A stretch of 64,000 nucleotides of DNA from Tetrapyrgos nigripes. Taxonomy: Eukaryota > Basidiomycota > Agaricomycetes > Agaricales > Campanellaceae. The DNA lies in the NCBI GenBank assembly GCA_013368315.1, contig JAACJM010000308.1, forward strand, positions 20,266-84,265, given 5' to 3'. A model generated the notes under the pieces. It was not told the DNA's origin, ran no database searches, and saw nothing but the letters and a program-made list of their open reading frames with translations. The stretch's first letter is position 1, and the number at the start of each line of letters is the position of its first letter. Position numbers and translations under genes: made by a program. This document shows positions 1 to 64,000 of the stretch, one piece after another.

Positions 1-524
1 GATTTACTGAACACGCAACAGCAGGATAGCAACCATCAATGAATATATTTGTCTATCCTATCCTACATAATTTTTTTGGCAGGGCGTGCCTTATCCAATA
101 CCTGTTACAGAACAGGCCCTAAAACACATCAGAGCACAGAAAAAGAAATAAACTCGTTGGTCTAAACTCACTGTACCCAAGTCCAGGTTCCATCTGCTTC
201 ATCTGCTTTTGATGCTCCAGCAGTATCAACAAAGGTCTGAACACACCTGTCAAGTCTATAGGGTGTCAACTTAACAATTTACCCCAGGCAAGGATATCTT
301 CTGTTTACAAAGTCAGTTGAAGGAAGAGTCAAAACACGAAGAAGAAAAGAGAGAAAGAGAGAGACAATTGTACATATCAGTATAAGTTTGCTGTCTTTCA
401 ACCTCATTGTCAGTTGTAAAGGAAAATGTGTAAATGTGACAATTTGAAATGGTACGAGAGGACTGCATACCCAACGTGCTGTGGGCCATAGGCATCAGAG
501 TAGGTGTCATCATTTGTATTCCTT
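1..524. other. No recognisable gene
   Basis: I see no convincing exon, RNA gene or repeat boundary here. Short open frames on both strands look random. The dispersed repeat R1 begins directly after this stretch. Confidence 0.5.
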
Positions 525-1360
525 GACATGAATACGGATTCCAAGGGTAGGGAGCATTTTTGAAGGCCTCTGCACACAACTTAGAGACCACATCTCCAAG
601 TTATTGCTAATGTTCTCCTTTTGTCAAATTGCACTTCATGTTTGATTTCTTCACTGTTCATTTCCTACTTGCATTGCAATCGCTATACTTACCCGTTTGA
701 CCTGCTACTTCTACACAGCCTTTTGTACGTTATTATCTATCTCCTGTTTCATTTTTGGCCAAATCGGTTAATATCTGCCTTTGCAATGTTCACTTGATTA
801 GTTATCTCCTTTCATGACTTTACTCCATTCTGCTTTCCCTTTCACATACCTTTTATATCCAAGTGTCCAGACCACATCTGGTGCATTCTCTCCACTTCCT
901 GCGCTTCCTATGATCCAGTCTGCCCTGGTCCAGGCTAGATCTCATCCAGTCATCAGATCTGATAAATCCATCAGCAGAGGCCTGTTGATGGACGAAGTTT
1001 TGATGATCTGATTGCTGCTTGCTTTCTCCCCTCATCTCCTACCTCTTTCCCCACAAGAAAGCAAGTTTGATGAGCACATCTAGTGCACTTTTTGGTGGTT
1101 TAGACTGTTCTAACCACTGCCACTCTAGTCTGCAGCTTCCTTGTAGCTCACTCTGTGTACACTGTAGCTGGTAAGCTTCGCTTCTACAGTCTGTTTAAGC
1201 ATTGCTAACACTCCTAGAGCATATAGATATCAGCCAGACACTTCACTACTCTGTCCTAGTGTGTTTGTGGGTTGGATATCTTGCTCCCAGTGCATTATCA
1301 ATGCAGTTACATCGCTCTACAGCTGTATTAACACTCCCCTTTGGACCTCTCTTGTAGATC
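525..1360 (+). repeat. Dispersed repeat R1, copy 1, left part
   Basis: This AT-rich non-coding repeat starts at GACATGAAT and recurs at 13907-14706 and 18084-19277. Copy 1 lacks about 170 bases that the other two copies have after the 'ttcctactt' segment; the gap ends at a short GCATTGC direct repeat, so it is probably a deletion. The repeat is cut at 1360 by the transposon at 1361-9132 and resumes at 9133-9309. No terminal inverted repeat, target duplication or coding capacity is visible, so its class is unknown. Confidence 0.8.
1355..1360. repeat. 6-bp target site duplication, left (TAGATC)
   Basis: TAGATC here pairs with TAGGTC at 9133-9138 (one mismatch). The R1 copy at 18084-19277 carries the unbroken site: 'cttgTAGATCcagcc' near 19100. 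Confidence 0.85.
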
Positions 1361-1475
1361 TATGGCACACATAGTGTGCAAAAATTATCGACACAACATG
1401 GGTCTGGCTTTTTCTATTTAGACCCTGGCTTTTTGCATTGAGAGACTGGCTTTTTTCGATCTAGACACTGACTAA
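1361..1475. repeat. Left TIR with repeated CTGGCTTTTT motifs
   Basis: The terminal ~110 bases match the reverse complement of 9010-9132 with a few substitutions and small gaps. Shared blocks include GGCACRCATAGTGTGCAAAA and TTTTTCTATTTAGACCCTGG. The subterminal part holds the motif TGGCTTTTT three times, at roughly 23-28 base spacing, as expected for transposase-binding repeats. Confidence 0.85.
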
Positions 1476-2005
1476 ATCTAAAGTAATCTAATTGTGTATC
1501 TCTGGCTATTCATAATATAGTGGCTTTTACCTTAGAGTTGACCGTTCCTCAAGCAGATTATGTAATCAGGTCATGCACAGCTTGTTCCTTGACCACCATC
1601 AACACACCACTCAGCACGCATTTTCATGCACAATTCTTCTTCTCTTATGCATTCTTTCACCGTGAAATAACCCAATTTCCCGGTATCAGACTCAAGTCTA
1701 AAGTCAAATGTGACCAGAATACACATGGTGAGCATTGTTTCATAGTATCTGAGTGAGAATCTTATCGCATTTTTTTCGCATTACATTATTATTGGCATAG
1801 GTGAACTCGTCTTCCACCGGGATTGTTGTGCACTATCTACAGGTAATAGGCAGACAGTATCGTTCCACCAGCCTCCTCTGGACAACAGAGACTTTGTCCC
1901 TTTGTCTGTTTTGCTTCATGCACACGCTGTAATCCTGCCGAAGTCACTGGTGATTCAGTCCTTGCTTCAGAAAGTGCATCAATTAAGGCTGTAAGTCTAA
2001 TCCCA

Positions 2006-3811
2006 ATGATTCTATTCAGCTCTATTCTTGAAATTCACACTTTAACGTCTCAGGGATATGTATCTGGGGGTCTTCATCACATTCATAGACCAGATATGAT
2101 GAATAAACTGTGTATCACCAGTGAACTACACTGTGCTCTACGGGGAAAGGAACTTGTTATTGGAATACACGAGGTGAGATCTACTTCTCTTAGTATCCAT
2201 AGGTATACTCACTTATCCTACTGCCACAGTACATTATTCGAATCTGTTTTGGAACTGAGGCTCATACATTTTGGGTTCCGGCTCTCTTCTGAAGCTTCTC
2301 TGAGGTGAGAAGGGAAAGGCCTTCCAGGTTCCAGCCGACCTCATTGATGGGCCACCCCACACCTCACCTCTTCTTCTTTTCATCCAGCTCACATTCGTTC
2401 GATCAGACTGGACCCTTCTATTTGTCGACCACCAAGTCTTCATCACTACTCATGTCATGAGGCTCCAATGCCCATGTAGAGCAGAAGATTTTCTGCCTGG
2501 CTCTCCAGTGAGTCTGCTTTTTTGTTCTCCTTTCAGCAAGCATCTATGCTGAAAGGTGTTTTTGCCCAGCTCTGGTCTCGATTCTGGAGTTGTAACCATG
2601 GCCCAGTCCATTCTTTGGAGCCTGAGCTTACTGTAGCCAGGAGATCAGCAACAAAGCTTTCAATTCTACTCCAGTCTGGCAGGTGATGAAGGCTTGCCAG
2701 GATGTCTTCAATGGTTTCAGTGCACAGGAGTCATGCATATCCATCCTCTCATGCCAATTTCATTCATATGCCAGAACACTGACCTATGGGTTCAGTTCCA
2801 GGCTACACTTATACAGCCCGTGTCCATGTCCAGTACCAATGCCTTCCGCTTTAACGTTGATGGGCATTGGCGTTACTCCTCGTCAATTTTATGTTACCGG
2901 TGAGTGAAGGTGAAGGTCTCTGCATCCTGGCTTGCTACAGCATGGGAAAAGGGACTTTTTGATCCTCGTGCTATTCTTTGTAGTGATGGACTTGCTCAAG
3001 GTAAGTAAGCTTCTCTACATGACCATATAGGCCAGACTCACTCAATTTTGGCTTGCTCTAGTGCCCAGTGAGGCCAACTCAGACCAGGATCACTCTCTCC
3101 TCACTCCTCCTCAGGAGGTAGCCCGCTACAAGAACGCAGAAATCAAGAACTACGTCCACAAGAGCATGGTTCATTCTTACAGGCCTACTCTCCTTTCATT
3201 TGCCAGCTCCCTCTGTGAGTAAATCCATCTGACTCTCAGACTGAGACTAAATGAATTGGTTTGGCATATGAGCAGGGATCGCAGATTATTTGCTTTGTCT
3301 TGCAGAAACAACTCTCAGACCTTATAGTTTCCAAGTCTTTGCAGACTGCTCTTATATCCAGTCCAGACTCACAACAATGAAGATGACGAGCCTGGAAAAG
3401 AAGATGAGGAAGTGAGGGAGAGGTGAGGAAGATCTGCACACACAGAATAGCACATTTGCAGACAGCTCCATTGACGATTTCAATTTCTCGCTGACTCTCT
3501 ATATTTCTGCTTCTCCTGTCAAGGCATCCAATTCACTGGGCTCAGTAAAAAGCAGCAAAAAAGCTAGGGAATCTACGGAGGGATTCACAGGCCGTCGGAA
3601 GACAATGAAGGTTGGTGGAGCAAGGAGAAAGAGGCCAATGAAGAAGAAAGTTCCCTTTGGCCTTTCTAGTCGATCAAATACTTTGACAAGATTGGACTCC
3701 AATTCTTGCCCAAGCTCTGATGGTGTAGTTGGCGAAGAAGAGGTGATAATCCCTTCTATGGAGAGTGAGGATGGAGGGAAAGTGCAGACTCAACGTGTTT
3801 CCCCATATTAG
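2006..3811 (+). pseudogene. Multi-exon hypothetical gene in the transposon
   Basis: Several + strand exon-like stretches are separated by short introns. Examples are an exon around 2695-2900 ending 'CYR' before a GTGAGTG donor, a short exon at about 2940-3000 before GTAAGTAA, and an exon at 3061-3213 (beginning VPSEANSDQD) before GTGAGTAAA. The last exon covers roughly 3440-3811 and ends in a basic, Ser-rich tail (…RRKRPMKKK…QTQRVSPY) with a TAG stop. I do not recognise the family. The start is not resolved, and some exons (2430-2680) hit stops unless boundaries are unusual, so it may be partly decayed. It points towards the minus-strand integrase gene, with the tandem array between their 3' ends. 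Confidence 0.5.
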
Positions 3812-3904
3812 AAACACTAGGGAGTATTCTGTAGATTTAAAACACTTGAGATTTTTGCATTGTTGAAGATTTAGGTGATAGCTTCCTCTCAAATCAATAC
3901 CCTG

Positions 3905-5770
3905 ACTTTTAGGTAGCCAAGCCCCATCATCAGCTGCAGTGGTCCTGGGGCCTCAGGATTTGACATGTAGATTGACATAAAGATTATTTTGAAGGAATAA
4001 TGATTGTTTCAGTAATAGTCCATCATGACTCAAAATTTTCCCCCAGCATCAACCCATAATCTGGTATATGTGTAGGTATAAGGGTTATTTTGAAGGAATA
4101 ATGATTATCTGGTGAATATTATTCCAAGTGATAATGTACTGCTCACTTCGCACAAAAATCCCCTCCCTCCAGATACCCATGCCCCAGCATCAACTACAGT
4201 GGTCCTGGGGCCCCAAGATTTGATACATGTGTTGATATAAGGGTTCTTTTGAAGGAATAATGGTTATTTGGGTAATAGTCTATCATGATAATGTGGTGCT
4301 CACTTCGCACAAAAATTCCTCCCTTCCAGATATCCAGTGGTCCTGGGGCCCCAAGATTTGATACATGTGTTGATACAAAGGCTCATTAGAAGGAATAGTG
4401 GTTATTTGGGTGATAGTCTCACTTTGCATAAAAATCTCCTCGATACATGTGTTAATACAAAGGCTCATTTGAAGGAATAGTGGTTATTTGGGTAATAATC
4501 TATCATGATAATGTGGTGCTCACTTCGCATAAAAATCCCCTCCTTCCAGGTATCCATGCCCCAGCATCAACTACAGTGGTCCTGGGGCCCCAAGATTTGA
4601 TACATGTGTTGATACAAAGGTTCATTTATAATGTGGTGCTCACTTCGCATAAAAATTCCCCCACTTCCAGGTATCCATGCCCCAGCATTGACTACAGTGA
4701 TGCTGTGGCCTCAGGATTTGGGGTATGAGTTTATATAAAGGTTAGTTTAAAGGAATAATGGTTATGATAATGTGGTGCTCACTTCGTACTAAAATCCCCC
4801 CCTTCCAGGTATCCATGCCCCAGCATCAGCTACAGTGGTCCTGGGGCCTCAGAGCTTGGCTTAGTCTGAAGGAACAATGATTATTTGGGTCATAGTATAT
4901 CATAATAATGTGGTGCTCACTTTGCCCAAAAATCCCCCCCTTCCAGGTGTCCATGCCCCAGCATCAGCTACAGTGGTCCTGGGGCCTCAGAGCTTGGCTT
5001 AGTCTGAAGGAACAATGATTATTTGGGTCATAGTATATCATAATAATGTGGTGCTCACTTTGCCCAAAAATCCCCCCCTTCCAGGTGTCCATGCCCCAGC
5101 ATCAGCTACAGTGGTCCTGGGGCCTCAGAGCTTGGCTTAGTCTGAAGGAACAATGATTATTTGGGTCATAGTATATCATAATAATGTGGTGCTCACTTTG
5201 CCCAAAAATCCCCCCCTTCCAGGTGTCCATGCCCCAGCATCAGCTACAGTGGTCCTGGGCCTCAGAACTTGTTATATGTGTTGATATAAGGCTTAGTCTG
5301 AAGAAACAATGATTATTTGGTCAATAATATACCATGATAATGTACTGCTCACTTCACACAAAAATCCTCCCCCTCCAGGTATCCATGCCCCAGCTTCAAC
5401 TACAGTGGTCCTGGGTCCCCAAAATCTGGTATATGTGTTGGCATAAGGGTTAATTTGAAGGAATAATGAATATCTGGTGAATAGTATACCATAATAATGT
5501 GGTGCTCACTTCACATAAACTTCCCTCCTTCCAGGTATCCATGTCCCAGTATTATGAGGGTCTATCTGAAGGAAGAAAACACATTTTAATTATAGCTTAA
5601 CATGCAAGACAGGTACCCACCTTGGTCAAATTTCCTCTACTTCCAGGTATCCATGCCCTGGGTATTTACTACAGCAGTATCTGAGCCTCAAAATTTGTTA
5701 GATTCAGGTGCCTAAAAGTCCTTCAAAATGAATAAGAAACATTTTGGTAATAACTTGACACTTAAGACCA
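3905..5770. repeat. Tandem array, ~120-150-bp units, about 13 copies
   Basis: Each unit contains 'ccttccaggtatccatgcc', 'ctacagtggtcctggggcc', 'gaaggaataatg' and 'aatgtggtgctcactt'. Outer units are diverged, while three central units starting at 4943, 5081 and 5219 are virtually identical with an exact 138-base period, so expansion there is recent. No reading frame runs through the units. The array sits between the converging 3' ends of two transposon genes. Confidence 0.9.
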
Positions 5771-5854
5771 GTGAGACTACGTGAAGTTCTCCATTAACAT
5801 AACAGCCTTGAAGAAAATATCAATTCCCCAATTATTGTCATCCTCTTTCCAGTC

Positions 5855-6700
5855 AAACCCCCTGCTCCCTGAAAAATTCATGGCCCTCCTTCACCTCCTC
5901 ATCATCATTTACTAACAGCCCTGCCTCCCTTTCCTCCTCTGCTGTAAATGTCTGATAGTCTGGCCCCTCTGGATCCAGAGCCAACTCGTCAAGTGGTGGG
6001 AGCTGCCCATCTTCAGAGCAGTGTTAATGTCATCTCCAGGATCATGCCAATATCTCTGAGCAATGGCCTTCTCCTTGCTTAATTCGTAAATCGATATTGG
6101 CGACTTGTTGTGTTCAGTGCGCATGCGATGCCAGTTCCAAGAAGACATTGTCCTGTCTAGTGCTATTCATGTCCAGGAGGCTGATTTCCTCCAGATAAAA
6201 AAAGACCTTGTGAAACATCTCAAGGGTATCTTTCCAAACATCTCGCCACATTCGCTCTATACGAACGTTATGTGTTAATCTACAACACATTGAGCATTCT
6301 CTACATGATCTGGAGTGCTGGATAACTCACCTCCCCCAGAGATATGCATTGTGCCTTTCACCCCAGTGCGCTATCATCAGCCTTTCCACTTCATTATTCT
6401 CAGTACCCCAATCACCCCTCATACGACTAGGCCAGCTGTAGCATTCTACGGCATCGAGAAATGCAGCTGCAACTGTTTTGGCCCTCTTGTTGTTGGTGCA
6501 GTAGAGATAAAGAATGACTCTTGAATAACCATCGACACATCTATAGACATAGAAACCCCACAGACGCAACTTCTCATTTCCATCCATATGCCATAGAGAG
6601 TAGATACGCTGTTTTGTGCAGCCAGTCCATCTATCATAAATGTGTCAAAGCTATCACTGATGGTTGTACTTATCAACAAATTACACACAATAGGTCAGTG
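5855..6700 (-). pseudogene. Integrase-core (DDE) protein, frameshifted
   Basis: Reading the minus strand from about 6633, the frame gives 'LWHMDGNEKLRLWG', 'VDGYSRVILYL', 'PSRMRGDWGTEN' and, after a 51-nt intron (6280-6330, GTGAGT…TGTAG), 'THNVRIERMWRDVWKD'. These match the retroviral-type integrase core widespread in basidiomycete genomes. The three expected acidic residues are visible: D in HMDG, D in RGDWGTEN and E in RIERMW. Downstream, 'WNWHRMRTEHNKSPISIY' and the acidic C-terminal tail (DEEVKEGHEFFRE) lie in other frames, so at least two frameshifts are present near 6120 and 6000, and some residues between 'RQDNVF' and 'WNWH' appear lost. The protein would cut and join DNA ends; here it is inactive. 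It is the best transposase candidate for the surrounding element. Confidence 0.8.
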
Positions 6701-6823
6701 AACAGTAATAAAAACACACATGAAAAATACACACTGGCAGGATGTCAAATAGGCACACAATAGGTCAGTGAACAGTAATAAAAACACACATGAAAAATAC
6801 ACACTGGCAGGATGTCAAATAGG
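6684..6823. repeat. Perfect 70-bp tandem duplication
   Basis: A 70-base segment containing 'taggtcagtgaacagtaata' occurs twice head to tail with no visible difference. It lies between the 3' end of the minus-strand gene at 6828-8778 and the 5' part of the integrase gene, so it may have disturbed the promoter or first exon of the latter. Confidence 0.9.
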
Positions 6824-6827
6824 GGTG

Positions 6828-8778
6828 TCGAAGTCCAGTCCTCAGCTAGGACAAAGTAATCACAGAAGCCCTCAGGAGCAAACCTGGAGGGATTCACTAG
6901 GGCATGGAAGTGATTGAAGCTGTTGTACATTGAGGTGCCAATCTGAGAAAGCCACTCGAATGTCTTGGAGAATGACTCCTGGGTGATATGAGCCCTGAGA
7001 AGTTCAAAGCAGATATCAACCACAGGATTGATATCATGAGGGCCAAGGCGAAAGTGGTCAAGAAAGTCGTCGCTACTCAGGGGCTAGAATCTGTCCCCAA
7101 GGCCAGCAAGGAAACTGAGACTCTCAAACACGTGGCCAGGCTGCAGGCATGCCTGTAGAAGGCCCTCTAGTCTGTCTGCAAGCGGTGCAGTGTGAGTGAG
7201 CTCAAAGCGGAGCCAGCTAACACTAGACTGAGCAGCAGCATAGTTGCCAGTAGGAGTGGCTGGCCACTGTGTCACAACCTGGAATGAGGGCTGTAAAGAT
7301 GTATACATACCCATGAACACTTTTGAGTTGGTGCAGTGACATTGATAAGGTTCTGTCGGAGTACTAACAAGAAGGTTGATTTGCGCTGTGGCCCCTGGTT
7401 ATCTATAGCATCATGAGAATGTATTCCTGACATATAATACAGCGAGCATACCTGTTTTCGCTGATGACAAGGGGTCTGCAGAAAAAGATGTATCCTCGTC
7501 GCCCAAGCTAACCCCTGACTCAGGTGTTGTTGCTTTCTGCCTGCCCTTCATATCAACAGCCTCCCTTTTAGCCTTGATTGATGATCATGTTGTTCAGGTC
7601 ATGTTGTCGTCGGTAGAGTCCTGCGCTGTGAGTTATTACAACTGAGGGATGGTGAACCTTCAGAAAGTGCAAGATAGAGGCGGAACTGATATTTCTGGTC
7701 CTGTTGGTTTGTGTTGACATTTTGGAGTAGACTATAAATGTCAGAGGCAAAAAGACATCAGTATAAGACTTGGTGAGACTCAAATAAAGACAAAACATAC
7801 CCTTCTAGAACATTGAAGTCAATGTCTGTTCGTTTAGCTACCATCAACCTGTTGCCTTTGCCAGAGCCACTGGTATTCTTGTAAAGAACACGATACGACT
7901 TGAAAGTATCTGGCTGACCATGTAGGAGGGCACCCTCTTGAGTAAAACCAGTGGTGATGATATCGTTGACTTCGGCCTTGTCACCTCCACAACGGAAGAA
8001 CAGATAGGTAGCAATGTTCTCTGCAAAGGCAGCTTGCACCCTACAATAACAGAATTGTCAGGGACATAGCTAGGAGATGAAAAGAACGAAGAACAATCCA
8101 CTCACTCAGCAGTAGAGGGTGCTTGAGCCTTACCACTATCGACAGATGGGGTATCTGGAATAAGGATAGCAGTAACCTTCAAAGGTTTCTCAGCCACATC
8201 AGACTTCCGAGACTTCTTCCCTGGCTTGGACGTCTCTGCCCCTTCTCCATCAGAATCCAGTCCAAGCTTCGCAGTTGTGCGAGTTCTCTTGCAACTGTTT
8301 TGCGAGTTCTTAGTGGTTTTACGAGATTGAGGGCGAGTACTGCTGGAGCTATTCAATGATTCGGCATGGGCCTGGAACATATACGTTGATGAGAGCTCTG
8401 AGACATGTTTCAGCCAATCGAAGACTTACCTGAGCTCCTGTGTCAAATTTTCCTCTGACACCAAGGCCTCCACTGGTTCCAATGGTACTTTCAGCTTTGC
8501 GGCGAGCTCTCTCCTGTGAGGTCTTTAAAAATGAAGTGAACTAAGTGTAACTGTTAAAAAGGTTAGACATACAGAGGTTGAGCTTGGTACAGAACTTGCA
8601 TCAGCCGAGCCAGAAGCAGCAGCTGCATATGACTAAAAAGGGAATATAATTGATGAAAACTATCAAGGAATTAGAATGAGATACCCGCTTGTTTGAGCAC
8701 AGGCATCACAGTGGTGTCTTGAGAGTCAAAGGCATCACAGGGGCAGTCAGGAGTTTTGCAGGAAGAGAAATCAACCAT
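6828..8778 (-). CDS. Multi-exon hypothetical protein with Cys-rich N terminus
   Basis: The first five exons can be placed by eye and keep frame: 8778-8685 (ATG), 8622-8573, 8522-8430, 8371-8106 and 8040-7801, separated by introns of about 50-65 nt with GTATGT, GTAAGT or GTGAGT donors. The protein begins MVDFSSCKTPDCPCDAF, a compact Cys cluster, followed by a Ser/Lys-rich linker and a folded-looking segment (FAENIATYLFFRCGGDKAEV). Later exons are less certain; one covers about 7280-7086 (QVVTQWPATPTG…) and one about 7050-6830 (DINPVVDICFELLRAHITQE…LAEDW). A TAG separates the last two in one frame, so an intron or a stop lies there. I do not recognise the family. It is a passenger or accessory gene of the transposon, transcribed in the same direction as the integrase-core gene. 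Confidence 0.65.
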
Positions 8779-9009
8779 TGTATAAGGACTGAATGAATTG
8801 AGTAAGGACTGAATTGAGGTGAGCACCAGACAGTGTCAAAGACTGGATTTTAATAGAAGTCGTCGATGGAGAAGTGTGGAGCTTATGGCTTGCGGAGTTT
8901 TAAAATTGGATCGGTGCTAGATGCCTGCTTATGGCCTGGGTCTAAAGGGAACGAATGGCCAGTGACTGGCTTTTTCCAAAAGCGAAGGGATTTATGAAAA
9001 AGCCATTGT

Positions 9010-9132
9010 ATTAAGTAAAAAGCCAGTGTCTACATCAAAAAAGCCAGTGTGTAGTTCTAAAAAGCCAGGGTCTAAATAGAAAAAGCCACATCATGTTGTG
9101 GTCGATAATTTTTGCACACTATGCGTGCCATA
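9010..9132. repeat. Right TIR of the 7.8-kb transposon
   Basis: This is the inverted counterpart of 1361-1475. It carries AAAAAGCCA about four times, plus weaker copies from 8960, and ends GTGCCATA. Confidence 0.85.
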
Positions 9133-9309
9133 TAGGTCCAGCCAGTAGGACGCATTTTTTGGCACCCACCCTCCTCTCCCACTGTTCTTATGTACTTAAG
9201 TTAAACGCATAGCCAGTACATCTGTATTTAGCGCTACTCAATCTGCAGAATGTTTTTGGGCTTCGGCCCGTGTTGTGGCTAATCCTCCTTGAGTGATGAG
9301 CAGCAGAGG
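9133..9309 (+). repeat. R1 copy 1, right part
   Basis: The repeat resumes with TAGGTCCAGCCAGTAGG and runs to 'gatgagcagcagagg', the same end as in the copies at 12592-12735 and 18084-19277. Its start is the right half of the transposon's target duplication. Confidence 0.8.
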
Positions 9310-10250
9310 CCCAGGAAGACAAGAAAAACAGAGTGTAAAGCACACTGAAATTGTAAATGTTTACATTTCTTACTTTCAGAAACCTTTCCCACACTTTCCC
9401 ATATTGTCAGTCATTGTCCACCATTGTTGTGTTATAGGCTAGGTTGAAAGAGCAATGAGGTATGGCCCTAATGAGTGTTGTTCCGATTTCTAGGAATGAA
9501 ATAGTAGATATCTGCACCCCATACAGACTAAGCACTTGTCGCCTTGGTATATATATTTAGTGATACTTTTTTATCTACAAAAATCACCAACTGGTCAAGT
9601 GTATTATTCAAGGTGTCAATGAGCTACAGCCCTATGGACTTATGATTCTGTTACTAGGGGTCATAAGCAACATTTTGACACTCTACATAAGGTGGGTGCT
9701 TGTCACTTTGATATCTAGCAAAAAAAAACAGTAGTTGGGTTAAGATTGGGGACTTATACTTATTAGATGATAGACTGTGCTACATAGCTTGTGAACTGTA
9801 GCCTGCAATTGTAGCCTTATACATCCTACTGTGTCCAACTACTTCAGTGTCACACCCTGTACTATCCATCCACCTCCAAATTCTCTCTTACAGTCTATCA
9901 TCCATCAATACATGTACCCATGCCACCAATGTCCATACCCATTGGAATCCAAACCTCCAATCTCACATCTGGCCTCCAGCATCTGCCCTCTAGGTATCCC
10001 CACCATCTTTCTGTCTCCTGTCTTCAACTCCTATTCCTGAGTTGTTCCCAATGCTACGCCAACTGTGGCAACCAATTCCAACACCTCACTAGCACTTACT
10101 CACAACACCCACTATCATCACTGTTGTTTTGAGCCCTATAGCAGGTAAGATATTGTAGGACTCAAGAACAAGAACTGTATTGGTGTTGGAGAGGGTGGTG
10201 AATGAGGAATGGTGGTGGCAGGTTTATGAAAGGTGAAAGAAGAATTAGCA
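9310..10250. other. No recognisable gene
   Basis: AT-rich sequence with scattered short open frames and no consistent exon structure. I see no repeat boundary. Confidence 0.4.
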
Positions 10251-10259
10251 CTACAGAAA

Positions 10260-10620
10260 TGAAAAACATACCCAAATGCCTGCCAAAATCCCCCAATGGA
10301 TCTCTCTCACCTTCACAGCTTGGTTTGCACTCTTCAGAAATGGAATGTTAGGCAGTAACCAGTAGAGAATGGAGTAGATACATAACTCATTAAGGAATGA
10401 AAGTAAAAAAATAAATGTGGAAAGATGAAGAAAGCGTCAGAAGCAACAAAACTAAGAAAAACAACAAAACACATACCCAATCAACTCCCAAAGCTCCCAA
10501 TGAATCTCTCTCACATGCTCCACAGTTTGAATTTGCATTATCTGAGCATGGAAAGGCAAGTAGTAATGAGTAGAGGTATATAACAATGGGGAGAAATACA
10601 AAAGAACAAAAGAAACACTC
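10260..10620 (-). repeat. Duplicated exon-like segment
   Basis: Two related segments about 210-240 bases apart contain 'aatggatctctctcac' and 'aatgaatctctctcac', each next to an ACATACC that reads as a GTATGT donor on the minus strand. The corresponding peptides (ERDPLGDF and ERDSLGAL) are similar, suggesting a tandemly duplicated exon-intron unit of an unknown minus-strand gene. Confidence 0.4.
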
Positions 10621-10639
10621 ATCCAGCCCTTGTCTAAAC

Positions 10640-12590
10640 AATCATCTCATTCCTCTCTCCACAGTCTTCCTGAGTACAGACAACCACCAACTGCGAGGGA
10701 AGGAAAATCATATTTCTCTCAGAGCAATTTTTCTTAAGTCCCAGATGAATTTGTTGCTTGCAGCAGCATTGGTTTGTTGTTGAGGCCTAGATGATAGTGA
10801 GGAAGTCAGACAATAGAGGAAGGTGGGAAGTGAGGATTGGTGTTGGGATTGGAAGGAAAGAGAGAAAAAACTAGTCAGGAATCATCTAGCACTCCTGGAC
10901 AACCTTCTGCTGCCCCAGGGTTGGGGCTGGATACTCCTGTGTCCAAGAGTGCTAAAATGGTGATAGAAAAAAAGAAAATATCAGAGAAAACTCACCTGCA
11001 AATAGGTACACCCACATGTCTGACTCCCTGCTCACTTGTTGCACCCAGAAACCAACGCCCCACTTCTACAACTCTTAGTTGATTCATGCAAGTCAGTTTG
11101 AGCAATATGTCAGATTGATTGCAGGTTAGGCCAGCGTTAAAGGAATTTTGAGATGCAGAGAGGAAAAAGGGTTAAAAAATCCTAAGAAAGGATTGATTAG
11201 TTGATTAGTATTAATATAGAGTACTGATTGATGTTTTAAGACTCACCTAGATGCTATTGAGCAATAGAACAGTGAGTGTGAGTATGCTCACAGTGAGAAC
11301 AGCAAAGACTGGAGACCTGGGAACATTTTAATTGAATTCTATGGTTCTTAAAAGGGAAGATGACACTGAGTAGAAAGACATACAGGTTGAGAACAAGTCA
11401 AGCTTGATGAGTTTGAGAATCCTAATGGATTACCAGGTATCCAGAGACTGCTGTCTATGGATACTCATTAAAGATGGCAGTTGTAACCCTGGGCTTGAGC
11501 AGGAAGGCAGTGTCAAAGAGATAGATGGTCATACTGCAATTTCAGGAAGCTGTGGGCATTGAGGGAAAGTCAATGGTCATGCATGTACAGACAGAAGCAG
11601 ATTCTGTCTGTAGCAAAACAAAATGTATTTGTTTTCGCATTAAGTGGCCCTGAACCAGAACAAGGAAGAAAAGAAGAAGAAAGAAAGACACATATTTGTG
11701 GCTTTGTTTACATACAGCCTTATTCTTTAAGGCTTTAGGTAAACAGTCCACAACATGCACCTTGTCTCACAGTATTCAAAAAGCCTTTGGAATACATCAC
11801 TTGGATTTCATTAGATTGCAGGGTTCAGAAGGATGGAACAGATATGGCTTGAAAGGAGAGAGGGTCAGATTGGTGAGTAGTTCTGTCACATTTTTAGATT
11901 TCTTTAGATGCTGAAGTCGGTCTTTGCAGGATATTGAAGCTTCTCCAGGACTCAGTGTCTTTTGCTCGTTGACTTTGGGTCAATGGGTTTGACTGCTGAC
12001 TATGTGTCAACATGCCTGTTCAATTCACTCAGAAGGGTGTGTCCAATTGGGTATGGGCATGAGAATGACTGCAGGGATGGGGAGTGGCATGGGTAGTATC
12101 TTTGACTTGGAAGTGCTGGGTGCTGGGCTTGGTGCTAGTTCAGCCTGGAATGCTGCAGTACAAATACTTTCAGGTGAGTTTTCTTAGATTTTAGTCTTCT
12201 TCTTTTGCCATTGTAGCACACCTGGACCTGGGAATATGTAGCAACAACCCTGGGGCAGCAGAAGGTGGTCCAGGTGTACTGCAATAACTGATTCCTCTTC
12301 TATTTATTTCCTTTCCCCTTCTACATTTTTGAACACTCCTAATCCATCTGTTTCACAGCTTTCACTTACATAGTGTCCTTATTATGTATGCTTGCTTTCC
12401 ATTCCACCACACTTCTGCTTTGGCCTAGCAGTTGTGAAAGCAATGTAATTGAATGTATTGTGGGTTATTCTTGCTGGACAGTGTTGTAAAATGTTCAGGA
12501 GAATTATGCAGAATGTATCAAGACTTTCCCAGAAATAGCTAAAAATATGAATGGCAAAGTTGTTGCAAACCCTATCACTTGGCTAGGATG
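10640..12590. other. Gene remnants and a distant inverted repeat
   Basis: About 100 bases at 10870-10965 match the reverse complement of roughly 12200-12300 at about three quarters identity, sharing 'ttctgctgccccagggttg'. The sequence between them holds no clear gene. The two arms could be duplicated exons in opposite orientation or the ends of an old inverted element; no target duplication was found. Confidence 0.4.
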
Positions 12591-12591
12591 C

Positions 12592-12735
12592 ATTTTTTGG
12601 CACCTACCCTCCTCTCCCACTGTTCTTATGTACTTAATTTAAACATATAGTTAGTACATCTGCATTTAGCACTCCTCAGCAGAATATCTGGGCTTCGGCC
12701 TGTGTTGTGGCTAATCCTTCTTGAGTGATGAGCAG
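12592..12735 (+). repeat. R1 right-end fragment
   Basis: Matches only the last ~145 bases of R1, from 'gcattttttggcacc' to 'gatgagcagcagagg', with moderate divergence. Confidence 0.75.
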
Positions 12736-13906
12736 CAGAGGAGTAGAGTTGTGGGTTAAAAATCTTTGGAAGACATCAGAGAAACGAAGATCCTCTGCTA
12801 TCTGCTGCTTCTTCTTGGTATTCAGAGACAACTGTTGGACATGCTGAAAAGAACATTTAATCAACATAAGTTACTTGCAGGTAATGAAACATACTGTTTG
12901 ATGTCCAAAGCTAAAAAGTGTGAAACCTTCTTCTGCTGTGGGGGAGGGAGAGGAGGGCCCAGACATACTACTGGTATCTAGAACAGAACCTCTAGCAGTA
13001 GCTTTAGAGGAACAAACAACAGAGTTCCTTCTATTACTGTTCATTGGATCACCTGGCCCAGGATTGAGAGTTTTTCAGGTGTCAGACATCTGACGACAAC
13101 TCAGGTTGTTGAGCATCCTTTTCTTTTCAATGGTCATAATAGGGCTGCCGATCAGTAACACAAAGCCTCTCTCGTTTTTTTCTAGAAAAGGTTGTGATAT
13201 GCTGGAACAAAAGTAATTTGAGCTTAGTTTTTGTAGCAATAAAAAAAAAACATGAAGCATAGAGTACTCCATCTCAATGTATGAACTTGAAGCCATTAGC
13301 CTTATATATTCTCAATACTTCAGGATCCTGTGCACCTGGTGCTCCTCTCAGGCACAGGAGGGCCAACATAGCCCTCAGTATCCTCTGTGAACCCTTCAGA
13401 CTGAGTGCTCAATGGTTTTTGAGTTGAGTATCAAGTGTTTTTGTAGCCCTTTCTGAAGAGGAACACAGCCCAAGCCAGTGGGGAGTTTCTTCTGTACTTG
13501 ATCAACCTTGCACCTTGCCAAGGCATCCTTTGCTGTTTGGATTTCTTAGCAGCTCTTCAAGAGTGAGAGAGAGATGTACTGAGCTAAAATGGCTAGTCAG
13601 ATGCCAATCTGCATTTCTGTCCAACAGTGCTCAAATATTGGTCTTTTTCCATCCCCTTGGGCTTGTTAGAAAGCTAGGACACAAAGCTATCTGTAGATAT
13701 AGGTTGCCAATTTTCATACCAGGTACAAAGCAGCATCTTCATCTGCCAGATCTTCAGAAGTTGTAGAACCCTGATCAGCATTTCTCATGTGGGTACATAT
13801 ATGGGGTTGAGGATGAGGTGGAGGTGGAGATGCTGGTGGAGATGCAGGACTGGATGTCTGGATATCATGAGGAGTAGGAGTTGTGTCAGTGTCAGAATGG
13901 ATGTTC
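12736..13906. other. No gene identified
   Basis: Unassigned sequence between two R1 pieces. A minus-strand Pro/Ser-rich frame at 13714-13971 overlaps the start of R1 and is probably not coding. Confidence 0.4.
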
Positions 13907-14706
13907 GACATGAATTCAGATTCCAAGGCCACTGCACACAACCAGATAACTAGCAATGACTTGGAGACCACATCTCCAAGTTATTGCTAATGTTCTCCTT
14001 TGCCAAATTGCACTTCATCTTTGATTTCTTCACTGTTCATTTCCTACTTATACCATAGGCTTCTCATGTTCAAATGACATTGTTTACATTGCCCCCAAGC
14101 CTTCAACAGCGCTGCGGGTCCATACACTTCCATATGGTGCATCTATATACATGTTTTCTTAAAAGTTCTAACTCTTTGAGTTGAGACGTTTAGTGTACAC
14201 TTGTGCATTGCGTTCCCTATACTTACCCCGTTGACCTGCTACTTCTACACAGCCTTTCTTACGTTATTATCCATCTCCGGTTTCATTTTTGGCCAAATCA
14301 GTTCATATCTGCCTTCGCAATGTTCACTTTAAGTTACAGATCTCTTTTGATCAGTTATCTATCTCCTTTCATGACTTTACTCCATTCTGCTTTCCCTTTC
14401 ACATACCTTTTATATCCAAGTGTCCAGACCGCATCTGGTGCATTCCCTCCGCTTCCTGCGCTTCCTGCGATCCAGTCTGCCCTCGTCCAAGGTAGATCTC
14501 ACCCAGTCATCAGATCTGATAAATCCATCAGCAGGTGCCACATGTGTGAGCAGAGGCCTGTTGATGGGCGAAGTTTTGATGATCTGATTGCTGCTTGCTT
14601 TCTTCCCTCATCTCCTACCTCTTCTCCACAAGAAAGCAAGTTTGGTGAGCACACCTAGTGCACTTTTTGGTGGTTTAGACTGTTCTAACCACTGCCACTC
14701 AAGTCT
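13907..14706 (+). repeat. R1 copy 2, right-truncated
   Basis: Begins GACATGAATTCAG and follows R1 to 'ccactcaagtctgcag', where it stops and gene-like sequence begins. It keeps the ~170-base block missing from copy 1. Confidence 0.8.
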
Positions 14707-14719
14707 GCAGTCACAGTAC

Positions 14720-16075
14720 AGTGTGTGCACAGCTCGCATAGCCTCAAATGATGGGGACAAAGAGTTGAAGTCACTCAACAGCACACTGAACAGGACAAGC
14801 ACAGGAAAACCTGGCATCATGATGCCAGCCAGTGGTGAGAGTACTATGACAAAAGGAGCATCAAAGGAGTATCCAAAGAAAGACAGACATAGTACTTACA
14901 GTTATAATGTTATGCTCCTTGAAAAGCAGATCACCACCCAACTCTTCAATATCCCAGTTACGATCTGCTGTCACCATAGGAGCATCAAGGAGTTTGGGAG
15001 GCATGTCTGCTGCAGCAGCTTTAGGTTCTTCACCTAGGAGCACCTGGACAGAGAGTGGAGACAGCTTAATCACCTCAAGTCCCCATGCCATAGCAAAAAG
15101 CAGGAACAGACCAAATCTCCAAAGGACTCTGTGGGTAGCTGGTGGAAGGCCTAGCATAGGGTTGGGAATGATTGGGCTGAAGGAGTGCTCAGTGACAAGT
15201 TGGAACCAACAGTCGCTTATTGAAGATGTTTGTGGCAGACTGAAACACCTTTTGCCAAAATTCCTGTCGTTCATCGTTATTCCCATCACCACTGCAACAA
15301 TAAGTCAGGATATATTTTCTCTGACCTGCACAGCTGTTTCAAGGCTGAAACCATTTGCAAAGCTCTCCTCAGCAAGGTTTGGATCAAAAGTGGCTTATTG
15401 GACATCAACCCCTCCTCCATTATCTGTAGAAAACATGGCTTAGATGGCTCAATCTCATATCAGTGAATTTGCGTTTTGGTGCCTAACACACCATTCTGTG
15501 AGCACAAGGTCTCTGGGCTGGATTCAAAATAAAGGTTACGCCTCATCAGAAAGCAATTTTATGGCTGTGATAATCTGTGTACTTATTTACATAGAATGCT
15601 TACATACTTATCCAAAGAATTGTGTGGTCTGAAAACACAAACAGGTACTCTTGCATCGCCTGTAATCCCAATTAAATGTGCACTACAATAAAGACAGTCA
15701 ATGTGAACCACCTCCATGATGAGGTTCTCACTCCAGTCAAAGTAGGGCTGGACCATCCATCCACACATGATGCTATTCTTGTTGACTGCATCTCATTTGC
15801 TGCTGCTGCATCTGAGTCTGGGGCGAACACTTGCCTGTGTGACTGCTTCACTGATTTTTTACTCAAGGTCCTTGAGGGTCTTCCCTTGGACTAATACCTC
15901 TGGAGCTTCCCAGTGTAGTTTTATTGAAAGCTGTTGGTTGGCCAGCAATAGAACTTTTGAGCCACATGTCAATTCTACCAAAATTGACCTCAAAGGTTAC
16001 CAACATCTTGACTGTCTTTGATGCTGAAAATCCAATAGTCCGGGGGCTATGTGGGTGATTCTGACGCTTACACAA
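14720..16075 (-). pseudogene. Fragments of an unidentified multi-exon gene
   Basis: The clearest exon is on the minus strand at about 15230-14900 (SPIIPNPMLGLPPATHRVLW … NWDIEELGGDLLFKEHN), ending before GTAAGTACTATG. Another coding-looking stretch is at 15768-15600 (CGWMVQPYFDWSENLIMEVV … GDARVPVCVF). Frames break between the pieces. I do not recognise the family. R1 copy 2 abuts the 3' side and may have truncated the gene. Confidence 0.4.
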
Positions 16076-16439
16076 TTTTTGGCTGCCTATTCCAAACCAT
16101 CATCCATAATACCACTGGTGTGAACTCTCGTGTATATAGAACCCTCACATTGCTTTGAGACAAGTGATACCCAAAAATGTAAAGAATACCACCTGTGAGG
16201 GCAGTGTGAAGTATGTTTTTGGGCAAGGCATGAGTGTCATTCCTATGAGTTAACATATCTTCTGGTTTTCTCAGTGCCTGCTGTCTATTTTGATCACTCT
16301 TGTATGTGCTAAGTAGGTCTTGCAACATCAGATAAGTATACAATGACATTGTCTACTCACCTTCTAATTTCCTCTTTACTTCCTTTCACCAATTGAAACA
16401 TTCAGCCATCTCTCTGACCTTCATGTCCAGAAGAGCATT

Positions 16440-17996
16440 TGTTGACGCTGATTTCAGGTACATGTATTTTGTATTTCATTGCCTGTGGAAAGCACTAACC
16501 TGTGGAAAGCACTAACCAAAATGGACTCATCACCATCATTCAGGAGAAAAACCACACTGGTCACTGGCCAGGCCCTCCAGAGAAGCCATTCATTCCATAG
16601 AAAATCACTTTCAAAGACATGAAGCGTGTCATATTGGACCAGAGGAACAGATTCACTACAGCCACACCCCATCCAGACTGCTTCATCCACGTCTCTGTAT
16701 ATGGTGCTGCAACAGTCTTGAAAGTGACAGCAGCAGTGAAGATGCAACAGTCTTGAAAGTGACAGCAGCAGTGAAGAAGACAGCACCAGCTGCTCAGATG
16801 CCCTTGACATTCTGCATTTACTGACTCTTACTCATGCAGCTTCTCAATATACTCATAGATGATCAGTGTTCTGAGTCAATTGACCAACTGAGCATCTTGC
16901 AAACTATTTAAGTCCCATACACAGTTGCTAGCTCCAAAAGCAAGTCATTTTCTGTGTTGGCTGAAGACATGTTGCAGCTAGGATCTCCGGTAAACTTTCA
17001 CTTCTACTTGATAACATTAATCTATGTCTTATGCTTGCATTTGCAGGTGTTATTCACACCCCCAGTCCTGTTCATGGGCTACTAGATTATCATTGTTGAT
17101 TTGGGTGAGGTTGATACAGCTACTTCTAGTCAAGATGTACACGAAGTTCCAAATTTGAGGTCTCTCAAACTAGTCATCACTCCTGTGTGTACCTGACCTT
17201 TTCAGGGTTGATTTTCTGATATGAGAATAATAGGCTGTCTTGACTACAAGCTCAAAGACTGTTCAACCATCATCAGGAGCACTCGCAAGTGCTTTGACGC
17301 AAGGTATAGATCATACTATTTTACTGTTATGTGCCTTGCTGACTGTTTATCCCACAGATTTCAGCAATAAGGCAACTACATCATCTAAGGCAGGCTCTGC
17401 TGAACATGCTGAAACCTCAGCAAAGCAAGAAGTAGCTTCATGGCTTTGAGACCAGCTTCGAGTCCAAGATGACTTTAACTATGATCAAGACCTCCTCACT
17501 CTACTATCCCATCTCCTGCTCCAGAATCCTGATGTGGTCAAACTCTCTGGACATTAGTTGGGAAGTTTGTCAGGAAATACAACAATAGCCAATGTCCTGT
17601 CAATGTAAGTCAGTTTTCTTGACTCTGCTATCTCTGCTCATACAAACAGCTTGATATCAGAATAAATCTATGGCAAAGAAGGCCCTTGTCCAAGCACTCT
17701 CTCAAGGACTGACTTGGCTGGCAGGTATTGAAGAGGGATACTGCTATATTTCTTATTACGGTGAAGATAGAAAGAGTCTGGACCCAGCAATTATACTGCA
17801 CCTGCAAACACAAAATACATGTGCTGCTGGGGCTGGGATGTTACTTGGATTCCTATGTCGTCAATTGGGGTCAAGAATATCTGGCAAAGGCTGTATTTGT
17901 TCCATTGAGCTCATGACTATAGTGATCAATGTTTTATTTACACTTGAAATACTGAATACAGCTTCCAAACCTTTCATGTCCTACCATCTTGTCTGA
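16440..17996 (+). pseudogene. Exon-like remnants on the + strand
   Basis: Coding-looking pieces include 16520-16800 and an open frame at 17670-17996 (MAKKALVQALSQGLTWLAG…). Two micro-duplications are visible: 18 bases, 'cctgtggaaagcactaac', near 16477-16515, and about 33 bases, 'caacagtcttgaaagtgaca…', at 16710 and 16744. No family recognised and no continuous gene model possible. Confidence 0.35.
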
Positions 17997-18083
17997 AACA
18001 ACGTTCAACTCTTGATTCTGATGGGTATTCCTGGTCTGTGGGATGTGGATATTAGTTCAAATCCTTCTTTTAAATTGATGATC

Positions 18084-19277
18084 GACATGAATGTGGATTC
18101 CAAGGGTAGGGAGCATTTTTGAAGGCCTCTGCACACAACCAGATAACTAGCAATGACTTGCAGACCACATCTCCAATTTATTGCTAATGTTCTCCTTTTG
18201 CCAAATTGCACTTCATCTTTGATTTCTTCACTGTTCATTTCCTACTTGAAGCATACGCTTCTCCTGTTCAAATAACATTGTTTACATTGCCCCCAAGCCT
18301 TCAACAGTGCTGCGGGTCCATACACCTCCATATGGTGCATCGACATACATGTTTTCTTAAAAGTTCTAACTCTTTGAGTTGAGACTTTTAGAGTACACTT
18401 GTGCATTGCGATCGCTACACTTACCTGCTTGACCTACTACTTCTACAAAGCATTTCATACCTTATTATTCTCTCCTGTTTCATTCTTGGGCAAATCGGTT
18501 AATATCTGCCTTCGCAATGTTCACTTTAAGTTAGAGATCTCTTTTGATCAGTTATCTCCTTTCATGACTTTACTCCATTCTGCTTTCCCTTTCACATACC
18601 TTTTATATCCAAGTATCCAGACCGCATCTGGTGCATTCTCTCCGCTTCCTGCGCTTCCTGTGATCCAGTCTGTCCTGGTCCAAGCTAGATCTCACCCAGT
18701 GATCAGATCTGATAAATCCATCAGCGACCACATCTGGTGCATTCTCTCCACTTCCTGTGCTTCCTATGATCCAGTCTGCCCTGGTCCAGGCTAGATCTCA
18801 CCCAGTCATCAGATCTGATAAATCCATCAGCAGAGGCCTGTTGATGGGCGAAGTTTTGATGATCTGATTGCTGCTTGCTTTCTTCCCTCATCTCCTACCT
18901 CTTCCCCACAAGAAAGCAAGTTTGGTGAGAACATCTAGTGTGCTTTTGGTGGTTTAGACTGTTCTAACCACTGCCACTAGCTGGTAAGCTTCGCTTCTAC
19001 AGTCTGTTTAAGCGTTGCTAACACTCTTAGAGCGTACAGATATCAGCCAGACACTCATCGCTCTACAGCTGTAATAACACTCCCCTTTGGATCTCTCTTG
19101 TAGATCCAGCCAGTAGGACACAATTTTTGGCACCCACCCTCCTCTCCCACTGTTCTTATGTACTTAAGTTAAACACATAGTCAGTACATCTGTATTTAGC
19201 GCTACTTGATCTGCAGAATGTATTTGGGCTTCGGCCCAGGTTGTGGCTAATCCTCCTTGAGTGATGAGCAGCAGAGG
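18084..19277 (+). repeat. R1 copy 3, longest uninterrupted copy
   Basis: Runs from GACATGAATGTGG to 'gatgagcagcagagg' and carries the intact 'cttgtagatccagcc' where copy 1 is interrupted. It has a private internal tandem duplication of 106 bases (18620-18831). No target duplication is evident. Confidence 0.8.
18620..18831 (+). repeat. 106-bp tandem duplication inside R1 copy 3
   Basis: Two consecutive 106-base units, each from 'gaccrcatctggtgcattct' to 'gataaatccatcagc', differ at several sites. The other R1 copies have a single unit. Confidence 0.9.
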
Positions 19278-20221
19278 TTGACTGACAAATTGCAGGAGAT
19301 TGACTCTCAGCTTGGTAGTCCTCAAAATGAGGTGTTAGCTGACATTGCTGTCAAGGATAGCTTCCATCAAAACCATCATAAGGGTAAGAAAATGAACATT
19401 GGAATTAATGCAGCGTCTGTATCTTTTGGACTCATCACTCTGTAAAATCCCCCTCTGCAGACCCTTTCATTTGCTGGTGTGCCTACATCTGAGCCACTGT
19501 CAATCTCATTTTTGTGTTTGATGGTCCAAATTGCCCAGAAGTGAAACAAGCAAGCTAAGAAAATGATATGTGCATTTCGGTTTCATGTTTACGATGCAGT
19601 GAGTGTTTATACTATGTCTTTTGTTTTTTTGCTTACAACAGTCCTGTAATTTTCTGGTATTTTTCCATATTTTGGTTCACTGCAGGTCAGTGATATATAG
19701 ATGCTTGTAGGCTACGTGGTCTTTGACACTCTTACAAAGAAAGAAAAAAATACAGAAAAAATCCAAAAAACATACCAAAAAAAATTGTTTTGGCTACTTC
19801 AGTGCATAGGAAACACTTTGGTGAGTCAGAAATTTAAATGTACTGGTACTCCTGATACCCAGAAGCAATCCAAACATGGCAATGCAGCCACAATTCAGTA
19901 GTATGTACAAATGGCATTGTTGCTCACAGCTTTCCCTTTCCTTCTTTCAAATCCACCCTCATGGCCTTAGAACTCTATGACTTCCTTCTCTATGTGTTTG
20001 TGCTCTTTGTCGTGGTGATAGTCATGTTGTTTAGTGTGATATGTTGGCAATGTTAGCAGGCTGGCAGGTGAGTAGCTTGGTTTTCTGATTTTCATCCAAT
20101 CTTGCTCATGCACGCTTTTTAAACCCTTTTGCCATCTCTGCTAGGTATCAGTACTTCCTTGAGGTGATTCAGACTTTGAAAGACATGATCCAACTTGTCC
20201 AGTGAGTGACCACTTCTCACA
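19278..20221. other. No clear gene
   Basis: A short + strand exon-like start (LTDKLQEIDSQLGSPQNEV) follows R1 at 19276 and ends at a possible GTAAGAAA donor near 19384. The rest is AT-rich and unassigned. Confidence 0.35.
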
Positions 20222-20384
20222 GCAGGCATATCCCAGTAAATACAGTGCCATACGGCAGTATTACCAGAACCTTACTACCAATTTTGGGATTACTGGGGTA
20301 TTACCAGAACCAGTAATCCCAAAATTGGTAGTAAGGTTCTGGTAATACTGCCGTATGGTGCCGTATTTACTGGGATTTGCCTGC
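20222..20384. repeat. 163-bp near-perfect hairpin (MITE-like)
   Basis: The left arm (GCAGGCATATCCCAGTAAAT…) is repeated in reverse complement on the right with only three or so mismatches over about 75 bases, leaving a loop of about ten bases. The arm words CAGTAAATACAGTGCCATAC and CAGTATTACCAG resemble the interspersed repeats at 28085 and 56280, so this looks like a folded short member of that family. Confidence 0.85.
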
Positions 20385-22530
20385 CATGTCTTTTACAGAA
20401 CAATACACATCCTAATTCTCTCCCCTTCCACTTCAAGTTGCACATGTGACTCCAATACCATCACCACTGATCCTGACACAGTCTAAAATGTGTCTGAGCA
20501 CAGTGAGCACCTCTATATGTGAAATTTCAGACCAACTGATACTGACACTTTTCAGACTGTTATTTCTTGGACCTGCACATCCATGCAACTTGACTTGAGT
20601 GAAAACGTGTCCAGCAATTCCAAACACACTTGCACTGATTGATTAATCCCTCGTTGTTGATTATATGCATATGCATGTCTCTTTCTTGGCAAACACATCT
20701 ATTATGCAAATTAGTAGTTGTACCAGTATTCCTAATAGCATCTATGAAGCTATTTTGTACTACTAATTCACTGAGACTTGAGCTGTTGTGAGTATGCTGG
20801 AGGCATGTTATTGTTTGGATAGACACACAGATCAGACGCAGTCCTCTTTCTTCTCATCCAGAACATCTACTGCTTACATCGACAAGCTCAACAGCTCTCT
20901 GTGTCTGAAACCAAGAGAACTCATTCAAGATTGACCTACTATCTTGTAGTCTTCAAGCCTCAAACTGTTTTTTTGGGGGTTGATGAAGTCGAGAATGTGA
21001 GCTTGGTCAGGCATGAATTGAGTTATATTTGGGCAGGAGATGCTATGCTAGCTTGTTGAGATAGGTGAGTTGTCAGTTTGGGCAGGAGATGCTATGCTAG
21101 CTTGTTGAGATAGGTGAGTTGTCAGTTTCACTTGGTCACAAAACCAGTTTACACATCACATTCCGACCATTGGCAGATACATTGTGTAGAGAACATATCT
21201 TAAATATCACATGATTACTACTGTATATACCAGGCCTTGCATATGTAGATACATCACTTGTCTTTGTTTATACTTATACACTAGTCAATCTTATGGGTTG
21301 AAGTGCTATAGTGGCCATAGAGCCTCCTACAGGTATTAATAAGGGGTAGTTGCCTTACACTTTTTTTAGCACCAACATTAGATTGGTAGTGCTTTGAATT
21401 TTCAGCCAGTTGCCAAGTAGCATCTTCTACAATGAAAGTGTACATTACTACACCCCAAGTGCACTTCCTAGGTCTCTGCAACAGATCTCTAGAAATATAA
21501 ACATGCCATTAGCAAGATAGACAATAACAACAACCCCATGCCTAGGATGTCAGACCACTCTGCCATGAAGACAGTGGATACAGCAAATCTCCAACAAGAT
21601 CACTCACCCACTATATCTACCAACCCAGTGGAAATACCCCTGGCAGGATACACTGTTCCCTACTGCTCCAACTGGAGCAGTGCAGCAGCAGAAAAGTAGG
21701 ACAGAATTGCATGTGTCAAACCAATCATCTGGATCCTCAAGTTTGTCAAAGTCCTCAAATATCCAACGATAATTTGGTTGCATGCTGGGCAGTAGATGTA
21801 ACTAGTCACATAGTGGATAGTAATGGAGTTAAGCTTTGATTAGGAACACGACTCAGTGTTTACAGACTCGAGACTATTAACATTTGGATCAGACATTGAT
21901 CAAGATTGATCTGAATGGTTTAAGAAGTTGAGAAAGAGTTAGAAAAAGTTATAGAGTGTGCCACAGTGTATTTCAAGTAGAGATACAATGTATATGGGTA
22001 CAAAATAGCAAGCTGGCATTGCACCTATAACAATGTAGCTTTTATACTACAAAAATAAACTACCCTCCTCATGGATACTGTCTTGTTAACATCTTTGCAT
22101 CTCCTGATAGCTACTTATCACTATCTCAACCTCCTCATTCCTCAGTTCCGATGGCTGTTCATCTTGAGGCTTTTCTCTTGACACATCTGTATCTATTGTT
22201 ACCTTTCTACGTGTCCCATGACACTCCTCGCACCTCTTTTTGGTCCTCATATTCCCTCATGTTTCCCTCTTGATATGACTTCTATCAAGCCTCATTGCCT
22301 ATCCTCAAGTCACCTGTTTGATATCCATCAGTCTGTGCATTCAGTTCCATTTTCTGCAGGTATCTTAATTCAATTCGTTATCTACGGGTGCTGATCCAGG
22401 TTGCTTCTGGCCTTTCCCTCCTAATTAGGAAGGCCATGGCGAGCCCCTGGAGGGATTTAGGGCAGTATATCTATTATCTGGGTCATTTGCAAAAGCTGTC
22501 TGGATAAGATATCAGTCATTTATACAAAAG
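20385..22530. other. No gene; one short tandem duplication
   Basis: A 49-base unit beginning 'tttgggcaggagatgctatg' is duplicated at 21028-21125. Nothing else in this stretch could be assigned. Confidence 0.45.
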
Positions 22531-22539
22531 CATTACAGC

Positions 22540-22960
22540 ATCAGCTGGATTTAGTACTAGTCAATCCTCATTCGATGAAGCTCGTTGAAACAGAAGGGAC
22601 CAGGAAGAAGCTGGTACAAAGGATGATTGGTCCTTTTGAAGTGATGGAGAGGATAAATCCTCTTGTTTATTGATTGCGACTACCAGACAATTATCCCATG
22701 CACCTGGTGTTCAACATCGTCCATCTGAAACTGTACTGACTGTCTTCTCAGGAGTTTGGAGAGAGAAGCCAATTACCGCCCACTAGAGACATAGCTGGAA
22801 TTAGTAAGAATACGAAGTTGAAGCGATAATCGGACACAAGTTGACAGGATGCAAACAGGTGTTAGGTGGAAGAGGTGTGGGTCACCAAATATGACCTATG
22901 CAGGAGTATCTTCAGGCTAATCGACTTATTTAAGCAAAACAGTAAATAGTTGTAAATAGT
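22540..22960 (+). pseudogene. Ty3/gypsy chromovirus remnant: integrase C terminus and chromodomain
   Basis: On the + strand the frame reads 'RKKLVQRMIGPFEVMERINP', then 'LRLPDNYPMHLVFNIVHLKL', the conserved post-catalytic region of chromovirus integrases. Then, after a frameshift, 'EYEVEAIIGHKLTG' follows, the start of a chromodomain. Stops interrupt the frame (Y*LRLP) and the chromodomain decays after that. No LTR was matched to it. It belongs to a different lineage from the element at 30826-38736. Confidence 0.75.
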
Positions 22961-23279
22961 TCTTTCTTTCTTTGTACCTCCATCTGGATTGTAGCTGGTG
23001 AGAAGTGCCTACTCATCTGGACTTACTTTGTCTCTTTTCTGTCTTTGATTGTTTTACAGAATGACAGGTGGAGCTTCTAGAGCTCTCCATTGTTTCAATT
23101 CCTTTTCTTCATCAATCAATGATAGACATGTCAGAATCATTGATAAGTAGAAGGTGGAGCTTTTAGAGCTAATCTGAAAAAGATAAAAGAACATTCCCTG
23201 TGTAGCTGGTACTCTTTGTTGTTTGCTTCTGTCCATAACTACCTGGGTCAAGCCATAGACTCCTATGGCATCCCTTCCC

Positions 23280-24362
23280 TGTCAGACAACATTGAAAAGA
23301 ACAAGGACTATTCTTTTCAATACAATGGTTGAAGTTGCCCCCAGTATTGAGCCTGATTCAAAAGGGTAAATGGGAGACCTTTGAAGAAGTACACAATGAC
23401 AATGATGATGGCACTTCCATGATATTCAAGAATATCGAGTCTGAGTATCTTTACTTTGACAGGAAATTAAACGTCGGCATCTTTGGACTACCTGGGGAAA
23501 TGAAGCTTGCACAATAGCCAGGAACTGTTCCTTCTGGGTCTACTTAACTGAAACTCCTGCTTGTAACACTGTCAACAGCAAAGCTGAAATCCAGCAACAC
23601 CAGAATTTTTAGCAAGGAACCCAATGCCTATTCCACTTCCCTTCATTACATCTAGGATCCCACTCCTCCCCTAGTCCATCCCTCATCTCAGCCCTCCCAG
23701 TGACCTTAACCATGATACAGACCTAGAAGGCTCCAACTCAAAAGCAGTGAATTTGGACACCAGACCCCACTACTCACAGAGCCAATGGACATTATCAACA
23801 CTGAGCAAGATCTGATGCTGTAGTCTTCTCAGAGGATATCATTATGGAACCACCTCCAAGGCCCCTCTCTCCAGTGTCTCAAAGTATAGCAGAGTTACCA
23901 GACTTCCACTGGCTACATTTGCTAAAATGAGAGGACCTCCCAGAACACACCCCTATGAATTCCTTCAGAGTTATGTTTGACAAATACACAGAACTCTCAA
24001 TGTGTGCTTGGCCAATATGTACTGGCCAATACAATTTATGCAAATTTACTGCACTGTGGACAGAGATGATGAAGACACTGGTAACAATGAAGTAGGGGTT
24101 GTTTACCATGTTCAGACATACGACACCCTCAATGGAGGCTGGTTCATGCACACATTTTATCAAGTGATGTTCAACAATGGAAATTGCATGCACATAGGAC
24201 TAGATACCTTTGATGAATTCCTTGATGCCATCTATAACTATGAGTCAGCCTGAACAGACACTCCCTCAGCCTTGAGGAGAGAATTTCTGACAATGTGGAA
24301 GAAGCTACAATTGAGAATGTCTCCTCAGCTCATCGCCTAGGGGAACTTGCAGACCTAGCCAA
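23280..24362 (+). pseudogene. Decayed hypothetical gene
   Basis: Open stretches include 23329-23517 and 24002-24253 (ANMYWPIQFMQIYCTVDRDD…), and a frame at 24250-24360 (SLEERISDNVEEATIENVSS…) that ends where the LTR at 24363 begins. The family is not recognised. The LTR insertion probably truncated it. Confidence 0.35.
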
Positions 24363-24933
24363 GTAAAGCCTATGCCTTCCATAACTCCTTCTGATTGCTT
24401 CTGACTCCTTTCTGACTCTTTCCTTTTATTCCATTTCATTTCTGATTCATTTCTGAGTTGCCACAAATCTGTTTAGTTTACATTTCCCATTGGATCCTAT
24501 CTGACTCATATCAGATGCTCATACTTCTCTCATTTCCACTTCATATTGCCCTTCCTTTTCTTTCCAAAGGGTTTCCACCCAATGATAGCAAATTGAGTGT
24601 TTCCCTTTGTCTTTACCTTTTCCAGTCTGATAGTTCCCTATCTCATTCCATTTACTTCTGCAACTTTGTAGTAGATAGCTTAAGTCTAAAACTGATTTAG
24701 CTGGTCTCCTATCGCTTCTGATCAATTCTGATTAGACAACTAGCGAGGTGGTACCAATAGTGCCATTAACTTTCTGTCTTGACTTCCTGGTCGTTCCAAC
24801 CAGATCCTCCCTCTTTCTACCTATCCTCTTCCTGTCCAGTTCCGTCTGGATCTATTATTGTTCCACTCTTCCCCATAGACCTCTGCCTGGGTCCATAGTG
24901 TTTCCTAGCACTAGGATCTGCCCAGACTTAACA
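24363..24933 (+). mobile_element. Solo LTR, family B, + orientation
   Basis: It starts in 'GTAAAGCCTATGCC' and ends 'CTAGGATCTGCCCAGACTTA' plus ACA, like the copies at 26769 and, inverted, 28179. It contains the conserved core TAGATAGCTTAAGTCTAAAA. The first bases are altered and no 5-bp target duplication is visible, so it may be truncated or recombinant. Confidence 0.75.
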
Positions 24934-26763
24934 CTCTCCATAACAACAGGGCAAGACTTGGCAGAAAACAAAGCAGAGACCAGCGAGTCAGCCCCCAAGA
25001 GGAAATGTAACAGGAACTGTAGACGATGAGGTAGGAAAAAGCTGTATGGACATCTCATTAAAGGCCTGCCAGGTCTGGAGATCATCAGATGGAACTCAGT
25101 GATGTGGGTACTTCAAGGTGCTTCGTGGAGGAGGAATCATGCAGGACTTAAAAATCATCAATGTCACTTGCAATAGGACTTATTCCTTTTTGGACATCAA
25201 CTTTAGGCTACTTACAGTTAGGTATTATACTAGTCTATTCTTTGTAGCCTACTACTTGTATTCACATATTATATAAGCTATGACATTTTGGTCCTGACGT
25301 CTCATAGATGTCGTGCCTATGGTGCTCTCACCTCTTTACTCATGCTGGCTGGGCATCTATCTCTGCCTTGATGCCAGTAGTGTCTGGCCATCTGACCCAT
25401 GAGACCAGGTCAAACCTTATTTCTCAGCTTGCGAGGTCACTAGACGGTACCACTCGTCTTCACAGGTCCCAACTCAGTCAATCACCTCAAGCATGTGGCC
25501 AGCATTGCATGATATGCCATCAAGAATGATTCTCAAAACTCCCATCTCTACCATCTATTCCTTGCCATTGGTGAAGTCTTGGATATTCAGTACCAAAGCA
25601 AACATCACAATAGCATATTCTTTTCCAAACTCTCAGATCCAACCACCTTCATCTCTTACCAAGTGATGGTACTGCATACAGCAACATTGGAAAATTGTGA
25701 TAACACTCACAACTGGGTCTGGTCAATGAAGTGAGGCACTTTACACCATGTTCAAGGACAGCTTGTACATCAACTTGCACTTCTGGAAAGCCAACATATA
25801 TTTTTCAAAGTGACGTATTACATGCTCTTGGGGTGGCAATGCTACAGGCTCTTGAAGATGGCCTCCAAATCCCAACTTTCCCATACACTGAACCTGGAGG
25901 ATAGGCATGTTTTGTATGTGAGTCAGATGACGGAAAGCAATGACATATCATAGATTCAACAAACCAAAAGTGTACTCATTGCATGCCACCTCTTCCTCTC
26001 TCCAACCTTGCACAGTGTATCATCAAGCATGTGGGAGCCCACATACTCTTTGATCTCACAGTAGTGTAGTGGTCCACTGTCCCTATTCAACACATGGCAG
26101 CAAGGGTTCAACATTCCTATGACACTGGTTCAATCCTTGTGAGTTAACACCCTAGACACTCCAGCTTCTACCATTACTGATTGCTGTGCCCACCTTTCAA
26201 ACACCCCATGCCTGTCTTACTCCATTTATATCACCAGCTGCTAATCAGCTACTGATCACTTCATGTCAATAAGACCACATGGTCAGAAGGTCCAGGCTTG
26301 CTGATGGGGGTGGTGTCTCTATGGCCACCTGAGTGTGGTGCCCTGAAAAAATGGATAGCTATGAAGCCCAGCAGCATGAATGATATTGCACTGTGGTATA
26401 GATGGGATAGATGGTGTGGTGTGAGAAGGAGAAAATCTGAGATAAGACAGCCCAGCATGAAAAGGAATCTTACTATATTCTATAATTACATTTCCAGCCA
26501 CAGGATTACTATATCCTGTTATTTCAACTCTCTCATGTCTGATAGAACTATGTAGGCACATGTATTTGGTAGACCCTACCATATGCCTTAGCACAATAAA
26601 ATAAAATAAAAAAAACATCAATCCAATGACAGAACCCTGTACCTGACCAAAAAGGGAGATCAGATTGACTGGGCTAGAAGTAGCTGTTCAAACCTTATGA
26701 AGTTCAAATACCAGCATCAAGTCCATGTTCTGATGTTCCAAAACATTGCCCTGAGGATTTTGG
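24934..26763. other. Unassigned, possible exon fragments
   Basis: Short coding-looking pieces follow the LTR (24934-25029, ending in a basic RKCNRNCRR tail). The rest shows no consistent frame. No repeats were recognised. Confidence 0.35.
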
Positions 26764-26768
26764 ACATA

Positions 26769-27612
26769 TGTAAAGCCTGTGCCTTTCCATAACTCCTTCC
26801 AACCATTTCTGAATACTTTCCATTTCATTTCTGATTCATATCTGAGTTGCCACAAACCTGTTTATCCTATCCGAGTCATTGGATAGTAACCAGACAGCTT
26901 GCATTTAAGGATGTTCACTGGTTTTTGGCGGGTTTTATGTAATCATGATGTTGAGCTTGAATGTGCAAAATTTTTGAGCCCAGATATGACCAAGATATGA
27001 CAAAAACAAGTTTTGGTACAAATTGTTCCAAAAAGTGATGTCACACTGAACCAAAAAAGGATTTCAAACCCTATGGTTTGGACCCACAGGTTTTGTATAT
27101 GATTTTGTGCCTGCAGGTGAGTGGCTGTACCTAAGAAGCCACCAATCTTGTTTTAATCATAACCCAGTCAATTCTTGACCATTTTGGATGCTACTAGGCT
27201 CAAAAATTTCATACATTCAAGCTCAACATTGAAAAACCTGTGAACATCCTTACTCACATTCATACTTCTCACATTTCTGTTTCATATCTCACAGCACCAT
27301 GTGCTCCCCTTCCTTTTCTTTCTAAAGCAAATCGAGCATTCCCTTTGTCAATAATTATTTTAGTTATATTATCCTTCATATCTGATTCTTTCCTATCTCG
27401 TTTCCATACAATTCCGATGTAGTACTTAAGCTAGCTTAATTCTGTTAGACAACTGGTGAGGTGGTACTAATAGTGCTATTGACTTTCTGTCTTGACTTCC
27501 CAGTCGTTCCCTGTCCAGTTCTGTCCAGATTCATCATTGTTCCACTCTTTCCCAAAGACCTCCACCTGGGTCCATAGTGTTTCCTAGCACTAGGATCTGC
27601 CTGGACTTAACA
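26769..27612 (+). mobile_element. Solo LTR, family B, with exact TSD ACATA
   Basis: The LTR runs from TGTAAAGCCTGTGCC to GCCTGGACTTAACA and is flanked by ACATA at 26764-26768 and 27613-27617. Removing the internal MITE (26908-27250) leaves about 500 bases. A solo LTR with an intact target duplication shows that a complete retrotransposon once sat here and was lost by LTR-LTR recombination. Confidence 0.9.
26908..27250. mobile_element. 343-bp MITE, TA target, inside a solo LTR
   Basis: The ends AGGATGTTCACTGGTTTTT and its inverse (AAAAACCTGTGAACATCCT) differ at one base, and the inverted similarity extends inward (TGTTGAGCTTGAATGT…AAATTTTTGAGCC on both sides). TA lies at both borders. Related LTRs read directly from 'gacagct' to 'cacattcatac' where this one is split. 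TA duplication suggests Tc1/mariner-type mobilisation; there is no coding capacity. Confidence 0.9.
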
Positions 27613-27617
27613 ACATA

Positions 27618-28084
27618 CAATTTTGTGGCACATATGAAGAACAAGCATCAGCACTTGGATATGGAGCAGGTCAGTGAAAAGGAACATGGGCAAATCATCA
27701 CAAAGAGATTAAGAACACAATCTATATTTCAGAAGCTCACAGCTCTAGATTGGCAGTATCATTCATAAAATAAGTGGATGACACTCTTACCAGGGAAAGT
27801 ATCAGAGAATCTTGCATTGGAGATGATTAATCTGAACCAGATGACGTTCAGTCCTTGTAACCTGCTAAAGCCAAAAGGATCATGATCATTGACTCAGATG
27901 AAGAGAGAATCAATGAGCCAGATACTCACATAGCAACTGATGAGTCTTCAGCACTCAAGTATGTTGATTATCCTGTTGTTAAGTGATTGGTCAATATGTT
28001 CTAAATGGAATTTTGAATAGAGACTTTCAAGAATCAACTTCAGCAGCCAAGGTTCAATCTACTCATGAGGAAAGCCACACTGGA
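27618..28084 (+). pseudogene. Gene fragments between LTRs
   Basis: The + strand frame after the LTR reads YNFVAHMKNKHQHLDMEQVS…; a second frame around 27885-27970 reads RIMIIDSDEERINEPDTHIA. The continuity is broken by stops. Possibly the remains of a transposase-like gene, but I cannot assign it. Confidence 0.35.
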
Positions 28085-28960
28085 AGAAAATCCCTGTAAA
28101 TATGCTGCCATACAGGGGTATTACAGCAGCCTTACTATAAGTCGTTCAATAAGTAATACACCTTACATTACAGGAGTATGTTAAGTTCAGGCAGATCCTA
28201 GTACTAGGAAACACTATGGACCTGGGCAGAGGTCTATGGGAAAGAATGGAATAATAATAGATCTGGGTGAAACTGGACAGGAAGAGGATAGACAGGAAGA
28301 GGGAGGATCTGGTTGGAAAGATTGGAAAGTCAAGATGGAAGGTTAATGGCACTATTAGTACCACCTCACTAGTTGTCTAATCGGAATCAATCAGAAAAGA
28401 TAGGAGACCAGCTAAATTGATTTTAGACTTAAGCTATCTACTACAAAGTTGCTAGCTTAAGTACTATATTGGAAGTATATGGAGTGAGATAGGGAATTAT
28501 CAGAAATGAATATGGAAACTACTGGAAAAGGTAAAGACAAAGGGAAATGCTTAATTTGCTTTGGAAAGAAAAGGAAGGGGAGCACAAGGTGCTATGAGAT
28601 ATGAAGAGGAAATGAAAGAAGTATGAATGTGAGCTGTCCGGTTAGTATCCAATATGAGTTGGATAGGATCTGATGGGAAATGTAAACTAAATGGATTTGT
28701 GGCAACTTGAAAATGAATTGGAAATGAAAATGAATCAGAAATCAAATGAAATGGAAAGGGAGTTATGGAGTATTACAAACACATATATTTTTCAGAACAA
28801 TCCTGTAAGACTGCTGTAAATCAGGGTGGATTATAGCAACATTTCAGTGTGACATAGTGTCACAGTAATACATTCTGTAATACTGCTGAGAAATACAGAG
28901 GTATTTCAGAGTGACACTGGTGTCACAGTTTTCACATATAGTGATCTATTCTCTGTGACA
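28085..28960. repeat. Interspersed AT-rich repeat, split by an LTR
   Basis: The outer parts (28085-28178 and 28768-28960) align with 56285-56520: 'ctgtaaata.gctg.catac', 'ggagtattaca', 'tttcagaacaat', 'gtgtcacagtaataca'. The alignment is continuous only if the LTR at 28179-28767 is removed. Confidence 0.7.
28179..28767 (-). mobile_element. Solo LTR, family B, minus orientation, TSD GAGTA
   Basis: Begins TGTTAAGTTCAGGCAG, contains GATTTTAGACTTAAGCTATC and ends in 'gggagttatg'. GAGTA occurs at 28174-28178 and again at 28768-28772. The surrounding repeat aligns with 56395 ('gggagtattaca') across the junction. The terminal ~20 bases seen in the 26769 copy are missing at the right end. An alternative end at 28777 (…ATTACA) would have the usual CA but no target duplication. 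Confidence 0.75.
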
Positions 28961-29741
28961 TGTGGTTATCAGATAATTACTCTGTAGCTTTCACATGACT
29001 AGCTCTATTGATGCACTCATTATTTCATCATATCACATCATACTTAGTGGTTACTTCTTCATCATATTGCTTGCACTGTTTCAGGAGGTAGATCACTAGG
29101 AATTTTCAGTTTCCTTTTACTTCTCCTTGTCTTTCTCTTTTGTTTTTGAACTGCTTTTGATGCTCCAGAGGATGTCGAAACATTTGAGCCATCGGATAAC
29201 TCAAAGAGGTCTGAGCCATTGAATGAGTCATAAGTAGGTGTGGTAGACTGCTCAGGAGTCAGAATTGGAGTTACATCTACTGAGTTAAAAGCAGGGAGAT
29301 CTTGCACTGCATCAAGAGTGCCAGGATTTGGTTCTTGGAGTTTTTCAACAGCCCTGTAGCAGTGATTAGATCACAGGTCCAGGCTGCAAAGATGTTAGCA
29401 AAAGAGGTGGATAGGAGGTGGCATACCATTTTTTCCATCTGTTCACCTAGTGAGAAATAAAAGGAATATCAATGTCTCAAAAAAACTTGAGAGAAGTGAT
29501 TGATGGAGAGAACAGACGGGAAAGAGGTGACACCATGCTCACAACAGAGTGCTCCAGGACTGCACACAGAGGGAGCTACAGGTCATTTGCAGACTTGAGC
29601 AGTGGAAACAATGTTATAAGGGAAGTAAAGGGGTATGCACATGCATGACAGGAACCTTGAAGTGAAAATGAAGAAACTTGAACGCCAGTCGAACATAGAA
29701 TCATGTGACCATGCTGCTGCCAAACAACGACATGCAGTGCC
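28961..29741. other. Minus-strand exon-like sequence, otherwise unassigned
   Basis: A minus-strand frame at 29307-29062 (…QDLPAFNSVDVTPILTPEQS…, with a Lys/Arg-rich KRKTRRSKRKLK stretch) looks coding and may be an exon of an unknown gene. I could not extend it. Confidence 0.35.
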
Positions 29742-30825
29742 TTGCATGCCACTTTCTCAAAACACCATGGGCTGCAAGGGATACAAGAAGCAGAAAACAA
29801 ACAAACTCAGAAAGACAAAGGATACTTTTTAGGCTCTCCCCTGGAGCTGTTTGAGTTGCATTTCTCCCAGTACCGAGACTCTTTTGGCAACTGTGGGGAC
29901 TTCTGGGCAGAATTTTGGGGAGAATACAAGAGCAACTATCCATGTACATTGATGAGCACAGAGTTAAGGGAGGTGCAGGAGATTATGGTCAGGCACAATA
30001 TTGATCAAGTGGAGAAGAAGGCAATCAAGGCCCTAGAAGCTGATGAGGATGATGAAGATGATGAAGATGATGACAAAGATGAACACGCAGCTTTGAGGCC
30101 AGTTGCCGGTGTTGCCAAGTTGTCTGCTAATGCGCCCATTGTCGCCAGCATGCCCACAATCACAGCCAACATGTCTATCACAGCCAGTGCGTCTGTTGCG
30201 CCCAACACGTCTACATTCACGGTGAATGCATTTCCAAACAAAAATGACATGTTGATAACACCCAAAGGACTTCCCTCCCTATTGATGACTCACTTGTGTC
30301 TGGGCCAACTGTGTCTGGTCCATCTATGTCTGATCCCAACACCAATCCAATCCTAGTGCCAATCCCAGCGCCAATCCTGGAGCCTCTGATAGCTGCAGAG
30401 ATGCTAACTTCAATGCTTTCAAGAAGCCACAGAAAGCCTCAAAGAAGAAGGAAGGGCAAAAGGAAAAGGAACCTGTAGTAGAGGAGAAAAAGAAGAGGCG
30501 GAAAGCTATACCCAGGACAGACGAAAAGAACATCTTGCTGGTTAGGGCAGCTTCTAATGAGGTAGGTTTATCCAGCACTTTGCAAAGGTTGTTCTCATAC
30601 TCTTCATAGAAAGTCAGCCAATGGTTCTCAACTCGCACGCAGTCTAAAGAGAACAGCATGCAGTTGTCAAGTCCATGTGGATACCCAATGCTAGGAAAAA
30701 TCAAGGATCCGGATGGAAGTCTTGAGTGGATTGGATGAAGATTCTGAGTGGATCCAGATAGGAAAGAGCTTATAAAGATAAATAGGGATTTCAGTCGGAA
30801 AGACTGGGAAGCTCTAGGGAACCAT

Positions 30826-31446
30826 TGTTAAGTCCGGGCGGATCCTAGCATTAGGAAACACGTCAGACCTGAGCGGAAGTCTTATTGGGGTTTTAGAAAA
30901 GGATGAAGACGGAACTGGGCGGAACCGGTAGTCTCTTGAGAATGAAGTATAGGGAAGATACGGAATGGAATCTGTTAGGATAGTGCTTTGTTGTCTGAAG
31001 TCGGATCAAGTTAAGAGACCAGCTAATTCAATTTTAGACTTAAGCTATCTACTACAAAGTTGCTAGCTTAAGTACTACTTCGGAAACTATCAGAATGAAT
31101 AGGAGTAAGATAGGAATGGTTCGGAAATGAAGGAAAAGCAGATGGTGCTATTGGAGATGGATGGAGTACTGCGGAACGAAGTAGAAACAAAGTGGAACAG
31201 ATTGGAGATGAAATGGAGTAGCTTTGGAGATTAGATACGAGCTATCCGGTAGTTATCCGAAATGAATCACGAGTTCCTGGATGGGATCCGTGTGTGGAGA
31301 TTAATAGTGGAGCTCGGATATGAAATTGGAAATGAATGATCGGAAAGTGTTCGGGATGGAAGGGAATGAAGTTCAAAATAAAAGGAAAAGAAGTTCGGAA
31401 AGAATCAGATACGATCGGAACGATATACGGAAGCATAGATATTACA
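30826..31446 (-). repeat. 3' LTR of the chromovirus
   Basis: 621 bases. It contains the palindromic core with arms at 31038-31047 and 31064-31073. Relative to the 5' LTR it has about 35 extra bases (around 31071-31107) and lacks one copy of 'gtggaaacaaa'. Confidence 0.95.
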
Positions 31447-31448
31447 GT

Positions 31449-31460
31449 ATTCCCCTCTTA
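31449..31460 (-). promoter_or_regulatory. Polypurine tract
   Basis: On the sense (minus) strand AAGAGGGGAA lies directly before the 3' LTR start, the expected position for the plus-strand DNA primer. Confidence 0.75.
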
Positions 31461-31664
31461 GGCCTTGAGCCCTCGAGAGGCATGGAAACGAATAGTAATC
31501 CGTCGGAATGAAGTTGAAAGGACAATAGAAAAAAAATAGAAAAGGGGTGGACCCTGGAAAATGAACAATGGAATCGGAAACAAATGGAAGCGATCTAAAT
31601 TAAGTAATTTGTAACGAAATGAGCAGGAAACAATAAGGATGGTCCGTGCGCGTATTCGAAAACG

Positions 31665-31671
31665 TATAAAA
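31665..31671 (+). promoter_or_regulatory. TATA box of the antisense gene
   Basis: TATAAAA sits 47 bases before the ATG at 31718, in a purine-rich context (TATAAAAGGGAGAGG), a typical spacing for a short fungal 5' leader. It lies inside the retroelement, outside the LTR. Confidence 0.65.
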
Positions 31672-31717
31672 GGGAGAGGTCCTCGGAAACATAGCAAAAC
31701 CAACTTCACCGTTATCA

Positions 31718-32729
31718 ATGTCTTCTACCACCTCTTACGTTCCCCTTGACGTTTCCAAGCTCCTGACGGAGTATATGACCGAATGGACAACGTCCAACAC
31801 AAAACCTCCGGCTCCTGTGCATCCCGAACCTTTGGTGGAGAAAACGATTGATGATAGTATGAGGGTAACGGAAAAGCATCGGGTCCGCCAGGATAACAAG
31901 AATGGTACGTGACCAGTTTTGAATTGGGTTTTCCACGGATGCTAACGGAATCAACTTTAGCTTGACAAGCATATGAAGCTCTGATGGAGGAATATGAGGC
32001 TGCAGAGGAGTTGATGGAGTTGTGGTTGGAGCAGCAGAAGGATGCGGAAAAGGCGAAGAAGGAGGAATTGGAGGCTGAAGAGGGAAAACGGCTGGAGGAA
32101 TGGGCAAGGAAGGAGAAGAAACGGATGGAACGGACGGAACGTGGTCCAGAGGTAGAGATGGAGCATTCCGATGCGGGCCCGTCAGAGAAGGCGAGAGGAA
32201 AGAGGAAAGCAAATCCCAGACCGAGTAGTCCTCGTGCGGCTCGGAGGCGACGTAGGGACGAGGGATCTGGGGATGAAGACTCGGAGAGTGAGGAAGAGGT
32301 TGAGGTGGAGAAGGGAGAGGCATATGCCGAGGTACGTTTGTCTTTCCGTTTTTTCTTTACCTTCGGATTTTGACTTTTATTGTATAGCGGTGTTCCCGAT
32401 GTACCCGACTCGGTGTGGAGTGCACGTCCCAAGGCGATGGGAAGCGTGCTTGCGAGTCCTGTGCGGCATCACGCGTGGGGTGTAGCTTCACCGGTCGGAA
32501 AGCCCTCCTTCCCAACGTCTTGACCCTTTGTGCCATACAGTTGGCCCAACTCCGTCGTATAATTCATATAGGGAATGTTCTGGAAGCGATGGCGGAATCG
32601 TTGAACATCCCGCTTCCCAAAATGGAGGATGAGGCAAGGTTGCTAGACATGCCGGATTCGGTCGGGAAGCCGAAGAAGAAAGGAAAGGGGAAGAAACCGA
32701 GGTCAAAGGCAGTGGTAGAGGAAGATTGA
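31718..32729 (+). CDS. Antisense gene of the chromovirus: coiled-coil, zinc-cluster-like protein (296 aa)
   Basis: Three exons, 31718-31904, 31970-32331 and 32388-32729, join in frame to 297 codons with no internal stop. Introns are 65 and 56 nt, with GTACGT donors, a GCTAAC branch-like motif in the first and TATAG ending the second. The protein has a polar N terminus, a long charged coiled coil at about residues 65-120 (EEYEAAEELMELWLEQQKDA…), a basic KRKANPRP…RRRRR patch, an acidic stretch, then CSRCTRLGVEC…CESCAASRVGC at about 184-215. The spacing CX2CX6C…CX2CX6C is like a fungal zinc binuclear cluster. It ends in a KKKGKGKK tail. A DNA- or chromatin-binding role is inference. It runs opposite to gag-pol between the chromodomain and the 3' LTR, and is intact while pol is broken. 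Confidence 0.8.
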
Positions 32730-32954
32730 GGAAGGAACGGTTGCGCGCCGGACGCGATGGACAAGAATATTTGTATATAGATTTTTTTGTAATGGATACT
32801 CGACCGGACCCGGATGGGAAAAAAATTTTGTTGGAACAAATTTCGGGTGAAGTTAAGATGCGATCGGGGTAAAAGGAAAAATTGAGAAAAATTAGAATAA
32901 ATTGAAATTAGTGAAGAGCGCTGGAAGGGACGGAAAATGTCGGAACAATAAGGA

Positions 32955-33425
32955 TTAAGATGAAATTGGAAGAGGACCGGGCTTGTTCAGATTTTTCTGA
33001 TGATACTCATCTATAGCTTCTTCGGCTGTCAGCTCATCTGCGGGAAGCCAGGAAAATTCTTCATCGGTGCCTTCATAACCAGACCATTGTACCAAATAAA
33101 GTAGAGGACATTTCCGACGGCGCCGATCAATTTTCGAGTCTAAGATTTCAGTGATTTCGTATTCAAGTTCACCTTCAATTTTGACTGGAGCAGGTGGATC
33201 TGGGATACGATTTGGAATCGTATTCGGGACAGCGGGTTCTAGTTGGGACACATGGAAAACAGGGTGGATCCCATGGAGATAGTCAGGGAGCTTTATGGCA
33301 TAAGAAAGAGAGCTCGGACGAGAGATAACTTTGAATGGACCAAGGAATTTCTCGGAGAACTTCAGAGTGGGTCTTGTAGTTTTTATGTGTTTGGCAGACA
33401 CAAAAACCTCGGAACTGATAGGGAT
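32955..33425 (-). CDS. Pol C terminus: integrase tail and chromodomain
   Basis: The open frame reads SAKHIKTTRP, FLGPFKVISRPSSLSYAIKL, HPVFHVSQLEP and then the chromodomain EYEITEILDSKIDRR…YLVQWSGYEGTDEEFSWLPA, ending in TAA-side sequence after GPLPISS. Chromodomains of this class direct integration to heterochromatin by reading histone H3 methyl marks. Most aromatic-cage positions look kept. It is joined to the integrase core by a frameshift near 33415. Confidence 0.85.
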   Translation of the reverse strand: MPISSEVFVSAKHIKTTRPTLKFSEKFLGPFKVISRPSSLSYAIKLPDYLHGIHPVFHVSQLEPAVPNTIPNRIPDPPAPVKIEGELEYEITEILDSKIDRRRRKCPLLYLVQWSGYEGTDEEFSWLPADELTAEEAIDEYHQKNLNKPGPLPISS

Positions 33426-33429
33426 TTCT

Positions 33430-34275
33430 GGTCGGCCTGTACCTTGTAATGTTTCTGAGCTTCTGGAATCTCATCCCGAAGGAAACCATGCAGTTCCTCG
33501 AGATTGACAACGAAATGTCGGGCGCGTTCGGAAGCGAGATTGTAGTCGGGATGAACTGTTAAGTTTGGGTGAAACCCTTTATTCATGAAGAAGGGTGTGA
33601 TTCCGGTGGAAGCGTTCGGAGCGTTATTGTAAGCGAACTCAGCGATGGGAAGTAAGGAAGACCAATTATCCTGTTGGTAAGAACAATAGATCCGGATGTA
33701 CTGCTCGAGTGTCTGATTCGTGCACTCGGTTTGTCCGTCGGCTTCCGGGTGATAACCCGAAGTGAAATGAAGTTCCATATTCAAAGCTTTTCCTAAGGAT
33801 TGGAAAAAATGGGAAACGAATTCGGAACCGCGGTTGGAAGTGACATGGTTAGGAACACCATGCTTAGAAAAAACATGAATAACGAATAGTTCCGAGAGCT
33901 GTTCCGATGTAATGGTATTGTGAGTCGGAATGAAGATTCCTTGTTTGGATGCACGGTCCACAATTACTAGGATTGCTGTGTATCCGTTGGAATCTGGTAG
34001 TTGTTCGATAAAATCCATGGAAATCGAGTCCCATGGACGGACTGGCACGGGAAGTGGTTTTAGGAGACCATAAGGACGATGTCGACGAGGCTTGTTACGA
34101 CCACAAACCGTACAGGAAGCGACATAATCCCGAACGAATTCTCGGACCTTTGGCCAGGTATAGTGGCGTCGGATAAGGTCAAGTGTCCTGCTAGGGAATG
34201 GTCGTGGTATTGTCGCAAAACTTGAAGTCTAAGGTCGGAAGCACCAGGAACGAATATCCTATCGTCCAAGCGTAA
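33430..34275 (-). pseudogene. Integrase core, catalytic Asp changed to Asn, frameshifted
   Basis: The zinc-binding N-terminal part (…HDHSLAGH…CTVCGRNK) is at about 34270-34080 with a frameshift near 34170. The core starts PVRPWDSISMDFIEQLPDSN with the first catalytic D. The second motif reads HVTSNRGSEFVSHFF, where the family has SDRGSEF, so the second catalytic Asp is AAC (Asn). The Glu in YHPEADGQTECTNQTLEQY is kept. GAC to AAC after a C is a CpG transition. This integrase should be inactive even without the frameshifts. Confidence 0.9.
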
Positions 34276-34299
34276 TAACCTGGATTCATCGAGTTTCCA

Positions 34300-35535
34300 T
34301 CAGGATGATGGGGAATCCTTAGCTAATTTGAGACCGGTTTGTGATTCCGGATTGGAAGCGTAGGATTCTCGGATTGTTGATAATGGATGCATGGAGTATG
34401 GCTCGGAGTGATTCAGAAAGTTGTTCTTGGGTGAAGACTGGGCGGAAATTCTGCGGATTAACCTTGGCGTAGTTGCTATCCCCCATTGTCTAGTGAGTGA
34501 GTCGGGTTTTGCACCTAATTTACCTGGTCGGAACCAGATAATAAGATTGAAGGCGGAAAGATACTCGGACCATCGGACTTGTCGTCGTGTTAGAATTTTG
34601 GTGGTTGAAAAATATTCCAAATTCTTGTGGTCGGTAATGACATCGATAGGGGATCTGGAGCCTTCCAAATAGTGTCGCCAGATTCGGAAAGCTTCCTTGT
34701 CGTGAACATCGTAATTGAGTTCAGCGGATTGTAAGGTGTGTGAATAGAATGCGATGGGATGAATCTCTCCGGAATCGTACTGGAGAGAGAGGATTGCGGC
34801 GATAGCGTAGTCGGAAGCGTCGGTTTCGACTATGATCTTTTGGTTCGGAACCCAATGACCAAGGATCAGAGCAGAAGTAAAAGCGTGCTTAAGGTAATCG
34901 AAAGATTCCTGACATGCCTGCGTCCATTTCCACTGGGTAGTCTTTCGGGTGAGACGGGTTAAGGGTACAACGATATCCGAATAATTGAAGATGAAACGTC
35001 TGTAAAAATTACAGAAGCCAAGGAAAGATTGTATATCCTGGACCTTCCGAGGAACAGGCCATTCTAGGATAGTTCGGATTTTGGAAGCATCCATTGTTAA
35101 CCCTTCAGGGGAGAGAATGTAACCTAGATACTCCACGGTATCAATGGAAAAGAAGCATTTTTCGGGATTGACGAAGAGTCCGTGCTCTCGGAGCCGACGG
35201 AATACTTCGCAAACATGCTTCTGATGATCCTCCTCATTGTCGGAATAGATCAGGACATCGTCAAGATAAACGATGACAGTGACGTCGAGGAGATCCTTGA
35301 GGATGTCGTTGATAAATCGCTGAAAAGCGGTGGGAGTGTTGCTAAGACCAAAAGGCATCACTTTCCATTCGAAGGATCCATAATGGGTCCGAAAAGCGGT
35401 TTTCCATTCATCCCCCTCGGCGATGTGGACCAAGTGGTAAGCGTGACGGAGATCCAACTTGGTATAGATTTTCGCACGCCAGGGAGTGTCTAAAAGCTCG
35501 GAAATAAGTGGAAGCAGATACCTATCCTTCTATGG
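34300..35535 (-). pseudogene. Reverse transcriptase (C-terminal part) and RNase H
   Basis: The frame reads DRYLLPLISELLD, YTKLDLRHAYHLVHIAEGDE, FGLSNTPTAFQRFINDIL and the catalytic VYLDDVLIYSDNEEDHQKHV. RNase H motifs follow: VETDASDYAIAAIL, LNYDVHDKEAFR and DVITDHKNLEYF. RT copies the element's RNA and RNase H removes the template. The frame ends at 34300 before the integrase, where the link is broken. Upstream, the RT block between CVDF and KDRYLLPL has been lost. Confidence 0.9.
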
Positions 35536-36540
35536 AAGTCAACGCAAAGCCAAAGCTCTCCGTTTTTCTTCTTCACAAAAAGGACCGGAGCCGTGAAGAG
35601 TGAGGATGAAGGTTTAATAAAACCTATAGTCAGATGTTTGTCGATAAATTTTCGTAATTCTCCTAATTCCCTGTCGGATACCGGATAAATCCGGGCAATC
35701 GGCAGAGCCGCACCTTCAACAAGGTCAATCTTGAGGTTGTAGGGGCGATGCGGAGCCAGTTTATCCGAAAGTCTTTCGTCAAACACATCGGAATAGTCAG
35801 CTAAATATTCGGGAGCCTTTGGATAAGATGGGGTTTCTGAATTTGAGGCTTTCGCATGAACCTCAGCATCCGAAGTTAACCGGAGTGCCATTGGTTCAAG
35901 CTGATCCTGTTTGCAACAGCGAAGGAAAGCTGCTGCTCCAATGATGCTAATGCGGGTGTCGTCAACGGAAGATGCCATTTGTGATACGGAAGGATAGAAA
36001 TAGATGGGTTTGTACGGCCATGATGTTTTAGAACGAATGGGTGGCATTACAGCTGGAAGTGGTTTGGAAACTGGAGAATCCGGGTCAGCCTCTGAGGGCG
36101 ACACACAGGGTCCAGAGCTCAGAGTGACAGCAACCAGTTCGGGGTCATGGAAATCAATGTTTCCTTTTACCCAGTCAACCGACAGGTTGTAGTGGGAAAG
36201 GAAACTATATCCGAGGACTCCCTTACAAGTTGAGTCGAGATTAGTGACGTAGACGTCAAGAGGAATTTGTCCCCCCTTCGGAAAGTAAACAGAAAGTCGG
36301 CATACTTTATTCAGGGTGCAGGGTACGGAACCGTCAAGTAAGCGTAGACGAACGGGAGGAATGGAAAGGGTAGGTAGGGAATGTTCGGAAACGTAAGTAG
36401 AATCGATAAAACAATCTGAGGAACCAGAATCCAAAAGCGACGGAAACGAAATGGAAAGTTCGGGTTTAGTATATGACGGAATAGAAAGTGGAATGACTAA
36501 GGATTTGATGGAAAGAGCGGCGGCGTTGAGAGTAACCTCC
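35490..36540 (-). pseudogene. Protease and RT N terminus
   Basis: Reading from about 36540, the frame gives a linker, then LLDSGSSDCFIDSTYVSEHS, the aspartic protease active-site motif, then GVLGYSFLSHYNLSVDW. A variable linker follows, then LAPHRPYNLKIDLVEGAALP, the RT start (about 35765), and FTAPVLFVKKKNGELWLCVD. After CVDF the frame runs into HRRIGICFHLF: about eight residues of the RT fingers are missing and the frame is shifted (near 35535). Confidence 0.9.
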
Positions 36541-38111
36541 TGATTGGCACGATCCCAGTCAACGCAACTCCGACCTCGTGCCGAGGCATCAGAGTCGCTG
36601 ACTATTTTGGAGACTGCGTGGAAGCAGTGCCAGTCACGGAAGTACTACCAGACAAGGTGTTTTCCGTGTTTGCGGCTCGGCCGTGAGCTTCATTCGCCGC
36701 CTTCCGCTTGTTACAGTCATCCGTCGAATGCTTCCCGCCACAGAACATACAGAGATTGTTCTTCTTGCGGTGGTCCCTTTCGCCTGGGATAGCTTTCCGT
36801 CCTTTCTGAGTTTGTTAGCCCAGGGTTTCTTCTGACCGGAAGAGAACGAAGACAACGAGGATGAATTAGAGTTGGAATTATAATTGGAATTGGAGGGATT
36901 TCCAGATCTTCCACCTTTACCGGAGTTTGAGGACTTTCCGGAGCCGGATCCGGAACTATTACCTCCCGAGCCTTTCCCCCCGGAATTCCCTTTTCCCCCG
37001 CTTCCTTCTTCCCGTTTCTTTTCAGTTTGATGACGCCAGTAACGGGAATCGATTCGGAGAACCTGGGATTTGAGACAGGGAAGGTTCGTTTCCTCATAGG
37101 CTAGGGCAAGGGCATCCTTGATTTGCAGAGCCAAACCCTTTCGGAAAAAGTGTCACAAAGAATTCTCATCCCAAGCGACCTGCGAAGCAAGTTGTTGGAA
37201 CTTGACACAGTATTTCGTGGCCCGATCGGAATCCTTCATGAATAGGGCCTCCAATCGGTCCTCAGCATCTCCGACCTCATCGAAGACCCCAAAGTTATCC
37301 TTCAGCTCCTTGACGAAAATACCAAAGTCAAGGGTCCACGGAGCGGGTTCTTCGGGATCCGGGTTGAGGATTTCCGGTTCAAAGAATTCGAGTGCGGTGC
37401 CAGAGAGATAGGAAAGAGTGAAGCTGATTTTTGCGGCATCAGTCGCATATGCCTTTGGACCGTTCTGGAGATTGATCTGGATCTGGATCTGGAACGGACG
37501 GAGCTTCTTCGGATCCGACCCATCGAAAACGTCAGGTTTCTTCACTTCCGTCTTTTCACTGTGACCAGGTGTAACTTTTCTGATGATCTCGTTGAAATTT
37601 TGGAGAGCGGTAATGAACTGCCTCCTTTTGTCGTCGTCATCGCTGTTGCTGTCGGAACCGTCGGAACCACCATCTCCCGGAGGTCCATCATCTGGTGGTC
37701 CTCCGCCACCGTCGTCAGATCTGCCTCCTCCACCACCCTGATGTTGTTCATTGTCGTCCCCGTCATCTCCCTGACCATAACGCTGGCCCGCTGGGGGACC
37801 ACGGCCGTCATCGGAGGGTCCTACTCGAGAGGATCCTTGAGTTTGCTGTTGGACATATGAACGGCTTTGGGTTTGTGTAAGAGTTCCAGAGTCTCCTGGC
37901 TCCAGGCCATCCCAGCTATCGAGAAATTCCTTAAACGGACTCGTGCGGGTTTGGTTGGGCTCGGGTGTGCGAAAATACTGCCAGAGCGTCTGTGTTGGCG
38001 AATTTGAACGTTACGGAAGAGGTTGGAATAATAAGCGTTTTTGAATGGAGTCACCGGAACCGTAAGGTTCGGTGTCGGGGAAGGAGTTCGTGGTTGAGAG
38101 CGTTGGGACAT
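36540..38111 (-). pseudogene. Gag with CCHC zinc knuckle, frameshifted
   Basis: ATG at 38111 (MSQRSQPRTPSPTPN) lies 31 bases inside the 5' LTR border. The N-terminal region shifts frame near 37980-37870. A Gly/Asp-rich linker (DDGGGGPPDDGPPGDGG) precedes the capsid-like domain at about 37545-37153 (FDGSDPKKLRPFQIQIQINL … KYCVKFQQLASQVAWDE). Then comes a Gly/Ser/Lys-rich region and a knuckle CMFCGGKHSTDDC at about 36755-36717 (CX2CX4HX4C), which is out of frame with the preceding part owing to an indel near 36785. Gag would package the RNA and form the particle. Several indels make it non-functional as it stands. Confidence 0.85.
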
Positions 38112-38128
38112 TGTAGACAACAAGAGGG

Positions 38129-38139
38129 AAGTCTAAAAT
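38129..38139 (-). promoter_or_regulatory. Self-priming-type primer binding site
   Basis: On the sense strand ATTTTAGACTT lies two bases downstream of the 5' LTR. It is an exact 11-base complement of AAGTCTAAAAT inside the LTR (38347-38357 on the + strand). In Tf1/sushi-group elements the RNA 5' end folds back to prime at such a site. I saw no convincing tRNA 3'-end complement here. Confidence 0.7.
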
Positions 38140-38141
38140 GC

Positions 38142-38736
38142 TGTTAAGTCTGGGTGGATCCTAGCGTTAGGAAACACGTCGGACCCGAGCGGAAGTCTTA
38201 TTGGGGTTTTAGAAAAGGATGAAGACGGAACCGGGCGGAACCAGTAGTCTCTTGAGAATGAAGTATAGGGAAGATACAGAATGGAATCCGTTAGGATAGT
38301 GCTTTGTTGTCTGAAGTCGGATCAAGTTAAGAGACCAGCTAATTCGATTTTAGACTTAAGCTATCTACTACAAAGTTGCTGGCTTAAGATAGGAATGGTT
38401 CGGAAATGAAGGAAAAGCAGATGGTGCTATTGGAGATGGATGGAGTACTGTGGAACGAAGTGGAAACAAAGTGGAAACAAAGTGGAACAGATTGGAGATG
38501 AAATAGAGTAGCTTTGGAGATTAGATACAAGCTATCCGGTAGTTATCCGAAATGAATCACGAGTTCCCGGATGGGATCCGTGTGTGGAGATTAATAGTGG
38601 AGCTCGGATATGAAATTGGAAATGAATGATCGGAAAGTGTTCGGGATGGAAGGGAATGAAGTTCGAAATAAAAGGAAAAGAAGTTCGGAAAGAATTGGAT
38701 ACGATCGGAACGATATATGGAAGCATAGATATTACA
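38142..38736 (-). repeat. 5' LTR of the chromovirus
   Basis: 595 bases. If AAGTCTAAAAT marks the RNA 5' end, U3 is 38736-38358 and R-U5 about 38357-38142. It lacks about 35 bases present in the 3' LTR next to the palindromic core and has one extra 'gtggaaacaaa'. Confidence 0.95.
38347..38357 (-). promoter_or_regulatory. Putative RNA 5' end / self-primer sequence
   Basis: Sense AAGTCTAAAAT, complementary to the primer site at 38129-38139. It forms the edge of the conserved hairpin core and is retained in most LTR copies of the window. Confidence 0.6.
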
Positions 38737-39910
38737 ACCATCGAGGAAGGATAGGAGACCAGCTTTGTTGAGTTTGCACTTAAGCTATCTACTACAAACT
38801 TTCTAGCTTAAGTACTACTTTGGAGAGCATAGAAATTAGATAGGAAAGGATTGGAAATGAAGGGAAATATAACTATAGCAGGAAAGGTGAAGGGGAGCAC
38901 CTTATAAGGAAAGTGGAGCTATGAGATATGGATTGGAGATGAATCAGATATGAATCAGAAATGAAGGTGTGAATAAGGAAAAGGGAAAAGATCGGAAAGC
39001 AATAGGAAAGTAATGGAAACTAAGACTGTACCGGAAATTCATAGGACTGTACTGGAAAGTCATAGAAAAGTACAGGAAAGTGCATAGATCTTACAGCAGT
39101 CTAGAGAACAGCACCTGGTCTAAAGACACAGATGTTCTATTGAGTGTCCTCAACAATGAAGCCATCAGTGGTCCCCCCAAGAAACCCATTGATTACAAAT
39201 TCTATGAGCAACACAAGGATTACAAACCCAAGTCGATGCAGCCTACAATGAACATTTTGGTCAACCCAAAGATGGGGAGAGGTTTAAACTCAATAAACAC
39301 GTTGCTATCGCAAAAGAGCTTTTCAAAAAGGAGGACCTGGACACCCAGAAGAAGATTTGTAATGAAATGGAACAGGAGCATGCAAAACTTGAAAAGGAGT
39401 ACGAGAGATTGCAAGAAGTTGACAAGTACAATGTCTCCAACAATTCTGTGGTCGACAGGTGTGTATCCTAAACCTAATGTCTGCCTCCCTGAACCAGATC
39501 CTCCAAGACTTCTCCAAGGCAACAAAAATGAAAATCAGTTTGCTCGCAATGGGAGAGGACTTGGAAGACAGCAACCAGGACAATATCTTCATGTGCAGGT
39601 GAGAAGTGATTTGTGTTCTGTGACTTTTTCAAAAATTCTAATAATTCCTTCTTGACAGTGTTCAAGTAGGGGAAACACCTGGGCCAAATCCAATGGCTTT
39701 CCATGATTGGGACCCTGTGGGGTTAGATAGCAGAATACACAAGGTCATGTTTCAGGTTAGAGCAGGGTGAGTATTGTCACTTTGGCTAAAGTCCCTACTA
39801 ATGTATCCTTCTGCATGGACAGGTTTGCCTGCAAGTCCTCCCAATTGTAAACAGGTGGAGAAAGCAGGGAATACCTCAGAGCTGACTCTCGACCTCAATG
39901 TGTTGGTCAC

Positions 39911-40532
39911 TGTAATATCTATGCTTCTATACATCTTTCCGATCGCATCCGATTCTTTTCCGAACTTCTTTTCCTTTTATTTCGAACTTCATTCCCTTTC
40001 ATCCCGAACACTTTCCGATCATTCATTTCCGATTTCATATCCGAGCTCCACTATTAATCTCCACACACGGATCCCATATGGGAACTCGTGATTCATTTCG
40101 GATAGCTCGTATCTAATCTCCAAAGCTACTCCACTTCATCTCCAATCCGTTCCACTTTGTTTCCACTTTGTTTCCACTTCGTTCCGCAGTACTCCATCCA
40201 TCTCCAATAACACCATGCGCTTTTCCTTCATTTCCAAACCCTTCCTATCTTACTCCTATTCATTCCGATAGTTTCCAAAGTAGTACTTAAGCTAGCAACT
40301 TTGTAGTAGATAGCTTAAGTCTAAAATCGAATTAGCTGGTCTCCTAACTTCATCCGACTTCAGACAACAAAGTACCATCTTAACGGATTCCATTCCGTGT
40401 CTTCCCTATACTTCATTTCCAGAGACTACCAGTTCCGCCCAGGTCCGTCTTCATCCTTTCCTAAAAACTCCAACAAGACTTCCGCTCAGGTCTGACGTGT
40501 TTCCTAACGCTAGGATCCGCCCAGACTTAACA
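39911..40532 (+). mobile_element. Solo LTR, family A, + orientation, TSD GTCAC
   Basis: Runs TGTAATATCTATGCTTC … CGCCCAGACTTAACA, flanked by GTCAC at 39906-39910 and 40533-40537. It is close in sequence to the chromovirus LTRs at 30826 and 38142 but in opposite orientation. Across it the host exon frame is continuous (…DLNVLVT then HESPAKAGQV), so it sits in a coding exon. Confidence 0.95.
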
Positions 40533-42065
40533 GTCACTCATGAATCCCCTGCAAAGGCTGGACAGGTGACAGCAAAGGGAAAGGGAAAGTCAAAGGCCAA
40601 GGGAAAAGAGAAGGAGAAGAAGACAGAGACGCAGTCGTCAAAAGGAAAGGGGAAGAAGCCAGGGAACAAGTTGTCAAAGGGAAAGGGGAAAGGGAAGAAC
40701 AGTGAGGAAGAGGAAGCTGAAGACAGTGACAAGGAGGAGGAGGAAGATTGGGAGGAACAGCCTACTAAGGACGAGGAGATAGAGCCCACTCCTCCTTCCA
40801 CTCCTAAGATGAAAAAGGGTCATATCATCATTGAGGAGTTGCAGGCAGAACTGGAGGATATGTCGACTAGGGACCACCAGCTCAGGCTTCAAGCTTTTCA
40901 GAAGCTCGACAAGCATAGGCTGATGATTGAGAACAACAAGGCCCAAATGCAGGCTGTAGACAAGAAGATAGGCCTCACTGACATGGTACAAGGTTTGAAG
41001 GACTCCATGCCTGGACCGTCCAAGAAGCACAAGAAGTTGAAGACGTCAAACAAGGCTGAGCTAAGAAGACCTACCCACCAATCACAAAGGACGCTCACTG
41101 TTAAAGCATGGGAGGCCAAGAAGGTTATGAATGTCTCTGAGGATGTCAAGATGGAGGATGTCAACAGTGATCTGCCCACTGCTGACCCTGGTCCAGGTGC
41201 TCCTCCCACTCCTGCTGAAGACCCCAATGACCTTCCCATACCAAAACAGAACACAAAGATGCTTAACGCTCTCAGGACTCTCATTCCCTTTTTGCTGGAG
41301 ACACTTGAGGAGGGCAAACAGCAGGATTATTTGGCGGTCTCATGTTATCAAGAGGGACCATGGCCCCAGTCTTTTAGCAATAAGGACTCTTTGGAGGAGC
41401 ACTGGAATCCTGTCTTGGACACACTTTTCAAAAGCAGGCATCGGAAAGTCAAGATGATTATGACGCAAGTTCAGCACCATGACACTGTAAAAATGCCTAG
41501 TGCATGTTGCAGATAACATTATGGAGTCTCAAAAGTCAATTCAGCATCTGACACTCAAAAGGACTCAGAGTAAGTGGAATTTATCCTTTGCATTTGAAAA
41601 AGTCTGACTTGTTCACCAACCTATAGACTCCCTGCTGTTCCTACTGAGGAAAGCTCAGGAGCAGGTGAGCCAACAGCTGCTGATAATGGTGTCGAAAAGG
41701 AGCCAGTCATTCTTAACACTGCTTTGGGTGTGGGAGACGACACAGAGTGAGGGCATTGTCCTACATTTTTGCAAAAGTCTGACTGCCCCAACCTATAGAC
41801 TTGTGGCCTCTACCACCAAGGCTTCCACTGGTACCCCACCTGCGACTGACAAGGGACTACCAAGGAATCATATCCCTGTGATATCCATTAACCTTTACTT
41901 TTGCAAAAGCTTGACCCTCCACCTTATAGTGTTGAGACCCCTGCCACCAAGGTTTCCACTGGTACCCCACCTAATATCTCAGTATGGGGTCAGGGTCTGA
42001 CTCCCAGAATCCATGAGTACTCTCAGTCAACCCTCACTTTTGCCTTATAGCATTGAGACCCCAGC

Positions 42066-44069
42066 AGGCATATGGTTTTTCAAGCAACAGGTCAAGCAAC
42101 AGTTGCTTGACTGTTGCTTGAATATTGCTTGATGTTGCTTGACTGTTGCTTGACTGTTGCTTGACTGTTGCTTGGCCCTGCTGGAAGATTACTTGGAAGT
42201 TGCTTGAGTACAATCCACTTGAGAGTAGTCTGAGGATGGCTTGACTTTCTACTTTGGATGTGGCTGTGCTTATCCTAGTGTAGTGAAGTTCACTACACTT
42301 CATTTTACAGCAAGTTATTCACATTGAAAGGCTCATTCATTGAGGAGATATCATTTATACATACCCGATTCACCTTCACTCAATCAAGTACATAATTTTA
42401 AAATTGAAGAGAAAAATAAATTTATTGTTACATTCATCCAGCTAATTTCACAACTATGTGGATGCTAAGTATGTCTGAGCATCATGTGCCTCTTTAATAG
42501 GTAATAGCTAATTTGGAGTAGTAGGCTGGTAGCTTGAATTGCTGGTGGCCCATATCTTATTCATACTAAGTGTTGCTTGAGAAGTGTTGCTTGAGTGTTG
42601 CTTGAGAAGTGTTGCTTGAGTGTTGCTTGAGAAGTGTTGCTTGAGTGTTGCTTGACTGTTGCTTGAGTGTTGCTTGACTGTTGCTTGAGTGTTGCTTGAG
42701 TGTTGCTTGACTGTTGCTTGAGTGTTGCTTGAGTGTTGCTTGAGTGTTGCTTGAGTGTTGCTTGACTGTTGCTTGAGTGTTGCTTGACTGTTGCTTGAGT
42801 GTTGCTTGACTGTTGCTTGAGTGTTGCTTGAGTGTTGCTTGAGTGTTGCTTGATCTGTTGCTTGAGTGTTGCTTGAGTGTTGCTTGAGTGTTGCTTGATC
42901 TGTTGCTTGAGTGTTGCTTGAGTGTTGCTTGAGTGTTGCTTGATGTTGCTTGACCCAGTGCTTGACCATTGCTTGACTGTGACTTGACTGTTGCCTGTGC
43001 CACTACAATTGAAGCTATCACTCAAGCCACATTCAGGCCACCTCCAACTACTCTTGAGTGATCTGCTTATACATCTGTGAAACACCTTTTATATGTCTGA
43101 GTTTCAGAATATTTTCTGGCTTGCTTAACTATCGCCAATGGGTTGCTGCAGGTTGTGGGATACAGGTCTCACTGGTATGGATTTGGAAACCTGTGCTGAC
43201 CTGTACCAGTACAGCAGACCCATTGTACCTGCCACTCAAAACTCCTTACTACTGTTCATGTATATTACATCTAAATATCAATTACTTATATGGTGTCTGA
43301 CCTGCCAATAAGTATAGTAGGTGACACAGCTAGTAATTATATGGAATGAATTAGAATAGTTAGACACACTCAAGAACAGATGGGTTACCCACCAGACCCA
43401 CTGAAAACCCATACCTGTTCAGGTATGGGTCAGCTCAAAAGTATCTGTAGGGTACCTGTGCTGTTCACTAACTACTGCAATTGTCTCTGTATTATAAAAG
43501 CTCATTGATAAGGATGTTTCTGTTCTCTCTGAGTTAGCATATTTAAAAAGCAAGCTATCTAATACAGCTTGGAAAATCTAGCAAGACTGAGCATTTGAGA
43601 CTCAGAAGAGGCTAAACCAGTTTGCAGTAAAGGGTGTGGTAAGTATGATATCCATCTCCTCAATAAATGAACCTTTCAATGCAAGTAATTTGTTGTACAA
43701 TGAAGTGTAGTGAAGTTGAGTAGACTGGGATAAGCACAGCCACACTAAAATTAGAAGTCAGGCTACCCTCAAGCTACTTGAGCCAGGGTAGCTTGAGTGA
43801 CAGTAGCAGTGCCCAATGACTTTTGAGCACATATTGAATTTTAAACCTGATTTATGTAGTGATTTTTTTGAGGCCAATGCTAGTGACTTCAATATGACTT
43901 CAATAGGTTTTAATAGCACTTAAATGTTGTTCCACTGTTGGGTTGCTGTTGCTGGGTGTTGCTTGATTGCTGCTTGATGTTGCTTGAGTGTTGCTTGACA
44001 TTGCTTGAGTGTTGCTTGACCTGTTGCTTGACTTGTTGCTTGACCTGTTGCTTGAAAAGTTGGTGGCCC
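42066..44069. mobile_element. 2.0-kb Mutator-like non-autonomous element with 9-bp TSD
   Basis: GACCCCAGC flanks it at 42057-42065 and 44070-44078. Sister exon modules (GAGACCCCTGCCACC…) show the undisturbed site, with exactly one copy of the 9-mer. Near both ends is the inverted sequence TTTTCAAGCAACAGGTCAAG (42077 on; inverse ending at 44058). Further inverted blocks at 42217-42345 and about 43650-43770 share GTGGCTGTGCTTATCC and CACTACACTTCATT. No transposase is present. A 9-bp duplication favours Mutator-like elements; hAT and KDZ elements usually make 8. Confidence 0.8.
42569..42965. repeat. 11-bp minisatellite (TTGCTTGAGTG / TTGCTTGACTG)
   Basis: About 35 copies of an 11-base unit, mostly TTGCTTGAGTG alternating irregularly with TTGCTTGACTG, occasionally lengthened (…GAGAAGTG, …GATCTG). 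The same unit recurs at 42105-42175 and 43960-44058, including the element ends. Because 33 bases make 11 codons without stops, all three minus-strand frames are open with an 11-residue repeat; I treat these as non-coding. Confidence 0.95.
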
Positions 44070-45039
44070 GACCCCAGCCACCAAGACCTCCACTGGTACC
44101 CCACCTGCTGCCGACAAGGATGGGACAATGAACGTTGATATCCCTGGTGAGGGGTTAGAGTCTGACTCCAAGAATCTGTGAGTGCTGTTAGCCAACCCTC
44201 ACTTTTGCAAAAGATTGACCCCTCCACCTTATAGCATTGAGACCCCTGCCACTGAGGCTTCCACTGCTACCAAATCTGCCTCTGACAGGAATATGGCAAT
44301 GAATGTTGATGTCCCCAGGGAGGGGTCAGGGTCTGACTCCCAGAATCTGTGAGTGTTGTCAGTCAACCTTTGCTTTTGCAAAAGTCTGACTGATTTAACC
44401 TATAGAGCTGTTGCTTCTTCCAGCAAAAGAGCCTTTGATTCTCTTTCAACCCCTCATACATCTTGCTTCTCAATTGATGACCATCATCCTCTTCCCTCAT
44501 GGGCCTCCAAGATGTATGGCTACCTGTGAAACAACATATCTGCTGTGGACTCCTTGATGGCCTTAGAGTCCTCCTACAAGTTCCAGAGCAACACAAAAAC
44601 TCTCCCTACCACTCATTGACCTCCTCATATCCCCATTTGGGTCAAAAATGATAGGAAAGACCTGGTTCCTCCAGGTCTGGAACTTCCTGATTTCTGTCCC
44701 CTGTTCAAGAAATGATGGAACTCCTTACAGCCTGAGTGGAGAAGATTGGATGAGAGTTGGGAAAGATATGCTCAGGCTGAGTGGAAAGACGAGTCCGAGT
44801 GGAGATTCGATGTGGGCAAAGGCTGGGGAACTCTAGGATGTACTCTGTTCTCACGTTCCTTTTGTGGTGGCTCTGTAAACACCCTGGCTTTGAAGAGAAC
44901 CCAGACAGCTCAATTGGGAGCAAAGATTGGGTCATTATGGTGAGAGATGTTATTAGGGTGATGGATTCCATCCAAGAGAGCTGGGGAGACCAGGCAGCAG
45001 TGCCACCCCCTTCCAAGAGAGCCCGTAGGTCTACTTGAT

Positions 45040-45940
45040 CCTCCCCTTTCTTGCTTTTCCTCATCTTTGTGTCTGTCTTGCTGTCATTGTCACTATGAAC
45101 TGCTGTGGACTATCGTATCATGTTAGACTTTTGCAAAACCCATGTATTTCATACTGTAACTTTTGCAAATGCAGTACATTTGTACTGCCAGTCTTCCAAA
45201 AGAAGTGAAAATAAAAATCTGTCTAAGCAAAGCTAAGCAAAGCAATGCCGACCATCAGCAGCCTTGCTTAGGGTCACTCACCAGCCAAAAACCCTGCCCC
45301 AGGCTGCTTAAAGGCCCTTCACTGGTTGACCACAGCTTTTGCAAAGCACATTTGGGGAAAATTTCCATTACTTTTGGAAAAATTTACAGCATCAGCTGGT
45401 GTATGATGATGAACAGTCTGATGTTCTGCCATGAGACAGAGTCTGCATGTATTCCAATGATGATAAGGGAACCGTGGCATAGCAGAAGAAGAGAGAGATG
45501 AAGCAGGAGCTACGCCAACTGCATACATAGCTTAGGAGTCAAGACTCTTAGAACATCACTACTACAAGACTAGGAGATGATTGATAATCTGTTGACTCCA
45601 ACCAACGAATGCCCAAAGCAGAAGTGCAAGGACACACGTCATACTGAGACCTTCCACCTATATTATCGTCCCCATTTTTTAACATGCTGCACGAGTGTGA
45701 GAAACTAAAAGCATGAGAACAGTGAGATCAAGTCTCAGAGCAACACTGATGAAATTACCATATATATCCACAGCTCAGCTGATTTCCCCAATGTCTTGTA
45801 GTGCTCGTCGAGAGAAGGTGTATAATTAAGATGAAAACAAAAATGAAAATCCCAGTTGACATTGATCTGTTGATTACAGTAGGGTACATAGATACAGGCT
45901 ACTACTACAAGAAAGACCAGGAGATGATCAATGATCTGTT
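45040..45940. other. No gene identified
   Basis: AT-rich sequence downstream of the interrupted gene. Two related segments with 'agatgattgataatctgttga' (about 45573) and 'agatgatcaatgatctgttga' (about 45922) suggest an old duplication. No coding region is convincing. Confidence 0.4.
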
Positions 45941-45949
45941 GACTATAAT

Positions 45950-47085
45950 ATACATAGCATGTCTACATTTTTGCATTGTAAGATCCATGAAGAAGGCGAC
46001 AGCATTTGTTGTGGGCACTGGCAGAGCCTGTGGAAGGTGGAGAGCTGTTGATGCATTTCAATGATCCACAAGCAAGCTGTGACACAAGTGGACATGGGGC
46101 TTTTTGCTTGATGCTGTGACATCTTTATTTTTGGCCTGGCATGGAGGCATGGATCTCTTCTTCTGCAGCGAACTTGAAGTTCTACTGGGAGGAGTAGGTC
46201 CATGCCATCAACACAAGAGATGGTATAGGTCAAGTCCTTGTGGGGACTGTGACTGGGATCTGCAAAGCTCCCCAAGTTCCTGCATAGAAAACTGACTCCA
46301 TGTTGGTTGGTGTTCAGGTAGCCTTGGATCTTTAACAAATGAAGCACAAACTTTTACTTACCTGGCTGCCATTGCACTGAGTCTGAGCCACTACTGGTGC
46401 TGGCCCAGGAAGAACCATCAGAATCTGAGTCAACTCTCTTCAAGTTCACCAGAGGAGAGGGAGAGTGCACTGTTGGGGGTTGGGCAGCATGGAGACTACT
46501 GAAGAGCACATTTCTTGCTTTCTTGGCTTTCTCAGCCTGACTATTCTCCTCCTATGTGGCATATAGCTGGACCTGTTCTGGAGTAAGCTCATCTGAGCCT
46601 GGCTGATGCTCTTGAACATAGTCATCTCCAAGAGAGTGATCTTGGAAGGAAATTTTACTACAGCCAGTAAGTTTTCATATAATGAACAATTACTCACCAT
46701 GATCATTGCAGTCTGCTTCTTGAGGTTCATTGGTTTCACTAGAGTGTTCTGCAAGATGATGACGAAGCTGACTTGGAGATAACAATGAGTCTAGTTCAGT
46801 ACGTAGGCCCAGGTCTAGGTCTTTTGCACATATGGGACCATTGTCATAAGTCAAATCAGGAGCAGGAGGTGGAAGACAAGCATTGTTGGGAGGGGTAGCT
46901 GGCATGAAGGTTTGGAAGATGCCTCAAATGTGGACACCAGAGAAGGCATGGAAGATGCCTCAAATATGGATCATTATGACAAATGGAAGGGCTTAGTATC
47001 CCACAGTCCTCTATAGATAAGCTAGGACTTGGAATTGGATGAAAATCAACTGAGAATGCTACCATTGTCTGATTCTCCAAGAATC
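45950..47085 (-). pseudogene. Hypothetical multi-exon gene, decayed
   Basis: On the minus strand an exon at about 46905-46700 reads CLPPPAPDLTYDNGPICAKD … SPSQLRHHLAEHS before GTGAGTAATTG. The next, about 46655-46370, reads DDYVQEHQPGSDELTPEQVQ … SDGSSWASTSSGSDSVQWQP before GTAAGTAAAAG, with an in-frame TAG near 46555. A further exon follows at 46320-45960. I do not recognise the family. Upstream, an exon around 47060-46910 may hold the start. Confidence 0.5.
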
Positions 47086-47099
47086 AGACAAGAATCAGA

Positions 47100-48480
47100 T
47101 AGATAATTGTCCAAGAATTAGAATGAGATTAAGCCTATGTACATAGAATACACCAGAATTAGCTGATGAGATGCACTATCCTACCCTATCTAAACTAGCC
47201 AAACTAACTGTCCATTACCCTGCATCCATAACTCCCCAAGCCTCTCCTGAGCTCCCTGCAGCTAAGGTACAATGCTGAACAGTCAGAGGCATGCCTGATC
47301 TAAGAGAACAAGTGTCAGCTGAGATGTCTAAGCACAGAACAAGAAAGCAAGCTGACTTACCAGGGTGACACCTTGAGATAACCCTTTGCCTCTGACTACC
47401 TCTCCAAGCTGTTAGTTGAGCAGGGAAAGTAATGGTGATCTGGACTCACTTCAACAAGAATATAGATTTGTGTACATCATTTGCTGTGAGACATCCTAAG
47501 GACAACAACAATACGTGCAAATAATGGGTCAAAACAAGTGTTATTCAGAGAGCGTAATGTAAAAATAATGTCTAAAAATGCTAACTGTAAGAACAATATC
47601 ATTAAATTACTAGTATGCTCACCTCTAGCTCAGACAAATCTGGGAAAAGACTCATTGATAATCCATTTCACTGACACTGATCACGAGAGGGTGCAAAGAT
47701 AAAGTAAGCCTTGAGATTAAAGTCAAGGCAAACAAAATATTTTGAAGGACATACTGTCATGCCATATCTAATAGCTCAAGCCATACTTCCGTGATCGACA
47801 TCTCCTGAGTAATATGAGGTGGTATATTTCATCATAAATGATCCTGTCAGAGTTTTTGTAACAGGCAGAAGAGACTATGTATGTGGTGTACCATTGAGAC
47901 TTTACTCATGGCGAGTGTATGATCGAGATAGAGAAGGTTACACTACTGCGAGCAACTTGAACTTGAACACGTCAAGGCAGTTGGAGACGAAGGTGGTGTG
48001 GTCAGGATAAGACATGTCACTGTGCTTGCAGAAGGTCACCATCAGTCACAATAGCTTGACAAAAAAAAAAACTGCCAAGTCCATAAAATTGCCAGTTTGA
48101 TTCTAGGATGAGGAATCAGTGTGTCTGATTCACATCAAATTCTAGAAATTCCTGAGAATCAGACAGTTTTAGCCTGTCTGAATTTTGGGGCTTTACACTG
48201 TGTATGTTGTCCCAATTTGAGTTGATTTACATTCAAGGAATGGGAGGTCTCATGATGGTGGTCAGAGTGGTCCATGGCTACAAAATATACACTGATAGAT
48301 TAGTTGCAAAAAGCAGGCATGTAATAACTTGAACAAAACAAGGAAGTAGGAGAACAGTTGCGACAAACTATGCTACAAAATATACACTGATAGATTAGTT
48401 GCAAAAAGTAGGCATGTAATAACAAAACGAGTAAGTGACTAAAAAAGATCAGCTGCAAAACATGCTAATGCAAAAGGTCT
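47100..48480. other. Unassigned; one short duplication
   Basis: About 51 bases ('ctacaaaatatacactgata…') are duplicated at 48278 and 48373. No other features were identified, and the short open frames look random. Confidence 0.4.
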
Positions 48481-48912
48481 ACAAGTTTCCACTGGCTGAG
48501 CCCTGAAGAAGGCAGCAGTGTTTGTCACAATGAGGGCTTGTGAGCACTGGGGAGCTGCTGTTTTGGTGCTTCAACCCACGAGTGGCCGATGAGGAAAACT
48601 TTTGATTTTCATGATCAACCTGACTAGAAGCCCAAGTGACAAGGTGATGCTGCTTCCAGGGACTGGAGCTTTGGATTGCTGGTAGAGCAGTGGATGCTGT
48701 AGCCTGGGCCAGTGAAGATAACGAAAATGCTTCATTTTCATCTGAAGTGACAAGGCAACCTTGCCTGTGAAGACTTGGATTAGGGGTTTGGGCTGCTGTT
48801 GGAGCAACGGGTACTGTAGCCATACCACTGAAATCATGAGCAAGCAAGCCTCTAGGAGCAGAATCAATAATGTCTCTTACAATCTTTGAGTTCCTCCATC
48901 TGTACATCATTC

Positions 48913-49625
48913 AAGGCATGCAAAGCTCAATCAGCTCTAAGTACTCATCATCTGAGTCCAAGGACTCGGAGGCAGCAGTGGCAGCTGTGAGCAACAGTCA
49001 GCAATGTAGTTTGAGTGCATGAGGCTGTTCAACTTACCTGAAGGACCAGGAGTAGTAAAACCAATCAGCTCTGACTGGGAGTCCTCCTTGTCCTTGTCAT
49101 CTCCCAAGGAGGTGGTGGCTGTGAGCAACAGTCAGCAATGTAGTTTGAGTGAGTGAGGCTGTTCAACTTACCTGAAGGACCAGGAGACAAAGGTTCAGAA
49201 TCATCAAGTATCTCTGCAAAGGTTTGAAGTCAATAAAGGATTTATAAAAGTCTTGACTGAGGGAGCTGTCCACACAGACTTTGAGCCCAGCTGGCAGTGG
49301 GAATTCTCTGCCATCCTCATTCTTTGGTATAAGATAGTGTTGTTTCATCGTGATCGTGGCAAAGCTGTCCATGAAGTCGGGGTCCCTCACACTAGGATCA
49401 TTGTAATGATGATTGTATATGTCAACGGTCAGGTCATATTCGTAGATCTGCCAATGAAGGTCTTGTTTAAATGGAAAAAGAGGACCAACCCCAGGACAGT
49501 CGTCAAGAAGGCTGTTGAGTCTGTCTCCAGGAGACAGCCTGAAAGAGCCAGGAGGAAGTTCAGGGGCAAGGTGGTATGTTTCTGGAGGGCGTATCAGGTG
49601 AAGCCATGGTGAGTTGCAATCTCAT
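48913..49625 (-). CDS. Hypothetical protein, C-terminal exons with duplicated exon-intron unit
   Basis: The main exon (about 49590-49215) reads LAPELPPGSFRLSPGDRLNS … DLHWQIYEYDLTVDIYNHHY … PLPAGLKVCVDSSLSQDFYK. It is followed by small exons: EPLSPGPSG, DDKDKEDSQSELIGFTTPGP and SESLDSDDEYLELIELCMP with a TGA stop at about 48915. The segment CCTGGTCCTTCAG, GTAAGTTGAACAGCC, then CACAG occurs twice (introns near 49045 and 49150), showing tandem duplication of one exon plus intron. The 5' end of the gene is unclear; a frame up to 50045 may or may not belong. The family is unknown. The remaining frame at 48910-48480 could be 3' untranslated sequence. Confidence 0.55.
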
Positions 49626-49997
49626 TGAGATGTCGAGCTGCCTTTATATGTATGGCATATGCTGGGGAGTTGTATAGTTTGGAGCAAGTGGGGTCTTGTA
49701 CATGACTGGCTTCCTCCATGTGAACTGGAGCCAACTATTCTTGGTCATGTACACAGAACACAGTTGTATTGCATACGTCATACATAGGTGGGGTAGTGCC
49801 AGGCGACTTGGGAGAACTTGAAGTGGAGCCATAACAATGTATAAAAGTGTGAGCATTGACAACGGCCATAAGCAGTAGAAGGCATGAAGAAAAATGTTAC
49901 AATGCACATTCAAGATGTCGAAAGAGAAAGCAAGATTGCAAAAGGGGAGCAGGAAGAGGAGCTTATTAACCTGGACATGGTTGAAGGAGGAGTGGGC

Positions 49998-50195
49998 TAA
50001 TCTCGTACCCAGATCTTTCACAATGCAGGGAAAATTGAGGAACAAATAAAGAACAAATAGTGAACAAACAGTGACACAAACAAGAATCTGTTATAGGGCG
50101 AGGACCTTTTGTTTGTTTCATTATTTGTTTACTATTTACTCTTTATTTGTTCCTCAATTTTTCCTCTCACTCTATAACATCTGGGTATGAGATTA
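49998..50195. repeat. 198-bp hairpin MITE
   Basis: TAATCTCGTACCCAGAT…AAATTGAGGAACAAATAAAG on the left is mirrored by the inverse on the right (…CTTTATTTGTTCCTCAATTT…ATCTGGGTATGAGATTA). Arms of about 85 bases pair at roughly 80 percent. TA is at the right border; the target duplication is not certain. Confidence 0.85.
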
Positions 50196-53100
50196 TACCT
50201 GGGCAGACCACTGTAAACATGGGGGTGAAAAAATGATGACTGATTTCATAAAATGTATACTATTACTACAAATCATAATTTGAGAGACTGTTGCTGAGAT
50301 ATATTCTATGTAGGTGACTCAGAGTAATTTGAGTAGAGCACACTAAAGTCCACCCCATGCATATCATAAACAAATGCCCCAATGCTTGAATTGAATGGCC
50401 AGCAAGCTAACTTGGCTATGTCTCTTCTGCTCTTTGGAACACCAACTGCAACTCTTTGCAACCCATCCTGCCAAACACGTTATTGAGGACACTGGTCTTG
50501 TACGACTTGTGACAACTGATGCCTTCCTTGTCTAGGCATGCACTGGGTACAACTGTGATCGAGGCGGTGAGGGGAGCACCAGTGACCTGGGTGGGATGGT
50601 CGAATAGTCGAGAGGGTTGGAGGTCAGTCTGAGGCCAAGGGCAATTTGGAGAGACTTGATCATTGCACACCTCTTCAGAGGATGAGCCATAGATACCTTC
50701 AATGTAGTCTTCCTTCATACACAAGAGGAAACATGATGATAGTTGAGGATTGGGTGTACCAGCTTTGAAGAAAGTCAGTGATGCATGGGTAAAGTACTGC
50801 TCTGATAGGAGGTTGTAGGTCTCGAGAACACGCTTGATCTTGTTTCTGTGAATGACTGTGTGTCCTGGTCATTCAGCAGTGTGTCCATTGGTTGATGTGA
50901 AGAGGGTAGGATCATTAGAAAGTTTTGAAGCCGAAACTGGACCAAGCAGTAAGTAAGTGACAAGGTGATAGGTTGAGTTCAACACACTAGTTATGGACAA
51001 AGTCTTGGGTATAGATAATGGCAGAGTCAAGGACTTCCTTGTTGGCTATGGCAGTTTCATAAGTCTCCTTGGAAATCATGCTGGCAGCCTTGCTGTTCTT
51101 GATTAGTGCGATGAATGACTGAGACTGGAGGTGATGCACCATACTCATATTAATCTTTGATAACAGTGGGAAACAACTTCTTCATTTCCTTATGGTTTGA
51201 TATTGTGATACTGCAGTGAGGTTGGCATCAGTCTCAGCAGCTAAGTTCAGTACCACAATGAAAGAGAAGACAATGAGGATCCATTAATTTTGACAGTGGT
51301 GACGCCTTGATGCATGGCTTGTACAACTTTCTGTGTGACCTGTGCAAAGATGATGAGAGGTTGACCACTACCAAACAAAAGACTACACACTCTATAGGGT
51401 TCACATAGTAGCCCAGACAACATACTCTCTTAGTCAATGCTCTCCAATGATGGACTGATGTTTGTACACAATTTGACAGGAGAAGACTGATTCCAAATTT
51501 GATGGAAGAAGACTGATTCCAAGCATTCACAGTCTGTTTAAATATGAGATTAGTGAGTTAAGACATGACATAGAAGGTGGGACAAGGCAAGAATGACAAT
51601 GACAGAAGTGTATAGACAACATTGAGAGGCAAGAGAGAAAAGAATAGCAAAATAGCAAAAAGAGATAAGAAAATAAGACTAAGGCACTCACGCAACCCGG
51701 TCCCCTGCAGAAGATTTGAAGCCAGACCCATCACAGTGCAAGCTTGATCCTTTGTGTACCTCTTCCTAAATGTACTCAGACATGTGCTTATCTGCCTGAG
51801 AGCATGTATGGTGTGGTAAGGCATTGATTGAATGTGGGGAGAGGATTGGCTGGTGGGATTGGGATTGGGATTTGGGGAGAGTTCCCATACGTCCAAGTCA
51901 TGGATTGGGAGCAAGAGTAGGACAGAGATTGTGCATCAGGGCTGAGTTGACCATGGCTGGACAGAGCTGTCAGGAGGAGACTTACAGGTGATGTTAAGGA
52001 TACCATAAGGAAGATAAGACACCCACAAATTACAGACTAGGAAGTCAGGTCATTGCAAGAAATACCATGTAGGCTTGTATAGAAAGCTTGCAAAGTGTGC
52101 CAGTGTTGTTGAGACTGATGGAGAGGCTTTTTAACATTAAATGACTACAAAGAATGGTTAGAAAAGATAGACACGAAAATCAAAAAATCGAAAGACTTAC
52201 ACTGCTAGACAATATTGTCCATACTACACTGACAATGCATCGACTCAAAGGGTGACAATTTACTAGGTTTAAACCCAGTGCTCATCAACAGGCCATTGAA
52301 GATCTTGTAGCAGAGATGGACATCCTGCATCGTATATCAAGCTCACCAGGTTTAACTCCAGTGCTCGTCAACAGGCGATGTGAGCATTTGAGGCCCTCAA
52401 GGAATGGAGGAGAGCACCAATTTCTGACTAATTGACTTTCCTTTTTTGTTTGAGTAAGGGAAAACCTAAACTTGAAATGGCGTTAGTGTGTTTATATTCA
52501 TACCTGATCATTAAAAGCCAGCCAAAGAAGTCTTTGGACAAATTTCAAGGTTTCTTTTTTGTGTTCTCTTACATGGTCAAAACACGTAAGTTTTGCTCTC
52601 TAGACTGGTACAACAACGAACATGTCCCTCTCTGACTTAACCACCTCCAAGTTCCGAGTCCTTCCTCCAAGTCTACTCTAGATGATCTCTGGTGCTTGCT
52701 ACTCTGCTTCCAATTCCCAAACTCCTTCTTCATGGGTCGCTCTATATGATAGATGACACTATAACCTTATCACATGAATCCTACACTCGTCTCATGAAGC
52801 TGCTTTAGTCAACTTAGCTTAGAGATACTTGACAGATCATGTACCTGTGAAGGTGACATACAGACTCGGGTGAGTCTTCTCTTTCGTTGTCATTAACCAC
52901 TGGTCTTTCACTCTCTCAAAATGAATACCCATGGGCTGTCACCAACTGCTGATGCCTCGATGTCTTCATATTCAATTGCCCATGTTTCCAAAATGCATCC
53001 AAAACAACTTGGTAGTACAACCCAGACTATAGCTAGTGTCATTGCTTCAAGTTTGCTTAATGAATTTCATACCGACAAGCTCAGACAGTCCACTGTCAAC

Positions 53101-54017
53101 ACGCTCCATGTGAGGACACTATCAATACAGCCATCAACAGACTCGAATTACTACTTATTGCTGTTGTTAGGGTCAATGTGACAATTAGAGCAGAAGATTG
53201 TAGCAAAATGCCAAAGTTGATGGTTCAAACAGTGTTAGAAGATTTGTGTCTTTTCAGACTTGTGTGCTACCCCAGCCACAAATGGATGCTCATTGCTCAG
53301 CATCATTGGAAGTGATTTCTTGTCTGCGAGGTCCAGTGGCCTGGATGTGTGTTTTCTTGTTTTCAGGTATGCATGTAAGAGTGTAATGATAATCTCCTCT
53401 AATAAAATTTTCCAAAAGACATTGACGACACAGTGATAGTGATACTAGTAATATAGACCCTTATTTGAAGTCCCTGTGAGTGAAGTATAGCTTCAAGAGT
53501 CAAGTCTTAGAAATAGCTCTCCAAGTTGGTACTACTACTAGTCATAGCTCATAATAAAACCTTGTGGTTGCTTTCTGCCAGTGTCTGGTGTTACTACTGC
53601 TTGACAGTTGAGTCCTAGGCTCAGCACAGATATGGTTGCTTGCCAGGTATCCATATCTGGTACCTCTGGATATGGGTATCAATTTTACAAAAATTCCTAA
53701 TACTTTGGCAGATTTTTGTGCATTTTTGACTGCAAAAATGTGCCAAAAACCTGCAGATACTCGAAAAACCCGCATCCAGACCAAGCAAACCAAAAACCCT
53801 GCAGGCCAGATACAGTACACTGTGTACCCATGCTGAGAGTTGACGGCATCTCATCATGATGGGACAATCATGAGCTCAGTCCACTGCTCCCAACTTCCTG
53901 GGTACACAAGGGAGCTTCACTGCTTCTTACCACCATCATCTCATCCTCACCTTGTGCTTCAGCTCTCCAAAGTTCTTCTAGTCTTCTAGCAATATCTGAG
54001 TCACCTAATGCTTCACC
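50196..54017. other. Sparse exon-like pieces, no gene model
   Basis: Minus-strand frames at 50416-50724, 51234-51530 and 51558-52006 contain coding-looking runs but no consistent splice structure. Two similar segments with 'ctcatcaacaggccattgaa' and 'ctcgtcaacaggcgatgtga' near 52280 and 52365 indicate a small duplication of about 85 bases. Confidence 0.35.
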
Positions 54018-55843
54018 ATGCCTCAGTGCAAAGATTGTAAGAGGGCCTTTACTTTACTAGCGATCCTCAAGAAGCATCAGTCATCATGCAAAAAGTTCAA
54101 ATCAAACCGAAAAAAATGATGGGTGCAAAACCTGGCAAAAGTGCACTTGTTCCAGCCTAACAACTTCCTAAGGCTGCAGCTTATAATGTAGTAAGTTCAT
54201 ATTTACAATTCTATTTCCCCTATTGTCTCTGATCGCTAAAACTACTTTCATTCTTATGTGATGAAGGCAAGTACCAGCCTGGATATAAATGTTGATGGAC
54301 CTGGAGATGGTGTTAAGTCCAGGCGGATCCTAGCATTAGGAAACACGTTGGACCTGAGTGGAAGTCTTATTGGGGTTTTTTGAAAAGGATAAAGACGAAT
54401 CCAGGTGGAACCAGTAGTCTCTGAGATCGAAGTGTAAGGAAGACACGGAATGGAATCCGTTAAGACAGTACTATGTTGTCTGAAGTCGGATGAAGTTAGG
54501 AGACCAGCTAATTCGATTTTAGACTTAAGCTATCTACTACAAAGTTGCTAGCTTAAGTACTACTTCAGAAACTATCGGAATGAAGAGGAGTAAGATAGGA
54601 ATGGTTCAGAAATAAAGGAAAAGCACATGGTGCTATTGGAGATGGATGGAGTACTGCGGAACAAAGTGGAAACAAAGTGGAAACCAAGTGGAACAGATTG
54701 GAGATGAAGTGGAGTAAGCTGTCCGGTAGTTATCTGAAATGAATCACGGGCTCCCGGATGGGATCTGTTGTGGAGATTAATAGTGGAGCTCGGATATGAA
54801 ATCGGAAATGAATGATCGGAACATGTTCAGGATGGAAGGGAATGAAGTTCAAAATAAAAGAAAGAGAAGTTCAGAAAAGAATTGGATGCGACTGGAAAGA
54901 TGTATGGAAGCATAGATATTACAGATGGTATGAATTTTGAAGCTTACATATGAAATTGATTTACTCTGATATTTTCTAGATAATTCCAGAGGAAGAAATG
55001 GGAATGGATATTGATTATAAAGCTCTAGCTGAACTTGAACAGAAAGTAAGACTTTCATATTACCAAAATTCATGATGACACTTATAGAATATTCACTAAC
55101 AGGAAGAAACCAACATGCTTCAAGTTCATGTATTGACTTTTTTTCCTATGCAGAGCTAGAATTTTAACAGATCAATAGGGTACAAGCCTGAGGAAAATGG
55201 ATGTGAAGATGGAACAATTTGAGCCAGTCTCTGCAGAGAAGGAGAATGTATGTTTTATTTTTATTTTTTCTGGCCTGCAAGATACTCAATTTTGCATATA
55301 TGTCAGGCATCTAATCCTCCTTCAAGACAAAGGCAGGATCCAGCTCACTATCTTGATGTGGTGCCTGCAAAGTGCAGACTTCCTAGCACTCAGAATTCTC
55401 ACAAAGATTCTGATCTACCTTCTGGTTCTTCAAGTCATGATGGCACATACCAGGAACAATCTCCTTTGTTTATAACAGAGGCAGACAAATTTGGTCTATA
55501 TTGAATTTATGATCACTCCCCACCATCTTTTGATCCTGAGGAGAATATAACTCTGGAGTCCTTAACAGAAGCTCCTACTCTTCAAGGTTCAATCCCAAAA
55601 TACAAGTCTCCAGAGGCTGTTCTCAGCTCTACTACTACTTCTGGTTCACTTCCCAATGTTTCTGTTCACTGCATCATGAAGGACAAATTATTGGATCATC
55701 TCAATGAACTTGTGTGAAATGTCATTTTACAACCAGATTTCAAGCAGGACCACTTCTATGGATTTGATGGCCATAGGGAAGGAAGGAGAATGGATGCTGC
55801 TAGAAGTTCCAGCTCAGGTGATTTGGAAGGTGATTTGAAATCT
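54018..55843 (+). pseudogene. Plavaka-type (CACTA) transposase, N-terminal part, broken
   Basis: ATG at 54018 opens MPQCKDCKRAFTLLAILKKH with a CX2C…HX4C zinc-finger pattern typical of these proteins. A solo LTR (54311-54923) then splits the gene at an exon-intron border (…GATG then GTATGAATTT). Further exons at about 54981-55044 (EEEMGMDIDYKALAELEQ) and 55311-55843 follow. The latter has FITEADKFGLY, then DHSPPSFDPEENITLESLTE and LLDHLNELV, NVILQPDFKQDHFYGFDGHR, the conserved region ahead of the Plavaka catalytic domain. Two in-frame TGA codons (after FGLY and after NELV) are probable CGA-to-TGA changes. A second LTR at 55844 removes the rest, including the catalytic core. Confidence 0.75.
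54311..54923 (-). mobile_element. Solo LTR, family A, TSD GATGG
   Basis: TGTTAAGTCCAGGCGG … CATAGATATTACA, flanked by GATGG at 54306-54310 and 54924-54928. Closely related to the chromovirus LTRs at 30826 and 38142, and in the same orientation. Confidence 0.95.
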
Positions 55844-56272
55844 TGTTAAGTCTTGGCGAACCTTAGTGCTAGGAAACACTTTGGATCTGGGTGGAGGTCT
55901 TATAGAAAAGATGGGAACGATGATGAATCTGGATGGAACCAGACAGGAAGAGAATAGATAGGAAGAGGTGTTATCCAGTCGGGATGACCAGAAAGTTAAG
56001 ACAGAAAGTCTATGGCACTATTAGTACTACCTCGCTAGTTGTCTAGTTGGAATTGATCAGAAAGAATAGGAGACCAGCTAAATCAATTTTAGACCTAAGC
56101 TATCTACTACAAAGTTACTAGCTTAAGTACTACATCAGAATGGAACAGAAACGAGATAGGAAAGGATCGGAAATGAAAGATAATATAACTAAAATAAGTA
56201 TTGACAAAGGGAATGCTCAATTTGCTATCATTGCATGGAAACCCTTTGGAAAGAAAAGGAAAGGGGAGCACA
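55844..56272 (-). mobile_element. Truncated LTR, family B
   Basis: Begins TGTTAAGTCTTGGCG, keeps the core ATTTTAGACCTAAGCTATC and stops after 'aaaggggagcacatg', where the copy at 28179 continues for a further ~190 bases. The missing end abuts the AT-rich repeat at 56280, so no right-hand target duplication exists. It disrupts the Plavaka pseudogene. Confidence 0.8.
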
Positions 56273-56279
56273 TGCACTG

Positions 56280-57060
56280 GGTTCAAATACCTGTAAATAC
56301 GCTGTCATACTGTGATATTACTGAAGACTTAATCAGTGCCACTCAGTTTGTAAATCCTCATGTATTATGGGAGTATTACATGAAAGCAAAAATTTCAGAA
56401 CAATTCCATAAGGTTTCTGTAAGTCAGGGTGTATTACGGGAGTCTTTCTATGTGACATTCTGTCACAGTAATACATACTATAATACCATTGAAATTTACA
56501 GAAATATTTCAGTGTGACATGTAATCACAGTATGTCATAGAGTAATATAGCCTAGATTTACAGAGGACATACAAAGGTACAAATACCATAAATATGCTGT
56601 CATACAGTGATATTATTGAAGACTTACTCAGTGCCACTCAGGTTGTAAATTCCCATGTATAATGGGAGTATTATAGGAAACTAAAAATTTCACAACAATT
56701 CCATAAGGTTTCTGTATGTCAAGGTGTATTACTGGGATCTTTCTATGTGACATTGTGTTACAGTAATAGACACTATAATACTATTAAGATAGACAGAAAC
56801 ATTTTGATGTGACACATGGTCACAGTATGTCATATAGTAATACAGCTAGGATTTACAGAAGACTTATGAGATCAAAAGCTCTTGTAAATCACTATCAAGA
56901 GTGAGTGCATTTATGATAGATTTACTGAGTGACAGGATGGTCACAGAAATGCTTAAATAAGATCAGGTGTATTACAGGAGCTTTACAAAACCCAAAACAT
57001 TGGCATGGAATCTTATAATTTTACAGAAAAGTCATGCATCAGGATAGAGGACATATGATA
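56280..57060. repeat. AT-rich interspersed repeat, tandemly duplicated
   Basis: Two copies about 295 bases apart (56285 and 56580) share 'gctgtcatac.gtgatatta', 'ccataaggtttctgta', and 'gtgacatt.tgt.acagtaata'. A related single copy is at 28085-28960, and the hairpin at 20222-20384 uses the same words. Open frames across it are incidental. Confidence 0.75.
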
Positions 57061-57249
57061 TCCTGGGTATCCTAATAGGTTTAAAGGGATACACCTGTAA
57101 GTCAAGGAGAACTGTTTTTGAATTTATTGGAAAGTAGATAATTTGTAAATCCTGCAAAAATCTTGGAGACTTACAAGAGATATATAGGAGGTGGTAAAAT
57201 CAAGGAATGATAGCATAAAAGTAGGTGGTTTACTATATAATTATAACAA

Positions 57250-58057
57250 TGATTTGTGAAGGGAAAACTGGTGAGGGAGTTGAGAGAGAGAGTGAAGGAC
57301 TTGGAAAGGCTTTGTGAAGGCCATCATACTCGTGAGTGACTCACAATGGGTTCCTGAAGGTTTTCTGAGTGACTTATAAAGGACTCGTGAAGAGTTGAAG
57401 GACTTGTGAAGGGTTCATGAAGGTTTCTTGATTAACACATGAAGGACTCATGAAAGGTTGGTGAAGGACACATGAAGTGTTGATGAAGGACTCATGAGGG
57501 ATTCATGAAGGGTTCATGAATGTTTAGTGAGAGACTTTTGAAGGACTCATGAAGGACTCTTGAAGAGTTCATGAAGGTTTGGTGAGTGACTTGTGAAGGA
57601 CTTGTGAAGGGTTCATGAAGGTTTGATGAGTGACTCACAAAGGACTCACAAAGGACTTGTGAAGGACTTGTGAAGGACTTGTGAAGGACTCATGAAGTAC
57701 TCATGAAGGGTTCATGAAGGTTTCGTGAGTGGCTCATGAAGGACTCATGCAGGACTCATGAAGGGTTCATGAAGGTTTCGTGATTGACTCATGAAGGACT
57801 CATGAATGAGTTGTGAAGGGTTCATGAAGGTTTCATGAGTAACACATGAAAGACTTGTGAAGGGTTGGTGAGACTCGTGAAGGGTTCATGAAGGACTCAT
57901 GAAGTACTCATGATGAAGGACTCATGAAGGACTTGTGAAGGGTTCATGAAGATTTGGTGAGTGACTCATGAAGGACTCATGAAGGGTTAATGAAGGTTTT
58001 GTGAGTCGCTCATGAAGGACTCATGAAGGACTCATGAAGGGTTCATGAAGGTTTGGT
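57250..58057. repeat. 11-bp minisatellite array, segment 1
   Basis: Monomer GAAGGACTCAT and variants (GAAGGGTTCAT, GAAGGTTTCGT, GAGTGACTCAT) in tandem with loose higher-order groups: several GAAGGACTNRT units, then GAAGGGTTCAT, GAAGGTTTNRT, GAGTGACTCAT. Variation concentrates on CAT/CGT/TGT. Confidence 0.95.
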
Positions 58058-59179
58058 CAAGCTGGGTACTGGTAACCTCTCAGGCCACCACACAGAGGCA
58101 CTAGATGATGACAAGACTGGGGTAAAAAGCCATCACTTCGCATGGCAAGCTACGAGGCCTGTTCAATAAAGCCAAAATTTTACTCTTATATTGACTATGC
58201 TGCAGCTGCTGAGAGAAAGAGAGCTAAAACAACAAAAGAGGATTTGAAGACAAGAATTACGAGGTTTGTACTTGATGTGAATGCAAGCTTGAGGAGTGGA
58301 GGAATAGGCACACCCAGCACTAACTAATATTTATTGGCCAAAAGTTAGTTCAGAAAGGTCAAAATTTCAAGGGACCAGGAAACTCATTTGGAAACAAAAG
58401 GTTTTCGTGCTTCAGAAATCTATCGGAAGCAGATCCGAGCCAATCAGATCACTTGCCGAGGCTTCGGAAATTTAAACTTTTCGAATCCATTTTTGAGCAC
58501 CAGAGATTTGATGTTTCCTAATTAACTTCTGGACATGGGATATTGGTTACTGCTGGGTGTGAGGGCAGTGGACATTGTTGACACTGGCAGTGAAAATGAG
58601 CTGGCATGATGTTTGCATGACGTTGTGGTTGTCGACAGAAAGGCCTTGCGTTGATCCGAGGAAGCCGTGAACAATGTCATGGGTCTTTGATGGGTCTCGT
58701 CCGTGATTCCAGATGAGCACCTAATGAGCGCCAACGAACAGGGGTGGGAGTTTGAACCCATGGAAAAGATCTGGGAGGTCGCTAGGGGAGGTCGCTACGA
58801 CATAAATTAACTCAGCCTAAAGGCCTCGTAACAAGTAGAATAGATAGATAGTGAGTAAGCCAAAGGTAAACCTATGTCAACATAGTATTAAGTCAAGCTG
58901 AGCAGTATGGATCTAAGAGATACAAGTGGACAGACTAAGGAACCTATCTACATAGCCATGTAGTAAATATACAAAAGTGGGAAGCTAGAGACAACCATAG
59001 AATGATAGTCATGTGTCTAAGTGATGTCAATATATGCAGTAGAAGCAGATATGATCTGGCAGTCAGAGAAATGATGTATCAAAGAAGATAGAAGTCATAA
59101 GTACCAGGAGACGAGATCTAGAACAAAAGAAGTAGAAGGAATGGAAGACAGGGTCTGGAAGGGAAGACAGGAAGGGATT
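58058..59179. other. Unique ~1.1-kb segment inside the array
   Basis: Non-repetitive sequence between two array segments. A short + frame (58142-58327) and a minus frame (58522-58761) do not resemble known proteins. It contains 'tacgaggcct' (58150) and 'aggcctcgta' (58820) in inverted orientation. It may be an insertion, though no target duplication was seen. Confidence 0.6.
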
Positions 59180-61255
59180 CATGACATCATGAAGGTTTCA
59201 TGAGTGACTCATGAAGGACTCTTGAAGGACTCTTGAAGGACTAGTGAAGGGTTCATGAAGGTTTAGTGAGTGACTCATGAAGGACTCATGAAGGACTCAT
59301 GAAGGCCTCATGAAGGGTTTATGAAAGTTTGGTGAGTGATTCATGAAAGACTCATGAAGGACTCGTGAAGGACTCATGAAGGGTTCATGACCGTTTGTTG
59401 AGTGATTCATGAAGGACTTGTGATGGACTCATGAAGGACTTGTGAAGGACTCGGGAAGGACTCATGAAGGACTTGTGAAGGGTTCATGAAGGTTTCATGA
59501 GTGGCTCATGAAGGACTGGTGAAGGGTTCATGAAGGTTTGGTGAGTGACTCATGAAGGACTCGTGAAGAACTTGTGAAAGAGTCATAAAGGACTCATGAA
59601 GGGTTCATGAAGGTTTGTTGAGTGACTCATGAAGGACTCATGAAGGTTTTGTGAGTGGCTCATGCAGGACTTGTGAAACACTCATGAAGAACTTGTGAAG
59701 GGTTTGTGAAGGACTCATGAAGGACTCATGAAGGGTTCATGAAAGTTTCATGAGTGACTCATGAAGGACTCATGAATGAATCATGAAGGGTTCATGAAGG
59801 TTTCGTGAGTAACACATGAAAGACTCATGAAGGGTTGGTGAAGGCCCCATGAGTGACTCATGAAGGACTCATGAAGCGTTCATGAAGGACTTGTGAAGGG
59901 TTCATAAAGGTCTCATGAGGGACTAGTGAGGGACTCATGAAGGGTTCACTCATGAAGGTTTTGTGAGGGACTTGTGAAGGACTTGTGAAGGGTTCATGAA
60001 CGTTTCGTGAGTGGCTCATGAAGGACTCATGAAGAACTCGTGAAGGGTTTGTGAAGTACTTGTGAAGGACTTGTGAAGGGTTCATGAAAGTTTCATGAGT
60101 GACTCATGAAGGACTCATGAATGAGTTGTGAAGGGTTCATGAAGGTTTCGTGAGTAACACATGAAAGACTCATGAAGGACTCATGAAGGGTGCATGGAGG
60201 GTTCATGAAGAAAGGTTTCATGAGGGACTGGTGAAGGACTGGTGAAGGGTTCATGAAGGCTTCGTGAGTGGCTCATGAAGGACTCATGAAGGACTTTTGA
60301 AGGACTCGTGAAGGACTTTTGAAGGGTTCATGAAGTTTCATGAGTGACTGATGAAGGACTCGTGAAGGGTTTATGAAGTTTGGTGAGTGATTCATGAAGG
60401 ACTCATGAAGGAATTGTGAAGGACTTGTGAAGTACTTGTGAAGGACTCATGAAGGACTCATGAAGGACTTGTGAAGGGTTCATGAAGGTTTCATGAGTGA
60501 CTTGTAAAGGACTCATGAAGGACTTGTGAAGGGTTCATGAAGATTTCATAAGTGACTCAGGAAGGACTCGTGAAGGCCTTGGGAAGGACTCATGAAGTAC
60601 TCATGAAGGGTTCATGAACGCTTTGTGAGTGACTCGTGAAGGACTCGTGAAGGACTCAATAAGGGTTCGTAAAGGTTTTGTGAGTGACTCATGAAGGAAT
60701 CATGAAGGACTCGTGAATGTTTCATGAAGGTTTCATGAGTAATGCATGAAAGACTCGTGAAGGGTTGGCGAGACTCGTGAAGGGTTCATGGAGGACTCAT
60801 GAAGGACTCATGAAGGACTCATGCAGGACTTGTGAAGGGTTCATGAAGGACTCATGAAGGACTCATGAAGGGTTTATGAAGGTTTCGTGAGTAATGCATG
60901 GAAGACTTGTGAAGGGTTGGTGAAGGACCTATGAGTGACTTATGAGGGACTCATGAAGGGTTCATGAAGGTTTGGTAAGTGACTCATGAAGGACTCATGA
61001 AGAGTTCATGAAGGTTTGGTGAGCAATTTGTGAAGGACTCATGAAGGACTTGTGAAGGACTTGTGAAGGACTTGTGAAAGATTTGGAAGGAGTCATGAAG
61101 GGTTCATGAAAGTTTCATGAGTGACTCATGAAAAACTCATGAAGGACTTGTGAAGGACTTGTGAAGGACTCAGGAAGGACTCATAAAGGGTTCATGAAGG
61201 ACTTGTGAAGGGTTCATGAAGGACTCGTGAGGGACTCATGAAGGACTCATAAATC
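59180..61255. repeat. 11-bp minisatellite array, segment 2
   Basis: Same monomer and direction as segment 1, about 190 units. A minus-strand frame at 59858-60085 is open merely because three 11-base units make 11 stop-free codons. Confidence 0.95.
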
Positions 61256-61954
61256 ACTCACCAAACCTTCATGAACCCTTCACAACTCATTCATAAGCCC
61301 TTCATGAGTCACTCATGAAACTTTCATGAACCCTTCACAAGTCCTTCACAAACCCTTCACAAGTTCTTCATGAGTGTTTCACAAGTCCTGCATGAGCCAC
61401 TCACAAATCCTTCATGAGTTCTTCATGAGTCACTCACCAAACCTTCATGAACCCTTCACGAGTCCTTCACAAGTCACTCACCAAACCCTTCACAAGTCCT
61501 TCATGAACCCTTCATGAACCCTCCATGAGTCATTCATGCATTACTCACAAAACCTCCATGAACCCTTAACTTTCATGAACCCTTCATGAGTCCTTCACGA
61601 GTCCTTCACAAACCCTTCACAAGTTCTTCATGAGTGTTTCACAAGTCCTGCATGAGCCACTCACAAATCCTTCATGAGTCACTCACCAAACCTTCATGAA
61701 CCCTTCACGAGTCCTTCATGACTCCTTCACAAGTTCTTCACAAGTCCTTCACAAGTCCTTCATGAGTCACTCACCAAACCTTCATGAACCCTTCACGAGT
61801 CCTTCATGAGTCCTTCACAAGTCCTTCATGAGCCACTCACCAAACCTTCATGAACCCTTCACAAGTCCTTCATGAGTCACTCACAAAGTGTTCATGAACC
61901 CTTCATGAGTCCTTCATGAGTCCTTCATGAGCCACTTACGAAACCTTCATGAAC
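61256..61954. repeat. 11-bp minisatellite array, inverted segment 3
   Basis: From about 61256 the monomer appears as its reverse complement (ATGAGTCCTTC, ATGAACCCTTC, ACCAAACCTTC, ATGAGTCACTC). About 100 bases (from 'cacaaacccttcacaagttc') occur twice, near 61338 and 61608. The segment ends at the LTR start at 61955. Confidence 0.95.
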
Positions 61955-62706
61955 TGTGGAGATGTTACCTGCCTCGCAGGTAGAATGCCCTACCTCTAGG
62001 CAATCCTCATCAAGACTAACATCTCAAGACAAGCCCACAACAAATTCATTCCTCTTCTATTACTCCGACTCTCTACGCCATTTGGCTGTAGTCTACCGTG
62101 GCAACGTGTATAACACTTTGTCAATCAGGTGTAGGTGGGAAAGGGAATTGGATACTGGAGTGGAGATTGTTTCCTCATTTCTTTCTTTCATTTCTTTTAT
62201 GTTTATGACTTGTGGCAGATGTATGGAAGAGTGTATTGGAAGTGAAGGGTTCAAGATGACGCTCAGGCTCAGGCCATCGAAGCCTCTCCAGTACAGTGTG
62301 CAGGAGGAGCATTCTACTGCCAACAAGGTGGATGCGATTGGTGGTACCCTGGCTCTGAGGATCTGACATGACCTTGATACTCAACTTAACGGACTTTATA
62401 GCAATCACCTGTGTATCAGTAGACTAGACACGTCAGAACAATGTGAGAATTTTATCTCTCTCTCTCATCTTCCATCTTGGATCTTGCTCTAAGGTCTTTA
62501 GTTGTCAACGTATGCCACACCCTTAGTGCTCACTCAGTTAGATCAACGCATCTTATTAGGCGAGTTTCCTTATTCTTTTCATAATAAACTAATCTACTCT
62601 GTGGTCTCTGCAGAACTACATAGTATTTTAGTTTATTCACAGACTCGCGTCTGTACACCTGACCGATCTTCCTCACTCTACCCGTAGCACAACTCATTCT
62701 TCCACA
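61955..62706 (+). mobile_element. 5' LTR of a second Ty3/gypsy element
   Basis: 752 bases bounded by the perfect short inverted repeat TGTGGA…TCCACA. Immediately downstream is GTGGTGACCACTGC, a plausible primer site, and then gag. The left neighbour is the minisatellite (target half TGAAC at 61950-61954); the other end of the element is outside the window. It is unrelated to LTR families A, B and C. Confidence 0.8.
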
Positions 62707-62749
62707 GTGGTGACCACTGCAGGGGGATTGGTTTACCGAGGGTACAGAC

Positions 62750-64000
62750 ATAAAGGTGCGCACTCGCCCCTTTTTAGCACTCTCACCTCTTTTCCAGCCA
62801 TCTTTCGGTTCTGTTGAGGGCTCAGACCGAATATTGAAGTCGCCATTACAGATTTATCAGGATCATCAACTCTGTCGTTACCGACATCCTTATCGACGTT
62901 GTCAACATCGAACCCGTCCATTATCGTTACGACACCTTCACCTGCCCGGTGCTCCTTTCTTTGATGGAAAGAATGCTCAAGACTTTCTCGATGACATTCT
63001 CTCACACGGAGAAAGGGTGGGTATTATGGACCCCAACAAACTCGTCAACTACATCATAACATACTCCGTGCCTAAAGTTAGGGACGTCATTCGCTACCTT
63101 CCAGAGTTCGACAGGGACATAGAAGATTGACAAGCTGACACTATGACTTGGGCAGCAGCGGCAGCAATGTTGAAGTCACTATATGCATCGGCTTTGGACC
63201 CTAGAGAAATCACTCCACGAGACTTGGAAAAGTTCTGCAAGAACTTCAACAAGAAAGGGTCGTTCTCTTCCAAGCAGGAGGTCGACAAGTATAGACAAGA
63301 TTTCCTTTATTTTGCTTCCCGCCTCCTTAAGAAGAAACGCATGACTAACAAATCTCTTAACTTTGACTTTATCACAGGTTTACCGAAATCACTCAAAGAA
63401 TAGTTTGGAGAGCGGGTCCTGGAACCAAAACGCAACAACGCCTCACCGCCCACTATTCAAGAGTCAGTACAAATACTTTACACGAAGTTTGCGACTACCT
63501 CATTGCACTACCGTCCTTGGGAGCAATCTACAAGTGAAAACCAGGAACATCAAGAGCAAGATGAAGATGATGACGATGAGCCTACCAGCGCTGCTGCTCC
63601 TGCAGTGACGTCTCAAACGCAAATGGAAGCGATTACACGTCAATTGGAACAGCTCACCTTGGCCATGCTATCAACAAGAACTACAACGTCTCCAGACCAC
63701 AACGAACAAGGACTATGTTGGGTGTGTGGTATGGTTCATATTAATCCTGGTAGTCCTATCAAATGTCCGGTTACTCCTGCTCTTGTCAGCGAGAACCTTA
63801 TTGTTTTCAATCCTGCTAAACACAGGTATACACTCCCTAACGGGGAGGATTTCCCAAGACTACTAGCTGCTCATCTCAGAGCTCAGGCTGGCAACGGTTC
63901 CACTCAATCAACTACTATGGGTGCTACTAACACTACGGAATTTTCTAGAGATGCACCACCCTATCTTGGGTGTACTTCTCATATGGTTGGGTGTCTTGGC
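62750..64000 (+). pseudogene. Gag of the second Ty3/gypsy element, decayed, runs off the window
   Basis: One frame spans the region: HLPGAPFFDGKNAQDFLDDI…, KLVNYIITYSVPKVRDVIRY, MTWAAAAAMLKSLYASALDP, FCKNFNKKGSFSSKQEVDKY, NFDFITGLPKSLKE, YRPWEQS, an Asp-rich patch, a short coiled coil and a knuckle-like CWVCGMVHINPGSPIKCP near 63717-63770. These are typical of fungal Ty3/gypsy gag proteins. Two in-frame stops interrupt it: TGA at 63128 and TAG at 63401. No in-frame ATG is present at the expected start; ATA at 62750 may be a former ATG. All three could be single transitions. Protease and RT should lie beyond 64000. Confidence 0.8.

Follow-up and report, generated by a model that had tools for sequence, protein, structure and literature searches.

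A conserved, intron-bearing antisense gene with a zinc-cluster-like module in a family of Tetrapyrgos nigripes chromoviruses

The window analysed here is a 64,000-nucleotide stretch of contig JAACJM010000308.1 of Tetrapyrgos nigripes. We found that positions 30826-38736 are occupied by a complete chromovirus insertion on the minus strand, as judged from its LTRs, its target-site duplication and the order of its Pfam domains (Table 1). RVT_1, RT_RNaseH, rve and Chromo follow one another between the two LTRs, which is the arrangement of a chromovirus; the protease match falls below the Pfam cut-off. The 5' and 3' LTRs differ at 20 of 584 aligned positions, and the differences are transitions without exception. 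The longest sense frames of the element are 409, 384, 285 and 281 amino acids, so the sense genes are broken, in agreement with the first-pass annotation of this DNA, which had described gag and pol as disrupted. The CpG observed/expected ratio is 0.96-1.25 across the parts of the element versus 0.22 at 1-24000 and 0.24 at 41000-64000. Such CpG-depleted surroundings of a CpG-normal element fit a decay of older repeats that is driven by methylation.

Just 3' of the 5' LTR in the sense direction, 11 nt (ATTTTAGACTT, within window 38102-38141) are complementary to a stretch within the LTR, an arrangement like that of Tf1-type self-priming. A solo LTR of the same family lies inverted at 39911-40532 with GTCAC on both sides, and several older LTR-like repeats akin to the element's LTR (families D1-D5) are found at 24429-30882.

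Table 1. Features of the chromovirus insertion and of its antisense gene (window coordinates).
Feature	Position	Strand	Evidence or remark
Target-site duplication ACCAT	30821-30825 (left), 38737-38741 (partner)		direct reading
3' LTR of chromovirus	30826-31446	-	LTR alignment
TATAAAAG, probable core promoter of antisense gene	31665-31672	+	TATAAAA in 30/30 copies
Antisense gene exon 1, ATG at 31718	31718-31904	+	sequence reading, family alignment
Intron 1 with the family's acceptor, GTACGT..TTTAG, 56 nt	31905-31960	+	GT/AG in 30/30 copies
Exon 2, charged, probably coiled-coil; basic patch KRKA..RRRRR; acidic patch; TGA 31963-31965	31961-32331	+	
Intron 2, GTACGT..TATAG, 56 nt	32332-32387	+	GT/AG in 30/30 copies
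Exon 3, zinc-cluster-like module (codons 32391-32483), conserved helix, basic tail	32388-32729	+	
Integrase C-terminal part, SH3-like and chromodomain	32958-33467	-	Pfam Chromo E 5.4e-9
Integrase	33386-34225	-	Pfam H2C2 and rve
Reverse transcriptase and RNase H	34303-35526	-	Pfam
Protease-like and start of reverse transcriptase, frame differs from rest	35493-36641	-	Pfam Asp_protease_2 E 0.0083, below cut-off
Gag region	36650-38110	-	inferred from position only
5' LTR of chromovirus	38142-38736	-	LTR alignment
TCGGAA, 32 on the antisense gene's strand, 5 on the other	30826-38736	+	spread over LTRs, coding regions and non-coding internal DNA

A gene of three exons and two short introns runs antisense to gag-pol in the interval that separates the chromodomain from the 3' LTR, and our reading bore out the position, orientation and exon structure first proposed for it. 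The TATA box said to precede it is present as well (TATAAAAG); its distance from the ATG is 53 nt, near the 47 originally given. However, the claims that the gene is intact and free of stops over 296 codons did not hold for the window copy. When the acceptor is aligned with that of the family (AG at 31959-31960), codon 64 reads TGA, as it does in 4 of 30 aligned copies, most others having CGA or CAA at this triplet. The 296-codon frame needs an AG nine bases downstream (31968-31969), which may serve as the acceptor in this copy. The window copy, alone among the 30, also lacks 18 in-frame nt of exon 3 (after 32630), which are kept in a diverged sister element, L051 (EEWTGM versus EEWSGM). Because of the stop seen with the family splice site and this unique loss, the window's own copy of the gene is probably dead. 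Sense-strand frames of 213 and 247 amino acids overlap the gene in the window. On the 3' side of its stop at 32729 lies ACTCGACCRGACCCGGATGGG (32795-32812), which is kept in L051 (about 1833-1893), nearly twice there, and is a possible candidate for a 3' UTR or binding site.

The first-pass annotation had made its proposal depend, among other things, on other copies of the element carrying the gene, and on a dN/dS that is not near 1. We found the gene by DNA search at no fewer than 40 places in the same 98.5-Mb genome, with 83-93% DNA identity; the figure is a minimum, as 40 of the 54 candidates were scored. The best 30 of these copies were aligned. Both introns have GT and AG ends in all 30, with lengths that vary from 54 to 72 nt, and TATAAAA is kept throughout. 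The spliced frame is open in 12 of the 30 copies and gives 301-305 amino acids. Every one of 20 long copies has the three exons antisense to the integrase-chromodomain region and adjoining the 3' LTR, that is, an antisense open reading frame (aORF) between pol and 3' LTR; a second LTR fell inside the stretch examined for 16 of them. None of the sense frames in the long copies exceeds 1165 amino acids. By a rough estimate the difference in length alone would explain why an open antisense gene can be found in a broken element, so we attach no special meaning to that pairing and do not claim that the gene is better preserved than pol. Distances between copies in the antisense gene and in the RT-integrase region are correlated (Mantel r 0.74, with 0 of 2000 permutations as high), which indicates that the antisense gene and pol travel together. 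These sequences establish the antisense gene as a genuine part of the element, and the family gene is alive, or was so until recently.

Selection was assessed by the method of Nei and Gojobori, in which the pairs are non-independent and CpG decay introduces a bias; all controls agree in direction save one mirror frame. The median dN/dS of the antisense gene was 0.27 over 406 pairs from 29 copies and 0.29 over 55 pairs from 11 intact copies, both sets excluding L005, which is nearly identical to L004, and insertions relative to the window copy. These values are well below 1. The pol medians were 0.21 for integrase and 0.17 for the chromodomain (19 of 21 sequences each) and, with L034 and rows of less than 90% coverage dropped, 0.17 for RT-RNase H (18 of 21). 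Diversity at codon positions 1, 2 and 3 of the antisense gene was 0.061, 0.046 and 0.121, with 0.105 and 0.112 in the introns. At non-CpG columns, 9 of 240 second positions were parsimony-informative versus 18 of 78 intron positions (P 1.4e-6). The shifted plus-strand frames gave dN/dS of 0.89 and 1.36 and the six minus-strand readings 0.32-1.47. Summed over 29 copies, the true frame contains 12 in-frame stops versus 47-395 in the eight other frames. One sense-strand mirror frame has a low dN/dS of 0.32, yet it contains 80 stops; low values in a mirror frame are a known effect of codon register. These comparisons indicate that the antisense gene is under purifying selection and is conserved in this way across copies.

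A chance open frame retained through shared ancestry might be suspected, since related copies can keep open frames for a while and the two sense frames mentioned above overlap the gene too. We rejected this explanation, which we regard as hardly credible, on the strength of the dN/dS, codon-position, intron and frame controls and of conservation down to 46% identity.

The pattern CX2CX6C…CX2CX6C first noticed in the product was confirmed, its full spacing being CX2CX6CX9CX2CX6C. None of the six cysteines varies across the 14 proteins compared, among them the sister that is 46% identical. The same spacing is found in the fungal Zn(2)-Cys(6) regulators (PF00172), whose consensus is CX2CX6CX5-12CX2CX6-8C. 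Unlike those regulators, the antisense protein is borne by a retrotransposon, mostly lacks the basic residues that are usual between the second and third cysteines, and matches Pfam Zn_clus weakly: 11 of 14 members gave a match, the best E value was 0.015, and the best score of 15.9 bits lies below the curated cut-off of 21. A search of solved structures returned no PDB relative of the protein, and an AlphaFold model of exon 3 was of low confidence (pLDDT 67.9, pTM 0.34). Protein-database searches with the full length (2403 candidates) and with the exon 3 alignment (1767 candidates) found no relatives in other organisms. A reverse transcriptase search of the same database gave 6797 matches; the best 120, which are those listed, reach 72% identity at most and point to mushrooms (Trametes, Armillaria, Pleurotus, Lentinula and others). 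Since so many mushroom reverse transcriptases are present, the gap probably lies in how sensitive the searches are towards a gene that evolves fast or is unannotated, and is not proof of absence. We consider it probable that the antisense gene encodes a DNA-binding protein.

A search of the genome with the exon 3 protein gave 84 matches in 71 loci, 47 of them close and 24 at 29-48% identity. Compared with the 150 chromodomain matches listed (150 of 942 candidates scored), 65 of the 71 loci face an opposite-strand chromodomain at most 4 kb away on the 3' side, and none has a same-strand chromodomain within 4 kb. A 66th locus has an integrase on the opposite strand. The remaining five are the diverged C113, C248 and C304, a fragment in C143 and a match at the end of contig C212. 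The diverged loci were judged by coordinates in 23 of 24 cases, and one sister, L051, was read in letters. Homologues thus lie antisense in related elements, which had been suggested as a check on the gene. L051 has TATAAATT, an ATG at 731, all six cysteines and intron 2 in the same place. Its identity to the window element is 83% in the reverse transcriptase and 84% in the chromodomain versus 46% in exon 3 and 33% in exon 2; evolution of the antisense gene is thus far more rapid than that of pol.

It had also been argued that introns on the antisense strand outlive retrotransposition. Our data fit this argument, but the intron content varies. All four elements of the L051 group (tier 2a) lack intron 1, the match running straight across its position, and close-family matches to the same query begin near the intron-1 point, at residue 31 of the query. 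At C85, a tier-2b locus like C420 and C108, 27 nt separate the exon 2 match from the exon 3 match within one reported open frame of 384 amino acids, so that, as far as coordinates and reported open frames tell, intron 2 is probably absent there. A precise loss would point to past reverse transcription of a spliced antisense RNA. An element-borne antisense gene whose introns differ from one element to another can serve as a natural archive of how introns are gained or lost.

As a control we read L052 (clade B), the 3' end of a distant chromovirus with a chromodomain about 47% identical and a pol frame of 1372 amino acids. It also has an antisense gene, with TATAAAAG at 196, an ATG at 260, introns at 376-427 and 1388-1443 and one between them with an uncertain donor, and a product of about 338-343 amino acids. 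This protein has a coiled coil, a basic patch and an acidic end, without a zinc cluster. Its main exon found five further loci in the genome at 31-100% identity. Five of the six clade B loci have an opposite-strand chromodomain 465-606 nt away, and C91 has none among the matches listed. Homology between the zinc-cluster and clade B antisense proteins was rejected, as an hhalign profile comparison detected no relation (probability 0.4%). As the gene that occupies this position in the distant clade is an unrelated, coiled-coil one, mushroom chromoviruses may have gained antisense accessory genes, or exchanged one for another, repeatedly. The clade B elements C118 and C363 have antisense genes that are 100% identical over 248 amino acids, and one of them has an open pol frame of 1372 amino acids; they are probably recent insertions.

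The abundant 3b elements were represented by L053, a single example of 1151 bases, whose longest plus-strand (antisense) frame is 66 amino acids, and by a second piece in L050 with antisense frames of 113-150 amino acids, partly opposite sense ORFs. The 3b chromoviruses have a Cys/His-rich sense ORF after pol (GRCRYG.RSGRRCR..H.GRH.GC..C; L053:705-1151 and L050:7361-7969, both on the minus strand). The L050 ORF is 202 amino acids long and resembles that of L053.

Fungal zinc clusters classically recognise CGG half-sites. We found the hexamer TCGGAA in excess across the window element, with 32 occurrences on the antisense gene's strand versus 4.9 expected from dinucleotide shuffles (sd 2.1) and 5 on the other strand versus 4.0. 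The 3' LTR has 5 (0.4 expected) and the sister L051 has 14 (2.3 expected). The sequences without the zinc-cluster gene have 0 (L052), 1 (L053) and 0 (the 3b part of L050). The flanks of the window element have 1 at 1-24000 (1.4 expected) and 7 at 41000-64000 (1.7 expected). Over 20 copies of the element the motif occurs 598 times on the gene's strand and 108 times on the other. Within the four pol frames, which overlap by up to 82 nt and were summed, its sense form occurs 15 times versus 5.8 in synonymous shuffles, with every one of the three codon registers represented. The idea that single motif sites in the LTRs are under selection found no support and was rejected, as CpGs in a CGGA context were no better kept than other CpGs across 36 aligned LTRs (0.73 versus 0.74). 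The strand bias of TCGGAA is not required by DNA binding and does not exclude it.

An open-access literature search, with subscription journals outside its scope, found no antisense accessory gene described for a fungal chromovirus. The nearest counterparts are plant Ty3/gypsy elements (Retand, Grande and RIRE2), which share the antisense gene and its position between pol and 3' LTR; in Retand, antisense TRP28 genes are described in nearly all recently active clusters and their protein is predicted to bind DNA (PMC11963269). Those elements, in contrast, are non-chromoviruses of flowering plants whose usual domain is TRP28 and not a C6 cluster, whereas here the host is a fungus and two introns are conserved, the word intron being absent from the main text of that report (PMC11963269). 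HBZ of HTLV-1 is described as a spliced antisense nuclear regulator of its own provirus with a TATA-less promoter in the 3' LTR (PMC10186651). The gene reported here resembles HBZ and APH of HTLV in being antisense and spliced, as read from sequence, with a predicted nuclear role; unlike HBZ, a bZIP protein, it has a C6 cluster and a TATA box inside the element, outside the LTR (PMC10186651).

In Pfam scans that covered exons 2 and 3, nothing matched TRP28, and nothing suggested homology to VANC, the anti-silencing proteins of Arabidopsis VANDAL elements. The comparison with VANC crosses element classes, as VANDALs are DNA transposons. The likeness is that of a fast-evolving, element-borne protein with diverse exon/intron organisation (PMC5735166). 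The target motif of VANC21 is described as an element-specific array of high density in one orientation, and the TCGGAA array, a candidate target, has these properties, whereas the motif of VANC is tandemly repeated and lies in non-coding DNA (PMC5735166).

The explanation we favor, with roughly even confidence, is that the antisense gene encodes a self-targeting regulator, a nuclear protein that would bind CGG-containing sites across its own element family and regulate it in trans. The sequences themselves show that a family of fungal chromoviruses bears an accessory gene antisense to gag-pol in the stretch from chromodomain to 3' LTR, together with its introns, the selection on it, its conservation in sister elements and the oriented, element-specific TCGGAA array. 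The gene would have its own TATA promoter and be spliced; its introns would survive splicing of the genomic RNA because the gene is antisense to that RNA. The predicted product, of about 300 amino acids, would combine a charged coiled coil, a basic NLS-like patch, the C6 zinc-cluster-like module and a conserved helix, and would enter the nucleus and bind CGG-containing sites spread over its own element family. Regulation in trans could mean tuning of transcription, as by HBZ, or opposition to the silencing of methylated copies, as by VANC. Several results count against this explanation: the weak Zn_clus match and the scarcity of basic residues between cysteines 2 and 3, the search that found no PDB relative, the poor structure model, the CGGA CpGs that are kept no better than others in the LTRs, the excess of TCGGAA at 41000-64000 outside the element, and the low dN/dS of one mirror frame. 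The function is perhaps anti-silencing, and we prefer this form of the explanation because a CpG-rich element in a CpG-poor neighbourhood and LTR differences that are all transitions fit methylation and decay. A full VANC-like system, in which TCGGAA would have been amplified in one orientation over the element and one intact copy would activate or un-silence the family in trans, seems unlikely to us.

A protein that represses or tunes the element through partners and coiled-coil contacts, as HBZ does, without sequence-specific DNA binding, would leave TCGGAA to some other cause. The weak match to DNA-binding zinc clusters, the coiled coil and acidic patch of the protein, and the unrelated coiled-coil gene without a zinc cluster at the same place in the distant clade all speak for such a protein. 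However, its six cysteines never vary among the 14 proteins, and the array is found in both examined sequences with the zinc-cluster gene and is absent from the three without it; we consider this explanation distinctly less probable than a self-targeting regulator, if still a serious competitor. Somewhat further down we would place the idea that TCGGAA is bound by a host factor or serves as a sense-RNA signal (UUCCGA), while the protein has a different role, such as one in nuclear import, integration or packaging. The strand bias of 32 versus 5 and the presence of the motif in coding regions as well as LTRs are as expected of an RNA signal, and host zinc-cluster factors likewise read CGG. Against this, a dense, same-orientation, element-specific array is also described for the DNA targeted by VANC21 (PMC5735166).

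The suggestion of the first-pass annotation that the gene may have been captured from the host and is passively carried found nothing in its support once the loci were compared, and we regard it as very improbable. The introns and the promoter of its own do make the gene look like a host gene, and the diverged C113, C248 and C304 are without an element partner among the matches listed. But these three are short or interrupted (C113 has two TGA), genome searches showed no host paralogue, and the 65 of 71 loci noted above are joined to an opposite-strand chromodomain.

Antisense accessory genes have been described for LTR elements of plants and for some retroviruses, mostly without a known function. 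A gene of this kind that has conserved introns, its own promoter, a zinc cluster and a candidate target motif allows a direct test of what antisense genes are for. These elements may bring their own regulator along, and if the full VANC-like system held, a fungal LTR retrotransposon would have evolved a means of self-recognition.
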